From Pleomorphomonas carboxyditropha (GTDB lineage Bacteria > Pseudomonadota > Alphaproteobacteria > Rhizobiales > Pleomorphomonadaceae), in the NCBI RefSeq assembly GCF_002770725.1, contig NZ_NQVN01000003.1:310001-374000 (forward strand): a stretch of DNA of 64,000 nucleotides. The letters run 5' to 3'. Made by a program: the position numbers and the translations under genes. The notes below the pieces were generated by a model. The model had not been told where the DNA came from, ran no database searches, and saw only the letters and a program-made list of their open reading frames with translations. Within the stretch, counting starts at the first letter, position 1. The number at the start of each line of letters is the position of its first letter. Shown piece by piece: positions 1 to 64,000 of this stretch.

Positions 1-78
1 GACGCCGCGACGGACCGCCCCGGCGACAGATCAGTCTTCCGTCGACCACGTCGACGTCTTCTTTGAGGGGTCAACCCT

Positions 79-1254
<1,176 letters not shown>

Positions 1255-1279
1255 GGCGCTGAAATAAGCTAGACACCGG

Positions 1280-1312
1280 CCCCGGCAGCCAAGGAAGGCT
1301 GCCGGGGTTTTT
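1280..1312 (+). terminator. Intrinsic terminator of metK
   Basis: Perfect 11-bp GC stem (CCCCGGCAGCC, 1280-1290; GGCTGCCGGGG, 1297-1307) with a 6-base loop, followed at once by five T (1308-1312). This is the textbook Rho-independent form. The next gene begins only a few bases later, so trmB depends on read-through or on a promoter within or after this element. Confidence 0.93.
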
Positions 1313-1328
1313 CATGCAGCGGACGACG

Positions 1329-2060
1329 ATGAGCGACGACGACCACAGGCTGGAGCACAGGCCCGGCGAGCCACGGGAAAGCGCCTTCTTCGGCCGCCGC
1401 AAGGGCAAAGCGCTGCGGAAGGGGCAGGCCGAGCGGCTGGAAGCCGACCTGCCGCGGCTGTCGCTCGATCTGACGACGCCCGCTCCCGCCCCGCTCGCCG
1501 CGCTGTTTCCCGGCTCGCCGACCGAAATCCGGCTGGAGATCGGCTTCGGCGGCGGCGAGCACCTGATCCACCGGGCGCTCGAGCGGCCGGATGTCGGTTT
1601 CATCGGCGTCGAGCCCTTCGTCAACGGCATGACCAAGGCGCTCGGCCGCATCGCCGCCGGGGAGATCGCCAACATCCGCCTCAGCGGCGAGGACGGCGTC
1701 AGGGTGCTCGACTGGCTGCCGGAGGCTTCGCTCGACCGCCTGCTGCTGCTCTATCCGGATCCCTGGCCGAAGAAGCGCCACTGGAAGCGTCGCTTCGTCG
1801 GACCGGACACCGTCGCCCGCTTCGCCCGCGTGCTGATGGACGGCGGCGAGTTCTGGTTCGCCTCCGACATCGACACCTACGTCGACTGGACGCTGCGCCA
1901 TGTCCGCGCCAATCCGGCCTTCGACTGGACGGCCTCGGCGCCCGACGACTGGCGGCAGCCCTGGGAAGGCTGGCCGGGAACGCGCTATGAAGCCAAGGCC
2001 CGCCGCGAAGGGCGCGGCTCGGCCTATCTCACGTTCCGGCGCCTGCGGCGCGAGGGGTAA
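1329..2060 (+). CDS. trmB: tRNA (guanine-N7-)-methyltransferase TrmB
   Basis: SAM-dependent enzyme forming m7G46 in tRNA; it uses the product of the preceding gene. The SAM-binding motif appears as GFGGGEH around residues 75-81, and the family signature [15 protein letters not shown] lies near residue 140. I chose the ATG at 1329 (243 residues). The in-frame ATG at 1314 is one base past the T-run of the metK terminator and would need a ribosome site inside the hairpin. Neither start has a clear Shine-Dalgarno sequence, so the start is the weak point of this call. Confidence 0.95.
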
Positions 2061-2187
2061 GCTCTCGCAGCCCGGCCACCGGCGCGGCTTCAGCCGGCGA
2101 CTTTCCGGATGAGCCGCCATTGATTTCCGCGCAAAAGCGGCCTATATGGGGTGCATCAGTTCTGATGCGCTTCATGAAGCGGGTTGG

Positions 2188-2217
2188 GAGTGGGTCCGAG
2201 AGGTCCCGCTCTTTTTT
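2188..2217 (+). promoter_or_regulatory. rimP leader hairpin with T-run (attenuator-like)
   Basis: A stem of about 10 bp (2188-2197 with 2202-2211; one G-T wobble and one T-T mismatch) is closed by a GAGA tetraloop and followed by six T (2212-2217), 44 bases before the rimP start. This is an intrinsic terminator inside the leader of an essential operon, which implies attenuation or anti-termination. As I recall, a rimP-leader RNA family is described for this bacterial order. Membership would need a covariance search. The leader also has a short inverted repeat, GCATCAG/CTGATGC, at 2153-2168. Confidence 0.72.
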
Positions 2218-2261
2218 ATTGCCCGCGACGACAGGCGCGCCGCGAGGGATACCGCCGACCG

Positions 2262-2855
2262 ATGACGTCCGAGGACCAGCCGCCCCTTCCGCCGCTCGGC
2301 GGCCAGAGCGTCGAGACGACGCTCGACGAGCCGCGTCTCGTCACCGAGACCGGCGTCGAGGCACGGGTCGCCGCCATCGTCGAGCCGGCGCTGATCGACC
2401 TCGGCTATCGTCTCGTCCGCGTGCGGATGACCGGCCTCAACGGCGTGACGCTGCAGATCTTCGCCGAGAAGGCCGACGGCACCATGAGCGTCGAGGACTG
2501 CGAGGCGGCAAGCAACGTCATCTCGCCGCTGCTCGACGTCGACGATCCGATCGGCAAGGCCTACAGCCTCGAGCTGTCGTCGCCCGGCATGGATCGCATC
2601 CTGGTGCGGCGGTCGGACTTCATCCGCTGGTCGGGCTTCGAGACCAAGCTGGAACTCGCCGTGCCGCTGATGGGCCGCAAGCGCTTCCGCGGCTGGCTCA
2701 CCGGCGTCAGGGACGACAAGGGCGGCATGCGCCTCCTGCAGGCGCTCGAGGACGGCACCAAGGACATCGAATTCCCGCTCGACACCGTGTCGGAGGCGCG
2801 CCTCGTGCTCAACGAGGCGCTGATCCGCGAGGCGCTCAAGGCGGGCAAGAGCTGA
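2262..2855 (+). CDS. rimP: Ribosome maturation factor RimP
   Basis: Assists late assembly of the 30S subunit. The 197-residue protein has the expected two-domain layout: an N-terminal alpha/beta domain ([16 protein letters not shown] near residue 40) and a C-terminal Sm-like beta-barrel ([12 protein letters not shown] near 105, then a GWLTGV-type strand). The ATG at 2262 matches the start of alphaproteobacterial homologues. An upstream in-frame ATG at 2184 would run through the attenuator hairpin and is rejected. It is first in the rimP-nusA-ylxR-infB-rbfA operon, 89 bases before nusA. Confidence 0.96.
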
Positions 2856-2944
2856 GAACGACGGGCGGCGGCGCCGCCCGGAAGAAACCGGGACAATCCC
2901 CGAAGGACGGAACAGGACCCCATCGAGGGCAGGAGACGAAGACA

Positions 2945-4543
2945 ATGGCCGTCAGTGCGAACCGTTTGGAACTCTTGCAGATCGCCGACGCGGTGGCCCG
3001 CGAGAAGTCGATCGACCGGCAGATCGTCATCGCGGCGATGGAGGACGCCATCCAGAAGGCGGCCCGCTCGCGCTACGGTTCGGAGACCGACGTGCGCGCC
3101 GAGATCAACCCGCGCACCGGCGAGATCAAGCTGCAGCGCCTGTTGCAGGTCGTGGAAAACGTCGAGAACTTCTCGACCGAGGTCGACCTCGTCGAGGCGC
3201 AGCGCCGCAACCCGGCCGCCCTGGTCGGCGACTTCATCTCCGAGCCGCTGCCGCCGATCGACTTCGGCCGCATCGCCGCCCAGTCGGCCAAGCAGGTGAT
3301 CGTGCAGAAGGTGCGCGAAGCCGAACGCGACCGGCAGTTCGACGAGTTCAAGGATCGCATCGGCGAGGTGGTGAACGGCGTCGTCAAGCGCGTCGAATAC
3401 GGCAACGTCATCGTCGACCTCGGCCGCGGCGAGGCGATCTGCCGCCGCGACGAGCTGATCCCGCGCGAGAGCTTCCGCTACGGCGACCGTATCCGCGCCA
3501 TCATCCACGACGTGCGCCGCGAGCAGCGGGGCCCGCAGGTGTTCCTGTCGCGCACCCATCCGCTGTTCATGGCCAAGCTGTTCGCCTCGGAAGTGCCGGA
3601 AATCTACGATGGCATCATCGAGGTGAAGTCGGTGGCCCGCGATCCGGGCTCGCGCGCCAAGATCGCCGTCATCTCCAAGGATTCGTCGATCGACCCGGTC
3701 GGCGCCTGCGTCGGCATGCGCGGCAGCCGCGTGCAGGCCGTGGTGCAGGAGCTGCAGGGCGAGAAGATCGATATCATTCCCTGGTCGCCCGATCCGGCCA
3801 CCTTCATCGTCAATGCGCTGCAGCCGGCCGAGGTGGCCAAGGTGGTGCTCGACGAGGATGCCGAGCGCATCGAGGTGGTGGTGCCCGACGACCAGTTGTC
3901 GCTGGCCATCGGCCGGCGCGGCCAGAACGTCCGTCTCGCCAGCCAGCTGACCGGCTGGGCGATCGACATCCTGACCGAGCAGGAAGAGAGCGAGCGCCGC
4001 CAGAAGGAATTCAACGAGCGCACCGAGCTGTTCATGAACGCGCTCAACGTCGACGAGGTGGTCGGCCAGCTGCTGGCCACCGAGGGCTTCTCCTCCGTCG
4101 AGGAGCTCACCTTGGTGGAACGCGACGAGATCGCCGCCATCGAGGGCTTCGACGAGGAGACGGCCGAGGAAATCCAGGCGCGCGCCCAGGATTATCTCGA
4201 CGCCAAGGAGCGCGAGCTCGACGAGGAGCGGATCAAGCTCGGCGTCGACGACGCGCTGCGCGACGTGCCGGGCGTCACCACCGCCATGATGGTGGCCCTC
4301 GGCAAGGACGGCGTGAAGACAGTGGAAGACCTCGCCGGCTGCGCCACCGACGACCTCGTCGGCTGGACCGAGCGCAAGAACGGCGAGACCATCCGCAACA
4401 AGGGCAGCCTCTCCGATCTCGACGTCAGCCGCGCCGACGCCGAGGCGATCGTCATGGCGGCGCGCGTCGCCGCCGGCTGGATCGACCCGCCGGCCGAGGA
4501 AGAGGACGTCGCCGAGGAAGAGGTCGCCGAAGAGGCGCACTGA
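2945..4543 (+). CDS. nusA: Transcription termination/antitermination factor NusA
   Basis: Binds RNA polymerase and nascent RNA to control pausing and termination. Visible in order in the 532 residues: N-terminal polymerase-binding domain (1-120), S1 domain (about 130-200, [16 protein letters not shown]), KH1 and KH2 (about 230-345, with [14 protein letters not shown] and [14 protein letters not shown] GxxG loops), and two C-terminal helix-hairpin-helix repeats (about 365-500) ending in an acidic tail. The ATG at 2945 gives the canonical N-terminus; a longer in-frame extension into rimP is not used. The product could itself act on the rimP leader hairpin, giving feedback (inference). Confidence 0.97.
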
Positions 4544-4553
4544 AGACAATGAC

Positions 4554-4576
4554 GGAGGCCGCGCCGGGCGGCCTCC
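4554..4576 (+). other. Intergenic hairpin between nusA and ylxR
   Basis: Perfect 9-bp stem (GGAGGCCGC 4554-4562, GCGGCCTCC 4568-4576) with a 5-base loop and no T-run. It fills most of the 51-base gap between the nusA stop and the ylxR start. It is more likely a processing or mRNA-stability element than a terminator. Confidence 0.6.
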
Positions 4577-4594
4577 AAACCCGGAAAGAGGACG

Positions 4595-5293
4595 ATGGCA
4601 CCGAGGTCGGAGACGGCGGAACGCAGTTGCATCGTGACGCGCGTCGCGCAGCCGCCCGAGGGCCTCGTCCGCTTCGTCTGCGGACCGGACGGCGCGGTGG
4701 TGCCGGACGTTCGCGGCAACCTGCCGGGCCGGGGCGTCTGGGTGACCTGCCGCCGCGACGTGGTGGCCGAGGCGGTGCGCAAGCGGGCGTTCTCGCGCGG
4801 CCTCAAGGCGGAGGCCAGGGCCGACGACGATCTGCCGGCGCTGGTCGAGACGCTGCTTCTCAAGGCGGCGCTGTCGGCGCTGTCGATGGCGCGCAAGGCC
4901 GGCCTCGTGGTCACCGGCTTCGGCCAGGTGAGCGAGGCGGCCGGCAAGGGCGGCGTGGTCGCCGTTCTGCACGCCCGCGAGGCGGCCGATGACGGCCGGC
5001 GCAAGATCGGGCAGGCGATAAGGCGACGACTTCGTGCCGTCGGAACCGGCGGCGACGAAGACGAAATGCCCGGGAATGCGGCATTATGGCAACAACCGCC
5101 GCCTTCCGGACCAAAGGTTATCGCCGGAATCTTCGCGTCGAGCGAAATGGATTTGGCATTGGGTGGCGCAAATGTGATACATGCTGCTCTGCTTGCCGGT
5201 GGGGCGAGCACCAGCTTCCTGAAATGCGCTGCAGCGCTGGCCCGTTACAGGGGTGAGGCGCCGGACACGGACTGGACAGCGGACCTTTCCTGA
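4595..5293 (+). CDS. ylxR: YlxR (DUF448) protein with C-terminal L7Ae-like domain
   Basis: RNA-binding protein of the nusA-infB operon; YlxR homologues have been linked to RNase P or gene regulation. Residues 1-80 are the YlxR domain (CIVTR near 12, then LPGRGVWVTCRRD near 44-56). Residues 90-185 resemble an L7Ae/L30e ribosomal-like fold (ALSALSMARKAGLVVTGFGQV). This two-domain form is usual in alphaproteobacteria, while most other bacteria encode the halves separately. 232 residues; the C-terminal 40 residues are less conserved. Start ATG 4595 is preceded by GAAAGAGG. Confidence 0.93.
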   Translation: MAPRSETAERSCIVTRVAQPPEGLVRFVCGPDGAVVPDVRGNLPGRGVWVTCRRDVVAEAVRKRAFSRGLKAEARADDDLPALVETLLLKAALSALSMARKAGLVVTGFGQVSEAAGKGGVVAVLHAREAADDGRRKIGQAIRRRLRAVGTGGDEDEMPGNAALWQQPPPSGPKVIAGIFASSEMDLALGGANVIHAALLAGGASTSFLKCAAALARYRGEAPDTDWTADLS

Positions 5294-5366
5294 GGTTCGC
5301 GAATACGATTGGCCATTGCGCCGCCCTTGAGGGGTGCCGTGACGGCCCGCGAGGATAGAGTACGGC

Positions 5367-8018
<2,652 letters not shown>

Positions 8019-8039
8019 CGCCCGCAGGACAGGCATCGA

Positions 8040-8068
8040 GGAAGCGGCGGGCCACCCCCGCCGCTTCC
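8040..8068 (+). other. Hairpin between infB and rbfA
   Basis: Perfect 12-bp stem (GGAAGCGGCGGG 8040-8051, CCCGCCGCTTCC 8057-8068) with a 5-base loop, ending 8 bases before the rbfA ribosome-binding site. There is no T-run, so it is probably a stability or processing hairpin rather than a terminator. Confidence 0.65.
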
Positions 8069-8089
8069 CGCATTTCAGGAGGCAACATC

Positions 8090-8530
8090 GTGCCCCATCA
8101 TCACGGCCACTCCCAGGGCGAGGCCCGCGCCCCCTCCCAGCGCCAGCTCCGCGTCGGCGAGCTGATCCGGCACGCGCTGGCCGAGATTCTGGCGCGCGGC
8201 GAATTGATGGACGACGAGGTGACGCGGATGATGATCACCGTGCCGGAGGTGCGCGTCAGTCCCGACCTCCGCAACGCCACCGTCTACATCACGCCGCTCG
8301 GCGGCGGCGATCCGAAGCCGGCCGAGAAGGCGATGGCGCGCAACGCCCGCTGGCTGCGCGGCCAGGTGGCGCACCGGATCAACCTGAAATTCGCACCGGA
8401 TCTCACCTTCCGCTACGACGACCGTTTCGACGAGACGGCCCATATCGACGCGCTGCTGCATTCGCCCGACGTGGCGCGCGACCTCGACGGGCCGGCCAAG
8501 CCCGGCGACCCTGACGACAAGGACGAGTGA
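8090..8530 (+). CDS. rbfA: Ribosome-binding factor A
   Basis: Cold-shock 30S maturation factor with a KH-like fold; acts with RimP and IF-2 encoded upstream. 146 residues. Core motifs are RVGELIRHALAEILARGE near 20-37 and VTIT-like strands (MMITVPEVRVSPDLRNATVYITPLG), then NLKFAPDLTFRYDDRFDE. I chose the GTG at 8090 because a perfect AGGAGG lies at 8077-8082, 7 bases upstream. A longer open frame upstream overlaps infB out of frame and is not real. The N-terminus is His-rich (PHHHGHS). Confidence 0.95.
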   Translation: MPHHHGHSQGEARAPSQRQLRVGELIRHALAEILARGELMDDEVTRMMITVPEVRVSPDLRNATVYITPLGGGDPKPAEKAMARNARWLRGQVAHRINLKFAPDLTFRYDDRFDETAHIDALLHSPDVARDLDGPAKPGDPDDKDE

Positions 8531-8627
8531 CGGATTCCGTCAGCAGCGCAACTGCCAGATCCTGACCGTTGTCTGATCGACGCTTCCTCCGACGGGCCGC
8601 CGACGCGGCCATAAGGAGGGAGCCGTC

Positions 8628-9269
8628 ATGACCGACGATCGCATCACGTTTCACTATGCGCCGCAAAGCCGCGCCTTCGCCATCCGGGTCCTGCTGGAAG
8701 AGCTCGGCGCGCCCTACGACCTCCACGCCCTGGACATTCGGGCCGGTGACCAGATGAAGCCGGACTATCTTTCCGTCAACCCGATGGGCAAGGTGCCGGC
8801 CATCAGCCATCGGGGCATCGTGGTCACCGAGCAGGCGGCCGTCGCGCTCTATCTGGGCGACCTGTTTCCCGAGGCCGGCCTGACGCCGGGGATCGGCGAT
8901 CCCCGCCGCGGCCCCTATCTGCGCTGGATGGTGTTCTACGGCTCGAGCTTCGAGCCGGCGCTGGTCGACCACGCCATGAAGCGGCCATCGCTGCCGCGCT
9001 TCACCGCCCCCTACGCCGACTATGAGACCGTGGTCGCCGTCGTCAACGAACAGGTGAGGCGGGCCACACCCTTCTGGCTCGGCGAGCGCTTCTCGGTCGC
9101 CGACGTCCTCTGGGGAACGGCGCTCGCCTGGGTGACCAGCTTCGGTATCTACGAGAAAACACCGGAAGTCGCCGCCTATATCGAGCGGGTCGCCAGCCGC
9201 CCGGCCTTCCGGAAGGCGCAGGCAGACGAGGCGGCGCTGATCGCCAGTCGCGCGGCGGCGGCCGGCTGA
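8628..9269 (+). CDS. Glutathione S-transferase family protein
   Basis: 213 residues. Thioredoxin-like N-terminal half with the start FHYAPQSRAFAIRVLLEELG (Tyr10 or Ser14 as possible catalytic residue), the cis-Pro loop MGKVPAI near 46-52 and the glutathione-contacting EQAAVALYL near 62. The C-terminal half is helical. Cytosolic; substrate unknown. Preceded by AAGGAGGGAG at 8611-8620. Its stop lies two bases from that of the convergent transporter gene, with no visible terminator between them. Confidence 0.9.
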   Translation: MTDDRITFHYAPQSRAFAIRVLLEELGAPYDLHALDIRAGDQMKPDYLSVNPMGKVPAISHRGIVVTEQAAVALYLGDLFPEAGLTPGIGDPRRGPYLRWMVFYGSSFEPALVDHAMKRPSLPRFTAPYADYETVVAVVNEQVRRATPFWLGERFSVADVLWGTALAWVTSFGIYEKTPEVAAYIERVASRPAFRKAQADEAALIASRAAAAG

Positions 9270-9271
9270 CT

Positions 9272-10108
9272 TCAGGCAAGTCGCAGGGCGATCACGCCGG
9301 CGACCACGAGCAAGGCGGCCGCGATGCGCGGCCTGCCCGGCTTCTCGCCGAAGACCAGCCGCGATAGCGCCAGCGCGAAGACGATCGACGTCTCGCGCAG
9401 GGCGGCGACCGGCGCCACCGGCGCCCGCGTCATCGCCCAGAGCGCGACGCCATAAGAGAGCGTGGTCGCGGCGCCGCCCGCCAGGCCAAGGCCGAGCGTG
9501 CGCGCACCAAGGCGCGGGCGGGCGCCGCCGGCCAGCGCCAGGACCACGGTGACCACGCCCGTCAATACGGCGAGCAGCAGCGCGTAGGCGACCGGCGAGC
9601 CGGAAAGGCGCACGCCGCTGGCGTCGACCAGCGTGTAGGCGGCGATGACCATGGCGTTGCAAAGGGCGGCCGTTACCCCGGCGATAGCCAGCGGCTGCCG
9701 CCGGAAGGCGCCGAGAGCCAGCGCGACAACGCCGGCCGAGATCAGGCCGACGGCCAGCCATTGTCCGCCGGCCAGCACCTCGCCGAAGACGGCGGCGCCG
9801 AACAGCGCCACGACGACCGGCGCCGCGCCGCGCATCAGCGGATAGGCAAGGCTCATGTCGGCGATGCGATAGGCGCGGGCGATCAACAGGTAGTAGACGC
9901 TCTGGAGCAGCACCGAGACGCCGAGAAACGGCCAGCTTGCCGGCGCGGGCAGCGGCAGGAACGGCAGCAGCGCCGCTGCGATCAGGCCGGCGCCGATCGC
10001 CACCGAGATCGTCATGGCGAGCTTGTCGGCGGCACCCTTGACGAGGACGTTCCAGCCGGCATGGACGAAGGCGGCCGCGAGCACGGCGGCGAAGACACCG
10101 AAAGACAT
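9272..10108 (-). CDS. EamA/DMT-family transporter
   Basis: Inner-membrane drug/metabolite-type permease, 278 residues with about ten predicted hydrophobic segments in two EamA halves (VFAAVLAAAFVHAGWNVLVKG at the start; MTRAPVAPVAALRETSIVFAL late). The substrate cannot be told from the sequence. Start ATG at 10108 has CGGAG at a good distance; the ATG at 10147 would add 13 polar residues before the first membrane segment and is less likely. Confidence 0.88.
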   Translation of the reverse strand: MSFGVFAAVLAAAFVHAGWNVLVKGAADKLAMTISVAIGAGLIAAALLPFLPLPAPASWPFLGVSVLLQSVYYLLIARAYRIADMSLAYPLMRGAAPVVVALFGAAVFGEVLAGGQWLAVGLISAGVVALALGAFRRQPLAIAGVTAALCNAMVIAAYTLVDASGVRLSGSPVAYALLLAVLTGVVTVVLALAGGARPRLGARTLGLGLAGGAATTLSYGVALWAMTRAPVAPVAALRETSIVFALALSRLVFGEKPGRPRIAAALLVVAGVIALRLA

Positions 10109-10292
10109 CTGAACTCCGGAAGATCCGCCGACGATTGGCGTTCCCACTTTTCCATGCCGGCCCCACTATCGCAATCCTCCGGGCCTTGCCTTCCTCCGGT
10201 CGCCGGTGTAGGAGCGGCGCCTTCCGGACGATTGTCCGCCGTCATTCGCCACGCCGGGTTCCATCCCCGGCCGGCGCACGCAGGATTCGGGT

Positions 10293-11204
10293 ATGGCACG
10301 CAAGAAAAAAGGCACGGTCCACGGCTGGGTGGTGCTCGACAAGCCCTATGGCATGACCTCGACGCAGGCGGTCGGCGCCATGAAGCGCATCTTCGGCACG
10401 CCCAAGGCCGGGCATGCCGGCACGCTCGATCCGCTCGCCTCGGGCATGCTGCCGATCGCCCTGGGGGAAGCGACCAAGACCGTGCCCTATGTGATGGACG
10501 GCGACAAGCTCTACCGCTTCACCGTGCGCTGGGGGGCGGAAACCTCCACCGACGACGCCGAGGGCGAGGTGGTGCGCGCCTCCGACCATCGGCCGGCCGC
10601 CGAGGAGATCGACGCCGTGCTCGACGAATTCGAGGGTGAGATCCTGCAGACGCCGCCGGCCTTCTCGGCGATCAAGGTCGACGGGAATCGCGCCTATGAC
10701 CTTGCTCGCGCCGGCGAGACCGTCGAGCTGGAAGCGCGGCCGGTGACGGTTCACCGGCTCGACCTGATCGACTGCCCGGACGCCGACACCGCCGTCTTCG
10801 AGGCCGAGTGCGGCAAGGGCACCTACGTGCGCGCCATCGCCCGCGACATGGGGCGCAAGCTGGGTACGGCCGGCCATGTCGTCGAGCTTCGGCGGCTCGT
10901 CGTCGGCCCGTTCGGCGAGGAGGACATGGTCACCCTCGACGCGCTTCAGGCGGCGCTCGAGGCGGACGGCGAGGCGCTGGCGCTGCTGACGCCGATCGAG
11001 GCGGCGCTTGCCGACCTGCCGCAGCTCGACGTGACGTCCGACCAGGCGATCCGGCTCAGGAACGGCAATCCGGTGCTGCTGCGCGGCCGCGACGCGCCGG
11101 TGGAGGAGGAGGCGGTCGGCGTGTTCGAGCGCGGCCGGCTGATCGCCATTGCCAAGGTGGAGCACGGCGAGCTGAAGCCGGTCCGCCTGATCCTGCCGGA
11201 TTGA
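10293..11204 (+). CDS. truB: tRNA pseudouridine(55) synthase TruB
   Basis: Isomerises U55 in tRNA. 303 residues; the catalytic aspartate is in [23 protein letters not shown] (residues 39-61), followed by the YRFTVRWG strand and the C-terminal RNA-binding region ([11 protein letters not shown]). The start [23 protein letters not shown] fits homologues. First of truB-rpsO-pnp, the common order in proteobacteria. Confidence 0.97.
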
Positions 11205-11266
11205 GGCGGCTTTTCCGGCTTCGGATTGCCGCTGGCTTTCGAACGCGTTTTCCTGTAGAGAAGCCG

Positions 11267-11326
11267 CAACCTGATGACACAGGTTGCACCGACCCGGCTG
11301 GACGACATCCCGGCCGGGCCATTTTT
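11267..11326 (+). promoter_or_regulatory. rpsO leader: two hairpins, second followed by T-run
   Basis: Hairpin 1 is CAACCTG/CAGGTTG (11267-11286, 6-base loop). Hairpin 2 is CCCGGC/GCCGGG (11293-11318), followed by CCA and five T (11322-11326), 26 bases before the rpsO start. S15 represses its own mRNA in many bacteria through different leader folds, so this may be the autoregulatory leader or an attenuator (inference). No experiment is implied by the sequence alone. Confidence 0.5.
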
Positions 11327-11351
11327 GTTATCCAACGACAAGGAGTCACCG

Positions 11352-11621
11352 ATGTCGATCACTGCCGAGCGCAAGGCCGCTCTCATCAAGGAATACGCCA
11401 CCCTCGAGGGCGACACCGGTTCGCCGGAAGTCCAGGTGGCGATCCTGTCGGAGCGTATCGCCAACCTCACCGAGCACTTCAAGAGCCACGTCAAGGACAA
11501 CCACTCCCGCCGTGGCCTTCTGAAGCTGGTGAGCCAGCGTCGCCAGCTTCTGGACTACCTGAAGCGCAAGGACGCCGGGCGCTATACCGCGCTGATCGGT
11601 CGCCTCGGCCTGCGCCGCTGA
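11352..11621 (+). CDS. rpsO: 30S ribosomal protein S15
   Basis: 89 residues, the full family length. All signatures are present: [17 protein letters not shown] (residues 20-36) and [21 protein letters not shown] (about 50-70). Binds 16S rRNA helix 22 early in assembly. ATG 11352 has AGGAG at 11341-11345. The in-frame ATG at 11274 lies in the structured leader and is not used. Confidence 0.98.
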
Positions 11622-11638
11622 CGGACCTTTCCGGGGAC

Positions 11639-11777
11639 GGGCGGTTCGCCGCCCTCCCCCTTCCGCCACTCCGGTTCGCCGGGGTGGCTCCGGTTTCCCG
11701 CCGCCCTGAGACGAGGGCGTAGGGTCCCGCCCGCCGAAGCGGGCAAGAACGACAGGCGCCGTCGCCCCGCCGGGGCG
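11639..11777 (+). other. Hairpin cluster in the rpsO-pnp spacer
   Basis: The 282-base spacer holds four strong stem-loops: 11639-11654 (6 bp, TTCG loop), 11665-11688 (10 bp with one wobble, TTCG loop), 11729-11744 (6 bp, CGAA loop) and 11763-11777 (6 bp). None has a following T-run. In E. coli the pnp leader is cleaved by RNase III at a hairpin as part of PNPase autoregulation, and this cluster sits at the equivalent place (inference). From 11778 to 11890 I see no further strong element. Confidence 0.55.
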
Positions 11778-11903
11778 AGCGCCGCTCCGGCGTGTCCCGC
11801 ACCCTGGGGCAGGATTGCCAGACGCTCGCCTCGTATCGAGAGGAGCGTCTCGTCGTCTTGCCCGTGGGCCGCGCGCCGGACCAGACAAGAACGGAACAAA
11901 CGC

Positions 11904-14042
<2,139 letters not shown>

Positions 14043-14065
14043 CCTCTTTCCGGTGAAAGACTTGG

Positions 14066-14099
14066 CGGCCGGCGCGGGGCATCCCACGTCGGCCGTTTT
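14066..14099 (+). terminator. Probable terminator of pnp
   Basis: Outer CGGCCG pairing (14066-14071 with 14090-14095), an inner GC-rich stem and four T directly after (14096-14099). It begins 24 bases after the pnp stop. Confidence 0.6.
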
Positions 14100-14104
14100 C
14101 TTTA

Positions 14105-14292
14105 TGCCTCAGTCGCCGGCGGGCCTCCGGCCCTTGGCTTTCGCGCTCCGCGCGGGCGCCGCTTGGCGCCGGAAGCCGCTCGGCGGCTTCGGGTCTTGAT
14201 TTTTGCCTCAGTCGCCAGCGGACCTCCGGTCCTTGGCTTTCGCGCTCCGCGCGGGCGCCGCTTGGCGCCGGAAGCCGCTGACGCGGCTTCGG
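14105..14292. repeat. Two-copy direct repeat, 99-bp period, highly palindromic
   Basis: Copy 1 starts at 14105 and copy 2 at 14204, each about 88 bp. A 38-bp core (CTTGGCTTTCGCGCTCCGCG and onward) is identical. Each copy can form several adjacent hairpins. The first has a GGGCC/GGCCC stem in copy 1 (14121-14133) but GGACC/GGTCC in copy 2 (14220-14232): a paired G-C to A-T change that keeps the stem. The last stem is GAAGCCGC/GCGGCTTC in both. A partial third hairpin with the same flank (GGGCC...GGCCCTTG) lies near 14330-14347. No protein is supported here on either strand. This accounts for most of the 357-base gap after pnp. Confidence 0.8.
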
Positions 14293-14320
14293 ACGACTTT
14301 CGGTTTGCAGCCTTCCGCAC

Positions 14321-14349
14321 TTGACAGCGGGCCGCCGCTGGCCCTTGAT
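14321..14349 (+). promoter_or_regulatory. Possible promoter for the 14.4-kb membrane protein
   Basis: TTGACA at 14321-14326, a 17-base spacer, then CTTGAT at 14344-14349. The -35 box is perfect and the -10 box is poor. It lies about 50 bases before the ATG at 14400. Confidence 0.4.
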
Positions 14350-14399
14350 GCGCGCCGACGAACGCGCCGCGAAGACGGCGGCATCCAGGACGCAATTTC

Positions 14400-14675
14400 A
14401 TGCTGGTCAATACCGACGATCTGCCCCACGAGGTTCGCTACACCAAGACCGACGCCGTCATCTCGGCGATCGGGGCGACGCTGCTGATTGTCTCCGAAAT
14501 GCTGGGCGCCCTCGTTGCCTTCGCCTGGGCGGTCGGCAGCATGCTCGGGCTCGGCGAAACGCCGATCGTGATCTTCATCGGCGTGATGTCCATCCCCGGC
14601 CTGGTGCTGTCGCTGACGCTCACCCGCCGCATCCTGCGCGTCGAGCATTCGCTGCGCGACAGCGGCAGCTTCTAG
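14400..14675 (+). CDS. Small hypothetical membrane protein
   Basis: 91 residues, not a family I recognise. A polar N-terminus (MLVNTDDLPHEVRYTKTDA) is followed by two hydrophobic stretches, about residues 20-50 and 55-75, then a basic, cytosol-like tail (TRRILRVEHSLRDSGSF). The likely topology is two membrane passes with both ends in the cytosol. It stands alone between the palindromic repeat and the convergent transporter operon, and its stop is 25 bases from that operon's last stop. Codon use resembles its neighbours, which supports a real gene. Confidence 0.68.
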   Translation: MLVNTDDLPHEVRYTKTDAVISAIGATLLIVSEMLGALVAFAWAVGSMLGLGETPIVIFIGVMSIPGLVLSLTLTRRILRVEHSLRDSGSF

Positions 14676-14700
14676 AACCAACCTTCCGCTTCTTTTCCTG

Positions 14701-15642
14701 TCAACGCTCGCCGCGCCGGTAGGGCTGCATCAGCGCCTGCGGCACGCGGGCGCGCCGCGCCATCACGCAAAGCGCCAGGATGGAGAGGATGTAGGGCGTC
14801 ATCAGGAACACCTGATAGGGCACGCCGTCCACCGCCGTCTGCAAGCGCAGTTGGAAGGCATCGAAGAAGGCGAACAGCAAGGCGCCGAACAGCGCCCGCC
14901 CCGGCCGCCAGGAGGCGAAGACGACGAGGGCGATGCAGATCCAGCCGCGCCCCTGCACCATGGTCGGAAAGAAACTGTTGAAGGCCGACAGCGTCAGGAA
15001 GGCGCCGCCCACCGCCATCAGCGCCGAGCCGGCGATCACCGCGCCATAGCGCACCGCCATGGGATTGACGCCCTGCGCCTCGGCGGCATGCGGGTTTTCG
15101 CCGGTCATGCGGATGGCGAGCCCGAGCGGCGTGCGGAAGACGACGTAGGCGAGCAGCAGGGCCAGCAGTACCGCCAGATAGGTCGGCGGCGTCTGAGCCG
15201 ACAGCACCGGCCCGACGAAGGGCAGGCCGGCGAGGCCCGGCACGCTCACCGGCGCGAAGGGCACGATGGTCGGCGGCGAACCGGCGAGCGGCACGATCAG
15301 GCGGAACAGATAGTAGCTGAAGCTCGAGGCGAACAGCGTGACGCCGAGGCCGGAGACGTGCTGCGACAGGCCGAGCGTCACGGTCAGCGCGGCATGCAGC
15401 AGGCCGAAGACGGCGCCGGCGAGCGCGGCGACCAGCAGGCCGGTCCACAGATCGGCGCCGTGATAGACGGCGAGCCAGCCGACCATGGCGCCGAAGGTCA
15501 TGATGCCCTCGATGCCGAGATTGAGCACGCCGGCCCGCTCGCAGAGCAGCGCCCCGAGGGTGCCGAAGATCAGCGGCGTGGCGATCCTGAGCACCGCCGC
15601 CCAGAGGCCCACCGAAGCGACGATGTCGACGAAGGTGCTCAT
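14701..15642 (-). CDS. BMP-type ABC transporter, permease 2
   Basis: Inner-membrane permease of the branched-chain/monosaccharide-like (BPD_transp_2) fold, 313 residues with about eight or nine hydrophobic segments. The stretch LCERAGVLNLGIEGIMTFGAM near residue 33 is characteristic of permeases paired with BMP-type binding proteins and nucleoside or purine uptake. Last gene of the five-gene operon running leftward from 20606; its ATG overlaps the preceding stop by ATGA. Confidence 0.92.
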   Translation of the reverse strand: MSTFVDIVASVGLWAAVLRIATPLIFGTLGALLCERAGVLNLGIEGIMTFGAMVGWLAVYHGADLWTGLLVAALAGAVFGLLHAALTVTLGLSQHVSGLGVTLFASSFSYYLFRLIVPLAGSPPTIVPFAPVSVPGLAGLPFVGPVLSAQTPPTYLAVLLALLLAYVVFRTPLGLAIRMTGENPHAAEAQGVNPMAVRYGAVIAGSALMAVGGAFLTLSAFNSFFPTMVQGRGWICIALVVFASWRPGRALFGALLFAFFDAFQLRLQTAVDGVPYQVFLMTPYILSILALCVMARRARVPQALMQPYRRGER

Positions 15643-16688
15643 CGGCGTATCCTGTACTGGGCGAAGAACACCGCCACCAGCATGGTGATCAGCGACAGCG
15701 CGACGGTGACGTCGGCGATATAGGTGGGAATCTTCAGCGCCCGGCTCATGCCGTCGGCGCCGACGAACATGGTGGCCGTGAACAGCGCCGCCAGCACGAC
15801 GCCGAGCGGATGAAGGCCGGCCAGCATGGCGACGACGATGCCGGAATAGCCGAAGCCGGGCGACAGGTCGGTGGTGACGTAACCCTTGACGCCCATTACC
15901 TCGACGGCGCCGGCAAGGCCGGCAAGACCGCCGGACAGGCAGGCGACGAAGAGCAGCGTCCGGGCGAGCGGCACGCCGGCAAAGACGGCGCCTTCAGGGC
16001 TGAGGCCGGCGGCGCGCGACTTCAGGCCGAACACCGTGCGGCTCTGCACGAAGTGGACGACGAAGGCGAGAACGAGGGCGATGCCGAAGCCCCAGTGCAG
16101 GCGCGAGCGGGCCATCAGCTTCGGCAGCATGGCCGCGTCCGGCACCGACTGGCTCTGCGGCCAGCCGAAGGCCAGGGGATCCTTCAGCGGGCCGTCGATC
16201 AGCATCGAGACGACGAGCACGGCGACGAAGTTGAGCAGCAGGCTGGTCACCACCTCGTCGACCGAGAACCTCAGCCTCAGCCATAGCGGGATGATCAGCA
16301 GGATCATGCCGGCGACGGCGCCGGCCAACAGGAGCAGCGGCATCGACAGGTAGCCGGGAGCGCCGGCCAGAAGCTGCGAGCCGACGGCGGCGACGGCGAT
16401 GGCGCCGAGATAGAATTGCCCCTCGCCGCCGATGTTCCAGACGCGGGCGCGGAAGGCGACGGCGGCGGCGAGGCCGGTCAACATCAGGGGCGTCGCCCGC
16501 GTCAGCGTCTCGGTGGCCGACAGGCGGGAGCCGAAGGCACCGACGAGGATGCGCCAATAGGCTTCCAGGACCGGCGCGCCGGCGGCGGCGATCAACAGGC
16601 CGGACAGCGCCAGGGCGGCGGCGACGGCGAGGAGCGGCGTCAGGACGATCAGGGCGAGCGGACGATGCTCGCGGCGTTCGAAGCGCAT
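15639..16688 (-). CDS. BMP-type ABC transporter, permease 1
   Basis: 349 residues, partner permease of the preceding entry; same fold. Contains ARVWNIGGEGQFYLGAIA near residue 70, the equivalent of the NLGIEG motif in the partner, and about nine membrane segments. Start ATG at 16688 overlaps the ATPase stop (ATGA), which indicates translational coupling. A larger open frame that extends upstream belongs to another frame of the ATPase gene. Confidence 0.93.
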   Translation of the reverse strand: MRFERREHRPLALIVLTPLLAVAAALALSGLLIAAAGAPVLEAYWRILVGAFGSRLSATETLTRATPLMLTGLAAAVAFRARVWNIGGEGQFYLGAIAVAAVGSQLLAGAPGYLSMPLLLLAGAVAGMILLIIPLWLRLRFSVDEVVTSLLLNFVAVLVVSMLIDGPLKDPLAFGWPQSQSVPDAAMLPKLMARSRLHWGFGIALVLAFVVHFVQSRTVFGLKSRAAGLSPEGAVFAGVPLARTLLFVACLSGGLAGLAGAVEVMGVKGYVTTDLSPGFGYSGIVVAMLAGLHPLGVVLAALFTATMFVGADGMSRALKIPTYIADVTVALSLITMLVAVFFAQYRIRR

Positions 16689-18205
16689 CAGGCCGCCTCT
16701 TTCTGCCAGGCGCCGGCCATCATCAGGCCGAGCGCCCGCGCATCCACCTCGTCGGCCGACACCGGCGGCGACAGACGGCCGCCGACGATGGCCTGGATGC
16801 GGTCGGCGAGGCCGATCACCTCGTCGAGGTCTTCGGAAATCAGCAGCACGGCGGTTCCGGCCTTTCTGGCGTCGAGGATGCGGGCGTGAACGGCGGCGAC
16901 GGCGCCTTCGTCGAGACCGCGCGCCGGCTGGGCAGCGATCAGGATGCGCGGCCGTTCGGCCAGGTTCCGCCCGAGGATCAGCTTCTGCATGTTGCCGCCC
17001 GACAGGAGACGCGTGCGGGTCAGCGGCCCGCCGCCACGCACGTCGAAGTCGCGGACGATGGCGTCGGCAAAGGCGACGGCAGCCTTGCGGTCGACGAGGC
17101 CGTGCCGGGAAAAGCGCGGCTCGTCGATGCGTTCCAGCACGGCGTTTTCCCAGACGGCCATCTCGCCGATCGCTCCCTCGCGGGTGCGGTCCTCGGGGAT
17201 GCGGCCGATGCCGGCGGCCACCGTGCCGGCCACCGACAGATCGCCGATCGCCGCGCCATAGAGCAGGATGTCGCCCGCGCTGCGGGCCAGCGTGCCCGAC
17301 AGCAGGCCGGCGAGCGCCGCCTGGCCGTTGCCGGAGACGCCGATGATGCCGAGCACCTCGCCGGCATGCAGACGGAAGCTGACCTCCTTCAGCCGGTCGA
17401 CGCCGTCGATACGGACCGAAACGGCGGCCGCCTCCAGCACCGCCTCGCCGCGCGCGTGCGCCTCGCGCACGGGCCTGGCGACCCGGTGGCCGACCATCAG
17501 CTCGGCCAGCTCGGCCTTCGAGGTTGCGGCCGCCCGGCGCTCGGCCACCACCTTGCCGCCGCGCAGCACGACGACGCGATCGGCGGCGGCCATCACCTCG
17601 TCGAGCTTGTGCGAGATGAAGATCAGCGACAGGCCCTGCCGGGCCATCTGCTTCAGCGTGGCGAACAGCGTCTCGGCTTCGAGATTGGTCAGCACCGCCG
17701 TGGGCTCGTCGAGGATCAGGATGCGGGCGTCGTTGTAGAGCGCCTTCAGGATCTCGACGCGCTGCTGCTCGCCGACCGACAGGTCGCCGAGGCGGGCATC
17801 GGGATCGACCGCAAGGCCGAAGCGCTCGGCGAGCGATTTCAGCTTGGCCCTGGCGCGGCCGGCTTCCGAGCGCCAGGACCACAGCGTCTCGGTGCCGGTC
17901 ATGACGTTTTCCAGCACGGTAAGGTTGGGCGCCAGCGAGAAATGCTGGTGCACCATGCCGATGCCGGCGTGGATGGCGGCGCGCGGCTTGCCGGGCGGCA
18001 GGTCGGCGCCGGCAATGCGGATGCGGCCCTCGTCGGGCACGTAGTGGCCGAACAGGATGCTCATCAAGGTGGTCTTGCCGGCGCCGTTCTCGCCGAGCAG
18101 GGCGACGATCTCGCCGCGCCCCAGCGTCATCGAGATGGCGTCGTTGGCCTTGTTGTCGCCGAAGCTCTTGCTGACGCGGTCGATCTCGAGAACCGTTTCG
18201 GTCAT
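16688..18205 (-). CDS. BMP-type ABC transporter, double ATPase
   Basis: 505 residues with two ABC domains in one chain. The first has Walker A GENGAGKTT (about 36-44), signature LSVGEQQRVEIL and Walker B ILILDEPTAVL. The second has a degenerate Walker A ([12 protein letters not shown]), signature LSGGNMQKLILGRNL and ILIAAQPARGLD in place of a usual Walker B. This unequal pairing is normal for the RbsA/YufO group. Its ATG at 18205 overlaps the amidase stop. Confidence 0.94.
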   Translation of the reverse strand: MTETVLEIDRVSKSFGDNKANDAISMTLGRGEIVALLGENGAGKTTLMSILFGHYVPDEGRIRIAGADLPPGKPRAAIHAGIGMVHQHFSLAPNLTVLENVMTGTETLWSWRSEAGRARAKLKSLAERFGLAVDPDARLGDLSVGEQQRVEILKALYNDARILILDEPTAVLTNLEAETLFATLKQMARQGLSLIFISHKLDEVMAAADRVVVLRGGKVVAERRAAATSKAELAELMVGHRVARPVREAHARGEAVLEAAAVSVRIDGVDRLKEVSFRLHAGEVLGIIGVSGNGQAALAGLLSGTLARSAGDILLYGAAIGDLSVAGTVAAGIGRIPEDRTREGAIGEMAVWENAVLERIDEPRFSRHGLVDRKAAVAFADAIVRDFDVRGGGPLTRTRLLSGGNMQKLILGRNLAERPRILIAAQPARGLDEGAVAAVHARILDARKAGTAVLLISEDLDEVIGLADRIQAIVGGRLSPPVSADEVDARALGLMMAGAWQKEAA

Positions 18206-19617
18206 GACGGCAATCCTGCGATGGGGAAGCGGTGCTGCCAGCGATCGTCCCGCTCGAGCGTCGCGGCGAGCGACAGCAGCCGGCGGTCGACTCCCAGCGG
18301 CGCAAACATCTGCACGGGCAGCGGCAGTCCGCCGGCATCGGCGCCGAAAGGCATGGTCAGGGCCGGAAAGCCGGAGATGTTGGCGAGCGTGGCGAGTGGG
18401 GCCAGGGAGATCATGCGGTCGAGATGCAGGTCGGTATCGTCGTGGCCGGAGGGGAAGGAGCCGATCGGCGGCGGCGGCGTGGCGAGCATCGGGGCGAGCA
18501 GGACATCGATCCGGTCGAACAGCCGCCAGAGGTCGCGCGAGACCAGAACGCCGGCCGTCTGCGAACGCCAGAGGGCGGCGGCGGTCAGCGCCCTGCCCCG
18601 CGCGGCAAACGCCTGGGTCAGGGGCTCGGTCAACGAGAAATCGATGCCGGGCGTCTCCGAGAGAAGCGCCAGGTTGGTGGATACGAGATCGTAGAAAAGG
18701 CGCGCCGATGCCGCGGCCATGGCCGCGACATCCGACCAGGCGAGCGGCACCAGCCGATGGCCGCGCGCTTCGAGAAAGTGGCCGGCCGCCTCGATGGCCG
18801 CGGACCGCTCGGGCGCCGTCGGGTGATCCGGACCCGTCTCGCAGAGAACGCCGATATCGAGCGGCGCGGCCTTCGGCTCGGCCAGGACGACATCGGCGAA
18901 GGGGCCGCGCGTGTTGCCGCTGGCGGCCGAGAGCAGGCTCGCGCAATCGCGGACGCTGCGCGACACGCAGAGCTCGGAGGCGATGCCGCCGAGATGGTTG
19001 CCGAAGGCGGGGCCGGCGGGCATGACGCCGCGGCCCGGCTTCAGGCCGACGAGGCCGCAGCAGGCGGCCGGCACGCGGATCGAGCCGCCGGCGTCGGTGG
19101 CATGCGCGATGGCGACGATGCCGGCGGCGACGGCGGCGGCCGAACCGCCCGACGATCCGCCGGGCGTCCGGCTGGGATCGAGCGGATTGCGGGCGAGGGG
19201 ACCGATCGCCGGCTCGCTCGCCAGGGCCAGGCCGAATTCCGGCGCGGTGGTAATGCCGAACGGCAGCAGGCCGGCGGCGCGGAAACGGCTCGCCAGGTCG
19301 GAGTCGGGCGCATCGGGCCTTTGCCGCGAAAACAGCCGCGAGCCGGCGACCACCGGCAGTCCGGCAAACGGGCCGCCGAGATCCTTGGCAAGCGTCGGCA
19401 CGCCGCAGAACGGCCGGGCGGCAAACCGATCGGGATCGGTGCGGCGCTCGGCATCGGCGGCGGCCGCTTCGCGCCGGCCGAGGTCGGCGTCGACATGGCA
19501 GAGCGCGCCGAGATCGGAGCGCGCCGCGGCAGCGGCGAGCGAGGCCGCCATGGCCTCGCCGGCGGTTAAGCGTCCGGTGCGGATCGCCTCGGCCAGCGCT
19601 GTCGCGTCGTCCTTCAT
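18202..19617 (-). CDS. Amidase-signature family hydrolase
   Basis: 471 residues, AS-family amidase. The Ser-cisSer-Lys triad is visible: Lys78 (PTLAKDLGG), Ser155 in GGSSGGSAAA and Ser179 in DAGGSIRVPA; the 24-residue Ser-Ser spacing matches the family. No signal peptide, so cytosolic. It sits between the binding protein and the ATPase of the importer with a 4-base overlap on one side, so it probably hydrolyses an amide that the importer brings in, or a product of it. Substrate unknown; gatA is unlikely, as no gatCB neighbours exist. Confidence 0.9.
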   Translation of the reverse strand: MKDDATALAEAIRTGRLTAGEAMAASLAAAAARSDLGALCHVDADLGRREAAAADAERRTDPDRFAARPFCGVPTLAKDLGGPFAGLPVVAGSRLFSRQRPDAPDSDLASRFRAAGLLPFGITTAPEFGLALASEPAIGPLARNPLDPSRTPGGSSGGSAAAVAAGIVAIAHATDAGGSIRVPAACCGLVGLKPGRGVMPAGPAFGNHLGGIASELCVSRSVRDCASLLSAASGNTRGPFADVVLAEPKAAPLDIGVLCETGPDHPTAPERSAAIEAAGHFLEARGHRLVPLAWSDVAAMAAASARLFYDLVSTNLALLSETPGIDFSLTEPLTQAFAARGRALTAAALWRSQTAGVLVSRDLWRLFDRIDVLLAPMLATPPPPIGSFPSGHDDTDLHLDRMISLAPLATLANISGFPALTMPFGADAGGLPLPVQMFAPLGVDRRLLSLAATLERDDRWQHRFPIAGLPS

Positions 19618-19625
19618 AAGCCGGC

Positions 19626-20606
19626 TTACTTCGGCTCGGCGGTGTCGCGCGGCACCTCGAAGGCGCCGGACTTGATCTTCGCCCGCACCTCTTCCATGGC
19701 CGCCTCGGCATCGGCCGGCGCCACGCCCTTGACGTAGGCGATGTCGCTGCCGCCCTCCTTCATCAGGCCGAAGGCGGTGTAGTCCTTGCCGACCGGCTTG
19801 CCGGCGGCGGCGTCGGCCACGGCAGCGTTGAGGATCGGCCGGAAGCCCCAGAGGGCGTTGGCGAACACCGTGTCGGGGTAGCGCGGCGTATAGTCGATCA
19901 GCGAACCCACCGCCTTGATGCCGCGCTCCTTGGCGGCGTCGGCCGTGCCGATGCGCTCGCCGAACAGGATGTCGGCGCCGGCGTCGATCTGGGCCAGACC
20001 GGCCTCGCGCGCCTTCGGCGGATCGAAGAAGGTGCCGATGAAGGTGACGAGGTGCTTCGCCTCCGGATTGACCGCCTTGACGCCGGCCGCGAAGGCATTG
20101 ATCAGCATGTTGACCTCGGGGATCGGCATGGCGCCGACCGAGCCGACGACGTTGGACTTGGTCATCTTGCCGGCCAGCATGCCGGCGAGATAGGCGCCGT
20201 CGTGGTTCCAGGTGCCGAAGACGCCGAAATTGTCGCCAGCCGCCGCGCCGGACGAGCCGAGCACGAAGGCGGTGTCGGGATAGTCGGCGGCCACCTGGCG
20301 GGCTTCCTTCTCGACGGCATAGGCCTCGCCGATGATCAGCTTGTTGCCGGCCTCGGCATATTCGCGCATGGCGCGCGGATAATCGGTGCCGGAGACGCCT
20401 TCGGAGAAGGTGTATTCGATGGCGCCCTCGGCGGCGGCGTCCTGCAAGGCCTTGTGCAGGCAGGAGTTCCAGGCGTTCTCAACCGGCGAGGCGTGGATGC
20501 CGGCCACCTTCAGCGGCGTGGCGGCGCGCGCCGGCAGGATGAGGCCGCCGACGCCGAGCGCAAGGCCCGACGCCAGCACGGCACGGCGGGAAAGACGATA
20601 GTCCAT
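19626..20606 (-). CDS. BMP-family ABC transporter substrate-binding protein
   Basis: 326 residues. The N-terminus is MDYRLSRRAVLASGLALG followed by a hydrophobic stretch and an ARA-AT cleavage region near residue 28. The SRRAVL motif suggests Tat export. The mature part has BMP/PnrA-like features (VFGTWNHDGAYLAGMLAGKMTKSNVVGSVGAM), a family that binds nucleosides or similar ligands. First gene of the operon; the ligand is not proven and the amidase partner leaves it open. Confidence 0.92.
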   Translation of the reverse strand: MDYRLSRRAVLASGLALGVGGLILPARAATPLKVAGIHASPVENAWNSCLHKALQDAAAEGAIEYTFSEGVSGTDYPRAMREYAEAGNKLIIGEAYAVEKEARQVAADYPDTAFVLGSSGAAAGDNFGVFGTWNHDGAYLAGMLAGKMTKSNVVGSVGAMPIPEVNMLINAFAAGVKAVNPEAKHLVTFIGTFFDPPKAREAGLAQIDAGADILFGERIGTADAAKERGIKAVGSLIDYTPRYPDTVFANALWGFRPILNAAVADAAAGKPVGKDYTAFGLMKEGGSDIAYVKGVAPADAEAAMEEVRAKIKSGAFEVPRDTAEPK

Positions 20607-20652
20607 GGTGGTCCCCTCTGGCTTCTTGATTGTGTTTCGAAAGCCGTATCAG

Positions 20653-20696
20653 TGCCCAAAATTTTGTCAAGTTGCCGTGAGGCATAAAATTGGGCA
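20653..20696 (-). promoter_or_regulatory. Promoter and inverted repeat upstream of the BMP operon
   Basis: On the minus strand TTGACA lies at 20670-20665, with a loose -10 region about 16-17 bases later. An inverted repeat brackets it: TGCCCAA at 20653-20659 and TTGGGCA at 20690-20696, with AT-rich inner flanks. The placement across the -35 box would suit a repressor site. No regulator gene is adjacent, so the cognate factor is unknown. Confidence 0.45.
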
Positions 20697-20762
20697 TATG
20701 AAAGGGGCCGGGAAAAGGACCATTACCTCCGGCTGCGACTTCCCCAAAATACTCGCCGGAAA

Positions 20763-23168
20763 TCAACCGACGCGGATCATATCGAGGGCGCGGATATCGG
20801 CCTCGTTGCGCGGGCCGCTCATGCCGCCGGGACTGATGTAGGTGGCGTTCGATGAAAGATAGCTCATGTTGAAAAAATCATCGATCTCTATCCGGTAGCG
20901 GCCAGCCCGAAGGTGCATCGGCAGGAACGTCGAGCGGCGAAGCGGGTTGACCGGCGTCATGTGCGGCATCTGCACGATGCCCGAGGCGACCCGCCGTCCC
21001 TCGGCGTCGAATACCTCCACCCTCTTCACCGCGTTGGTGACGCCGGTCTGGATGTGAAAACTGTGGTTCCGGTAGAGGAGCGCCAGCCGGTAGTCGCCGG
21101 CCTCGCGTACCGCCACGTCGGCAAAGATCAGCCGGCCGTCTCGCCGCTCGACGCCGGCACCATCGACGCCGATGGTCAGGACGGCATCCGCCTCGATCGC
21201 CGCCTCAAGGGACGGGTGCGACGCGTTGCCGCTCATTTCAAAACGGGCGACGACGCGATAGGCGCGGCGGATGCCCGGCCGAAGCGGCACGGGATCATGC
21301 CAGACGGTGTCGGAGAGATCGGCGGCCGCCACCTCGCCATTGCGCAGCACGGTGAAGAGAAGCGCCTCGCGGCGGCCGGAGCGCGGCGGCTGGCCCTCGA
21401 AATTGAGGCGCACCCGCCCATCCTCGACGACGAGATCGGTGATCCGCGGCTCGCGCGGCGAGAAGACGTGGGGATCGTCGTGGGTGGCGGCCTCGACGAC
21501 GGGAATCAGCGACAGGCCGGCATCGTCGGGGATGAAATCGCCGAAGGTCACGTCGACGGTATTGTCGTCCCGAAGCAAGGCGTCGGCGACGAGGCCGGTT
21601 ACCGGCGCGCCATTGAGGCGCACCTCGCGCAGGGCGAAATGTCCCTGCCCGGCGGCACGCGGCGGCAGGTTGAGCGCGATGGCGAACCGCCGGCCGTGAT
21701 GCACAAGGCCATGGAGCTCGGCCCTGTCGTCGCCGAGCCGATCGCGGACATGCGCGGTGAGGAAGGGCGCGATGCGAAAGCCTTCCGCCGCCGGCCGGTA
21801 GCCGAAGATCGCCGTCGTCACCATGCCGAGATAGCCGCCGACCGACCACAATTGGCGCGCCGAGGAAATGCACGGGCCGTCGTCGAACCAGGTGCGGCCG
21901 GTCAGCCATTCCTGGTTCTCGACGTTGTCGAGATTGAGCGCGGCGGCGCGCACCAGCGACTCGAAGGCGTGATCGATGGCGGCGACGGCTTCCACTTCCA
22001 CGGCCGCCAGCAGCTCATAGGCGGTAACGAACGGCCAGATGGCGCGATTGTGGTAGCAGAAGACATCCGGCTGGGCCGGGTAGTAGACGGGGGCGCCGAA
22101 AGGTACGTGCGGATAGGCCGACAGAATCCGCCGCGCCCGCTCGCGGCCGGCAATGCCGGTCAGGATCGCCAGGGACAGGCCGAGCATGTCGAACGTCTCG
22201 ACCGGCCGCGCCGGGCTGTCGGGCGTGGTGATCGAAGCGTAGAGGCCCTTCTCTTCCAGCCAGAAGCCGCGATCGACGGCCGCGCGAAGATCGGCAGCCC
22301 AGCCGGCATAGCGATCGGCGGCCGCCGTGTCGCCACGCTCGGCGGCGAGGCGGGCGGCGAGGTCGAGCGCCTTGAAATGGCAGGCGTTGGTGGACAGCGC
22401 CTTGGAGGTGGCGATGGTGGTGAGATCGTCGATCACCCAGGGGGCATAGGTCTGGTCGCGCCAGTCGAGGAAGGACTGCTCTCCCCGGTAGAGCCCGTCG
22501 GCGGGATCGAAGGCGGCGAGCCGGTCGGCCTCGATGGTGCCGGACAGCGCCCGCAAGGCGGTGTCGGCGAAGGCGGCGCGGGCAGCGCCGTGAAGGGTCG
22601 CGAGCAGCGCCTCGGCGCCGAACGCCCAGGAGACGCGGTCGGTGCTGACCGGCCAACTGCCGCCCGAACCGGTATCCTGGACGATTTGCAGGCTGCCCAC
22701 CGGCAGCCCGTCCGGCAGGACGAGGCCGTCGCGGAACGGGCTGACCTTGTAGAGAAGCGTGGTGGCCGCCCGCTCGGGGTCGAGCACCGCCAGCCCGAGA
22801 TGGGTGGCGTAGGAGACGTCGCGCGTCCAGACATAGGTCCATTTCTCGCCGGTCTGGAAGCAGTCGCAGGGGATCGGCTCGCCATGGCGATAGGCGCCGT
22901 CGCGGATCGACGAGACGGCGTTGAGCCGGGCGTCGTCGATCGCCTGGGCGAAGAGCGCATCGAACAGCGGCGACCCCGTCAGGATGCGCGGATCGGCAGG
23001 CCGTTCCCCGATCCGCCTGTGACGCGAGGGATTGTCGCGCCGGGCGGCCGTGGTGGTCAGCTCGAAGACCCGATTGCCGCCGGATGTCCCGACCCTGACC
23101 TCGACCGTTTCGTCACGCCCGGACGGTTCGGTCGGATAGGGCGGAAAGGACAGGCTTTCCTCGCGCAT
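20763..23168 (-). CDS. Six-hairpin (alpha/alpha)6-type glycoside hydrolase, specificity unknown
   Basis: 801 residues, no signal peptide, so probably cytosolic. Residues about 90-480 look like an (alpha/alpha)6 toroid of the six-hairpin glycosidase superfamily (KWTYVWTRDVSYATHLGLAVLDPERA; AFDPADGLYRGEQSFLDWRDQTYAPW; CYHNRAIWPFVTAYELLAA). The C-terminal 300 residues are beta-rich. I cannot assign a CAZy family or the catalytic acids with confidence. Start ATG 23168 has CGGAGA upstream; the ATG at 23228 has no better support. Cotranscribed with the LacI gene and near an alpha-xylosidase, so it probably trims a plant oligosaccharide. Confidence 0.82.
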   Translation of the reverse strand: MREESLSFPPYPTEPSGRDETVEVRVGTSGGNRVFELTTTAARRDNPSRHRRIGERPADPRILTGSPLFDALFAQAIDDARLNAVSSIRDGAYRHGEPIPCDCFQTGEKWTYVWTRDVSYATHLGLAVLDPERAATTLLYKVSPFRDGLVLPDGLPVGSLQIVQDTGSGGSWPVSTDRVSWAFGAEALLATLHGAARAAFADTALRALSGTIEADRLAAFDPADGLYRGEQSFLDWRDQTYAPWVIDDLTTIATSKALSTNACHFKALDLAARLAAERGDTAAADRYAGWAADLRAAVDRGFWLEEKGLYASITTPDSPARPVETFDMLGLSLAILTGIAGRERARRILSAYPHVPFGAPVYYPAQPDVFCYHNRAIWPFVTAYELLAAVEVEAVAAIDHAFESLVRAAALNLDNVENQEWLTGRTWFDDGPCISSARQLWSVGGYLGMVTTAIFGYRPAAEGFRIAPFLTAHVRDRLGDDRAELHGLVHHGRRFAIALNLPPRAAGQGHFALREVRLNGAPVTGLVADALLRDDNTVDVTFGDFIPDDAGLSLIPVVEAATHDDPHVFSPREPRITDLVVEDGRVRLNFEGQPPRSGRREALLFTVLRNGEVAAADLSDTVWHDPVPLRPGIRRAYRVVARFEMSGNASHPSLEAAIEADAVLTIGVDGAGVERRDGRLIFADVAVREAGDYRLALLYRNHSFHIQTGVTNAVKRVEVFDAEGRRVASGIVQMPHMTPVNPLRRSTFLPMHLRAGRYRIEIDDFFNMSYLSSNATYISPGGMSGPRNEADIRALDMIRVG

Positions 23169-23244
23169 GGTCGTCTCCGGAAGCGGGCGAATCGGCTCCG
23201 CCCTCCGCCAAGATCTACGCCTGTCCATCGCCGTCCGGAATGCG

Positions 23245-24276
23245 TCAGCCGACGCGGAAGCCGTCGCTGTCGCGGCCGATCAGCTCCCACGGCCAGATCT
23301 CCTGGACAAGGGCGCTGCCATAGCTTTCCGCAAAGCGCGGCATCGAGGCGAGCAAGGCCTGGGCGAGGCGGCCGCCAAGGCCGTAGAGATCGAGCCGGAA
23401 GCAGGTGAGCGGCGGCGCCATGAACTGGGCGATGGTGGTATCGGCCGAGCAACTGAGGATCGCCACGTCGCGGCCCGGCTGCAGGCCGGCCTCCGCCAGG
23501 CAGGCATAGGCGCCGACCACCGCCCGGTAATGGGGAAAGATCACCGCCGTCGGCGGCGCGGACATGGCGAGGAAGTCGGTCATCGCCCGGTAGCCGCCCT
23601 CCTCGTGGGTGTCGGCCTTGATCATCAGCGCCTCGTCGACGGCGAGATCATGGCCGGCGAGCTCGCGCCGGTAGGCGTCGCGCAGCATGCTGTCGAGCAT
23701 GTAGCCGGGGTCGCCGGTGACCAGCGCCACGCGGCGGTGACCGAAGCCGGCGAGGCGATCGATGGCGGCGCGCATGGCGGAATCGAAATCGAGGTCCATC
23801 CAGGGATGGCTGCCCCCCGACCACGAGCGGCCCATGGTGGCGAACGGGAAGCCACGGCCGGCGAGATAATCGAGGCGCGGGTCATCGTCGCGCGTCTCGG
23901 CGAGGATCAGCGCGTCGGCCTGCCGCCGCTCGACGATGCGCTTCACCCGGTCGAGCATGTCCATGCCCGGCTTGTTCAGGTGGATGACGAGATCGAGACC
24001 GTGCTCGGCGAACTGATCCTGAATGCCGCGCGACAGCTCCATGAAGAACATGGTGTCGGTCTTCGACGTGAGATCGGTGGAGAGCAGCAGCGCCACGACG
24101 TTGAGCGTGCCCTGGCGGAGGCTGCGCCCGGCCTGGTCCGGCGCGTAGCCGAGCGCCGCGGCGGCCTCCAGCACGCGCTTGCGCGTCTCGGCGTTGACCT
24201 CGGGATGACCGTTGAGCGCCCGCGACACCGTGCCGATGGAAATGTTGAGATGGCGCGCCAGCTCCTTGATGCCCAA
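23245..24276 (-). CDS. LacI-family transcriptional regulator of the xylosidase/ABC island
   Basis: 343 residues: N-terminal HTH (IKELARHLNISIGTVSRALNGHPEV, residues 3-27), hinge helix, then a periplasmic-binding-like sensor domain. I place the start at TTG 24276, because GGAGGG precedes it and the protein then begins (M)GIKELARHL as LacI proteins do; the ATG at 24333 adds 19 unusual residues. It is followed 76 bases on by the six-hairpin hydrolase, and is divergent from the alpha-xylosidase. Likely ligand: a xyloside or oligosaccharide. Likely sites: the two identical palindromes at 24478 and 31301. Confidence 0.92.
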   Translation of the reverse strand: MGIKELARHLNISIGTVSRALNGHPEVNAETRKRVLEAAAALGYAPDQAGRSLRQGTLNVVALLLSTDLTSKTDTMFFMELSRGIQDQFAEHGLDLVIHLNKPGMDMLDRVKRIVERRQADALILAETRDDDPRLDYLAGRGFPFATMGRSWSGGSHPWMDLDFDSAMRAAIDRLAGFGHRRVALVTGDPGYMLDSMLRDAYRRELAGHDLAVDEALMIKADTHEEGGYRAMTDFLAMSAPPTAVIFPHYRAVVGAYACLAEAGLQPGRDVAILSCSADTTIAQFMAPPLTCFRLDLYGLGGRLAQALLASMPRFAESYGSALVQEIWPWELIGRDSDGFRVG

Positions 24277-24592
24277 TCCCTCGCCCTCCCAACCAACGCT
24301 GGAGCCATTCCGGAGCGGCCGACCGACCGCCACCGCCGTCTTTCAGCAAAAATCCGGTGTTCGATCAATAGACGGAACACCGGGCGCGGTCGAGGAAATC
24401 TGCCTGTTGACCGCTTATGCGGAGACAATCCTCCGATACAAAAGCCCTTTGACAGACGATGCCGCCACCGCTATCGTCGTAAACGTTTACGGAATGGAGG
24501 AAGGCCGTGGAATCGCAAGACCCACGAAGGTCTTGGCGACGAACGGCCGGCGTGCGCCCCGCCTGCCGGCGGAGCGCCCCGGGAGGAAGGCG
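24277..24592. promoter_or_regulatory. Divergent control region between lacI and alpha-xylosidase
   Basis: 316-base spacer. On the plus strand TTGACA (24449-24454), 17 bases and TATCGT (24472-24477) form a good promoter. The perfect palindrome CGTAAACGTTTACG (24478-24491) follows with no gap, where transcription should start, so a bound repressor would block initiation. GGGAGGAAGG at 24581-24590 is the xylosidase ribosome site. From 24277 to 24440 I see no further strong element. Confidence 0.8.
24478..24491 (+). promoter_or_regulatory. LacI-type operator copy 1
   Basis: Perfect palindrome CGTAAACGTTTACG directly after the -10 box of the alpha-xylosidase promoter. Central CG pair as in LacI/GalR sites. 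The next gene on the other strand is the LacI regulator, so autoregulation is possible. Confidence 0.82.
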
Positions 24593-26911
24593 ATGAAGTT
24601 CAGCGACGGCAACTGGCTGCTGCCGGCAGGCATGAGCATCCTCAATCCGCACCACGTGCATGCTGTGCGGACGGACGCTCGCAAGGCCGAGATCCTGGCG
24701 CTCGCCGGACGCGGCCGGGGACGCGCCGACCAGATCAACGCGCCGACCCTGACGCTGACGCTGACCGCGCCGATGCAAGGCGTCATCGGCGTGCGCATCG
24801 CCCATCACAAGGGCGCCGCCAAGCACGGCCCCGCCTTCGAGCTCTTTCCGGACGAGACCTTTCGGCCGACCATCGTCGACAACGAAAGCACGCTTTGCTT
24901 CACGTCCGGCGGACTGACGCTGACGATCGCCAAGGACGGCGACTGGCGCACCGAGGTGACGCGCGGCGGCAGGCGGCTCACCGGCACCGCCTTTCGGGAA
25001 ACCGGCTACGCCAGCGTTGCGGGCGAGCCGCCGCATGTGTTCGAGCGGCTCGATCTCGACGTCGGCACGCTGGTCTACGGCCTCGGCGAGCGCTTCTCGC
25101 CCTTCGTCAAGAACGGCCAGAGCATCGACATCTGGAACGAGGACGGCGGCACCTCCACCACCCAGGCCTACAAGAACATCCCCTTCTTCCTGACCAACCG
25201 CGGCTGGGGCGTGCTGGTCAACGACCCAGGCCGCGTCGGCTTCGAGGTGGCGTCGGAGAAGGTATCGAAGGTGCAGTTCGCCGTGGAGGGCGAGGCGCTC
25301 GAATATTACCTGATCGACGGGCCGACGCCGAAGGCGGTGCTGGAGCGCTACACGCGCCTCACCGGCCGGCCGGCGCTGCCGCCGGCCTGGTCGTTCGGCC
25401 TGTGGCTGACGACGTCGTTCACCACCGACTATGACGAGGGCACCGTCAATGCCTTCATCGACGGCATGCTCCAGCGCGACATCCCGCTCCACGTCTTCCA
25501 CTTCGACTGCTTCTGGATGCGCGGCCTTCACTGGTGCGATTTCGAATGGGACCCCGAGGTGTTCCCAGATCCCGAGGGCATGCTGCGGCGCCTCAGGGAC
25601 AAGGGATTGAAGGTCTGCCTCTGGATCAATCCCTATATCGCCCAGGCCTCGAAGCTGTTCGACGAAGCGGCGCGGAAGGGCTATCTCCTGAAGCGGGCGG
25701 ACGGTAGCGTCTGGCAATGGGACCTCTGGCAGGCCGGCCAGGCGATCGTCGATTTCACCAATCCCGAGGCGGTCGCCTGGTATGCCGGGCATCTCAAGCG
25801 CCTCGTCGCCATGGGCGTCGACGCCTTCAAGACCGATTTCGGCGAGCGCATCCCGACCGACGTCGTCTGGCACGACGGCTCGGACCCCGTGAGGATGCAC
25901 AACTACTATTCGCTGCTCTACAACAAGGTGGTGCACGACGCGCTGATCGAGACGCGCGGCGAAAGCGTGCTGTTCGCCCGCTCGGCCAGCGTCGGCGGCC
26001 AGCGCTTCCCGGTGCACTGGGGCGGCGACTGCTATTCCGACTATCCGGCGATGGCCGAGACGCTGCGCGGCGGCCTGTCGCTCGGCCTGTCCGGCTTCGG
26101 CTTCTGGAGCCACGACATCGGCGGCTTCGAGAACACCGCCGAGGCCGACGTCTACAAGCGCTGGTGCGCCTTCGGCCTCTTGTCCAGCCACAGCCGCCTG
26201 CACGGCTCCAAGTCCTATCGGGTGCCCTGGCTGTTCGACCAGGAGGCCGAGGCCGTGCTGAGGGACTTCGCCCGTCTCAAGTGCTCGCTGATGCCCTATC
26301 TCTACGCCGCCGCCGTCGAGGCGTCGGCAACCGGCGTGCCGATGCTCCGGGCCATGCTCATCGAATTCCCCGACGATCCCGGCGCCGAGACGCTCGACCG
26401 CCAGTTCATGCTGGGGCCGTCGCTGCTCGTCGCGCCGGTGTTCGACAAGGACGGCGAGGTGACGGTCTATCTGCCGGCGGGACGCTGGACGCAGCTTCTC
26501 ACCGGCGAAGTGGCGGACGGGCCGGCCTGGCGGCGCGAGACGCACGGCGTCATGAGCCTGCCGCTCTACGTGCGGCCGGGCAGCCTCATCGCCTTCGGCG
26601 GCAACGACCGCCGGCCGGACTACGATTACGCGGACGGCGTCACCTTTGCCCTCCATCAGCTCGCCGATGGCGCCAGCGCCGCGGCAACGGTGCCGGACTA
26701 TCGCACCGGCGCACCGGCGCTGACATTGACGGTGCATCGCGACGGCGACGTGCTCACCGCGACGCCCGACCGCGACCATCCCTACGCGCTCCGTCTCGTC
26801 GGCATCGGGCATGTTGCCGCCGTCGAGGGCAGCGACGACTTCGAACAGCGTTCCGGCGGCGTCATCCTCCGTGCCGCCGGCCCGCTTCGGATCACCCTCC
26901 CACCAGCCTGA
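24593..26911 (+). CDS. yicI: GH31 alpha-xylosidase (YicI type)
   Basis: Releases alpha-linked xylose from the non-reducing end, for example of isoprimeverose or xyloglucan oligosaccharides. 772 residues, the same length as E. coli YicI and closely alike from the first residues (MKFSDGNWLLPAGMSI). The nucleophile is Asp415 in FKTDFGERIP and the acid/base is Asp479 in HWGGDCYSDY, agreeing with YicI Asp416 and Asp482. No signal peptide, so it acts on imported sugar. The ATG at 24593 has a strong GGGAGGAAGG; longer in-frame extensions are not used. Controlled by the LacI site in its promoter. Confidence 0.96.
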   Translation: MKFSDGNWLLPAGMSILNPHHVHAVRTDARKAEILALAGRGRGRADQINAPTLTLTLTAPMQGVIGVRIAHHKGAAKHGPAFELFPDETFRPTIVDNESTLCFTSGGLTLTIAKDGDWRTEVTRGGRRLTGTAFRETGYASVAGEPPHVFERLDLDVGTLVYGLGERFSPFVKNGQSIDIWNEDGGTSTTQAYKNIPFFLTNRGWGVLVNDPGRVGFEVASEKVSKVQFAVEGEALEYYLIDGPTPKAVLERYTRLTGRPALPPAWSFGLWLTTSFTTDYDEGTVNAFIDGMLQRDIPLHVFHFDCFWMRGLHWCDFEWDPEVFPDPEGMLRRLRDKGLKVCLWINPYIAQASKLFDEAARKGYLLKRADGSVWQWDLWQAGQAIVDFTNPEAVAWYAGHLKRLVAMGVDAFKTDFGERIPTDVVWHDGSDPVRMHNYYSLLYNKVVHDALIETRGESVLFARSASVGGQRFPVHWGGDCYSDYPAMAETLRGGLSLGLSGFGFWSHDIGGFENTAEADVYKRWCAFGLLSSHSRLHGSKSYRVPWLFDQEAEAVLRDFARLKCSLMPYLYAAAVEASATGVPMLRAMLIEFPDDPGAETLDRQFMLGPSLLVAPVFDKDGEVTVYLPAGRWTQLLTGEVADGPAWRRETHGVMSLPLYVRPGSLIAFGGNDRRPDYDYADGVTFALHQLADGASAAATVPDYRTGAPALTLTVHRDGDVLTATPDRDHPYALRLVGIGHVAAVEGSDDFEQRSGGVILRAAGPLRITLPPA

Positions 26912-26948
26912 CGGCTGCGCCTTCTCCACGGCGACGATCCGAAGCAGA

Positions 26949-26978
26949 AACCCCGGAAGCCTGGCTTCCGGGGTTTTT
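26949..26978. terminator. Terminator between convergent xylosidase and ABC operon
   Basis: CCCCGGAAGC (26951-26960) pairs with GCTTCCGGGG (26964-26973) and five T follow (26974-26978). A short A-run (26948-26950) before the stem extends it and gives weak function on the other strand. It lies in the 86-base gap between the two stop codons. Confidence 0.88.
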
Positions 26979-26997
26979 CTTCGGGCCTGAAGGCCGA

Positions 26998-28065
26998 TCA
27001 GAGCCGCCGTTCCGTGGCCGCGTCGAAGACATGGATGCTGGCGTCGCCGAAGGAAAGGCCGACCCGATCGCCGCTGGCGACCATGCGGCGGCCGGTCTCC
27101 ACCACCATCAGCTCGGGCGTCGTCGCCGTGGTGACGAAGGTGGTCGAGCCCGTCGACTCGGTGAAGGCGATGGAGGCGTCGAAGCGGCCTTCGCCGGGCG
27201 CGGTCAGCGTCAAATGCTCGGGCCGGATGCCGACCAGCACCCTGGCGCCGGCCGGCGCGGCGACCGCAATCGCCAGGCTGAGCGGCCCGTTGCCGATGTC
27301 GATGGCGACTGAGCCGCCTTCGGTCACCGTCGCCGGCAGGAAGTTCATGGCCGGCGAGCCGATGAAGCCGGCGACGAACTTGTTGGCCGGCTTGTCATAG
27401 AGGTCGAGCGGCCGTCCCTGCTGCTCGATGACGCCGGCGCGCAGCACCACGACATGGTCGGCCATGGTCATCGCCTCGATCTGGTCGTGCGTCACGTAGA
27501 CCGAAGTGGCGCCGAGCCGGTCGTGCAGGGCGCGGATCTCCTTGCGCATATGGACGCGCAGCGCGGCGTCGAGGTTGCTGAGCGGCTCGTCGAACAGGAA
27601 GGCCTTGGGGTTGCGGATGATCGCCCGGCTCATGGCGACGCGCTGGCGCTGGCCGCCGGAGAGTTCGCGGGGATAGCGATGAAGAAGATCGGCGAGGCCG
27701 GTGGTGGCGGCGACCTCGGCGGCGGCCTGCTTCCGCTCGGCCCTGGCGACGCCGTGCACCCGCAGCGAATAGGTGAGGTTCTCCTCCACCGTCATGTGCG
27801 GATAAAGCGCGTAGGACTGGAACACCATGGCGACGTCGCGCTTGCGCGGCGGCAGGGTCGTCACCACCTCGCCGGCGATCGAGATGTCGCCGCCGGTGAT
27901 CTTCTCGAGGCCGGCCAGCGAGCGCAACAGCGTCGACTTGCCGCAGCCGGACGGGCCGACCAGGGCGACGAAGCTGCCCTTATCGATCGACAGATCGATG
28001 TCCTTCAGGGCATGGTAGGCGCCGTAATGCTTGTTGACGCCGGAAAATTCGATCTGCTTGGTCAT
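26998..28065 (-). CDS. Sugar ABC transporter ATPase (MalK/UgpC/MsmK type)
   Basis: 355 residues. ABC domain with Walker A GPSGCGKST (about 38-46), signature LSGGQRQRVAMSRAI, Walker B FLFDEPLSNLDAALR, and a C-terminal OB-type regulatory domain (VLVGIRPEHLTL near 285). Energises the permeases encoded just upstream. Its ATG at 28065 overlaps the stop of the permease gene, so it is coupled to it. Last gene of a four-gene operon. Confidence 0.95.
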   Translation of the reverse strand: MTKQIEFSGVNKHYGAYHALKDIDLSIDKGSFVALVGPSGCGKSTLLRSLAGLEKITGGDISIAGEVVTTLPPRKRDVAMVFQSYALYPHMTVEENLTYSLRVHGVARAERKQAAAEVAATTGLADLLHRYPRELSGGQRQRVAMSRAIIRNPKAFLFDEPLSNLDAALRVHMRKEIRALHDRLGATSVYVTHDQIEAMTMADHVVVLRAGVIEQQGRPLDLYDKPANKFVAGFIGSPAMNFLPATVTEGGSVAIDIGNGPLSLAIAVAAPAGARVLVGIRPEHLTLTAPGEGRFDASIAFTESTGSTTFVTTATTPELMVVETGRRMVASGDRVGLSFGDASIHVFDAATERRL

Positions 28066-28889
28066 TTCAGGGCTCCGGAGGTCAGGCCAGAGACGATGCG
28101 CCGCTGCAGCAGCACGAAGGTCGCCAGGATGGGCGTCACGTAGATCGAGGCGAAGGCCATGATCCGGTTCCATTCGTTGGTGTTCGGGCCCATGAAGGCG
28201 TTGAGGCCGACCGAGCTCGGCTGCAGCTCGATCTCCTGGATCAGCGACTTCGAATAGACGAACTCGCCGAAGGCCTGCATGAAGATCAGGATGGCGGCAA
28301 CGAGGATGCCGTTCCTGGCGAGCGGCAGCACGATCGACCAGAAGGCGCCGGCCCGCGAGTTGCCGTCGACCAGCGCCGCCTCTTCCAATTCCATCGGCAC
28401 GCTCATGAAGGTGGCGCGCACCAGCACGATGAAGAAGGGCATGCTCTTGGCGGCGATGGCGAGGATCACCGCCGTGCGCGGGAAATCGAGAATGCCGGTC
28501 AGCGTGAACAGCACGAAGATCGGCGTGATCATCAGCGAGGCCGGCAGCACCTGCAGCATCAGCACCAGGAACAGGCCGACGTCGATCCAGACGTTGCGAT
28601 AGCGGGCGAGCACATAGGCGGCGCCGGTGCCGAGCACGGCGATCAGCGCCACCGAGCCGGAGGCGATCACCACCGAGTTCCAGAGGAACCGGCCCATGCC
28701 CTTCAATTGGAAGACGAAGGGGAAGATCGACCACTGGGGGTCGTCCGGCCAGAAGGAGGGCGGCGCCCTGAACATCTCCGAGCCGGTCTTCAGCGCCGTG
28801 ATGTACATCCAGTAGAGCGGGAACAGATAGACGGCGGCGAGCAGCAGCGCGACGAGAAGCAGCAGCCGGTTGCGGAAGGTCTCGCTCAT
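28062..28889 (-). CDS. Sugar ABC transporter permease (MalG type)
   Basis: 275 residues, six hydrophobic segments, with the cytosolic EAA loop PMELEEAALVDGNSRAGAFWSIVLP near 185-210 that docks on the ATPase. ATG 28889 overlaps the stop of the MalF-like gene by four bases. Confidence 0.95.
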   Translation of the reverse strand: MSETFRNRLLLLVALLLAAVYLFPLYWMYITALKTGSEMFRAPPSFWPDDPQWSIFPFVFQLKGMGRFLWNSVVIASGSVALIAVLGTGAAYVLARYRNVWIDVGLFLVLMLQVLPASLMITPIFVLFTLTGILDFPRTAVILAIAAKSMPFFIVLVRATFMSVPMELEEAALVDGNSRAGAFWSIVLPLARNGILVAAILIFMQAFGEFVYSKSLIQEIELQPSSVGLNAFMGPNTNEWNRIMAFASIYVTPILATFVLLQRRIVSGLTSGALK

Positions 28890-29788
28890 CCTCGCACCTC
28901 GTGGCGGGTCGACCGGACGTAGTAGACGGAGGCGACCATCACCACGGCGATCATGATCACCGAGATGGCGGCGCCCTTGGCGAAGTCGTACTGCTTGAAG
29001 GAGAGATCCCAGGCCCAGTATTGCGCGACGTTGGAGGCGTTGTTCGGGCCGCCCGAGGTGATGGCGGCGAACAGGTCGAACTGCTGCAAGGTGAAGATCA
29101 GGCCGAGCGAGATCAGCGCGCCGATGGTCGAGCGCATCATCGGCAGGGTGATGGTCCAGAAGCGGGTCAGGGCACCGGCGCCGTCGAGCTCGGCAGCCTC
29201 GTAGAGATCGGCGGGGATCGAGGAGAGGCCGACCGACAGCAGGATCATGTTGAAGGAGGTGCCGAGCCAGATGTTGGCGATGATCACGCTCCACAGGGCG
29301 AAATTCGGGTCGGAGCGCCAGAAGACGTTGCCGGAGATGACGTGCAGCTCGCGCAGCACGAAGTTGAAGACGCCGAAATCGCCCGACAAGAGCCAGTTCC
29401 AGACGGCGCCGACCACCAGGCCCGGCATCACCCAGGACACCAGGAACAGGCCGCGCAGCCAGGAGGCGCCGGGAAAATTGGTCCAGAAGAACAGGGCGAG
29501 CGCGAAGCCGAGGAGGAACTGGCCGGCGATCGAAGCGGCGAGGAAGGTCGCCGTGTGGCCCATGATCGGCCAGAATTCCGGCTGGGCGATCAACTGGCGA
29601 TAGTTTTCAAAGCCGACCCAGGGACGGATGAAGCTGCCGAGGCTGAACATGTCGACGGCCTGGAAGCTCATCACCACGTTGTAGATAAGCGGGATGCCCG
29701 AGAGCACGATGAGGAAGGCGAGCGGGATGCCGATCAGGCAGAGATCGAATCCCCGGCCATCGACGAGGCTGGAATAGAGGCGTCGCAT
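28886..29788 (-). CDS. Sugar ABC transporter permease (MalF type)
   Basis: 300 residues, about six membrane segments; EAA loop ADLYEAAELDGAGALTRFWTITLP near 200-223. An 83-base spacer separates it from the binding-protein gene and contains a stable hairpin (29836-29860). GGGGAGGACC precedes ATG 29788. Confidence 0.95.
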   Translation of the reverse strand: MRRLYSSLVDGRGFDLCLIGIPLAFLIVLSGIPLIYNVVMSFQAVDMFSLGSFIRPWVGFENYRQLIAQPEFWPIMGHTATFLAASIAGQFLLGFALALFFWTNFPGASWLRGLFLVSWVMPGLVVGAVWNWLLSGDFGVFNFVLRELHVISGNVFWRSDPNFALWSVIIANIWLGTSFNMILLSVGLSSIPADLYEAAELDGAGALTRFWTITLPMMRSTIGALISLGLIFTLQQFDLFAAITSGGPNNASNVAQYWAWDLSFKQYDFAKGAAISVIMIAVVMVASVYYVRSTRHEVRG

Positions 29789-29835
29789 CGGTCCTCCCCA
29801 CGTCCGCCCGGCGGGCGATTGCGGGTCAACGGATC

Positions 29836-29860
29836 GGCGCCCGGCCGAAGCCGGAGCGCC
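29836..29860 (-). other. Hairpin between binding protein and permease genes
   Basis: On the minus strand GGCGCTCCGGC and GCCGGGCGCC pair (one bulge, one wobble) around a TTCG loop, 12 bases after the binding-protein stop. No T-run follows. Such hairpins protect the binding-protein mRNA and lower downstream expression in many sugar ABC operons. Confidence 0.6.
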
Positions 29861-29871
29861 TTTCAAAAAGA

Positions 29872-31101
29872 TCAGCCGAGAATGCCCTTGATGGTAGCGG
29901 CCGCCTGATCCAGCGCGTCCTTGGGGCTGGCCTGGCCGGTCAGCGCCGACTGGATGGCATCCTGGATGGCCTTGGAGATCTTCATCCACTCGGGATGCGG
30001 GCCGCGCGGCTGGGCGTATTTCAACTGCTCCATGAATACCTTGACGGCCGCGTCCTTCCTGGCGTCGCCGGTCGGCGGTATCTCGACGTTGGCGCGGGCG
30101 GCGAGCTGGCCCCAGTCGGGGAAGACGCGCGGGTCCTGCGACACGAAATATTCCAGCGCCTTGAAGGCCTCGTCGGGATGCTTGGAGCTCTTGAAGATCG
30201 CCCAGTTGAAATCGCCCATGGCCGACGAGCGCGGCGCGCCGGCTTCCGGCACCGGCATCAGCGTCACGCGCCAGTCGAACTTCGCCTCCTGCGACATGCG
30301 GTTGAGCTCCCACGGTCCGGAGATGACCATGGCGGCGTTGCCGGAGTTGAAGGTGCCGGTGGAATCCCACTGGCCGCGGGTCAGCGTGTCGGGCGAGGCG
30401 AGCTTGTCGTCGAGCAGCGTCTTCCAGATGGTCAGCGCGCGGACGGCGCCGTCGGTGTTGATCTTGTCGTAGCCGCCGCCGGTCATCTGCGCCCAGGGCA
30501 GGAACTGGAAAGTGCCTTCCTCCGACGCCTTGGCCGAGAAGGCGATGCCGTAGACGTTGCTCGCCGGGTCGTTGAGCTTGCGGGCGGCGTCGACCAGTTC
30601 GTCCCAGGTCTGAGGCGGCTTGTCGGGGTCGAGCCCCTTCGCCTTGAACATATCGGCGTTGTAGTAGAGGGCGATGGTGTTGGTGGCCTTGGGCACGCCG
30701 TAGAGCTTGCCGTCCCAGGTGACCGAGGCGAGCGGGCCGGGGAAATAGTCTTCCTTGTGGATCACCTCGGACTTGGCGATGCGGTCGGTGAGGTCGAGAA
30801 ACACGCCGTGCGAAGCGAACAGCGCGTGCTCGGGATTGTCGATGGCGATGATGTCGGGCGCCTGGCCGGTCGAATAGGCGCGCATCGCCTCGGAGGTGAC
30901 GTCGTCGAAGTGGATCTGGCGGTAGACGACCTTGATGTCGGGATTCTTCTCGCCGAACTCTTTCGCGAGGTTGAGGCCCGGCTGGCGCTCGTCGTCCTGG
31001 CACCAGATGGTGATGGTGACGGGATCGGCGGCGTGCGCCGCCGTGCCGAGCGCCGCGGCGCCGGCGTAGAGCACCGCCCCGAGGATTGCCGATGTCTTCA
31101 T
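29872..31101 (-). CDS. Sugar ABC transporter substrate-binding protein
   Basis: 409 residues, extracellular solute-binding family 1. Sec signal peptide ([27 protein letters not shown], cleavage near 24), then the typical core: [36 protein letters not shown], and [12 protein letters not shown]. First gene of the importer operon behind a LacI-type operator. The ligand is inferred to be an alpha-xylose-containing oligosaccharide because a cytosolic alpha-xylosidase shares the same operator. Confidence 0.94.
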
Positions 31102-31300
31102 GCTCCCTACTCCTCCAGTTGGCCGACCGGTTCCGGCGCGATGGCGGCCGGCGGGACCGAGAACGGTGGACGGCGATCCGACGGATTGCCCCGGTCCTCA
31201 AGAGGGTATGCCTTGCCGTTCGCCATCCATGCCCATCGGCACGGCAATGACGTTCGACGACCCAGCTCGGACAGGACTCTCCTCCCTGCCTGTTCGTTAC

Positions 31301-31314
31301 CGTAAACGTTTACG
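31301..31314 (-). promoter_or_regulatory. LacI-type operator copy 2
   Basis: Perfect 14-bp palindrome CGTAAACGTTTACG with a central CG, as LacI/GalR-family sites have. Identical to 24478-24491. It directly follows the -10 element of the importer operon. Confidence 0.82.
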
Positions 31315-31575
31315 ACGTTATGCGGAAAGGCTCGCAACTGTCAAGACCGCCAGAGGTCGGCGGAGCCGGCCATGGCACGCGGCGCCCGATCCGCGCAAGG
31401 CGCCCAGGCATGAGGCAGTCAGCGCCAGCCGGTGCTTCGGATCGACGTTGGGCGTGGCCGGCACGATGACGCCGCGGGCAGGCTGCCGACCCCGCGAGAC
31501 GCTTCGGCCGAGCCGCCTTGCCGGCCACGGTGCCGGCTGATCCGATTTTTCTGTGGATTACCAAGGGGTTGAATT

Positions 31576-31591
31576 CTGACCATATGGTCAA
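31576..31591 (+). promoter_or_regulatory. RutR-type operator
   Basis: CTGACCATATGGTCAA matches the E. coli RutR consensus TTGACCANNTGGTCAA at 13 of its 14 defined positions; the inner 14 bases are a perfect palindrome (31577-31590). It lies 168 bases before a RutG-like uracil permease gene, which makes the assignment biologically coherent. RutR senses uracil or thymine in E. coli. No rutR gene is in the window. Confidence 0.75.
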
Positions 31592-31758
31592 AATGTACGT
31601 TTTCGTATTCAAAATCAGCGTCTCAGGTGCCGGACCCTCGGCAGGGGTCGTAGAAGGCTGCTCTTTCGCCTTCTTAGGTCTTGGAGATAGTGACCATCTC
31701 GCCTTTCCCAAACGGTCGCCCACGGGGGGACGGACCGGGGACAACAGACGAGACAATC

Positions 31759-33054
31759 ATGACAACAAGCCCAACCGAAGGCTGGTTTCCGCGCTGGAAG
31801 CTGACCACCGCCGATCGCGTCGCGCCCGACGAGCGCCTGCCCTGGCCGCAGACACTGATCGCCGGCTTCCAGCACGTGGTCGCCATGTTCGGCTCGACGG
31901 TGCTGGCACCGATCATCATGGGCTTCGATCCGAACGTCGCCGTGCTGTTCTCCGGCATCGGCACGCTGATCTTCTTCCTGATCGTCGGCGGCCGCGTGCC
32001 GTCCTATCTCGGCTCCAGCTTCGCCTTCATCGCCGTGGTGATGGCCGCCTCCGGCTATGCCGGGACCGGCGCCAACATCAACATTTCCGTGGCGCTGGGC
32101 GGCATCATCGCGGCCGGCGCCCTCTACGCGCTGATCGGCCTGATCGTCATCAAGATCGGCTACCGCTGGATCGAGACGCTGATGCCGCCGGTGGTCACCG
32201 GCGCCATCGTCGCCGCTATCGGCCTCAACCTGGCGCCGATCGCCGTCAAGGGCATCTCGGCGACCGGCTTCGATCGGACGGTCGGCCTGATCACCATCGT
32301 CGCCGTCGGCGCCGCCGCCGTCTACGCGCCGGGCATGCTGCGCCGCATTCCGGTGCTGATCGGCGGCCTCGTCGGCTATCTCATCTACTGGCTGGGCGCC
32401 GCCTCGTTCGGCGACGCGCCGATCGATTTCACCAAGCTCGACGCCGCGCCCTGGTTCGGCCTGCCGAGCTTCACCGCCCCGACCTTCTCGACCAGCGCCA
32501 TGGCGCTGATCGCACCGGTGGCGATCATCCTGGTTGCCGAAAACCTCGGACATATCAAGGCGATCGGCGCCATGACCGGACAAAGCCTCGACCGTTACGT
32601 CGGCCGGGCCTTTCTCGGCGACGGCCTCGCCACCATGCTGTCGGGCGCCTTCGGCGGCACCGGCGTCACCACCTATGCCGAGAACATGGGCGTGATGGCG
32701 GTGACCAAGATCTACTCGACGCTGATCTTCGTGGTGGCGGCGGTGATCGCCATCCTGCTCGGCTTCTCGCCGAAGTTCGGCGCGCTGATCGGCACCATCC
32801 CCGGCCCGGTGATCGGCGGTCTCTCCATCGTCATCTTCGGCCTGATCACGGCCACCGCCGGCCGGATCTGGGTGGAAAACAAGGTCGACTTTTCCGAGAC
32901 CAAGAACCTGATCACCACGGCGGCGGCGGTGATCGCCGGCGCCGGCGACCTCACCCTCAATATCGGCGGCTTCACGCTGGGCGGCATCGGCACCGCGACC
33001 TTCGGCGCCATCCTGCTTTACGCCCTGCTCAACCGCGGCCCGAAGCGGGCCTGA
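31759..33054 (+). CDS. rutG: NCS2 uracil/xanthine permease (RutG-like)
   Basis: 431 residues, about 12-14 membrane segments. Close in sequence to E. coli RutG as I recall it (APDERLPWPQT, SGIGTLIFFLIVGGRVPSYLGSSFAFI, IETLMPPVVTGAIVAAIGLNLAPIAVK). The NCS2 signature region includes GGTGVTTYAENMGVMAVTKIY near residue 320. Likely imports uracil by proton symport. Start ATG 31759 gives the normal N-terminus; a longer frame from 31681 is rejected. A RutR box upstream supports pyrimidine control. No other rut gene is nearby. Confidence 0.88.
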   Translation: MTTSPTEGWFPRWKLTTADRVAPDERLPWPQTLIAGFQHVVAMFGSTVLAPIIMGFDPNVAVLFSGIGTLIFFLIVGGRVPSYLGSSFAFIAVVMAASGYAGTGANINISVALGGIIAAGALYALIGLIVIKIGYRWIETLMPPVVTGAIVAAIGLNLAPIAVKGISATGFDRTVGLITIVAVGAAAVYAPGMLRRIPVLIGGLVGYLIYWLGAASFGDAPIDFTKLDAAPWFGLPSFTAPTFSTSAMALIAPVAIILVAENLGHIKAIGAMTGQSLDRYVGRAFLGDGLATMLSGAFGGTGVTTYAENMGVMAVTKIYSTLIFVVAAVIAILLGFSPKFGALIGTIPGPVIGGLSIVIFGLITATAGRIWVENKVDFSETKNLITTAAAVIAGAGDLTLNIGGFTLGGIGTATFGAILLYALLNRGPKRA

Positions 33055-33061
33055 CGCCGGA

Positions 33062-33161
33062 GCATCGGACCGAAAAGTGGAAGCCGGTTTTCGGAAAATC
33101 CGATGCAACGACAAAGGACTAGATCGTCGCCTTGCGTCCGTCGGGACGCACGACGATCCAG
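33062..33161 (+). repeat. Two-palindrome intergenic repeat, copy 1
   Basis: Arm A (33062-33106) is bounded by GCATCGGA and TCCGATGC, with an inner CCGAAAA/TTTTCGG pair. Arm B (33119-33161) is bounded by CTAGATCGTCG and CGACGATCCAG, with TGCGTCC/GGGACGCA inside. The same two-part element occurs at 52244-52343 and, inverted, at 58641-58740. It fills the gap between the convergent rutG and hxlR genes, so it may also end transcription. The size and layout recall the rhizobial RIME elements (inference). Confidence 0.82.
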
Positions 33162-33183
33162 GAGACGACCCGACCATTCGATG

Positions 33184-33651
33184 TCATTCGAGGTCATCCG
33201 GTATCACCTCGATCGGGGCCGGGTCGAACTTCGCCCACTGGTGCCCGCCGGCCGTCTGGCCGGCCGGTGCCGGCGGGCTTTGCCTTTCGCGCAGATCGAT
33301 GCCCCTCGGCTTGCCGAAACGGCCGATATTGGCGTCGCCCCAAGCCTTTAGCGCCATCAGAACCGGCTCCATCGAGCGGCCGAGCGGCGACAGCGAATAT
33401 TCCACCTTGGGCGGCACCTGCGGATAGACGGTGCGCACCAGCAGCCCATCCTCTTCGAGCTCGCGCAACTGGTTGGTCAGCATGCGCGGCGTCACCGAGG
33501 CGAGGATGCGGCTCAGCTCGCCGAAGCGCAGCGTGCGGTCCAGCAGGTGGAACAGGATCACCGACTTCCACTTGCCGTCGATGAGACCGACGGCCGCCTC
33601 GACCGAGCAACCCGGCGCGCAGTCGAAGCGGGAATGCCGGACCTTGGCCAT
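33184..33651 (-). CDS. HxlR-family transcriptional regulator
   Basis: 155 residues. Winged-helix HxlR domain: CSVEAAVGLIDGKWKSVILFHLL (residues 15-37), LRFGELSRILASVTPRMLTNQLRELEEDGLL (41-71), and KVEYSLSPLGRSMEPVL. Cys11 and Cys15 at the N-terminus could sense electrophiles or oxidation, as in QorR/YodB-type members. The C-terminal 40 residues are a Pro/Gly-rich extension. Divergent from an MDR oxidoreductase gene, the usual arrangement for this family. Confidence 0.92.
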   Translation of the reverse strand: MAKVRHSRFDCAPGCSVEAAVGLIDGKWKSVILFHLLDRTLRFGELSRILASVTPRMLTNQLRELEEDGLLVRTVYPQVPPKVEYSLSPLGRSMEPVLMALKAWGDANIGRFGKPRGIDLRERQSPPAPAGQTAGGHQWAKFDPAPIEVIPDDLE

Positions 33652-33682
33652 GACACTATCCTTTTCTGCAGTACCTGCGCTC

Positions 33683-33719
33683 GTTGTGCGTATTGGCTAT
33701 TGACGCGCATAGGCGCAAC
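33683..33719. promoter_or_regulatory. Inverted repeat in the hxlR/oxidoreductase divergent promoter
   Basis: GTTGTGCGTAT (33683-33693) and ATAGGCGCAAC (33709-33719) form an imperfect inverted repeat (9 of 11 positions) around TTGACG at 33700-33705, a likely -35 box for the oxidoreductase. This is where an HxlR dimer would be expected to bind. Confidence 0.5.
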
Positions 33720-33751
33720 TATGGCTCATATCTACAGGAAAGGAAGCCGCC

Positions 33752-34765
33752 ATGAAAGCCGTCGCCTACCGCCAAGCCGGCCCTATCGACCGTCCGGACT
33801 CGCTGCTCGACGTCGAGCTGCCGACGCCGGTTGCGGCCGGGCGCGATCTCCTGGTCGAGGTCGCCGCCGTGTCGGTCAATCCCGTCGACACCAAGGTGCG
33901 GGCGAGCGCCGCCCCGGCGCCCGGCGAGCCGAAGGTGCTCGGCTGGGATGCCGTCGGCCGCGTCGTCGCCACGGGCAGCGAGGCGACCGGCTTCCGGCCC
34001 GGCGACGAGGTCTGGTACGCCGGCTCGATCGCCCGGCCCGGCGCCAACAGCCAGTTCCATCTCGTCGACGAGCGCCTCGTCGGCCGCAAGCCGCAATCGC
34101 TGACCGATGCCGAGGCGGCCGCCCTGCCGCTGACGACGGTCACCGCCTGGGAAATGCTGTTCGACCGGCTCGACGTGCGGCGCGGCGTGCCGGGCGCCGC
34201 CGAGGCCATCCTGATCATCGGCGGGGCCGGCGGCGTCGGCTCGATCGCCATCCAGCTCGCCCGGGCGCTCACCGACCTCACGGTCGTCGCCACGGCATCG
34301 CGGCCGGAAACGGCGGCCTGGACGCGCGACCTCGGCGCCCATCACGTCGTCGACCATTCGCGCCCGCTGGCCGACGAGGTGGCCGGCCTCGGCATCGGCG
34401 CGCCGGCCTTCGTCTTCTCGACCACCCAGACGCATCGCCACCTCGGCGAGATCGACAAGCTGATCGCGCCGCAGGGGCGCTTCGGCCTGATCGACGATCC
34501 CGACAGCCTCGACATCACCGGCTTCAAGCGCAAGGCGGTGTCGGTGCACTGGGAGCTGATGTTCACGCGCTCGCTGTTCGAGACGCCGGACATGGGCGAG
34601 CAGGGACGGCTCCTCACCGAAGTCGCCCGCCTCGTCGACGCCGGCCGGCTGCGCACGACGGTCACCGAGGTGCTGCGGCCGATCAACGCCGACAATCTCC
34701 GCCGCGCCCATGCGATCATCGAGAGCGGCCGGGCGCGCGGCAAGATCGTGCTGGAGGGTTTTTGA
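33752..34765 (+). CDS. MDR-superfamily NAD(P)H oxidoreductase (zinc-independent, Qor-like)
   Basis: 337 residues of the medium-chain dehydrogenase/reductase fold. N-terminal GroES-like domain (KVLGWDAVGRVVATGSEATGFRPGDEVWYAG) and Rossmann domain with the nucleotide motif GGAGGVGSIAIQLA (near 152-165). No structural-zinc cysteine cluster is visible, so it is probably a quinone reductase or enoyl/alkenal reductase type. Likely induced through the divergent HxlR regulator by reactive compounds. AGGAAAGGAAG precedes ATG 33752. Confidence 0.9.
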   Translation: MKAVAYRQAGPIDRPDSLLDVELPTPVAAGRDLLVEVAAVSVNPVDTKVRASAAPAPGEPKVLGWDAVGRVVATGSEATGFRPGDEVWYAGSIARPGANSQFHLVDERLVGRKPQSLTDAEAAALPLTTVTAWEMLFDRLDVRRGVPGAAEAILIIGGAGGVGSIAIQLARALTDLTVVATASRPETAAWTRDLGAHHVVDHSRPLADEVAGLGIGAPAFVFSTTQTHRHLGEIDKLIAPQGRFGLIDDPDSLDITGFKRKAVSVHWELMFTRSLFETPDMGEQGRLLTEVARLVDAGRLRTTVTEVLRPINADNLRRAHAIIESGRARGKIVLEGF

Positions 34766-34886
34766 CATCGCTTAGAAAAACTGAAGCATCCCCCAAGAAA
34801 ATACGATTCAAGGCGGCGGTTCCAGGCCATTGGAGGGAGACGGCGGCGGCGCTATATTCAGGGTGCAAAGAAAAGAACGGAGAAAG

Positions 34887-34907
34887 GTTCCGGGACCCGC
34901 CCGGAAC
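34887..34907 (+). other. Leader hairpin of the 54-residue protein
   Basis: Perfect 8-bp stem GTTCCGGG/CCCGGAAC with the 5-base loop ACCCG, set in an A-rich leader and ending 17 bases before the ATG at 34925. A TATATT box at 34853-34858 lies about 30 bases upstream. The purine-rich AAAAGGAAGAAG between hairpin and ATG is the ribosome site. Confidence 0.6.
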
Positions 34908-34924
34908 GGAAAAGGAAGAAGATC

Positions 34925-35089
34925 ATGTTCGGCACCCTGAAGCGCCTCACCAAGACCTTCCGCGCCCCCGCCACCGGTGAGCGCGAAGTCGTCTACATCA
35001 CGGCCGCCACCGGCCGCTGTGATCTCGAAGCCCGCGAGCGCCATGTGGTGGCGCGCGGCTTCTACCGCGAGCAGGCCCTCGGCTGCTGA
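34925..35089 (+). CDS. Small basic protein, possibly DUF3563-like
   Basis: 54 residues, MFGTLKRLTKTFRAPATGER at the start and ALGC at the end. The middle (VYITAATGRCDLEARERHVV) resembles the YLAxAxDxxDLExR pattern of DUF3563 small proteins, but weakly. Support for a real gene: an A-rich leader with a stable hairpin, a good ribosome site, a TATATT box and GC-rich third codon positions. Two cysteines (31 and 54, the last residue). Function unknown. No partner gene; it lies between the oxidoreductase and a convergent LacI gene. Confidence 0.66.
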   Translation: MFGTLKRLTKTFRAPATGEREVVYITAATGRCDLEARERHVVARGFYREQALGC

Positions 35090-35193
35090 GCCGACCGGCC
35101 TGCAACGGGCCACCCGGATCCCGGCCGACCACCCCCGGCCGACGTCGAGCGCTCGATTTCCCTGACCGGATCGGGCGCTTTGCCGTATCCGGC

Positions 35194-35220
35194 GGCAGCG
35201 CTCCCTCAGCGAGCGCTGCC
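35194..35220 (-). other. Hairpin spanning the stop codon of the second lacI gene
   Basis: Perfect 10-bp stem (GGCAGCGCTC 35194-35203, GAGCGCTGCC 35211-35220) with a 7-base loop. The lacI stop codon (35206-35208) lies in the loop. No T-run on either strand. It may act as a barrier between the convergent small gene and lacI. Confidence 0.5.
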
Positions 35221-36285
35221 CAGAACCGCTTTCTCCTCCGTCCGCTCCGGGCTGGCCAGCCGCGGCACGTCGAGGAAATGGATGCCGGCGTCGGCGGTGC
35301 CCTCGATGCGGCCGACGATCGCCTCGGCCAGCCAGCGGCCGGCGGCGCGGAAGTCCTCGTGCGCCGTCTCGATGGCCGGCCGAAACTTGCGAAACAGGTT
35401 GGAGGACTCCTTCACCACCACGTCGAAGTCGCGGCCGAGCACCAGCCCCAGCGCTTCGGCGCCGGCCGTCACCGACAGCGCGGCGACGGCGCTGCCGCAG
35501 ACGAAGCCATCCGGCCGATCGTCCCGCTCCATCAGGCGGGAGACTTCCGCCTGGATGAGCTCGTGCGGACTGTCGGTGTCGATGGCGTCCACCGGAACCC
35601 TATCGAGGCCTAGACGCCTGACGCCGCGATCGAAGCCCGCAGCCATGTGCCGGGCATAGGTCAGATGCGGCGGCGGCGCGATCAGCGCCAGGCAGCGACG
35701 GCCGAGGCTCTCGAGCCGGCACACGGCGCTTTCGGCATAGGCCTCGTTGTCGAAGTCGAAATAGGGATGCTCGATGCCCATGGCGGTGCGGCCGTGCGTC
35801 GCGAACGGCACGCCGCGCTCGCTGAGGAAACGCACCCGCGCGTCCTCCGGCTCGATGCGGGCGAAGAGGATGCCGTCGGCGGTGCCGGCCTCGACGATGT
35901 TGCGGATCGGCGCCAGCGGATCGCCGGCCGGATCGTGCAGCATGACCACCAACTGATAGGTGGTGGCCGACAGCACCTCGGAGAGGCCGTAGATGAGCTG
36001 CGAATTGATGCCGAGTTCCTCCGACTCCGTGGCCAGCACCAACGCGATCACGTGGCTGCGGCCGGTCCTGAGACGCACGCCGGCCCGGTTCGGCTGGTAG
36101 CCGAGACTGTCGGCCAGGCGGCGGACACGCAGCTTGGTCTCCTCGCCGATGTCGGGCGCATCGTGCAGGGCGCGCGATACCGTCGTCACGCCGAGGCCGG
36201 CGAGGCGGGCGATGGTCTTGAGCGTCGGCCGGGCGGGCGATCGCGGCTGAGCGGTGTCCGGGCGCGTCTCGTCGTTGGGCATCAT
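35206..36285 (-). CDS. LacI-family regulator of the Opp-type importer
   Basis: 359 residues from ATG 36285. After a polar 18-residue leader the HTH is PTLKTIARLAGLGVTTVSRALHDAPDIGEETK, then the hinge (LGYQPNRAGVRLRTGRS) and a sensor domain (FDFDNEAYAESAV; GFVCGSAVAALSVTAGAEALG). The start is uncertain: no clear ribosome site, and ATG 36282 is adjacent. A GTTGCAAC palindrome (36292-36299) lies just upstream and could be an autoregulatory site. Divergent from the importer operon, so that operon is the likely target. Confidence 0.9.
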   Translation of the reverse strand: MMPNDETRPDTAQPRSPARPTLKTIARLAGLGVTTVSRALHDAPDIGEETKLRVRRLADSLGYQPNRAGVRLRTGRSHVIALVLATESEELGINSQLIYGLSEVLSATTYQLVVMLHDPAGDPLAPIRNIVEAGTADGILFARIEPEDARVRFLSERGVPFATHGRTAMGIEHPYFDFDNEAYAESAVCRLESLGRRCLALIAPPPHLTYARHMAAGFDRGVRRLGLDRVPVDAIDTDSPHELIQAEVSRLMERDDRPDGFVCGSAVAALSVTAGAEALGLVLGRDFDVVVKESSNLFRKFRPAIETAHEDFRAAGRWLAEAIVGRIEGTADAGIHFLDVPRLASPERTEEKAVLGSAR

Positions 36286-36731
36286 ATTGCTGTTGCAACG
36301 CAAATCCCCGGTCGTTGCCGGCCGCGCTGCGCCTCCCAATCGCCCACCCTACATCCTTTGGGCGAGGAACAGAACTGAGGCTTGCGTATTGTTGCACGGT
36401 TCGCTAAGTCTACTGTAACGTTACAGGTAAGAATGCCGCGGGCAACCGCGCAAGGCGCGACGGCAGGTCGCCCGTTGTCATATCGCGAGAAGCTGAGGAG
36501 ATTTACGCGATATTTCATAGACTTGTCGTTTTGGTGGGAGCGAGAGGAGCCAACAGTCGCCGCTGTTCCGTCATCGGCCGTTCGGTCGGATCGTTTGGAC
36601 ACTTCCTTTTTCCTGACCGTTGTCGCCCATGACCCCTCTCGAAGGCTGCGCAACCCACGGCTGAGGCCGGTTCGGGGCGCTTTTCGTCGCGGCGGGGAGG
36701 TTGTCGCCGCAGGAGGAAAGGGAGGAACGAG
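36286..36731. promoter_or_regulatory. Divergent control region of the Opp-type operon
   Basis: 446 bases. On the plus strand TTGCGT (36382-36387), 17 bases, TAAGTC (36405-36410), then the perfect palindrome CTGTAACGTTACAG (36413-36426): the same promoter-then-operator layout as the other LacI system, with a different recognition sequence. GGAGGAAAGGGAGGAACGAG just before 36732 is a rich ribosome site. From 36430 to 36700 I see nothing specific; the leader is unusually long. Confidence 0.65.
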
Positions 36732-38450
36732 ATGTCGTTTGGAATCAATCGCCGCACCTTCACGGTCGTGTCGGCCGCCGCCCTGATGGCGACGGTCGCC
36801 GGCTCGGCATTCGCGCAGTCGGGCGAGTATCCCCGCAACGAGACGCTCTACATGAGCGGCGCGCAGTGGGGTAACATCGTCGGCTTCAACCCCTATTTCG
36901 GCAATTTCGCCAACGGTCTGATCGGCCTCGTCAACGAGACGCTGTTCCGCTACGACCCGATCGCCGACAAGTATATCGACTGGCTGGCCGAGAAGGGCGA
37001 ATGGGAAAGCCCGACCGTCTACAAGCTGACCATCCGCTCCGGCATCAAGTGGAGCGACGGCGAGGACTTCACCGCCGACGACGTCAAGTGGAACATCGAC
37101 CTCGGCAAGCTGCCGACCATCTGGTGGACCGACCTCTACAAGAGCATCAAGAGCGTCGAGGCGTCCGGCAATACGGTGACGGTGACCTTCGACGGCACGC
37201 CCAACTACCAGGCCTGGCAAAACGCCGTCTGGAACATCCCGATGATGAAGCCTTCCCAGTGGAAGGATCACGCCAACGAAACCGAAATCACCTCGTGGAC
37301 GCCGGACGAGCCAATCGGCACCGGTCCCTACGTGTTCGACAAGGCCGGCTACGACCCGACCACCCGCGTCGTCTGGACCAAGACGCCGGATGGCTGGTGG
37401 GCGGCGAAGGCCGGCATCTCGCCCGATCCCAAGCCCAAGTACATCATCGACCTCGTCAACTCGTCGAACAACGTGGCGCTCGGGCTGCTGCTCTCCGGCC
37501 GGCAGGACCTCAACAACAACTTCCTGCCGGGCGTGGCGACACTGATCAGCGGCGGCTACGGCCTGCATACCTATTACGACAAGCCGCCCTACATGCTGCC
37601 GGCCGTCACCTCCTGGCTGTTGCCGAACACCAAGAAGGCGCCGCTCGACGACGCGGCCTTCCGCCGGGCGCTGGCCTTTGCCATCAACACCGACCAGATC
37701 GCCAAGGTCGACTACGGCAACTTGGTGCTGCCGGCCAGCCCGACCGGCCTTCTGCCGGTGTGGGACAAGTATATCGACAAGGAGGCGGTGAAAGAGCACG
37801 GCTTCAGCTACGATCCGAAGAGGGCGGCCGAGACCCTCGACGAGGCCGGCTACAAGAAGGGCGCCGACGGCTTCTATCAGACGCCGAAGGGGGAGCCGAT
37901 CGACCTGAAGATCGAGGTGCCCTCGGGCTGGTCGGACTGGATGCAGGCGGTGCAGATGATCTCGGCCGACGCCAAGGCGGTCGGCATCAAGATCACGCCG
38001 AGGTATCCCGACTTCAACACCTACCAGTCGGCGCGCAACACCGGCAATTTCGACCTGATGATCGAGAATTCCCAGCCGCTCAGCGACACGCCCTATACCT
38101 ACTACCGCTATCTCTACCAGCTTCCCATCCTGTCGTCGCAGACCAACTACAACTTCGCGCGCTTCGAGGACAAGGAAGCCTGGGACCTCACCGTCGAGCT
38201 CGCCAAGACGCCGCGCACCGACGTCGACAAGATGAAGGAGATCACGGCCAAGCTGCAGGTCGCCTTCATGGACAAGCTGCCGATGATCCCGCTGTGGTAC
38301 AACGGCGCCTGGGCGCAGATGAGCACCACCACCTGGAAGAACTGGCCGGCCGACGGCACCGACCGCCAGTTCATCCCGATCTCCTGGCGCGGCTGGCTGC
38401 AGATGACCGGCCTCGACACCATCACGCATCTCGAGCCGGCCGGCGAATAA
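36732..38450 (+). CDS. OppA/DppA-type ABC substrate-binding protein
   Basis: 572 residues, solute-binding family 5. Signal peptide with a twin arginine (MSFGINRRTFTVVSAAALMATVAGSAFAQ, cleavage near 28), then VNETLFRYDPIADKYIDWLAE, LTIRSGIKWSDGEDFTADDVKWNI and a large two-lobed core. Control by a LacI-type regulator points to an oligosaccharide or sugar-acid ligand rather than peptides, as in cellobiose/xylooligosaccharide Opp-type systems (inference). A GC hairpin follows the stop near 38465-38490. Confidence 0.92.
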   Translation: MSFGINRRTFTVVSAAALMATVAGSAFAQSGEYPRNETLYMSGAQWGNIVGFNPYFGNFANGLIGLVNETLFRYDPIADKYIDWLAEKGEWESPTVYKLTIRSGIKWSDGEDFTADDVKWNIDLGKLPTIWWTDLYKSIKSVEASGNTVTVTFDGTPNYQAWQNAVWNIPMMKPSQWKDHANETEITSWTPDEPIGTGPYVFDKAGYDPTTRVVWTKTPDGWWAAKAGISPDPKPKYIIDLVNSSNNVALGLLLSGRQDLNNNFLPGVATLISGGYGLHTYYDKPPYMLPAVTSWLLPNTKKAPLDDAAFRRALAFAINTDQIAKVDYGNLVLPASPTGLLPVWDKYIDKEAVKEHGFSYDPKRAAETLDEAGYKKGADGFYQTPKGEPIDLKIEVPSGWSDWMQAVQMISADAKAVGIKITPRYPDFNTYQSARNTGNFDLMIENSQPLSDTPYTYYRYLYQLPILSSQTNYNFARFEDKEAWDLTVELAKTPRTDVDKMKEITAKLQVAFMDKLPMIPLWYNGAWAQMSTTTWKNWPADGTDRQFIPISWRGWLQMTGLDTITHLEPAGE

Positions 38451-38597
38451 GCCGATCCCGCGTCCCGGTGGCCGGCACCGCCGGGGCGCCTTCGCCCGAC
38501 CGAGCCAACAATTCGCTCGCAGGCCCCGGACGACGACATCCGCCGCCGTCCGGGTCTCGCCCGGGGTGATCTTTATTCCCTTTCCGGAGCCCTGACC

Positions 38598-39590
38598 GTG
38601 CTGCGCTACCTCGCCCGGAAGCTCATCATCTATCTCCTGACGTTCATCGTGGCGGTGACCATCGACTGGGCCATCCCCCGCTTCATGCCGGGCAACCCGA
38701 TCGACGCGCTGGTATCGCGCATCGCGCTGATGCCGGACGCCAACGCGGCGCTGACCTCCTACTTCATGGCGGCCTTCAATCTCGACCAGCCGCTCTGGCG
38801 GCAGTATCTCAATTTCTGGTCGGCGCTGTTCCACGGCGACCTCGGCCGCTCGATCATGCTGTTTCCGACGCCGGTGACGACGCTGATCGGCCGCGCCCTG
38901 CCCTACACGCTGGGCCTCTTGCTGCCGTCGATCCTTCTGTCCTGGTACGTCGGCAACATGGTCGGCGCGCTGGCGGCCCGGCGCAAGCTCCTGGACAACA
39001 GCGTGCTGCCGCTCGGCTATCTGCTCACCGCCACGCCCTACATGTGGCTCGGCATCCTGCTCGCCTGGGTGCTCGGCTCGACGCTCGGCTGGTTCCCGCT
39101 GGCCTTCGGCTACGACCAGTCGCTGAAGGCCGAGTGGTCCTGGCGGTTCATCGGCAGTCTCCTCTACCACTGGGTGCTGCCGTTCGCCTCGCTGTTCATG
39201 GTGGCGCTGGGCGGCTGGGCGATCGGCATGCGCAACATGATCATCTACGAGCTCGAAAGCGACTACGCCAACTATCTGATGGCGCTGGGCGCGCCGCAGC
39301 GGCTCGTCCGCAAATACGCCTTCCGCAACGCCATGCTGCCGCAGATCACCGGCCTCGCCCTGCAGCTCGGTGCGGTGGTCGGCGGCGCGCTGGTCACCGA
39401 GATCGTCTTCTCCTATCCCGGCCTCGGCTGGCTGGTGCTGTCCGGCATCCAGAACCAGGACTATTTCGTCATCCAGGGCGTGTTCCTGTTCATCATCGTC
39501 GGCGTGCTGCTCGCCAACCTGATCGTCGACATCGTCTACGTCGTCGTCGATCCGCGCACCCGCGTCGGACTGCAGGGAGACGCCGCATGA
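38598..39590 (+). CDS. Opp-type ABC permease B
   Basis: 330 residues, about six membrane segments. Starts with GTG 38598, preceded by CGGAG at 38585-38589. Contains the DppB-type EAA loop YELESDYANYLMALGAPQRLVRKYAFRNAMLPQ. Its stop overlaps the next ATG (ATGA at 39587-39590). Confidence 0.94.
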   Translation: MLRYLARKLIIYLLTFIVAVTIDWAIPRFMPGNPIDALVSRIALMPDANAALTSYFMAAFNLDQPLWRQYLNFWSALFHGDLGRSIMLFPTPVTTLIGRALPYTLGLLLPSILLSWYVGNMVGALAARRKLLDNSVLPLGYLLTATPYMWLGILLAWVLGSTLGWFPLAFGYDQSLKAEWSWRFIGSLLYHWVLPFASLFMVALGGWAIGMRNMIIYELESDYANYLMALGAPQRLVRKYAFRNAMLPQITGLALQLGAVVGGALVTEIVFSYPGLGWLVLSGIQNQDYFVIQGVFLFIIVGVLLANLIVDIVYVVVDPRTRVGLQGDAA

Positions 39591-40477
39591 CGAGCACCAC
39601 CGGCTCCGCCCCGGCCTCTCCCGCCACCAAGACCGGCCGCAACGAGATCCTCTATTTCGCGCTGCGCAACACCAAGCTGCTGATCGGCGCCTTCGTCTTC
39701 ATGGTCTTCCTGCTGGGCGCCATCTTCGGGCCGATGCTGGCGACCCACGAGCCGCTGACCTTCGACGCGCCGCCCGGCCTGCCGCCGTCGGCCGGCTACT
39801 GGTTCGGCACCACGCTGTTCGGCCAGGACGTGTTCTCGCAATTCGTCCACGGCCTGCGCTCCAGCTTCATCGTCGGCGCGCTCGGCGGCATTACGGCGGC
39901 GGTGATCGGCATGTTCGTCGGCTTCTTCGCCGGCTATCGCGGCGGTATCGTCGACGAGGTACTGAACATGCTGACCAACGTCGTGCTGGTCATCCCGACG
40001 TTTGCCGTCCTCCTGGTGGTCGCCGCCTATCTCAGCGTGCGCGGCCTCGGCACGGAGGCGATGTTCATCGGCCTCACCTCCTGGCCGTGGGCGGCGCGCG
40101 CCATCCGCGCCCAGACCTTCTCGCTGACCTCGCGCGACTTCGTCGGCATGGCCCGGCTCAACGGCGAGAGCACGCTGCGCATCATCTTCGGCGAGATCGC
40201 GCCGAATATGAGCTCCTATCTGGTGATGACCTTCATCCTGCTGTTCGGCGGCGCCATCCTCACCGCCGCGACGCTGGACTTCATCGGGCTCGGGCCGACC
40301 GACTCCATCTCGCTCGGCCTGATGATGAACTATTCGGTGATGAACGCCGCGCTGCAGCTCGGCATGTGGTGGTGGTTCGTGCCGCCGGGGCTTGCCATCA
40401 CGGCGATCGTCGGCTCGCTCTACGTGATGAACGTCGGCCTCGACGAGGTGTTCAATCCCAAGCTGAGGGCGCTCTGA
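39587..40477 (+). CDS. Opp-type ABC permease C
   Basis: 296 residues, DppC-like: N-terminal membrane anchor (LLIGAFVFMVFLLGAIFGPML), FGTTLFGQDVFSQFVHGLRSSFIVG, and the EAA loop SLTSRDFVGMARLNGESTLRIIFGEIAPNM. Forms the pore with the preceding permease. Confidence 0.94.
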   Translation: MTSTTGSAPASPATKTGRNEILYFALRNTKLLIGAFVFMVFLLGAIFGPMLATHEPLTFDAPPGLPPSAGYWFGTTLFGQDVFSQFVHGLRSSFIVGALGGITAAVIGMFVGFFAGYRGGIVDEVLNMLTNVVLVIPTFAVLLVVAAYLSVRGLGTEAMFIGLTSWPWAARAIRAQTFSLTSRDFVGMARLNGESTLRIIFGEIAPNMSSYLVMTFILLFGGAILTAATLDFIGLGPTDSISLGLMMNYSVMNAALQLGMWWWFVPPGLAITAIVGSLYVMNVGLDEVFNPKLRAL

Positions 40478-40478
40478 G

Positions 40479-41441
40479 ATGCTGGCGGTATCCGACCTCA
40501 AGATCCACTACCGGACGCTGGCCGGCAGCGTCAAAGCGCTCGACGGCGTCAGCTTCGCCGTCGGCGACGGCGAGATCATGGGGCTGGCCGGCGAATCCGG
40601 CTGCGGCAAGTCGACGCTCGGCAAGGCGCTGATCCGGCTCGAAGAGCGCATGATGTTCGTCGGCGGGCAAGTGGCGCTCGACGGCGAGAGGCTGCCGATC
40701 GCCGACGACCGGGCGATGAACCCCTATCGCTTCCGCAAAGTGTCGATCGTGCCGCAATACGCCATGAGCGCGCTCAACCCGACGCGCCGCATCGGCCGGA
40801 TGATCGACGAGCTTCTGGCGGCGCGCGGCCTCAAGGGATCGACGCTCCGCCCCGAGCTCGAGCGGCGCCTCGCCATCCTCGGCCTGACGCCTGACGTGCT
40901 CGGCATGTATCCGATCGAGCTGTCCGGCGGCATGAAGCAGCGCGTCGTCATGGTGCTGTCGACGCTGCTCGACCCGTCGCTGCTGATCGCCGACGAGGTG
41001 ACCTCGGCGCTGGACGTCGCCTCGCAGAAGAAGGTGGCGGGCGCGCTGGTCGAGTTCCGCGACCGCGGCTACGTCAAGTCGATGATCGTCGTCACCCACG
41101 ACCTCGCCATCCTCGCCCAGATCGCCGACAGCATCCTGATCATGTACGCCGGCAAGCTGGCCGAGAAGGCGCCGACGCGCACCATCGTCGAGGCGCCGGC
41201 CCATCCCTATACGCGCCTGCTGCTCGGCTCGCTGCCCGAGGTGGGCATCCGCTTCGAGGAAAAGCGGCTGCCGGGCATCAAGGGCCGGCCGCCGTCCCTG
41301 CTGTCGCCGCCGGTGGGCTGCCGCTTCCGCGACCGTTGTCCGCTGGCCTTCGGCAAATGCGTCGAGGAGCCGCCCTTCATCGAGATCGCTGCCGGCCATC
41401 AGGTCGCTTGCTGGAAGGCGGACGCCCATGCTCAAGGTTGA
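40479..41441 (+). CDS. Opp-type ABC ATPase D
   Basis: 320 residues: Walker A GESGCGKST, signature LSGGMKQRV, C-terminal oligopeptide-transporter tail with cysteines (CRFRDRCPLAFGKC) that may bind a metal or Fe-S cluster. Walker B reads LLIADEVTSALD: the proline of the usual DEPTSALD is replaced by Val. It overlaps the next gene by 14 bases. Confidence 0.93.
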   Translation: MLAVSDLKIHYRTLAGSVKALDGVSFAVGDGEIMGLAGESGCGKSTLGKALIRLEERMMFVGGQVALDGERLPIADDRAMNPYRFRKVSIVPQYAMSALNPTRRIGRMIDELLAARGLKGSTLRPELERRLAILGLTPDVLGMYPIELSGGMKQRVVMVLSTLLDPSLLIADEVTSALDVASQKKVAGALVEFRDRGYVKSMIVVTHDLAILAQIADSILIMYAGKLAEKAPTRTIVEAPAHPYTRLLLGSLPEVGIRFEEKRLPGIKGRPPSLLSPPVGCRFRDRCPLAFGKCVEEPPFIEIAAGHQVACWKADAHAQG

Positions 41442-42306
41442 GAACGTCTCCAAGGTGTTCCGCTCCGGCGCCTTCGGCGGCAAGAAGGCGAAGGTGATCC
41501 ACGACGTCGACTTCGAGGTGAAGCCCGGCGAGGTGGTGTCGCTGATCGGCGAGAGCGGCTCCGGCAAGACCACCGTCGGCCGCATGATCCTGCGGCTCAC
41601 CTCGGTGAGCGGGGGCCGCATCACCTTCGAGGACGAGGACATCTCGACGCTGAGGGGCGCCGGCCTCAAATCCTATTACCGCCGCGTGCAGGGCGTGTTC
41701 CAGGACCCCTTCAGCTCGTTCAACCCGATCTTCAAGGTCGGCCGCGTCTTCCGCACCATCCGCCGCGAGTTCCTGGGCGATCTCGACGCGGCGGCCTGGG
41801 AAGCCCGGCTGACCGGCGCGCTCAACGCCGTCGGCCTCGAAGTCGCCGCCCTCGACAAGTTCCCGCACCAGATGAGCGGCGGCCAGTTGCAGCGCCTGTT
41901 GATCGCGCGGGCGCTGGTCCTCGACATCCGCCTGCTGATCGCCGACGAGATCATCTCGATGCTCGACGCCTCGACGCGCATCGATGTGCTCAACCTGCTC
42001 GGCGACCTGAAGCGGCAGGGCCTGTCGATCATCTTCGTCACTCACGACCTCGCGCTCGGCAACTACATCTCCGATCGGATCATCATCCTTCAGAAAGGGG
42101 CGATCGTCGAAATGGGGACGACCGACCGGGTGTTCGGCGACCCGCAGCACCCCTATACCCGCTCGCTGCTCGACGCGGTGCCGCATCTGCACGAGCGCTG
42201 GAGCGACGCCGAGCTGAAGGATCTCGGCCTCGTCGCCGACACGGCGCGGTTCGGTGGCCATCTGATCGAGCACCGGAAGGATCATCTCGTCCGCGTCTAT
42301 TCGTGA
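41428..42306 (+). CDS. Opp-type ABC ATPase F
   Basis: 292 residues: Walker A GESGSGKTT, signature MSGGQLQRL, Walker B LLIADEIISMLDAS, again without the usual proline after DE. Shorter C-terminus than ATPase D and no cysteine cluster. Completes a five-gene importer with the binding protein and two permeases. Confidence 0.93.
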   Translation: MLKVENVSKVFRSGAFGGKKAKVIHDVDFEVKPGEVVSLIGESGSGKTTVGRMILRLTSVSGGRITFEDEDISTLRGAGLKSYYRRVQGVFQDPFSSFNPIFKVGRVFRTIRREFLGDLDAAAWEARLTGALNAVGLEVAALDKFPHQMSGGQLQRLLIARALVLDIRLLIADEIISMLDASTRIDVLNLLGDLKRQGLSIIFVTHDLALGNYISDRIIILQKGAIVEMGTTDRVFGDPQHPYTRSLLDAVPHLHERWSDAELKDLGLVADTARFGGHLIEHRKDHLVRVYS

Positions 42307-42383
42307 GCCGTTGCGTGGTCCGCCTGTCGCGCCGGCCGGCGGACATGCTATGCCGGTCCCGCAAGAAGCGATGGGGCGGCGAG

Positions 42384-43781
42384 ATGAGCGAAGGCGGCGA
42401 GGAGCAGGCATTTTCGGAGCTGAAGGCGGCGCTCGGCCCGGCCGGCTTTCTCATCGGCGATGACATCCCGACCCGCAACCATGCCGACTCGTCGGTGCTG
42501 CCGCCGCAGAGGCCGCTGGCCGTGCTGAGGCCGGCCTCGACGGAAGAGGTGTCGGCGGCGCTCGCCATCGCCTCGCGCCACCGCCTCGCCGTCACCGTGC
42601 AGGGCGGCCTCACCGGCCTCTGCGGCGGCGCGACGCCGGCGCCCGGCTCGCTGGCGCTGTCGCTCGAACGGCTGGCCGGCGTCGAGGAGATCGACGGCCG
42701 GGCCATGACGCTGACGGCGCGGGCCGGCACGCCGCTCGAAGCGATGCAGCGGGCCGCCGAGGCCGAAGGCTTGCTGTTTCCGGTCGACTTCGGCGCGCGC
42801 GGCACGGCGACGGCCGGCGGCATCGTGGCGACCAATGCCGGCGGCAACCGCGTGCTGCGCTACGGCATGACGCGCGCCTCCGTGCTCGGGCTCGAAGCGG
42901 TACTCGCCGACGGCACGGTGATCGGCTCGCTCAACAAGATGCTGAAGAACAACGCCGGTCCCGATCTCAAGCAGCTCTTCGTCGGCTCGGAGGGCCTGCT
43001 CGGCGTGGTGACGCGGCTGGTGTTCGCGCTCCAGCCGCTGCCCCGCTGGACCGGACTGGCGCTGATGGCCGTCCGCGACTTCGAGGCGGCCGCCGATATC
43101 CTCGCCAGCGCCCGCGCCGATCTCGGACCGATGCTGTCGGCCTTCGAGGTGATGTGGCCGGACTATTGGACAATGGTGACGGAGAACGTCACCGGCCGCC
43201 GCGATCCGTTCGCCGGCCGGCACGGCCTCTACCTGCTCGTCGAGGGTCACGGCCGCGACGCGGCGCGCGACGGGGCGGCGTTCGAGGCCTTTCTCGAAGG
43301 CATCTTCGAGGCCGGGCTTGTCGAGGATGCCGTGCTGGCGCAGTCGCTCGCCGACATGGAGGCGTTCTGGGCGATCCGCGACGCGTCGGCCGAGATCGAG
43401 CCGGTACTCGGCGAGCATGAGAGCTTCGACGTCGGCCTGCCGCCGGGCGAGGTCGGCCGCTTCGTCGAGGCCTGCCGGTCGGCGCTGGCTCATGAGCTGC
43501 CGGACAGCCGGGCGGCGTTCTTCGGCCACGCCGCCGACGGCAACATCCACGTGATGGCGTCGGTGCCCGAGCCCGGTCCGGCCGGCCACCACGCGGTGGA
43601 AAGCGTGGTCTACGGCGTGACGCGGGCCTTCTCGGGCTCGGTATCGGCCGAGCACGGCATCGGCGCGCTGAAGCGCGGCTGGCTCGGCCATAGCCGCTCG
43701 AAGGCCGAGATCGCGCTGATCGAGCGCCTCAAGGCGACGCTCGACCCGCATGGTCTGCTCAATCCCGGCAAGGTGATCTAA
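42384..43781 (+). CDS. FAD-linked 2-hydroxyacid dehydrogenase (GlcD/DLD type)
   Basis: 465 residues. FAD-binding type-4 (PCMH) domain with VTVQGGLTGLCGGATPAPGSLALSLERL (about 70-97) and GGIVATNAGGNRVLRYGMTRASVLGLEAV (about 140-168). C-terminal FAD-oxidase domain with FFGHAADGNIHV and SVSAEHGIGALKRGWL, whose histidines are the usual metal/substrate ligands. It oxidises a D-2-hydroxy acid such as lactate, glycolate or 2-hydroxyglutarate. Start ATG 42384 fits homologues better than the ATG at 42303. Only 77 bases after the importer, so probably the same operon; the ligand may yield a hydroxy acid. Confidence 0.9.
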   Translation: MSEGGEEQAFSELKAALGPAGFLIGDDIPTRNHADSSVLPPQRPLAVLRPASTEEVSAALAIASRHRLAVTVQGGLTGLCGGATPAPGSLALSLERLAGVEEIDGRAMTLTARAGTPLEAMQRAAEAEGLLFPVDFGARGTATAGGIVATNAGGNRVLRYGMTRASVLGLEAVLADGTVIGSLNKMLKNNAGPDLKQLFVGSEGLLGVVTRLVFALQPLPRWTGLALMAVRDFEAAADILASARADLGPMLSAFEVMWPDYWTMVTENVTGRRDPFAGRHGLYLLVEGHGRDAARDGAAFEAFLEGIFEAGLVEDAVLAQSLADMEAFWAIRDASAEIEPVLGEHESFDVGLPPGEVGRFVEACRSALAHELPDSRAAFFGHAADGNIHVMASVPEPGPAGHHAVESVVYGVTRAFSGSVSAEHGIGALKRGWLGHSRSKAEIALIERLKATLDPHGLLNPGKVI

Positions 43782-43783
43782 GG

Positions 43784-44581
43784 TCAGTCTTTCGAGGACA
43801 GGGCGCCCATCAGTTTCGGCAGGTCGCCGAAGCGGGCGATCAGGCCGAACACCGCCGCCGTCACCGCGACGAACAGCACCGATACCGCCGCCATGGTCGG
43901 CGTGTAGCCGTAGCGCAGCGCGTTGAACACCTTGATCGGCAGCGTCTCGCGCACGAAGCCGATGGTCATGTAGGCGACGATATATTCGTTGAGCGACAGC
44001 ACGAAGGCGAAGGCATAACCGGAGATCACATAGGGCAGGATCAGCGGCAGCACCACGGTGCGGAACACCGTTCGGTCGTCGGCGCCCATGGTGGCGGCCG
44101 CCTCGGTCAGCGAGCGGTCGATCGACGAGAAGCCGAGCGAGAGCGTGACGAGCGGCAGCGTCACGAAGAAGATGGCGTGGGCGATCACCGCCGTCCACGG
44201 CTGACCGTAGAAGCCGGACGTCGCCCAGAAGGTGAGGAAACCCAGCGCGGTGATCACCGGCGGCAGCGTGAAGGGGGCGACGCCGAGCAGTTGGAACACC
44301 TGCGCCCAGGGCGCGACGCGCCGCCACAGGAACCAGGCGAGCGGCAGGGCGATGGCGACCGCCAGCGCCGCCGAGGTGACGGCGAGCAGCACCGAGGCGA
44401 TGAGCGCCCGCAGCCATTCGGGATCGGTGAAGATCTGGGCGAACCAGTGAAGCGAAAAGCCCTGCGGCGGAAAGGCGAGGTTCTGCTTCTCGTTGAAGGA
44501 GACGCCGGTGACGACGACGATCGGCGCGGCGAGGAAGATGCCGACCAGCGCGAGATAAAGGCGGGAGAGGAAGCGCTCCAT
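43784..44581 (-). CDS. Polyamine-type ABC permease (PotC-like)
   Basis: 265 residues, six membrane segments; EAA loop SIDRSLTEAAATMGADDRTVFRTVVLPLILP near 148-178. Last gene of the ureohydrolase operon. Convergent to the flavoprotein gene with two bases between stops. Confidence 0.93.
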   Translation of the reverse strand: MERFLSRLYLALVGIFLAAPIVVVTGVSFNEKQNLAFPPQGFSLHWFAQIFTDPEWLRALIASVLLAVTSAALAVAIALPLAWFLWRRVAPWAQVFQLLGVAPFTLPPVITALGFLTFWATSGFYGQPWTAVIAHAIFFVTLPLVTLSLGFSSIDRSLTEAAATMGADDRTVFRTVVLPLILPYVISGYAFAFVLSLNEYIVAYMTIGFVRETLPIKVFNALRYGYTPTMAAVSVLFVAVTAAVFGLIARFGDLPKLMGALSSKD

Positions 44582-44582
44582 C

Positions 44583-45430
44583 TCAGGCCTCCAGCTTCTT
44601 GCCGGCGAACATGGTCAGCGCGACCAGCGCCAGCGACACCAGTACCAGGAACACCGCCATGGCCGCCGCGAACGGCATGTTGGACTGGTAGAGCGCCTGG
44701 TCGGTGATCAGCACCGACAGCGTCCAGTGGCTCGGCCGGCCGAGGATCTGCGGCAGGAGATAGGAGCCGAGCGCGAAGATGAAGGCCATGATCAGCGTGG
44801 CGATCAGCGTCGTCCGGAGCGCCGGCAGCACCACGGTGAAGAAGGCCCTGAGCGGCGAGGCGCCCAGCGTGCGCGCCGCCTCGGTCAGCGTCGGGTCGAG
44901 CCGCACCATGGAAGGATAGAGCACCAGCACGGCGTAGGGCATCGCCTGGTAGACCATGCCGGTGAGCACGGCGGCAAAGCCGGGGACCAGCGCCTGCGGC
45001 GCCTCCATCAGACCCAGCCAGACGAGAAGGTTGGTGATGCCGGCGGTGCGCGACAACAGCGTCGACCAGGCAAAGCCGATGATCACCTCCGACAGCGACA
45101 GGATGGACAGGAGCGCCACCAGCCAGATCACCTGCGTCTGCCGCCGGGAGCGGGCGATCAGGTAGGTGAAGGGCACGGCGATGATCAGCGACACCACGGC
45201 CACGGCGATGGCGAGATAGAGCGAGAAGACGAGGACGTTGCCGAAGAACGGCGTCAGGAAGCGGGCGTAGTTGGCCAGCACGAAGTCCGGCACGTAGAAG
45301 CCGCCCTGCTGGCGGCGGAAGAAGCTCACCGCGACCATGGTGCCGAAGGGCACGATGAAGAACACGGTCAGCATCAGGCCGGGAAAGATCACCGGCAGGT
45401 GCTGGACGAGACCGCGGGCCGGTTCGCGCC

Positions 45431-45434
<4 letters not shown>
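44583..45434 (-). CDS. Polyamine-type ABC permease (PotB-like)
   Basis: 283 residues, six membrane segments; EAA loop MVRLDPTLTEAARTLGASPLRAFFTVVLPALR. Its ATG overlaps the ATPase stop by four bases, and one base separates its stop from the next ATG. Confidence 0.93.
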
Positions 45435-46462
<1,028 letters not shown>

Positions 46463-46486
46463 GAGGATTTCCGTCGCGAGAAAAGA

Positions 46487-46511
46487 GGCGTCCCGCGCCT
46501 GGCGGGACGCC
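46487..46511 (-). other. Hairpin after the PotD-like gene
   Basis: Perfect 10-bp stem (GGCGTCCCGC 46487-46496, GCGGGACGCC 46502-46511), 5-base loop. On the transcribed minus strand CTCTTTTCTC follows, so it is part terminator, part mRNA-stability hairpin, and would let the binding protein exceed the membrane subunits. Confidence 0.65.
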
Positions 46512-46527
46512 GGTATGGCGGGATCGA

Positions 46528-47616
46528 TCAGCCGACGATCAGTTCGGTCCACTTCTCGCTCAGCCAGTCGGCCTTCTCCACCTGCATGTCGTAGCGCGGG
46601 ATGATCGGATCGATCTCCGACGAGGCGGCGGCGAACTCGGCATCCGTCAGGTCGGTGAGCGAGCGCTTGACGGTCGGCGCGGTGCCGACCTTGCGGGTCA
46701 CCAGCGCCTGGATCGACGGCTGGCTCATGAAGTCGATGAAGAGATGCGCCTCCTCGACCTTCTTCGACGCCTTGGACAGCGCCCAGCAGCCGGAATCGAG
46801 GATGCCGCCTTCCTTGGGGAAGGTGGAACGGACGTGGAAGCCGTCGGCGATCGCGAGGCCCGTCACGTCGTGATAATACTGGCCCATGGGGATTTCGCCC
46901 GACTTCAGCGCCTGCTCGAACTGCGCTTCGTCGCGATACCACAGGCGGACGTTGCCCTTGAGCTCGGCCAACTTGTCGAACGCCTTGAGGATGCCCTCCT
47001 CGGTGTCGAGCGCCTTGGTGCCGCCGAAGAAGGTCTTGGCCGTCACTTCCAAGAGGAAGGAGTTGGAGACCAGCGCCATCAGGCCGAGCTTGTCGGCGTT
47101 GGACGGATCCCACAGGAAGGCCCAGGAGGTCGGCGCCTCCTTGTAGACGTCGGTGTTGGAGACCAGCGTCACGTACCAGGCGACGGCGCCGATGCCGGCG
47201 ATGCGGTCGTCGGGATACTTGTTGATGAAGGTCGGGATCAGGGCGTCGATGTTGTTGATCTTGGCCGCGTCGAGCGGCGCCCACAGCTCGGTCGCCTGGC
47301 CCTTCAGCATCGAGGTCTGCGAGATCATCGACACGTCGGCCGGCGCCTCGCCGGCATTGGCCGCCTGCTGGAGCTGGACGAGCCAGGCCTCGCCGGTCGG
47401 CTCGGCCACCGATTCCACGGCGATGCCGGTCGCCTTGGTGAACTCGGGGAAGACGTTCTTGTCGAAGGAATCCTTGAAGTAGCCGCCGTAGGCGCCGACC
47501 TTCAGCGAGCGGTCCTGGGCGCGCAGCACGTTGGGCATGGCGAGCACGGCGGCTCCCGTGGCGCCGGCGGCGAGCAGAGCGCGGCGGCTGATGGAGATAT
47601 CGGTGAGCTTGGTCAT
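46528..47616 (-). CDS. Polyamine-type ABC substrate-binding protein (PotD-like)
   Basis: 362 residues. Tat-like signal (SISRRALLAAGATGAAVLAMPNVLRAQ; SRRALL motif), then LKVGAYGGYFKDSFDKNVFPEFTKATGIAV. PotD/PotF-like family that binds polyamines and related cations. ATG 47616 follows AGGGAA; a longer frame from 47658 has 14 extra residues and no better site. It lies just downstream of the ureohydrolase gene in the same operon, so agmatine or another guanidino compound is a reasonable ligand (inference). Confidence 0.92.
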   Translation of the reverse strand: MTKLTDISISRRALLAAGATGAAVLAMPNVLRAQDRSLKVGAYGGYFKDSFDKNVFPEFTKATGIAVESVAEPTGEAWLVQLQQAANAGEAPADVSMISQTSMLKGQATELWAPLDAAKINNIDALIPTFINKYPDDRIAGIGAVAWYVTLVSNTDVYKEAPTSWAFLWDPSNADKLGLMALVSNSFLLEVTAKTFFGGTKALDTEEGILKAFDKLAELKGNVRLWYRDEAQFEQALKSGEIPMGQYYHDVTGLAIADGFHVRSTFPKEGGILDSGCWALSKASKKVEEAHLFIDFMSQPSIQALVTRKVGTAPTVKRSLTDLTDAEFAAASSEIDPIIPRYDMQVEKADWLSEKWTELIVG

Positions 47617-47684
47617 CTGATTGGTTCCCTTATCTCTGACCGCCGCCGTGTTCGGCATCAGCGGCCGGTTCCCCTCTTTACGAT

Positions 47685-48737
47685 TTATTTACTCTTTTTC
47701 AGCGCCGGGCTGAACACCATAAGGCTCAGGATCTCGAACAGCATCTGGGCGCCGATCTGGGCGGTGTTGCTGGTCGCGTCATATTGCGGGGCGACCTCGA
47801 CGACGTCGCCGCCGACAAGATTGAGCCCCTTGAGGCCTCTGACGAGCGCCAGCGCCTCGCGGCTGGTGAGGCCGCCCACTTCCGGCGTGCCGGTGCCCGG
47901 CGCGAAGGCCGGGTCGAGGCTGTCGATGTCGAAGGAAAGATAGGTCGGGCCGTCGCCCACCACCTGGCGCGCCTTGTCGATGATGGCGGGAATGCCGAGG
48001 CCGGAGATGTCTTTTGCGTCGATCACCGTCATGCCGCTGTCGCGCGAAAACTCCCAGAGATATTCCGACGAGCCGCGGATGCCGATCTGGATGGTGCGGG
48101 TGGGATCGAGCACGCCGTCGAGCACGGCGTTGCGGAACGGCCCGCCGTGGTGGAACTTGGTGTCGTCGAACGGCGCGCCGGTGTCGGAATGGGCGTCGAT
48201 ATGAACGAGGCTGACCGGCGCCTTGGCGCCGACCGCCCGCAGGATCGGGTGGGTGATCGAGTGATCGCCGCCGACCGACAGCGGCAGCACGCCGGCCGCC
48301 ATGATGGCGGCCACCGTCCGTTCGATGTCCTCATGGCTCTGCTCGAGGCGGAAGCGGCCGCGGAACGGCACGTCACCGATGTCGGCGACGGAAATGTCGT
48401 GGACGGGCGCCGTGTCGAGAACTTCGTTATAGGGGCCGATGCGCTCGATGGCTCGCAGCGCCCGCGGCCCGAAGCGCGAGCCGGGGCGGTTGGTGACGCC
48501 GAGGTCCATCGGCATGCCGATGAGGGCAACGTCGAGCCCGGCGAAATCCGGGGCATTCCAGTCGATGGCGCGGGCCGGCGCCGACAGCAAAGTGGGCATG
48601 CCCGAAAAGGGGGCAGCGCGCGTGCCGCCCTTGAAGATGCGAGCGGCGACGCGGGCGTAGCGCGGGTCGTAGGTCTCGCCGGGTTTGCCGGTGTACCTTT
48701 GCCGCAGAGCTTTCAATCGCTCGGCATCCCAGACCAT
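47685..48737 (-). CDS. Agmatinase/guanidino-compound ureohydrolase
   Basis: 350 residues, arginase/agmatinase superfamily. All six Mn ligands are visible: His159 (GGDHS), Asp181, His183 and Asp185 (HIDAHSD), Asp270 and Asp272 (SFDIDSLDP). It cleaves a guanidino group to urea and an amine. It is longer at the N-terminus than E. coli SpeB, a feature of a wider group that includes guanidinobutyrase and guanidine hydrolase, so the substrate is open. Start ATG 48737 removes 43 low-quality residues; the leader holds a GAGCCGT/ACGGCTC hairpin (48826-48853). First gene of the potDABC-like operon. Confidence 0.9.
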   Translation of the reverse strand: MVWDAERLKALRQRYTGKPGETYDPRYARVAARIFKGGTRAAPFSGMPTLLSAPARAIDWNAPDFAGLDVALIGMPMDLGVTNRPGSRFGPRALRAIERIGPYNEVLDTAPVHDISVADIGDVPFRGRFRLEQSHEDIERTVAAIMAAGVLPLSVGGDHSITHPILRAVGAKAPVSLVHIDAHSDTGAPFDDTKFHHGGPFRNAVLDGVLDPTRTIQIGIRGSSEYLWEFSRDSGMTVIDAKDISGLGIPAIIDKARQVVGDGPTYLSFDIDSLDPAFAPGTGTPEVGGLTSREALALVRGLKGLNLVGGDVVEVAPQYDATSNTAQIGAQMLFEILSLMVFSPALKKSK

Positions 48738-48944
48738 TTCCGGCTGACCTTCCCGATATGCCAACGCCGCTTCCCCAAGCCAACGGCGCTGAAATGGCGC
48801 CTGCAACGGGACGCATGGTTGGAATGAGCCGTTCCCCGGAGCGCTGACGGCTCCTTGTCTGCCCAATCAAAAGGCAAATCCATTTGAAATGCAACTCACA
48901 TTGATTTATCCAGACACGTGAATTTTTCTCACAGACGGGGTCCG

Positions 48945-49913
48945 ATGGGCGAACAGGGAATTGCCGGCCGGCTGCCGCCGCTCAACTCGTTGCGCGCCTT
49001 CGAGGCGACCGCCCGTCGCGGTTCGGTGTCGGCGGCGGCGCGCGAGCTCGGCGTTACCCACGGCGCCGTCAGCCATCAGATCCGGATGCTGGAGGCGACG
49101 CTCGGCGCCTCGCTGTTCGAGCGCGGCAGCCGGCGGCTGCGGCTGACCGCCCAGGGCGCCCTGCTGCTGCCCGCCGTCGCCCAGGCGTTCGGCGATATCG
49201 CGACGGCAACGGCGCGCCTGCAGCGGCCGGAGGCGAGCGGCACCCTGACCGTCATCTGCGTCGCCGGCCTGCTGTCCTTCTGGCTGCTGCCGCGCCTTCA
49301 CGGCTTCACCGACGCCTACCCCGGCATCACGCTGGACCTGTCGGCCGGCAACGACCCGGCGCGCGTCGGCGACCCGGCGGTCGACCTCGTGATCCTCTAC
49401 GGGCGCGGCAGCGTCGGCGGCGGCTGGAGCCGGCTGTGGAGCCCGCTCCGGCTGTTTCCGGTGGTGTCGCCGAGCCTGATCGCCAGCCGGCCGCTGCGCT
49501 CGGTGCGCGACCTCCGCCATCATACGCTGTTGCACGGCGACCGGGGCGACGAGTGGACGACCTGGCTGAGCGCCGCCGACGCCGCCGACCTGCCGCGCGG
49601 CCGCCAGCACTTCCTCGGCGACGCCCGCCTTTCCACCGAGGCGGCCGTGCATGGACAGGGCGTGGCGGTGGGCGACACCATCACCGCCGCCCGGCTGATC
49701 GCCGACGGCGATCTCGTGGTGCCCTTCGACCTTTCCGTGACCGCCAACGACAGCTTCTTCGTCGCCTGCCGCAACGAGATGCACGCGGCGCCGATCGTCA
49801 AGGCGTTCGTCGACTGGCTGTTCGCGACGCTCGACGCCGACGCCCTTCCCGAACCGAAGCTGTCGCCGCGCGCGCCGCTGCGCCGGCCTGCCGCCCTTTC
49901 ACCCGATCCCTGA
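48945..49913 (+). CDS. LysR-family regulator (GcvA-like)
   Basis: 322 residues. N-terminal HTH (LNSLRAFEATARRGSVSAAARELGVTHGAVSHQIRMLE, about 11-48), then the LysR effector domain (GTLTVICVAGLLSFWLLPRLHGF). I chose ATG 48945; GTG 48918 would add nine residues. Divergent from the ureohydrolase operon and just upstream of the aminotransferase, so it probably controls both. The 207-base divergent spacer holds AT-rich stretches near 48868-48915 where LysR proteins could bind, but I see no clear T-N11-A box. Confidence 0.9.
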   Translation: MGEQGIAGRLPPLNSLRAFEATARRGSVSAAARELGVTHGAVSHQIRMLEATLGASLFERGSRRLRLTAQGALLLPAVAQAFGDIATATARLQRPEASGTLTVICVAGLLSFWLLPRLHGFTDAYPGITLDLSAGNDPARVGDPAVDLVILYGRGSVGGGWSRLWSPLRLFPVVSPSLIASRPLRSVRDLRHHTLLHGDRGDEWTTWLSAADAADLPRGRQHFLGDARLSTEAAVHGQGVAVGDTITAARLIADGDLVVPFDLSVTANDSFFVACRNEMHAAPIVKAFVDWLFATLDADALPEPKLSPRAPLRRPAALSPDP

Positions 49914-49938
49914 ACCGCGCCGCCACAGGATACCGGAT

Positions 49939-51120
49939 ATGCCGCGCCTCAACCCGCTCGTCGCCGACCTCGCACCGCCGCCCATTCCGTCCGTCCAGGC
50001 CTGGGCGCGCGCCTATGACGAAAGCTTCGGCCCGACGGTCGACCTGTCGCAGGCGGTGCCGGGCTATCCGCCGCACCCCGACCTGATCGCCCTGCTGATG
50101 GCGGCGGCGGCCAGTCCGTCGACCGCCGCCTACGGTCCGATCGAGGGCGACCGGGCGCTGCGCGAGGCGCTCGCCGCCGACCAGAGCGCGCTCTATGGCG
50201 CGGCGATCGCCGCCGACAACGTCCACATCACCGCCGGCTGCAACCAGGCCTTCATCTGCGCCGCGCTGACCGTCGCCGAGCCGGGCAGCCGGGTGCTGCT
50301 GTCCAATCCCTTCTATTTCAATCACGAGACGTCGCTGCGCATGTTCGGCATCGGCATCGGTCTCGTCGACTGCCCGGCGGAAGGCGGCTTCCTGCCGAGC
50401 CTCGAAGCGCTGGAGGCGGCGATTACGCCCGATGTCCGGGCCTTCGCCATCGTGTCGCCGAACAACCCGACCGGCGCCGTCTATCCGCCTGCCTTGCTCG
50501 CCGACCTGCTCGAACTCTGCCGGCGGCGCGGCATCTGGCTGATCCTCGACGAGACCTATCGCGACTTCCTGCCGGCCGAGGCGAGACGGCCGCACGATCT
50601 CTTCCTCCGCGCCGGCTGGGGCGACGGCCTGATCTCGCTCTATTCTTTTTCGAAGAGCTTCTGCGTGCCCGGCTACCGGCTGGGTGCGGTGACCGCCAGC
50701 CCGGCCGTCGTGGCCGAGATCGCCAAGATCATGGACAATTTGCAGATCTGCGCGCCGCGCGTCGGCCAGATCGCCGTGGCAGAGGCGCTGCCCAAGCTCG
50801 GCGCCTGGCGGGAGACGAACAGGGCGGAGATCACCCTTCGCGCCACGGCGCTGAAAGCGGCCATCGCCGAGGTTGACGGCTGGGAGATCGGCGCCGTCGG
50901 CGCCTATTTCGCCTTCGTCCGCCATCCCTTCGCCGGCCTGACGTCGGCCCGCGTCGCCGAACAGCTCGCCCGGCGGGCCGGCGTCGTCACCGTGCCCGGC
51001 AGCTACTTCGGGCCGGGACAGGAAGACTACCTGCGCTTTGCCTTCGCCAACGCCACGGCGGCGACCATCGGCCTCCTGCCGGCGCGGCTCCGCCGGCTCG
51101 GAACCGAGCTCGACGGTTGA
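49939..51120 (+). CDS. PLP-dependent class I/II aminotransferase
   Basis: 393 residues, fold-type I. Substrate-loop YGPIEGDRALREALA (about 66-80), ITAGCNQAF, SPNNPTG (about 174-180), ILDETYRDF and the PLP lysine in YSFSKSFCVPGYRLG. It is 25 bases after the LysR gene, so the two are cotranscribed. It might transaminate an amine or amino acid produced by the divergent ureohydrolase, but the fold also fits aspartate-type enzymes. Its stop abuts the stop of the next, convergent gene (TGATCA). Confidence 0.9.
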   Translation: MPRLNPLVADLAPPPIPSVQAWARAYDESFGPTVDLSQAVPGYPPHPDLIALLMAAAASPSTAAYGPIEGDRALREALAADQSALYGAAIAADNVHITAGCNQAFICAALTVAEPGSRVLLSNPFYFNHETSLRMFGIGIGLVDCPAEGGFLPSLEALEAAITPDVRAFAIVSPNNPTGAVYPPALLADLLELCRRRGIWLILDETYRDFLPAEARRPHDLFLRAGWGDGLISLYSFSKSFCVPGYRLGAVTASPAVVAEIAKIMDNLQICAPRVGQIAVAEALPKLGAWRETNRAEITLRATALKAAIAEVDGWEIGAVGAYFAFVRHPFAGLTSARVAEQLARRAGVVTVPGSYFGPGQEDYLRFAFANATAATIGLLPARLRRLGTELDG

Positions 51121-52128
51121 TCAGGCCGACGGCCGCCACCAGGAGCCGCCGACCGGCAGGGCGACGAAATCGCTCTCGGCGAGGCCGGCCTCGGCGCTCG
51201 CTTCGGCCAGCCGCAGCGGCGGCTCGTCGAGCGCCTCGTCGGTCAACTGAAAGCAGCCCCAGTGAATGGCGAGGCTCCGCCGCGCCCCGATCTCGCGGTG
51301 GGCGGCCACCGCCTCCTCGGGGTTCATGTGGTGCTCCCTCATGATGCGCCGCGGCTCGTAGGCGCCGATCGGCATCAGCGCCAGGTCGAACAGGGCGCCA
51401 TTGCGCTCACGCGGCGCCAGACGATCGCGCGTCTCGCGATAATGCGGGCCGTAGCCGCTGTCGCCGGCGAAATAGCAGGAAAAACCCTCGGCGAAGACGG
51501 CGAAGGCGCCCCACAGCATGCGGTTGCGGTCGTTGAAGCTGCGGGCCGACCAGTGGCGGGCCGGCGTCAACGTCATGTCGAGGCCGCGATAGAAATGGCT
51601 TTGCCACCAGTCAAGTTCAACAATGTTGGTGATGCCCCAGCGCCGCAGCAACGCACCGACGCCGAGCGGAGCGACGAACAAGGTTCGGTTACCGAACCGA
51701 TGGTGGATGCGGCGCACCGAGGCCCGATCGAGATGGTCGTAGTGGCCATGCGAAATCAGCACCACGTCGATCGGCGGCAGATGGTCGATGGCGATGCCGG
51801 GCGGCACGACGCGTCGCGGCCCGAGGAAGCTGAACGGCGAGGCCCGCTCGCTGAAGATGGGATCGGTCAGCACCGAAAGACCGCCGATGCGGAGCAGCAT
51901 GGTCGAGTGGCCGATGAAGGTGGCCGAGGTCTCCGCGCCGGTGATGCGGTCGAAATCGGGTTCCACAAATGGAGTCGGGCTTCCCGGCGGATGTGGCCGC
52001 CCTTCGCGGCGCGCCTCCCGTTTCCAGTCCCAGATATCGCGGAGGGTGGCACGGCCGGCTTCCGTTTCCGGATCGCGAAAGCCGTTCGGCGTGTGGTGAT
52101 TTTTGGCGGGATCGTAATAGGGATTCAT
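51121..52128 (-). CDS. MBL-fold hydrolase, NAPE-PLD/RomA-like
   Basis: 335 residues. Metallo-beta-lactamase fold with the metal motif SHGHYDHLD (near 140), preceded by ATFIGHSTMLLRIGGLSVLTDPIFS, and later histidines in ARHWSARS, CYFAGDSGYGPHY and AIHWGCF. This pattern matches the N-acyl-phosphatidylethanolamine-hydrolysing phospholipase D-like group. No signal peptide. Physiological substrate unknown. Start ATG 52128 was chosen over a far upstream frame that runs through the repeat. Confidence 0.9.
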   Translation of the reverse strand: MNPYYDPAKNHHTPNGFRDPETEAGRATLRDIWDWKREARREGRPHPPGSPTPFVEPDFDRITGAETSATFIGHSTMLLRIGGLSVLTDPIFSERASPFSFLGPRRVVPPGIAIDHLPPIDVVLISHGHYDHLDRASVRRIHHRFGNRTLFVAPLGVGALLRRWGITNIVELDWWQSHFYRGLDMTLTPARHWSARSFNDRNRMLWGAFAVFAEGFSCYFAGDSGYGPHYRETRDRLAPRERNGALFDLALMPIGAYEPRRIMREHHMNPEEAVAAHREIGARRSLAIHWGCFQLTDEALDEPPLRLAEASAEAGLAESDFVALPVGGSWWRPSA

Positions 52129-52170
52129 GCAGGCAGATCGCTCCGGTGCACCGACAGGCAAGTTATGGCA

Positions 52171-52200
52171 ATATGGCACTGCTTCATTAAACTGCCATAT
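52171..52200 (-). promoter_or_regulatory. Inverted repeat upstream of the MBL hydrolase
   Basis: ATATGGCA (52171-52178) and TGCCATAT (52193-52200) are perfect inverted arms around 14 bases; another TATGGCA lies at 52164-52170 as a direct repeat. It is 43-72 bases upstream of the hydrolase start, a good operator position. A CTCACA/TGTGAG hairpin follows at 52219-52236. Confidence 0.45.
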
Positions 52201-52243
52201 GCACCGGGCGGTTGCAGGCTCACACAAAGATGTGAGCGCTACA

Positions 52244-52343
52244 GCATCGGACCGAAAAGTGGAATCCGGTTTTCGGAAAATCCGATGCGTAAACAAAAGC
52301 CTAGAGCGGCAGCCCGGATATATCCGGGCTGCCGCTCTAGGCT
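52244..52343 (+). repeat. Two-palindrome intergenic repeat, copy 2, with exchanged second arm
   Basis: Arm A (52244-52288) is nearly identical to copy 1. Arm B is different: a 46-bp perfect palindrome (52298-52343) with CTAGAGCGGCAGCCCGG and its complement, centred on TATATA. Both versions start with CTAGA after an A-rich linker. The outer edge touches the end of the DUF2161 gene, so it may also work as its terminator. Confidence 0.82.
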
Positions 52344-53017
52344 GCGGCCGGCTCTTCTGCGCCGGGCAGGTAAGCCGCCCAGGTGACGAGCGCCGCTCGG
52401 CCGCCGTCGGTAAGGCGATAGATTCCACGCTCCACACGCTCGAACCAGCCGTAGACGTCGGCCTGCAGGATTTTTGCCGCGTCGGGAGCGACCGGCTTGA
52501 GGTCGCGCGGCCGCGACGGCGCGTCGCGCAAGGCGTGGGCGACAGCGAGCGCCTGCTGGCGATAGGCGGTCATCTGCGGCAGCCGCGTCGAGCCGCCGGC
52601 GATCGGGTCGCCCCGGCGGCGGCGGAATTCCTCGACGATGCGCGAGCGGCGGCGGCCGTCGCGGCGCGGCTTCCAGGGCGCCGGCTCGACGATCACTTCG
52701 ATCCGGCCGGTGGCGGTGACGGCGATCAGGCCGAAGCCGAGGAAGCGGCAGAGCTTCCTGACGCGCGGATCGCCCTCGCGGCCACGGCCGCGCTTCGAGG
52801 CGGCAACGGCGAGCCATATCTCGTCGGCCGCCGCCGTACGGTCGACCGCCTGCAGCACCAGCTCCAGCGTGAAGGCGCGCTTGAGCTCGCCGATCACCAC
52901 CAGTTCGGGCGCGCCATCGGACAGGCCGACGAGATCGCAGCCCTTCACCTCGCCCTTGACGGTCAGGCCGAGGCTTTCGAGATGGCGTTTGACGGGCAGG
53001 TAGAGGTCGGTTTCCAC
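52337..53017 (-). CDS. DUF2161 family, putative PD-(D/E)XK-like phosphodiesterase
   Basis: 226 residues. N-terminal half has the nuclease-like pattern of this family: METDLYLPVKRHLESLGLTVKGEVKGCDLVGLSDGAPELVVIGELKR, with E18/D28-type acids and an ELK-type lysine (V-I-G-E-L-K). The C-terminal 60 residues look like a small winged helix (ADVYGWFERVERGIYRLTDGGRAAL). Function unknown; it is a housekeeping-like orphan in many alphaproteobacteria. The last codons overlap the palindrome of repeat copy 2. Confidence 0.85.
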   Translation of the reverse strand: METDLYLPVKRHLESLGLTVKGEVKGCDLVGLSDGAPELVVIGELKRAFTLELVLQAVDRTAAADEIWLAVAASKRGRGREGDPRVRKLCRFLGFGLIAVTATGRIEVIVEPAPWKPRRDGRRRSRIVEEFRRRRGDPIAGGSTRLPQMTAYRQQALAVAHALRDAPSRPRDLKPVAPDAAKILQADVYGWFERVERGIYRLTDGGRAALVTWAAYLPGAEEPAAA

Positions 53018-53085
53018 GCGATGGCCTTCCGGTCGGGCGACTCGATTGCGGTCGAGCGTCGCTCATGACCGGTAAAGCGTAAGTT

Positions 53086-53850
53086 TCAGCCCGACACGGC
53101 CTCGCGCGAAAAGCCCTTGCTCGCCACCATCAGCCGCCGGGTGTAGTCGGAGACCACCCGGCTGCCGGCGAGGTCGGCGGCGGACAGCGTTTCCACCACT
53201 TCGCCGCCCTTCATCACGGCGAGGCGGCCGCACATGTGGGTGACTACGCCGAGATCGTGGCTGACCATGACATAGGTGAGGCCGTGGCGGCCGCGCACCT
53301 CCTCCAACAGGTTCAGCACCTCGGCCTGCACCGAGGCATCGAGCGCCGAGGTCGGCTCGTCGAGCAGCAGGATTTCCGGCTCGACGATCAGCGCACGGGC
53401 GATGGCGACGCGCTGCCGCTGACCGCCCGAAAGCTGGTGGGGATAGCGGAAGCGGAAAGACGGGCCGAGGCCGACCTCGTCGAGCGCCTTGAGAATGCGC
53501 CGCTCGCCGTCGCCGATGCGGTGGATGGCCAGCGGCTCCAGGAGCTGGCGGTCGACGGTCTGGCGCGGATGCAGCGAGGCGTAGGGATCCTGGAACACCA
53601 TCTGCACGGCACGGCGGAAGGCGCGGCTGCGCCGGCCGCCGGACAGCCTTTCGCCGCTCACCTCGATGGTGCCGCCACTGACCGGCGCCAGGCCGGCGAC
53701 GGCGCGCAGCAACGTCGACTTGCCCGAGCCGCTCTCGCCGACCAGGCCGAAGGATTCGCCCTTGCCGACGGCGATGCTCACCGATTTCAAGGCCTGGAAG
53801 CCATCGAAGGTCACCGACAGGTTTTCGATGCGGATGGTCACGCCGCCCAC
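53086..53850 (-). CDS. Dpp-type ABC ATPase F
   Basis: 254 residues: Walker A GESGSGKST, signature LSGGQRQRVAIARAL, Walker B ILLLDEPTSALDAS. Unlike the other Opp system in this window it keeps the canonical DEPTSALD. It overlaps the preceding gene by 13 bases. Last gene of the operon. Confidence 0.93.
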   Translation of the reverse strand: MGGVTIRIENLSVTFDGFQALKSVSIAVGKGESFGLVGESGSGKSTLLRAVAGLAPVSGGTIEVSGERLSGGRRSRAFRRAVQMVFQDPYASLHPRQTVDRQLLEPLAIHRIGDGERRILKALDEVGLGPSFRFRYPHQLSGGQRQRVAIARALIVEPEILLLDEPTSALDASVQAEVLNLLEEVRGRHGLTYVMVSHDLGVVTHMCGRLAVMKGGEVVETLSAADLAGSRVVSDYTRRLMVASKGFSREAVSG

Positions 53851-54671
53851 TCCTTGCGCCGTTCGAGCACCGGCAGCGGATGCCGGCTCTCGCCGATCTT
53901 CGGCGTGCAGTCGAGGAGGCCGCGCGTATAGGGGTGCGTCGCCTTGCTGAGGTCGGCCGTGGCCAGTTCCTCGACGATGCGGCCGGCGTACATCACCAGC
54001 ACCCGGTCGCAGAAGGACGAGACGAGGCGCAGATCGTGGCTGATGAAGATGAGGCCCATGCCGTTGTCGCGCACCAGCCGGTCGAGAATGCCGAGCACTT
54101 CGAGCTGGACGGTGACGTCGAGCGCCGAGGTCGGCTCGTCGGCGATCAGCAGCTCCGGACCGCAGACCAGCATCATAGCGATCATCGCCCGCTGGCCCAT
54201 GCCGCCCGACACCTCGTGCGGATAGAGGCCGAACACCCGCTCCGGGTCGGCGATCTGCACCGCCTCCAGCATGTCGAGCGCCCGCCGCCGCGCCTCGCGC
54301 TTGGAGACGTTCTCGTGGTGGCGCAGCGTCTCGGTGATCTGGCGACCGATGGTCAGCACCGGATTGAGCGAGAACTTGGGGTCCTGCAGGATCATCGCCA
54401 TGCGGCTGCCGCGCATGTCGCGCCAGGTGGACGCACCGGCCTTGAGGAGATCGACGCCGGAAAACGACAGTGCGTCGGCCCGGACGATGCCGGGCGGCGG
54501 CGTCAGGCCCATAATGGCGCGGCCGGTTTGCGACTTGCCCGAGCCGCTTTCGCCGACGATGCCGAGCCGCTCGCGGCCGAGCTCGAAGGAAATGCCGCGC
54601 ACCGCCTCGACGACGCCGGTGCGGGTCGGATAGGTGACCGACAGGTTGCCGACGGTGAGAAGCGGCGTCAT
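53838..54671 (-). CDS. Dpp-type ABC ATPase D
   Basis: 277 residues: Walker A GESGSGKSQ, signature VSGGMGQRAMIAMML, Walker B LLIADEPTSALDVT. Start ATG 54671 overlaps the permease stop. No C-terminal cysteine cluster. Confidence 0.93.
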   Translation of the reverse strand: MTPLLTVGNLSVTYPTRTGVVEAVRGISFELGRERLGIVGESGSGKSQTGRAIMGLTPPPGIVRADALSFSGVDLLKAGASTWRDMRGSRMAMILQDPKFSLNPVLTIGRQITETLRHHENVSKREARRRALDMLEAVQIADPERVFGLYPHEVSGGMGQRAMIAMMLVCGPELLIADEPTSALDVTVQLEVLGILDRLVRDNGMGLIFISHDLRLVSSFCDRVLVMYAGRIVEELATADLSKATHPYTRGLLDCTPKIGESRHPLPVLERRKEWAA

Positions 54672-55600
54672 CGGCCGGCCTCCCGCGGATCGAGGGCGTC
54701 GCGCAGGCCGTCGCCCAAAAGGTTGAAGCCGAGGCTGACGACCAGGATGGCGATGCCGGGCATGGTGGCCACCCACCACTGGTCGAGGATGAAGCGGCGG
54801 CCGGAGGCGATCATCGTTCCCCATTCCGGCAGCGGCGGCTGGGCGCCGAGGCCGAGGAAGCCGAGGCCGGCCGCCGTCAGGATGATGCCGGCCATGTCGA
54901 GCGTGACGCGGACGATCAGCGAGGAGAGGCACATCGGCATGATGTGGCGGACGACGATGCGGGCCGGCGAGGCGCCCATCAGGCGGACGGCGGCGATATA
55001 GTCGGAGTTGCGCACGCCCAGCGTTTCGGCGCGGGCGAGGCGGGCGTAGGGCGGCCAGGAGGTGAGCGCGATGGCGATCACCGCGTTCTCGATGCCCGGC
55101 CCGAGCGCCGCCACGAAGGCGAGCGCCAGGATCAGCTTCGGGAAGGCGAGAAAGATGTCGGTGATCCGCATCAACACCGCGTCGACATAGCCGCCGGCAA
55201 AACCGGAGACGGTGCCGATCAGGAGGCCGACCGGCGCGGCGATGACGGCGACCAGCGCCACCACGGCCAGCGTGATGCGCGAGCCGACGATCAGGCGGGA
55301 CAGGATATCGCGCCCCTGATCGTCGGTGCCGAGCAGGAAGCCGGGCGAGCCGGGCGGCAGCAGGCGGGCGCCGGCGAGGTTGCCGACGGTCGCCGAGTGG
55401 GGCGCCAGAAGATCGGCGAAGAGGGCGACCAGCACCAGCGCGACGATGATCAGCAGGCCGGTGACGGCGAGGCGATTTTCGGAAAAGCGCCGCCAGGTGA
55501 CGTAGGCGCGGCCGAGCCGGGCCTGATGGCGGGAACGCGGCTCGGCGGTGAGCAGCCAGTCGCGCCAGCTTTCCGGCGCCGGGGATGAGGGATCGGTCAT
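54668..55600 (-). CDS. Dpp-type ABC permease C
   Basis: 310 residues; membrane anchor LLIIVALVLVALFADLLAPH, LLGTDDQGRDILSRLIVGSRITLAV, EAA loop GVRNSDYIAAVRLMGASPARIVVRHIMP. Overlaps both neighbours by four bases. Confidence 0.94.
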   Translation of the reverse strand: MTDPSSPAPESWRDWLLTAEPRSRHQARLGRAYVTWRRFSENRLAVTGLLIIVALVLVALFADLLAPHSATVGNLAGARLLPPGSPGFLLGTDDQGRDILSRLIVGSRITLAVVALVAVIAAPVGLLIGTVSGFAGGYVDAVLMRITDIFLAFPKLILALAFVAALGPGIENAVIAIALTSWPPYARLARAETLGVRNSDYIAAVRLMGASPARIVVRHIMPMCLSSLIVRVTLDMAGIILTAAGLGFLGLGAQPPLPEWGTMIASGRRFILDQWWVATMPGIAILVVSLGFNLLGDGLRDALDPREAGR

Positions 55601-56658
55601 CTGACGCGCGTCCTCGGGTCGAGCAGCCGGTAGAGAAGGTCGGACAGCAGGTTGATGGCGATGAACACCGAGCCGATCATGATGGTGCCACCGAGCACGG
55701 CATTCATGTCGGCGTTCTGCAGGGAATTGGTGATGTAGAGGCCGATGCCTGGCCAGGAGAACACCGTCTCGGTCAGCACCGATCCTTCGAGCAGGCCGGC
55801 GTAGGACAGCGCAATGACGGTGACCAGCGGCACGGCGGCGTTGCGCAGCGCGTGGAACCAGACGATGCGGCGCTCGCTGAGGCCCTTGGCGCGGGCGGCG
55901 ACGATATATTCCTGGCCGAGCTCGTTGAGCATGAAGGAGCGCGTCATGCGGCTGATGTAGGCGAGCGAGAAATAGCCGAGCAGCGCGCCGGGCAGGATGA
56001 TGTGGCGGAAGGCGTCCCAGAGGACGTCCCATTGCCGCGTCCAGGCGGCGTCGAAGAGATAGAGGCCGGTGATGGGCGTAAAGGTATATTCGTAGGCGAC
56101 GTCGAGGCGGCCGGGATAGGCCACCCACTTCAGGCGGGCGTAGAACAGCAGCAGCGACAGCAAGCCCAGCCAGAAGATCGGCACCGAATAGCCGATCAGG
56201 CCGACGATGCGGACGACCTGATCGGCGATCGAGCCCCGCCGGACGGCGGCGACGACGCCGAGCGGCACGCCGAGGCCGGCGCCGATCAGCGTGCCGACGG
56301 TGGCAAGCTCCAGCGTCGCCGGGAACACCCTGATGATGTCGTCCATCACCGGATTAGTGGTCAGCACGGAGGTGCCGAAGTCGCCGGTCAGCGCCTGCCG
56401 CAGATAGAGGATGAACTGCTGCCAGAGCGGCAGGTTAAAGCCCATCTGCTCGCGGACGCGCTCGACGACGGAGGCGGGCGCGCGATCGCCGACGATCGCC
56501 AGCACCGGATCGATCGGCACCACCCGGCCGATGAAGAAGGTGACGGCGAGAAGACCGAGATAGGTGGTCGCCAGCATGACGGCGAACCGGCCGATATTGG
56601 CCAGAACGCCGCGGGCACGCCGCAGCCCCGCGGCTCGCTTGGCGTTTGAATGAGACAC
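55597..56658 (-). CDS. Dpp-type ABC permease B
   Basis: 353 residues from GTG 56658, which has GAGGAG 10 bases upstream; the ATG at 56682 (361 residues) has a poorer site and is the alternative. DppB-like: GRVVPIDPVLAIVGDRAP, LRQALTGDFGTSV, EAA loop ELGQEYIVAARAKGLSERRIVWFHALRNA. Confidence 0.92.
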   Translation of the reverse strand: MSHSNAKRAAGLRRARGVLANIGRFAVMLATTYLGLLAVTFFIGRVVPIDPVLAIVGDRAPASVVERVREQMGFNLPLWQQFILYLRQALTGDFGTSVLTTNPVMDDIIRVFPATLELATVGTLIGAGLGVPLGVVAAVRRGSIADQVVRIVGLIGYSVPIFWLGLLSLLLFYARLKWVAYPGRLDVAYEYTFTPITGLYLFDAAWTRQWDVLWDAFRHIILPGALLGYFSLAYISRMTRSFMLNELGQEYIVAARAKGLSERRIVWFHALRNAAVPLVTVIALSYAGLLEGSVLTETVFSWPGIGLYITNSLQNADMNAVLGGTIMIGSVFIAINLLSDLLYRLLDPRTRVR

Positions 56659-56687
56659 GGGCGGGCCGCTCCTCACATGCACGGATC

Positions 56688-56720
56688 GGCGGAGCTCCGC
56701 CCCCCGAAGGAGGCGGAGCC
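56688..56720 (-). other. Overlapping hairpins between DppA-like and DppB-like genes
   Basis: A 14-bp palindrome GGCGGAGCTCCGCC (56688-56701) overlaps a longer stem in which 56694-56720 folds with a TTCG loop on the minus strand. The two folds are mutually exclusive. No T-run. Probably a 3' mRNA stabiliser for the binding-protein message. Confidence 0.55.
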
Positions 56721-56725
56721 CACGA

Positions 56726-58369
56726 TCATTCCTTGGAGATGGGCGCGACCAGGTTGGTGTCGAACGACGGGCCGAGCCTGAAGCCCTTGAGCTTGGCCGA
56801 ATAGGCCGCCACCTCGATCTGCTGGAAGATCACCACGAACGGACCGCTGTCCAGCACCTTCCGTTGCAGGTCCTCGTACATGGCGGCGCGCTTGGCCGTG
56901 TCCTTTTCGAGCAGCGCCGCCTTGGTTTCGGCGTCGAGCTCCTTGGGATCCCAGGCGTTGCGCCAGGCAAGCGTCTTGGTCTTGCCTTCGTCGGAATTGT
57001 CGGGATTGGCGGTGAAGGTGTCGGCATTGGAGTTGGGGTCGAAATAGTCCGAGCCCCACTGGCCGATGTACATGTCGTGCTGACGGGCGCGGTACTTGGT
57101 CAGCGTCTGCTTGCCGTCGCCGGGGATGATCTCGAGCTTGACGCCGGCCTGGCCCAGCGTCTGCTGGAAGCTCTCGGCGATGCCGGTCACCGGCTGGGTG
57201 TTGCGCGTGTCCATGGTGACGGTGAAACCGTCGGCAAGGCCGGCCTTGGCGAGCAGTTCCTTGGCCTTGGCGACGTCGAACGTGTAGGGATTGTCGTCGA
57301 TGGCGCCGAGCTGGCCCTTGGGCAGGAAGGACTGATGGATCTCGCCGATGCCCTTGATCAGGGTGGCGCCGATGGCGTCGTAGTCGACCAGATACTTGAA
57401 CGCCCGGATGACCTCGGGCTTGGCGAGGTTCGGGTTCTTCTGGTTGAGCGAGATGTAGTAGACGGTGCCCTTCGGCGCCGAGATGGTGGCCAGTTCCTTG
57501 TTGGCGGCCGCCGCGTCGAAATCGCCCGGCTCGAGGTTGCGGGCGATGTCGATATCGCCGTTCTCGAGCGCCAGGCGCTGGCCGGCGCTTTCCTTCATAT
57601 GGCGGTAGATCACCCGCTTCAGCTTGGCCGGCTCGCCGAAATAGTTGTCGTTGCGCTCGAGGACGACCGCCTCGTTGGCCTTCCAGGTCACCACCTTGAA
57701 GGGGCCGGAGCCGGCGGAGTTGGTCTTCAGCCAGTCATTGCCGAAATCGGTGTCCCATTTGTACTCGTCGGACGGCGTCACCGCCTTGGCGTGCTCGACG
57801 ACCACCTTCTTGTCGAGCACCGAACCGGCGGTCGACGACAATACATTGAGCACGAAGGAGGTGGCGTAGGGCTTGTCGACCGTGAGCGAGACGGTGAGCG
57901 GATCGACCGCCTTGACCTTCTCGGTCACGTTGTCGCCGGTGAGGCCGAACTGGCCGAACAGGAAGGCCGGGCTCTTGTCCAGCTTGATCAGCCGCTCGAC
58001 CGAGAAGGCGACGTCCTCGGCGGTGACCGGATTGCCGGAGGCAAACTTCAGGTCCGGCTTCAGCTTGAAGGTATAGGTGAGGCCGTCGTCGGAGACCGTC
58101 CAGCTGTCGGCGATGTCGCCCTTCACCTTGGTGGTGTCGTCGAGATCGAGCCGGACGAGCAGCGAATAGGTGTTGCCGGTGACTTCGGCCGTCGAAAGCT
58201 CGAAAGCCTCGCCCGGGTCGAGGGTGATGATATCGTCGATGGCGAAGCCCTCAACCAGCGTATCGGCCGGCGTGGCGGCAAAGGCCGGGCCGGCGCAGGC
58301 GACAAAGACGGCCATCGCCGCGCCCACCGACAGATATCGCAAATGCTTCACCAGGACTGGCATAGTCAT
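56726..58369 (-). CDS. Dpp-type ABC substrate-binding protein
   Basis: 547 residues, solute-binding family 5. Sec signal peptide (MTMPVLVKHLRYLSVGAAMAVFVACAGPAFA, cleavage near 31), then VEGFAIDDIITLDPGEAFE, YTFKLKPDLKFASGNPVTAEDVAFS and GSGPFKVVTWKANEAVVLERND. Start ATG 58369 follows GGGGAA; upstream in-frame residues are not used. Likely peptide or similar ligand; no sugar gene is linked, and no regulator is adjacent. Confidence 0.93.
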   Translation of the reverse strand: MTMPVLVKHLRYLSVGAAMAVFVACAGPAFAATPADTLVEGFAIDDIITLDPGEAFELSTAEVTGNTYSLLVRLDLDDTTKVKGDIADSWTVSDDGLTYTFKLKPDLKFASGNPVTAEDVAFSVERLIKLDKSPAFLFGQFGLTGDNVTEKVKAVDPLTVSLTVDKPYATSFVLNVLSSTAGSVLDKKVVVEHAKAVTPSDEYKWDTDFGNDWLKTNSAGSGPFKVVTWKANEAVVLERNDNYFGEPAKLKRVIYRHMKESAGQRLALENGDIDIARNLEPGDFDAAAANKELATISAPKGTVYYISLNQKNPNLAKPEVIRAFKYLVDYDAIGATLIKGIGEIHQSFLPKGQLGAIDDNPYTFDVAKAKELLAKAGLADGFTVTMDTRNTQPVTGIAESFQQTLGQAGVKLEIIPGDGKQTLTKYRARQHDMYIGQWGSDYFDPNSNADTFTANPDNSDEGKTKTLAWRNAWDPKELDAETKAALLEKDTAKRAAMYEDLQRKVLDSGPFVVIFQQIEVAAYSAKLKGFRLGPSFDTNLVAPISKE

Positions 58370-58741
58370 GTTCGGGTTCCCCTTTTCGCATACCCGGCGG
58401 TTTCCCCGCCTTTCGGTCGCTCGGCCCCTTCCGCAACCGGGCGGCGGAGCCTTTCGCCTGTTCACAATAACCCCGACGACGCTCGAGCGCGAGTGGCCGC
58501 GCAAGGCGGCACATCTCCGCGGTTACCGGCCGTTGGCAAACGGCCGGCGGCATTGTTTCTGGAGAAAAACTGGTAAAGGCTCGCCAAACGGTGGTCAATA
58601 GGCGGGCACGCCCAATACTCAGGCAGCCGCCAGCGGGCGGCTAGATCGCCGTGCGTCCCAACGGACGCAAAGCGACGATCTAGCCTTTTGTTATCACATC
58701 GGATTTACCGAAAACCGGATTCCACTTTTCGGTCCGATGCT
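58370..58741. promoter_or_regulatory. Spacer upstream of the Dpp operon
   Basis: 372 bases. For the minus-strand operon: TTGACC at 58598-58593, a 17-base spacer, TACCAG at 58575-58570; then in the leader a perfect 9-bp stem CCGGCCGTT/AACGGCCGG (58526-58547). The outer part (58641-58740) is repeat copy 3. Between 58380 and 58520 I see no strong element. Confidence 0.55.
58641..58740 (-). repeat. Two-palindrome intergenic repeat, copy 3 (inverted)
   Basis: Read on the minus strand it has the same order as copy 1: arm A (58740-58697; GCATCGGACCGAAAAGTGG at its start), linker with ACAAAAGG, arm B (58683-58641; CTAGATCG...CGATCTAG). Arm B is complete here, with CTAGATCG at both ends. It abuts the stop of the HAD phosphatase gene (58742). 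Confidence 0.82.
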
Positions 58742-59560
58742 CTAGGCGAGAAGGCGTCCGATGCGCTCGGCGATGGCGTCGGTGTCGTTGCCGCCGATGA
58801 CCTCGCCCACCTTCGCCTTGACCCCGTCGGGCGCGTTGCCCATGGCGATGCCGAGGCCGACGCCGGTCAGCATGCCGAGATCATTGAAGTTGTCGCCAAA
58901 GGCGACGATGTCGGCCGGGTCGACGCCCCGCTCGGCGGCCCAGGCGAGAAGGCGGCTGCCCTTGCTGCGGCCGGCCGGCATGACGTCGATGCGGTCGCGC
59001 CAGGAGTATTCGACGCCATAGGCCGGCATGGCTTCGGCCTCGGCGTACCAGCCGGCGAGGCGGCCGGCGTCGGGATGGGTGACGACGAATTTCCAGACAT
59101 TGGGGGCGGCATCCAGCACCGCCTCCATGGAGGCTACCTGCCGAAGCTGCGGTTTCGGCCGGGTGGACAGGCCGTCGATCCAGGCGCCGAGCTTCTCAAG
59201 ATGCGGCGTCGGCACCTCGTAGAGCATGACGTCGTCGAGGTACATCAGCATGGCGACGCCGTGCTGGCGGCAGGAGGCGATGACGCGGCGGGCGTCGTCA
59301 TGGTCGAAAGGCTCGCCGTTCACGATGCGTCCGGCGGCAAAATCGTAGACGTAGGTGCCGTTGCAGCAGATGGCCGGACCGGAGAGCCCGAGCTCCTCGT
59401 AATAGGGCCGGGTGACCGAGTGGTGCCGGCCGGTGACCAGCACGACCTCGAGGCCGCGCGTCCCCGCGGCTTGCAGCGCGGCGATCGTTTTCGGGCGGAT
59501 GCGTCCTTCCGGATCGAGAACCGTTCCGTCGAGGTCGAGGGCGATCATCCGAAAGGGCAT
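58742..59560 (-). CDS. Cof-type HAD phosphatase
   Basis: 272 residues, HAD superfamily, Cof/YidA type with a C2 cap. Motif I is ALDLDGTVLD (Asp9 and Asp11), motif II VLVTGRHH, motif III Lys in GRSKGSRLLAW, motif IV VAFGDNFNDLGML. Dephosphorylates sugar phosphates or similar small molecules in the cytosol. Stands alone; its promoter region is shared with the divergent winged-helix regulator. Confidence 0.93.
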   Translation of the reverse strand: MPFRMIALDLDGTVLDPEGRIRPKTIAALQAAGTRGLEVVLVTGRHHSVTRPYYEELGLSGPAICCNGTYVYDFAAGRIVNGEPFDHDDARRVIASCRQHGVAMLMYLDDVMLYEVPTPHLEKLGAWIDGLSTRPKPQLRQVASMEAVLDAAPNVWKFVVTHPDAGRLAGWYAEAEAMPAYGVEYSWRDRIDVMPAGRSKGSRLLAWAAERGVDPADIVAFGDNFNDLGMLTGVGLGIAMGNAPDGVKAKVGEVIGGNDTDAIAERIGRLLA

Positions 59561-59757
59561 GTTTTTCTCCCGTCACGCCAAATGGCCAAACGTCCATCAC
59601 GCGCCGCCGTGCCAACCGACACAGCCATTCGCTTGTCGCACCTAGCCCACAGAACCGATCCTGTCGATCCGTAGTCGCGCCACGGCTCCCGGCACGCCGG
59701 ACTTCTTCCCGCTTCGACCAGTAGAACAGCGGACCAAGCATCGTTTTCCCATAGACT

Positions 59758-59777
59758 CTATCAATATCGATGATATG
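59758..59777. promoter_or_regulatory. Possible operator at the regulator start
   Basis: On the minus strand this reads CATATCATCGATATTGATA, sharing CATATCATC and GATAT with the site at 60972-60987 before the GH51 gene. It overlaps the presumed ATG of the regulator, which suits autorepression. Confidence 0.4.
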
Positions 59778-60746
59778 AAGATACGAACTTCCCCATTTTT
59801 GAGTGCCTCCTTGAACCGAAATTTTCTCACCCTGCACGTTGCCGATAGCTACGCCATGCTCAAGGGCGTGTCCTCGCCGACCCGCCTGGACATTCTGCGC
59901 CTGCTGCACGCCAAGGGGCCGATGAATGTCAATGAAATCAGCGCTGCGCTCTCGCTGCCGCAATCGACCGTCGCCACTTCGGTACAGGCTTTGGAGGAAG
60001 CCGAGCTGATCGACACCAAGACGGTGAAAGCGAAGAAAGGGCATCAGAAGATTTGCTCGGCACGCTATGACGAAATCATTATCCGCTTCGACGATGCCGC
60101 CGAATTGCCACGCGACGAAACCATCGAGGTTTCGATGCCGATCGGCCTCTACACCAGTTGCGACGTTCAGACGCCTTGTGGTCTGTGCTCGAGCGAAGGT
60201 GTCATCGGCCTCCTCGACGTGCCGAACTTCTTCCTTGACCCCAATCGTATGCAGGCAGGACTTCTTTGGTTCGGGCGCGGCTATGTCGAATATAAATTCC
60301 CCAATAATGCCAAGATACTGAATGAGGAAATCAGCGCCGTCGAGTTTTCGATGGAACTGTCCTCCGAGGTTCCGGGAACCAACACAAACTGGCCGTCCGA
60401 TATTATGCTCTGGGTCAACAATGTCGATGTCGGCACCTGGACTTCACCGGGCGACTACGGCGACAAGCGGGGCGTCTATACACCTCGATGGTGGAAGCTC
60501 GAGGGATCGCAATACGGGAAGCTCAAAACCTGGACAATCTCGCAAAACGGGACATTTATAGACGGTATCAAAATTTCTGATGTGAAACTGGCTGATTTGG
60601 ATATCGACAACCATCATTCAATCCGGATGAGGATCGGCATTGCCGAACAGGCAAAACGTCCAGGCGGCATCAATATATTCGGTCGTGGATTTGGAAATTA
60701 CGATCAAGACATCGTCATGCGATTATATCGATCGAATAATTCCTGA
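59775..60746 (+). CDS. ArsR-like winged-helix regulator with C-terminal sandwich-like domain
   Basis: 323 residues. Residues about 24-108 are a winged helix (LKGVSSPTRLDILRLLHAKGPMNVNEISAALSLPQSTVATSVQALEEAELI). A short segment holds Cys129-x5-Cys135-x2-Cys138, a possible metal site. Residues about 155-320 are beta-rich and aromatic (LLWFGRGYVEYKF, SDIMLWVNNVDVGTWTSPGDYGDKRG, YTPRWWKLEGSQYGKLKTW), like a jelly-roll sugar-binding module. The start is uncertain: ATG 59775 has no ribosome site and TTG 59811 is possible. It precedes the GH51 gene and is AT-richer than its neighbours to the left. Likely controls that gene. Confidence 0.82.
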   Translation: MKIRTSPFLSASLNRNFLTLHVADSYAMLKGVSSPTRLDILRLLHAKGPMNVNEISAALSLPQSTVATSVQALEEAELIDTKTVKAKKGHQKICSARYDEIIIRFDDAAELPRDETIEVSMPIGLYTSCDVQTPCGLCSSEGVIGLLDVPNFFLDPNRMQAGLLWFGRGYVEYKFPNNAKILNEEISAVEFSMELSSEVPGTNTNWPSDIMLWVNNVDVGTWTSPGDYGDKRGVYTPRWWKLEGSQYGKLKTWTISQNGTFIDGIKISDVKLADLDIDNHHSIRMRIGIAEQAKRPGGINIFGRGFGNYDQDIVMRLYRSNNS

Positions 60747-61012
60747 TTTTCTGAAGTAAAAATCTATAAATTGTACAGATATTTGGTCAAATGACGATCT
60801 GTCGTCGATTCTGTTCGCGAAATTTTATTGGCTATATCCGACAATAGTTAAATTCCATCTCACGAAATTCTCTGTATCTGCCGGGAAAAACGTTCCGGTT
60901 CGCCTTTCGGCGAACCCTCGCCTGCGCCGTTGACACGTCATCAGGTACAGACCATAATCTTCGTTATATATCATATCATCAGATATAAACGGAAACGTGC
61001 AGCGAGGCCACC
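60747..61012 (+). promoter_or_regulatory. GH51 promoter and operator region
   Basis: 266 AT-rich bases. TTGACA (60930-60935), exactly 17 bases, CATAAT (60953-60958) is the strongest sigma-70-like promoter in the window. Just after it lies TATATC...GATATA (60967-60987) and within it CATATCATCAGATAT, shared with the site at the regulator's start. GCGAGG at 61001-61006 is the ribosome site for the GTG start. A hairpin CGCCTTTCGGCG lies at 60901-60912. Confidence 0.72.
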
Positions 61013-62521
61013 GTGAAAGCGAACGTGACGATCCACAGGGATTTCACCATCTCCCCTGTCGATGACCGGCTCTACAGTTCTTTTCTCGAACACCTGGGAC
61101 GGGCGATCTACACCGGCATCTATGAGCCCGGTCATCCGACCGCCGACGCCGACGGCTTTCGCGGCGACGTCATCGAACTGGTTCGAGCCCTCGACACGCC
61201 CTATGTCCGCTACCCCGGCGGCAACTTCGTTTCGGCCTACAACTGGGAAGACGGCGTCGGACCGCGCGAAGATCGTCCGACGCGCCTCGACCTCGCATGG
61301 CGCACCCGCGACAGCAACCACATCGGTGTCAACGAATTCGCCGACTGGTGCAAGAAAGCGGGCACCAAGCCCATGCTGGCCGTCAATCTCGGCTCCCGAG
61401 GCCTCGACGCGGCCCGGAATTTTCTCGAATACTGCAATCATCCCGGCGGTTCCTACTGGAGCGACCTTCGGCGCAAGCATGGCTGGAAAGAGCCGCATAA
61501 CGTCAAGCTCTGGTGCCTCGGCAACGAGATGGATGGCCCCTGGCAAGTTGGCCACAAGACCGCCGACGAATACGGGCGGCTCGCCAATGAAACAGCCAAG
61601 GCCATGCGCCTGTTCGACAAGTCGCTCGAGTTGATCGTCTGCGGTTCGTCGCATGCGGGCATGCCGACGTTCCCCGATTGGGAGGCGACCGTTCTGGACC
61701 ACACCTATGAGGCGATCGATCACCTGTCATTGCATATGTATTTCGGCAACGAGGAACACGACACGCTGAACTATCTTGCCAAGGCCGAGAAGCTGGATCG
61801 TTACATCATGTCGGTCGCCGGTGTCATCGACTACGTCAAGTCGAAGAAACGCTCAAAGAAAAATGTCACGATTTCGTTCGATGAGTGGAACGTCTGGTAT
61901 CACAGCCACGAGCAAGATAAGAAGATACTAGAAGGCGACGATTGGCCGGATGCGCCGCACCTGCTTGAGGACATTTACAACTTCGAGGATGTATTGCAGG
62001 TCGGTGGCGTCCTGAATACGTTTATCCGGCGCGCCGACCGGGTGAAGATCGCGTGTATTGCCCAACTCGTCAATGTCATCGCCCCGATCATGACGGAGAC
62101 AGGTGGGCCGGCCTGGAAACAGACGATCTACTATCCGTTCCTCTATGCCTCGTTGTATGGCCGCGGCACCGCCATGAGAGCGATCGTCGACGGCCCGACC
62201 TATGACAGCGCCTTCGGCGACGATGTTCCATTTCTCGATACATCGGTCGTGCGCTCGTCGGCGGGCAACGCCCTCACCTTCTTCATCGTCAACCGGCATC
62301 TTACCGAAACACTCGACCTTACAGCCAGGCTAGACGGCTTCCCGGCCGCCCGCGTGGTCGAACATATCCAGATGAGCCATCCCGATCTCGCTGCCGTCAA
62401 TTCGGCCGCCACTCCAAATAACGTAGTTCCGAAAACGGTGAGCGGATCGACCGTCGAAGCCGGCGTCCTGACAAGCCGCTTGCCGCCGCTCTCCTACAAC
62501 GTCATCCGCCTTTCAATCTGA
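61013..62521 (+). CDS. abfA: GH51 alpha-L-arabinofuranosidase
   Basis: 502 residues, GH51 (TIM barrel plus C-terminal beta domain). The acid/base is Glu172 in WCLGNEMDGPWQ and the nucleophile is Glu291 in ISFDEWNVWYH; both agree with Glu175 and Glu294 of the Geobacillus enzyme. Other family signatures: YVRYPGGNFVSAYNWEDGVGP and HMYFGN. No signal peptide, so it acts on imported arabino-oligosaccharides. GTG start 61013 with GAGG upstream gives the typical MKANVTIHRDFTISPVDDRLY N-terminus. Followed by a terminator-like hairpin and an OppA-type binding protein. Confidence 0.96.
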   Translation: MKANVTIHRDFTISPVDDRLYSSFLEHLGRAIYTGIYEPGHPTADADGFRGDVIELVRALDTPYVRYPGGNFVSAYNWEDGVGPREDRPTRLDLAWRTRDSNHIGVNEFADWCKKAGTKPMLAVNLGSRGLDAARNFLEYCNHPGGSYWSDLRRKHGWKEPHNVKLWCLGNEMDGPWQVGHKTADEYGRLANETAKAMRLFDKSLELIVCGSSHAGMPTFPDWEATVLDHTYEAIDHLSLHMYFGNEEHDTLNYLAKAEKLDRYIMSVAGVIDYVKSKKRSKKNVTISFDEWNVWYHSHEQDKKILEGDDWPDAPHLLEDIYNFEDVLQVGGVLNTFIRRADRVKIACIAQLVNVIAPIMTETGGPAWKQTIYYPFLYASLYGRGTAMRAIVDGPTYDSAFGDDVPFLDTSVVRSSAGNALTFFIVNRHLTETLDLTARLDGFPAARVVEHIQMSHPDLAAVNSAATPNNVVPKTVSGSTVEAGVLTSRLPPLSYNVIRLSI

Positions 62522-62528
62522 ATCGGAC

Positions 62529-62563
62529 CGGCCGACCTCGGAGGAGAGGTGGCCGATCTTTTT
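62529..62563 (+). terminator. Terminator after the GH51 gene
   Basis: CGGCC-G-ACCTC pairs with GAGGTGGCCG (one bulged G, 6-base loop) at 62529-62555, followed by ATC and five T (62559-62563). It begins 8 bases after the stop. Partial read-through could link the gene to the binding protein downstream. Confidence 0.82.
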
Positions 62564-62701
62564 CCACCTCCGACGTAGCCACAGACCGGCTCATGTCGAT
62601 GCAAGACAAGGAGGCCAACGGGGGAAAACTGAGCTGTGGCCGGATGCCGATGCAAAAGACTGGCCGCGCAAAGATCGATCATCATGAGGGAGGACTACCG
62701 C

Positions 62702-64000
62702 ATGAGACTATGGAGACAACTCCTGGCCGGAGCCGCGCTGGCGGTCCTGGCGGCCACGGCTCAAGCGCAGGATATTTCCAACCTGCCGCGCAAAGAGACC
62801 GTGATCATCGAAAACCCGGAAGGCACAATCAAGAATCCGGGTTGGTTCAACATCTGGGTGAACGGCGGTGGCGGCCTGTCGACAGGGTTGCAGCAGCTCA
62901 CCATGGATACGCTTTGGTACATCGACCCGGACCAGGGCATCAACGGCACATGGTATAACTCCCTGGCAGCCGACAAGCCGATCTACAATGCCGACTTTAC
63001 CGAGATGACGGTGAAACTCAGAAAAGGCATGTACTGGAGCGATGGCGTCGAATTCACTGCCGATGATCTCGTCTATACGGTGAAGACGCAGATCGACCAT
63101 CCAGGCATGGTGTGGAGTTCTCTGCTGGCCGTCAGCGTCGACAGCGTCGAGGCGACCGATCCCTACACCGTCGTCTTCAAGCTGAAAAAGCCGAATTCGC
63201 GCTTCCACGCCCTGTTCACGGTGCGCTGGAACGCCATCTGGGTCATGCCCAAGCATGTCTTCGAAAAAGTGGGCGACCCGGTGAAGTTCGACTTTGCCAA
63301 TCCGATCTCGATCAGCGCCTACAAGCTCAAGAACTATGATCCACAGGGCAAGTGGTACATCTGGGAGAAGCGCGACGACTGGCAGCGGACGCCGCTCGGC
63401 CTGATCGGCGAACCCGGCCCCAAATATGCAGCCTATGTCGACGGCGGCCCGCCGGACAAGAAGACCATCGCCCAGCTAAAGCACGAGCTCGACATCATCC
63501 ACGACAACACGCCGGAAGGCATGTTCACGCTTGTGGACCAGTCGAAATCGCTCGCCACATGGTTCAAGGGCTTCCCCTACGCCCATCCCGATCCAACCCT
63601 GCCGGCGGTCATCTTCAACACCCAGAAGGCGCCGTTCGATAAGGCGGACGTACGCTGGGCGTTGGCGCTGCTGATCGACATGAAGGCAGTCGACCTCGCC
63701 AGCTATCGAGGCGCGGCCACACTATCGGCCATTGGTGTGCCGCCCACCGGCATCGCCATGACGACCTATCAAGCGCCAATGCACGAGTGGCTGAAGTCCT
63801 TCGAGCTTGATACCGGCAAAGAGAAGATCAAGCCCTACGACCCGACGATCCCGACCCAGATCGCCGACATGCTACGCAAGCAGCCAAAGTTCAAGGACCA
63901 GATTCCGACTGATGCGACGGCCATTGCCAACCAGTTCGGCTATGGCTGGTGGAAGCCCAATCCGAAAGCGGCCGGCGAGCTGCTTGAAAGGGCCGGCTTC
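62702..64000 (+). CDS. OppA-type ABC substrate-binding protein (3' end beyond window)
   Basis: Open from ATG 62702 to the window edge, 433 codons, no stop, so the gene is partial. GGGAGGAC lies 8-10 bases upstream. Signal peptide MRLWRQLLAGAALAVLAATA with cleavage after AQA near 22. Solute-binding family 5 features: LWYIDPDQGINGTWYNSLAADKP, MTVKLRKGMYWSDGVEFTADDLVYTV, FNTQKAPFDKADVRWALALLIDM. Downstream of a cytosolic arabinofuranosidase, it probably binds arabinose-containing oligosaccharides. Permease and ATPase genes are expected just past the edge. Confidence 0.92.
   Translation, partial: MRLWRQLLAGAALAVLAATAQAQDISNLPRKETVIIENPEGTIKNPGWFNIWVNGGGGLSTGLQQLTMDTLWYIDPDQGINGTWYNSLAADKPIYNADFTEMTVKLRKGMYWSDGVEFTADDLVYTVKTQIDHPGMVWSSLLAVSVDSVEATDPYTVVFKLKKPNSRFHALFTVRWNAIWVMPKHVFEKVGDPVKFDFANPISISAYKLKNYDPQGKWYIWEKRDDWQRTPLGLIGEPGPKYAAYVDGGPPDKKTIAQLKHELDIIHDNTPEGMFTLVDQSKSLATWFKGFPYAHPDPTLPAVIFNTQKAPFDKADVRWALALLIDMKAVDLASYRGAATLSAIGVPPTGIAMTTYQAPMHEWLKSFELDTGKEKIKPYDPTIPTQIADMLRKQPKFKDQIPTDATAIANQFGYGWWKPNPKAAGELLERAGF

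Follow-up and report, generated by a model that had tools for sequence, protein, structure and literature searches.

The 64,000-nt stretch of Pleomorphomonas carboxyditropha DNA analysed here (the window) carries a regulator gene in front of a GH51 alpha-L-arabinofuranosidase gene and an importer gene, and its product was predicted to join an ArsR-type winged helix to a domain resembling a carbohydrate-binding module (CBM). The regulator was interpreted as a one-component local repressor of the importer and GH51 genes, which would be relieved by an arabinose-containing oligosaccharide (probability about 0.7). The domain make-up, the gene linkage, the conserved operator and its position were obtained by computation. 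The features are as follows, with residue numbers of the domains and Cys residues according to the 323-residue open reading frame (ORF).

59758 to 59777, no strand: candidate operator O1, upstream of the regulator, C-TATCA-N7-TGATA-TG, core 59759-59775, conserved in relatives
59811 to 60746, plus strand: regulator gene, likely true extent, TTG start, 311 residues; TTG/GTG conserved
59871 to 60014, plus strand: ArsR-type winged helix-turn-helix, residues 33-80 (Pfam HTH_5 and HTH_20)
60108 to 60743, plus strand: C-terminal domain, residues 112-323, predicted galactose-binding-like or CBM6-35-36-like beta-sandwich, proposed effector domain (AlphaFold model and structure comparison)
60159 to 60188, plus strand: C129-x5-C135-x2-C138, present in the sequence, not conserved as a cluster
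60930 to 60958, plus strand: putative sigma-70-type promoter of GH51, TTGACA-17-CATAAT, 11 of 12 consensus matches
60965 to 60989, no strand: candidate operator O2, TATATATCA-N7-AGATATAAA, core 60969-60985, 10 bp past the -10 box
61013 to 62521, plus strand: GH51 alpha-L-arabinofuranosidase, ArfA type (NCBIfam NF051901), with GNE (E172) and DEWN (E291) motifs
62636 to 64000, continuing beyond the window end, plus strand: SBP_bac_5 solute-binding protein (Pfam)

The GH51 enzyme belongs to the ArfA equivalog NF051901 (890 bits, cut-off 625), and its E172 and E291 are presumably the catalytic Glu residues. Downstream of the SBP_bac_5 gene, beyond the window, Pfam identified two permeases and two ABC ATPases. 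The pairing of the regulator with GH51, noticed from the window alone, was confirmed elsewhere. Among 297 sampled genomes of the order, GH51 adjoined the regulator in 41 of the 43 regulator-bearing genomes with a spacing of 73-278 nt, and lay downstream on the same strand in 39 of the 43. A GH51 gene was present anywhere in the genome in 43/43 genomes with the regulator versus 11/254 without it (Fisher p 7e-42, relatedness of the genomes being ignored). In the two genomes where the regulator stood apart from GH51, the sites before the GH51 genes matched 7 and 8 of 10 core positions. For the wider comparison the best 80 of 347 relatives of the regulator were used: GH51 was found in the surrounding DNA examined at 66 of these 80 genome_contigs loci, and 13 of the remaining 14 had an SBP_bac_5 gene. 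In S. meliloti and Roseibium the GH51 link was kept and the transporter was of CUT1 type instead, while in Bacillota and Deinococcota records the regulator neighbours were GH51, GH43 or GH2 genes (Pfam). In one contig (L157) the regulator and the arabinofuranosidase gene were divergent. A divergent HAD phosphatase gene (58742-59560) was also observed beside the regulator in six genome_contigs loci (L036-L040, L045) and in L007-L009, and was not beside it in L041 or the other genera compared; being patchily kept, it was treated as incidental.

The regulator had been taken as a 323-residue protein, and an ORF of that length is present on the plus strand (59775-60746, from ATG 59775). However, in 9 of the 10 relatives measured the counterpart of this ATG lay in a different frame from the conserved N-terminus, and in the other one it was absent, which ruled it out as the start, while all 12 aligned loci had a TTG (GTG in one) where 59811 lies in the window. 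The protein therefore probably starts at TTG 59811 and has 311 residues. Its winged helix, proposed earlier as ArsR-like, was borne out by Pfam HTH_20 (41.6 bits, cut-off 27) and HTH_5 (38.7 bits, cut-off 22) and by a structural match to CzrA (VIA Z 12.3, rmsd 2.2, 78 residues aligned). The fold is shared with ArsR/SmtB repressors such as CzrA, SmtB and PagR, whose chains of about 86-108 residues are without a second domain of the size found here. The TrmB HTH profile, indicative of sugar-responsive TrmB regulators, stayed below its cut-off (23.1 versus 25.6 bits).

The C-terminal domain reached the cut-off of no Pfam or NCBIfam model, and the AlphaFold model of these 212 residues (pLDDT 75.8, pTM 0.78) was used for its description; pLDDT was below 50 in the loops at C-terminal residues 24-49, 89-92 and 117-135. 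The model was predicted to be a jelly roll with CBM6, CBM35 and CBM36 as its nearest solved folds, in support of the carbohydrate-binding-like sandwich of the sequence-only reading. The best match was CBM6 2cdp (VIA Z 11.3, rmsd 2.7, 131 residues aligned), followed by CBM36 and CBM35 (VIA Z 9.9 each). Eph receptor domains and Cry toxins, which have the same general fold, scored close to these (Z about 9.5), so the beta-sandwich of the predicted model is no proof of sugar binding by itself, and the domain may bind sugar. Identity to CBM or CBM-bearing structures was 8-17%. When 47 members were scanned against Pfam with E up to 10, none matched a CBM profile, and the matches below cut-off were BetaGal_gal-bd in 6 of 47 (best 0.049), CatAgl_D2 in two and S1_2 in one. 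A profile search of the C-terminus by sequence against solved structures returned one nanobody only (E 1.2). The CBM-like domain is joined here to a DNA-binding domain, whereas CBM6, CBM35 and CBM36 modules are joined to an enzyme.

A motif shared by the start of the regulator and the GH51 promoter had been pointed out before. Its 9-mer CATATCATC is present at 59769-59777 (minus strand) and 60972-60980 (plus strand), two matches against 0.19 expected, a number reached in 2 of 100 shuffles. Phylogenetic footprinting of relatives revealed that it belongs to a longer inverted repeat, TATCA-N7-TGATA, which superseded the 9-mer as the candidate operator. In the 5.9-Mb genome the exact core occurred in one place (O1; reversed-pattern control 0) and the relaxed core in three, two of which were the O1 and O2 promoters. 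Operator counts were made on loci de-duplicated by shared 8-mers (regulator 92 of 138, GH51 54 of 94, SBP_bac_5 10 of 14), and the GH51 and SBP_bac_5 counts were restricted to genes that had the regulator next to them on the upstream side, at most 400 nt away. With a motif derived from 12 near loci, some of them also inside the tested sets, at least 9 of the 10 core positions were matched upstream of the regulator in 51/92 loci (0.54 expected from shuffles; 0-5 at other spacings), upstream of GH51 in 28/54 (0.33 expected; 0-7 at other spacings) and upstream of SBP_bac_5 in 5/10 (none in shuffles or at other spacings). With the threshold relaxed to 8/10, 79/92 regulator loci matched at spacing 7 versus up to 27/92 at other spacings, and 45/54 GH51 loci versus up to 32/54. 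The GH51 promoter kept TTGAC in 12/12 aligned loci, with a CATACT-like -10 box in many. These comparisons of upstream DNA supported TATCA-N7-TGATA as a shared, conserved candidate operator of regulator, GH51 and transporter genes in many relatives. In front of the homologues from Deinococcus, Priestia and Enterococcus the core was weak or missing (5-8 of 10), and an exact core stood at the regulator in only one of five other genomes examined. A second exact core in genome G154 resembles one in G276, but their settings differ; with the G154 core over an apparent ribosome-binding site, both were taken as chance.

In the proposed mechanism, a dimer of the ArsR-type winged helix would bind TATCA-N7-TGATA at O1 and O2. 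Binding at O2, just past the -10 box, would block transcription initiation of the GH51-transporter genes, and binding at O1, in the regulator's own promoter region, would let the regulator limit its own synthesis. The CBM-like beta-sandwich would bind the imported arabinose-containing oligosaccharide, rather than arabinose, in the cytoplasm; this would weaken the DNA contact, and the importer and arabinofuranosidase would be made only with the oligosaccharide present.

The position of the site and the nature of the ligand bear on two other explanations. For the position, 42 of the 45 GH51 loci with at least 8 core matches were compared (L025, L109 and L135 were left out), 7 of the 42 being without a scored promoter. 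The candidate site followed the -10 box by exactly 10 bp in the window and 8 relatives, a position typical of a repressor site, and by 0-25 bp in 16 of the 35 loci with a scored promoter; in L012 and L013 a tied distant match was chosen, so their promoter-proximal sites were counted as "other". This placement, together with the fact that ArsR-family proteins are mostly repressors, makes activation, or looping of the DNA between two operators, an unlikely mode of action for the regulator compared with simple steric repression. In the Rhizobium group, however, the best site preceded GH51 by about 200-220 nt and, in most cases, the best-scoring promoter by 155-175 nt, so that a simple steric block fits poorly there; such distal sites fit activation or looping, and a weaker candidate lies near -36 in some loci of this group (L062, L070, L115). 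With regulator and operator unchanged, the effector could also be L-arabinose or its phosphorylated or oxidised derivative, L-arabinose being the product expected of GH51 and the sugar that usually induces arabinose systems. Against this, CBM-like modules generally bind glycans. Moreover, pRL110281, the SBP gene that lies directly next to the GH51 gene pRL110282 in R. leguminosarum 3841, was raised in rhizospheres and its mutant competed less well, but growth on arabinose did not induce it (PMC3333776). The ArsR gene beside this locus is pRL110283 by count along the annotated gene order. The homologue there (L113) is 65% identical to the regulator, among the best 80 of the 347 relatives, and pRL110281-pRL110283 hold the regulator homologue, GH51 and SBP_bac_5 transporter genes in the order of the window. 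The paper deals with the transporter and the enzyme, its main text has 0 occurrences of "arsr", and induction of pRL110281 by arabinan or arabinogalactan is left unstated in its accessible text (PMC3333776). The absence of induction by arabinose favours an oligosaccharide inducer, and a monosaccharide effector appears rather improbable.

The remaining alternative is that this ArsR protein senses metal or redox state through its Cys cluster and stands next to GH51 by coincidence. The C-x5-C-x2-C segment is present at C129, C135 and C138, and NCBIfam HTH_metalloreg (NF033788), the metalloregulator subfamily, matched with 44.7 bits; this is below the cut-off of 55, and the cluster was not conserved. 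Conservation was read from alignments A1 and A2, which combined 46 of the 80 genome_contigs loci with the window sequence; L096 was excluded for a stop inside its translation. Of 47 near relatives, 39 kept C129. The four Deinococcus sequences and Enterococcus lacked C129 as well as C138, the Priestia homologue kept C129 and had lost C138, and C135 was the sole cluster Cys invariant in an 11-sequence cross-phylum alignment. A metal site at the cluster was thus ruled out by conservation, and the regulator differs from metal-sensing ArsR/SmtB repressors in having no conserved metal or thiol site across phyla. Since linkage with GH51 and other arabinan-type genes also recurs in other phyla, metal or redox sensing was considered very improbable. 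Of the one-component arabino-oligosaccharide sensor put forward in the sequence-only reading, the domain make-up, GH51 pairing and shared operator were retained and the Cys (metal) cluster was given up.

Relatives of the regulator occur in several bacterial phyla, and the family is almost undescribed. No description of an ArsR winged helix paired with a CBM-like domain was found in the open-licence literature, and a search under COG4189, a possible label for the regulator, gave one unrelated paper. Homologues were detected in 260 plasmid records, the annotated entries shown being named ArsR family, metalloregulator or simply helix-turn-helix. Of 26 matching stretches in IMG/VR viral contigs none was confirmed as a relative; of three "phage" matches two records were inspected, and because the genes in both look bacterial these matches were not read as phage genes. 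A published prediction already exists for control of a GH51 gene by an ArsR-family protein. In Caldicellulosiruptor bescii, ArbA/ArbR shares an intergenic region with the arabinofuranosidase gene abfA, and its repressor role was deduced from the site position (PMC8579813). Like ArbA/ArbR, the present regulator is of ArsR type and adjoins an arabinofuranosidase gene, but abfA is divergent in C. bescii and GH51 lies downstream on the same strand here. ArbA/ArbR is a regulon prediction likened by its published description, the accessible part of which mentions no C-terminal sugar-binding domain and shows no sequence (PMC8579813). The arabinan cluster of Geobacillus 56T3 lists an ArsR-annotated gene (PMC4428132 Table 7), likened by annotation and gene set alone; its set (regulator, SBP, two permeases, GH43, GH2) resembles the Priestia locus bearing a regulator homologue. 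In the ara cluster of Lactobacillus rossiae, araRS is an ArsR-annotated regulator among arabinose genes, likened by annotation alone (PMC4855831), and ArsR was not found in the accessible text of PMC7125115. There is about an even chance that the proteins of Alphaproteobacteria, Deinococcota and Bacillota form one class of one-component regulators acting in the cytoplasm, with a CBM-like lectin domain attached to an ArsR winged helix and recognising intact arabino-oligosaccharides directly, the CBM having been recruited from enzymes as an intracellular sensor.

If the proposed reading is true, it would supply a regulator, an operator and a likely inducer for the rhizobial locus at which, according to a 2011 paper, the importer gene is induced in the rhizosphere and matters for competitiveness (PMC3333776). 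An ArsR label hinting at metal resistance would become a testable sugar sensor, and a function could be assigned to the homologues in the plasmid records. Reading oligosaccharides through a CBM-like effector domain attached to a DNA-binding protein would be unusual, and such a domain might be of use as a biosensor part. These results suggested that the regulator probably turns on the genes with which the bacterium imports and digests arabinose-containing plant sugars.

Of 297 genomes sampled from the order, 43 carried the ArsR-type regulator, and in 41 of these it adjoined a GH51 arabinofuranosidase gene. GH51 was downstream in 39 and upstream in 2, always on the regulator's strand, at a distance of 73-278 nt; larger stretches were fetched around the regulator for 17 of the 43. 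The pairing read from the window was therefore conserved elsewhere. Its features were as follows, with residue numbers referring to the 323-residue ORF.

Features of the regulator-GH51 locus
59759-59775, core of O1, candidate operator before the regulator
59775-60746, plus strand, regulator ORF: ArsR-type winged helix (residues 33-80), then about 210 residues
60969-60985, core of O2, candidate operator before GH51
61013-62521, GH51, starting after a 266-nt gap behind the regulator ORF

At E <= 1e-60, GH51 was detected in 54 of the 297 genomes, namely 43/43 with the regulator and 11/254 without it (Fisher p 7e-42, nominal as the genomes are related). In the remaining two order genomes (loci L132 and L133), the regulator adjoined amino-acid-type SBP_bac_3 transporter genes and GH51 was located elsewhere. 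Among the best 80 of 347 genome_contigs loci, in which the closest named relatives at the regulator gene were two unclassified MAGs and Pleomorphomonas (placing the window in Hyphomicrobiales), GH51 lay within the available DNA in 66; 13 of the other 14, several of which end at contig ends, had SBP_bac_5, and one short contig had neither. In the phylum sample, the regulator was present in 11 of 398 genomes, all of them from the order or class to which the window belongs. The transporter class switched to CUT1-type with GH51 retained in Roseibium and in S. meliloti, where GH51 lies about 4.4 kb upstream. By Pfam, the homologue had ABC sugar transporter genes and GH2 and/or GH43 as neighbours in Priestia and at three Deinococcus loci; in Enterococcus raffinosus, the neighbours were a LacY-type symporter and GH43, and in Deinococcus taeanensis a GH2 gene, with no transporter within the stretch shown. 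Two further homologues came from short records deposited as phage, and both have bacterial-looking neighbours. In L157 (OR847195.1, Listeria phage), a partial GH51 frame, divergent from the homologue and without a Pfam match at E 1e-5, was 59.7% identical to that of the window, and the neighbours look bacterial by our own reading (NAD synthetase, nicotinate phosphoribosyltransferase, GH51). In the short record L156 (MT836747.1), the homologue was beside a UvrD-like helicase (Pfam) and ABC transporters. Both are probably bacterial contigs mislabelled as phage.

The GH51 of the window exceeded the cut-off of the ArfA model NF051901 (890 bits, cut-off 625) and contained the motifs of the catalytic glutamates, GNE (E172) and DEWN (E291). 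Downstream, an SBP_bac_5 gene was followed by genes for two permeases and two ABC ATPases; the first ATPase has an oligo_HPY region that scores above cut-off. Divergent from the regulator were a Cof-type HAD phosphatase at 58742-59560 (288 bits to the pyridoxal phosphatase model NF007821) and, at 54668-58504, another SBP_bac_5 protein accompanied by permease-like frames. The HAD and SBP genes adjoin the regulator in near relatives only. The window's own genome (G000, 5,884,991 bases) also carried a second GH51 paralogue, 51% identical, on a contig other than the regulator's (G000:C8:97370-98854); the same-genus genome G292 had no regulator match, and its single GH51 match was likewise just 51% identical.

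The ArsR-type winged helix of the sequence-only reading was retained, but the length of 323 residues probably does not hold. Among ten near relatives, the stretch between ATG 59775 and the conserved N-terminus varied in length, and the equivalent of this ATG was absent in one and out of frame in the other nine. At the position of 59811, TTG was kept in 12 aligned loci (GTG in L046). Since, in addition, ATG 59775 overlaps O1, this comparison suggested that the true product is probably a 311-residue protein starting at TTG 59811.

No family was matched by the approximately 210 C-terminal residues in a Pfam scan with E up to 1, and no NCBIfam model exceeded its cut-off. Two AlphaFold models were built from 47 sequences, for the full length (pLDDT 75.3, pTM 0.60) and for the C-terminus alone (pLDDT 75.8, pTM 0.78). 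In the full-length model, VIA aligned the N-terminus with the ArsR protein CzrA 4ggg (Z 12.3, rmsd 2.2, 78 aligned) and the C-terminus with CBM6 2cdo (Z 10.8, rmsd 2.8, 130 aligned). The top VIA matches of the C-terminus alone were CBM6 2cdp/2cdo (Z 11.3, rmsd 2.7, 131/130 aligned), and it also matched residues 419-589 of cycloisomaltooligosaccharide glucanotransferase (Z 10.1, rmsd 3.0, 123 aligned), CBM36 1w0n (Z 9.9, rmsd 2.6, 117 aligned) and CBM35 2w1w (Z 9.9, rmsd 2.9, 121 aligned); Eph receptor domains and Cry11 toxins came next at Z about 9.5. Foldseek also gave a mixed set of matches (GH115, CBM36 7ay3, lectins, toxin binding domains, BcsB). From these rankings, the modelled domain belongs to the galactose-binding-like sandwiches, CBMs being its closest matches. 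The proposed carbohydrate-binding jelly roll held as a fold; with Eph and Cry11 domains also among the matches, sugar binding is its putative role. Many invariant residues fell into two of the model's low-confidence loops, at positions 24-49 and 117-135 of the C-terminal part, which would fit candidate ligand loops.

The C-x5-C-x2-C segment (residues 129-138), previously taken for part of the sensor, was not conserved. C129 was present in 39/47, and C135 and C138 in 47/47 sequences of the near-relative alignment A1. Across 11 sequences (Deinococcus (4), Priestia, Enterococcus, Sinorhizobium, Roseibium, Roseomonas, Roseinatronobacter and the window), C129 and C138 were both missing in the Deinococcus and Enterococcus homologues, and Priestia kept C129 and lacked C138. 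A family-wide metal site was ruled out, as C135 (60177-60179) was the sole cysteine of the segment kept in all 11; it falls within a CG motif that is itself invariant and lies in one of the low-confidence loops of the AlphaFold model.

Upstream of GH51, the alignment of 12 near loci showed a conserved TTGAC and, behind it, an inverted repeat whose perfect form occurs in L043 (TATGTATCA-N7-TGATACATA). The motif noticed earlier at both promoters was indeed there and conserved, but as part of this longer repeat; nine of the 12 loci had its exact core, TATCA-N7-TGATA, before the regulator. With some of these 12 defining loci included in the counts, at least 9/10 core positions at spacing 7 were found upstream of the regulator in 51 of 92 de-duplicated loci (0.54 in shuffles; 0-5 at other spacings from 3 to 12), upstream of GH51 in 28 of 54 (0.33 in shuffles; 0-7 at other spacings), and before SBP_bac_5 genes that directly follow the regulator in 5 of 10 (none in shuffles or at other spacings). 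The window's own genome contained the exact core at one place, O1 (reversed control 0), and the relaxed core TATCA-N7-WGATA at three, O1 and O2 among them (reversed control 1). Five other genomes had the exact core at 0-2 places each, four in all, one of them, in G154, some 30 nt before the regulator match and three not at a regulator. By these site counts, the regulator looks like a local one. Counting against a simple picture, the homologues of Deinococcus, Priestia and Enterococcus had a weak core or none, and just 7/10 and 8/10 positions matched before GH51 in two genomes where it is unlinked from the regulator. A 9/10 match inside the regulator coding region (60566-60582) could serve as an auxiliary operator or arise by chance from the coding sequence; L012 and L013 had a 10/10 match about 294 nt before GH51.

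The O2 core begins 10 bp past the -10 hexamer, a spacing shared by 8 relatives; judged from promoter sequence, this placement is a repressor's position. In five loci of another group, the core lies 16 bp past the -10. A promoter could be scored in 35 of the 42 loci covered; the operator came 0-25 bp after the -10 in 16 of them, overlapped the promoter in 3 and was elsewhere in 16. Ten of the last 16 were named Rhizobium, with the best site about 200-220 nt upstream of GH51. Several Rhizobium loci had the operator about 217-221 nt upstream, and L062, L070 and L115 also had a degenerate candidate near -36. Because of this distal best site and the weaker one near -36 in some, looping between two operators, or activation, is possible in Rhizobium rather than simple repression.

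The pRL11 plasmid locus of Rhizobium leguminosarum 3841 had the same gene order as the window. As described in PMC3333776, its SBP gene pRL110281 was raised in all rhizospheres tested, its mutation lowered pea-rhizosphere competitiveness (index 0.44), and the contiguous pRL110282 encodes a putative alpha-N-arabinofuranosidase. The SBP gene was not induced on arabinose, and the authors suggested that arabinan or an arabinan-derived oligosaccharide is imported; arabinan induction is not among the results stated there. With pcaR as pRL110286 (PMC4495286) and an IclR gene seen in the locus annotation, the regulator homologue would be pRL110283, mapped by gene order from pcaR. By analogy, these data would favour an oligosaccharide inducer.

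The idea that arabinoside genes have an ArsR-type regulator is already in print, since ArsR-annotated genes are listed in an arabinan cluster (PMC4428132, Table 7) and in the L. rossiae arabinose cluster (PMC4855831). The genes of the former, as described there, match as a set those of the Priestia locus with a regulator homologue. To this, the present analysis adds a proposed effector domain of CBM-like fold, the operator and its spacing, the spread of the family and a connection with the rhizobial locus.
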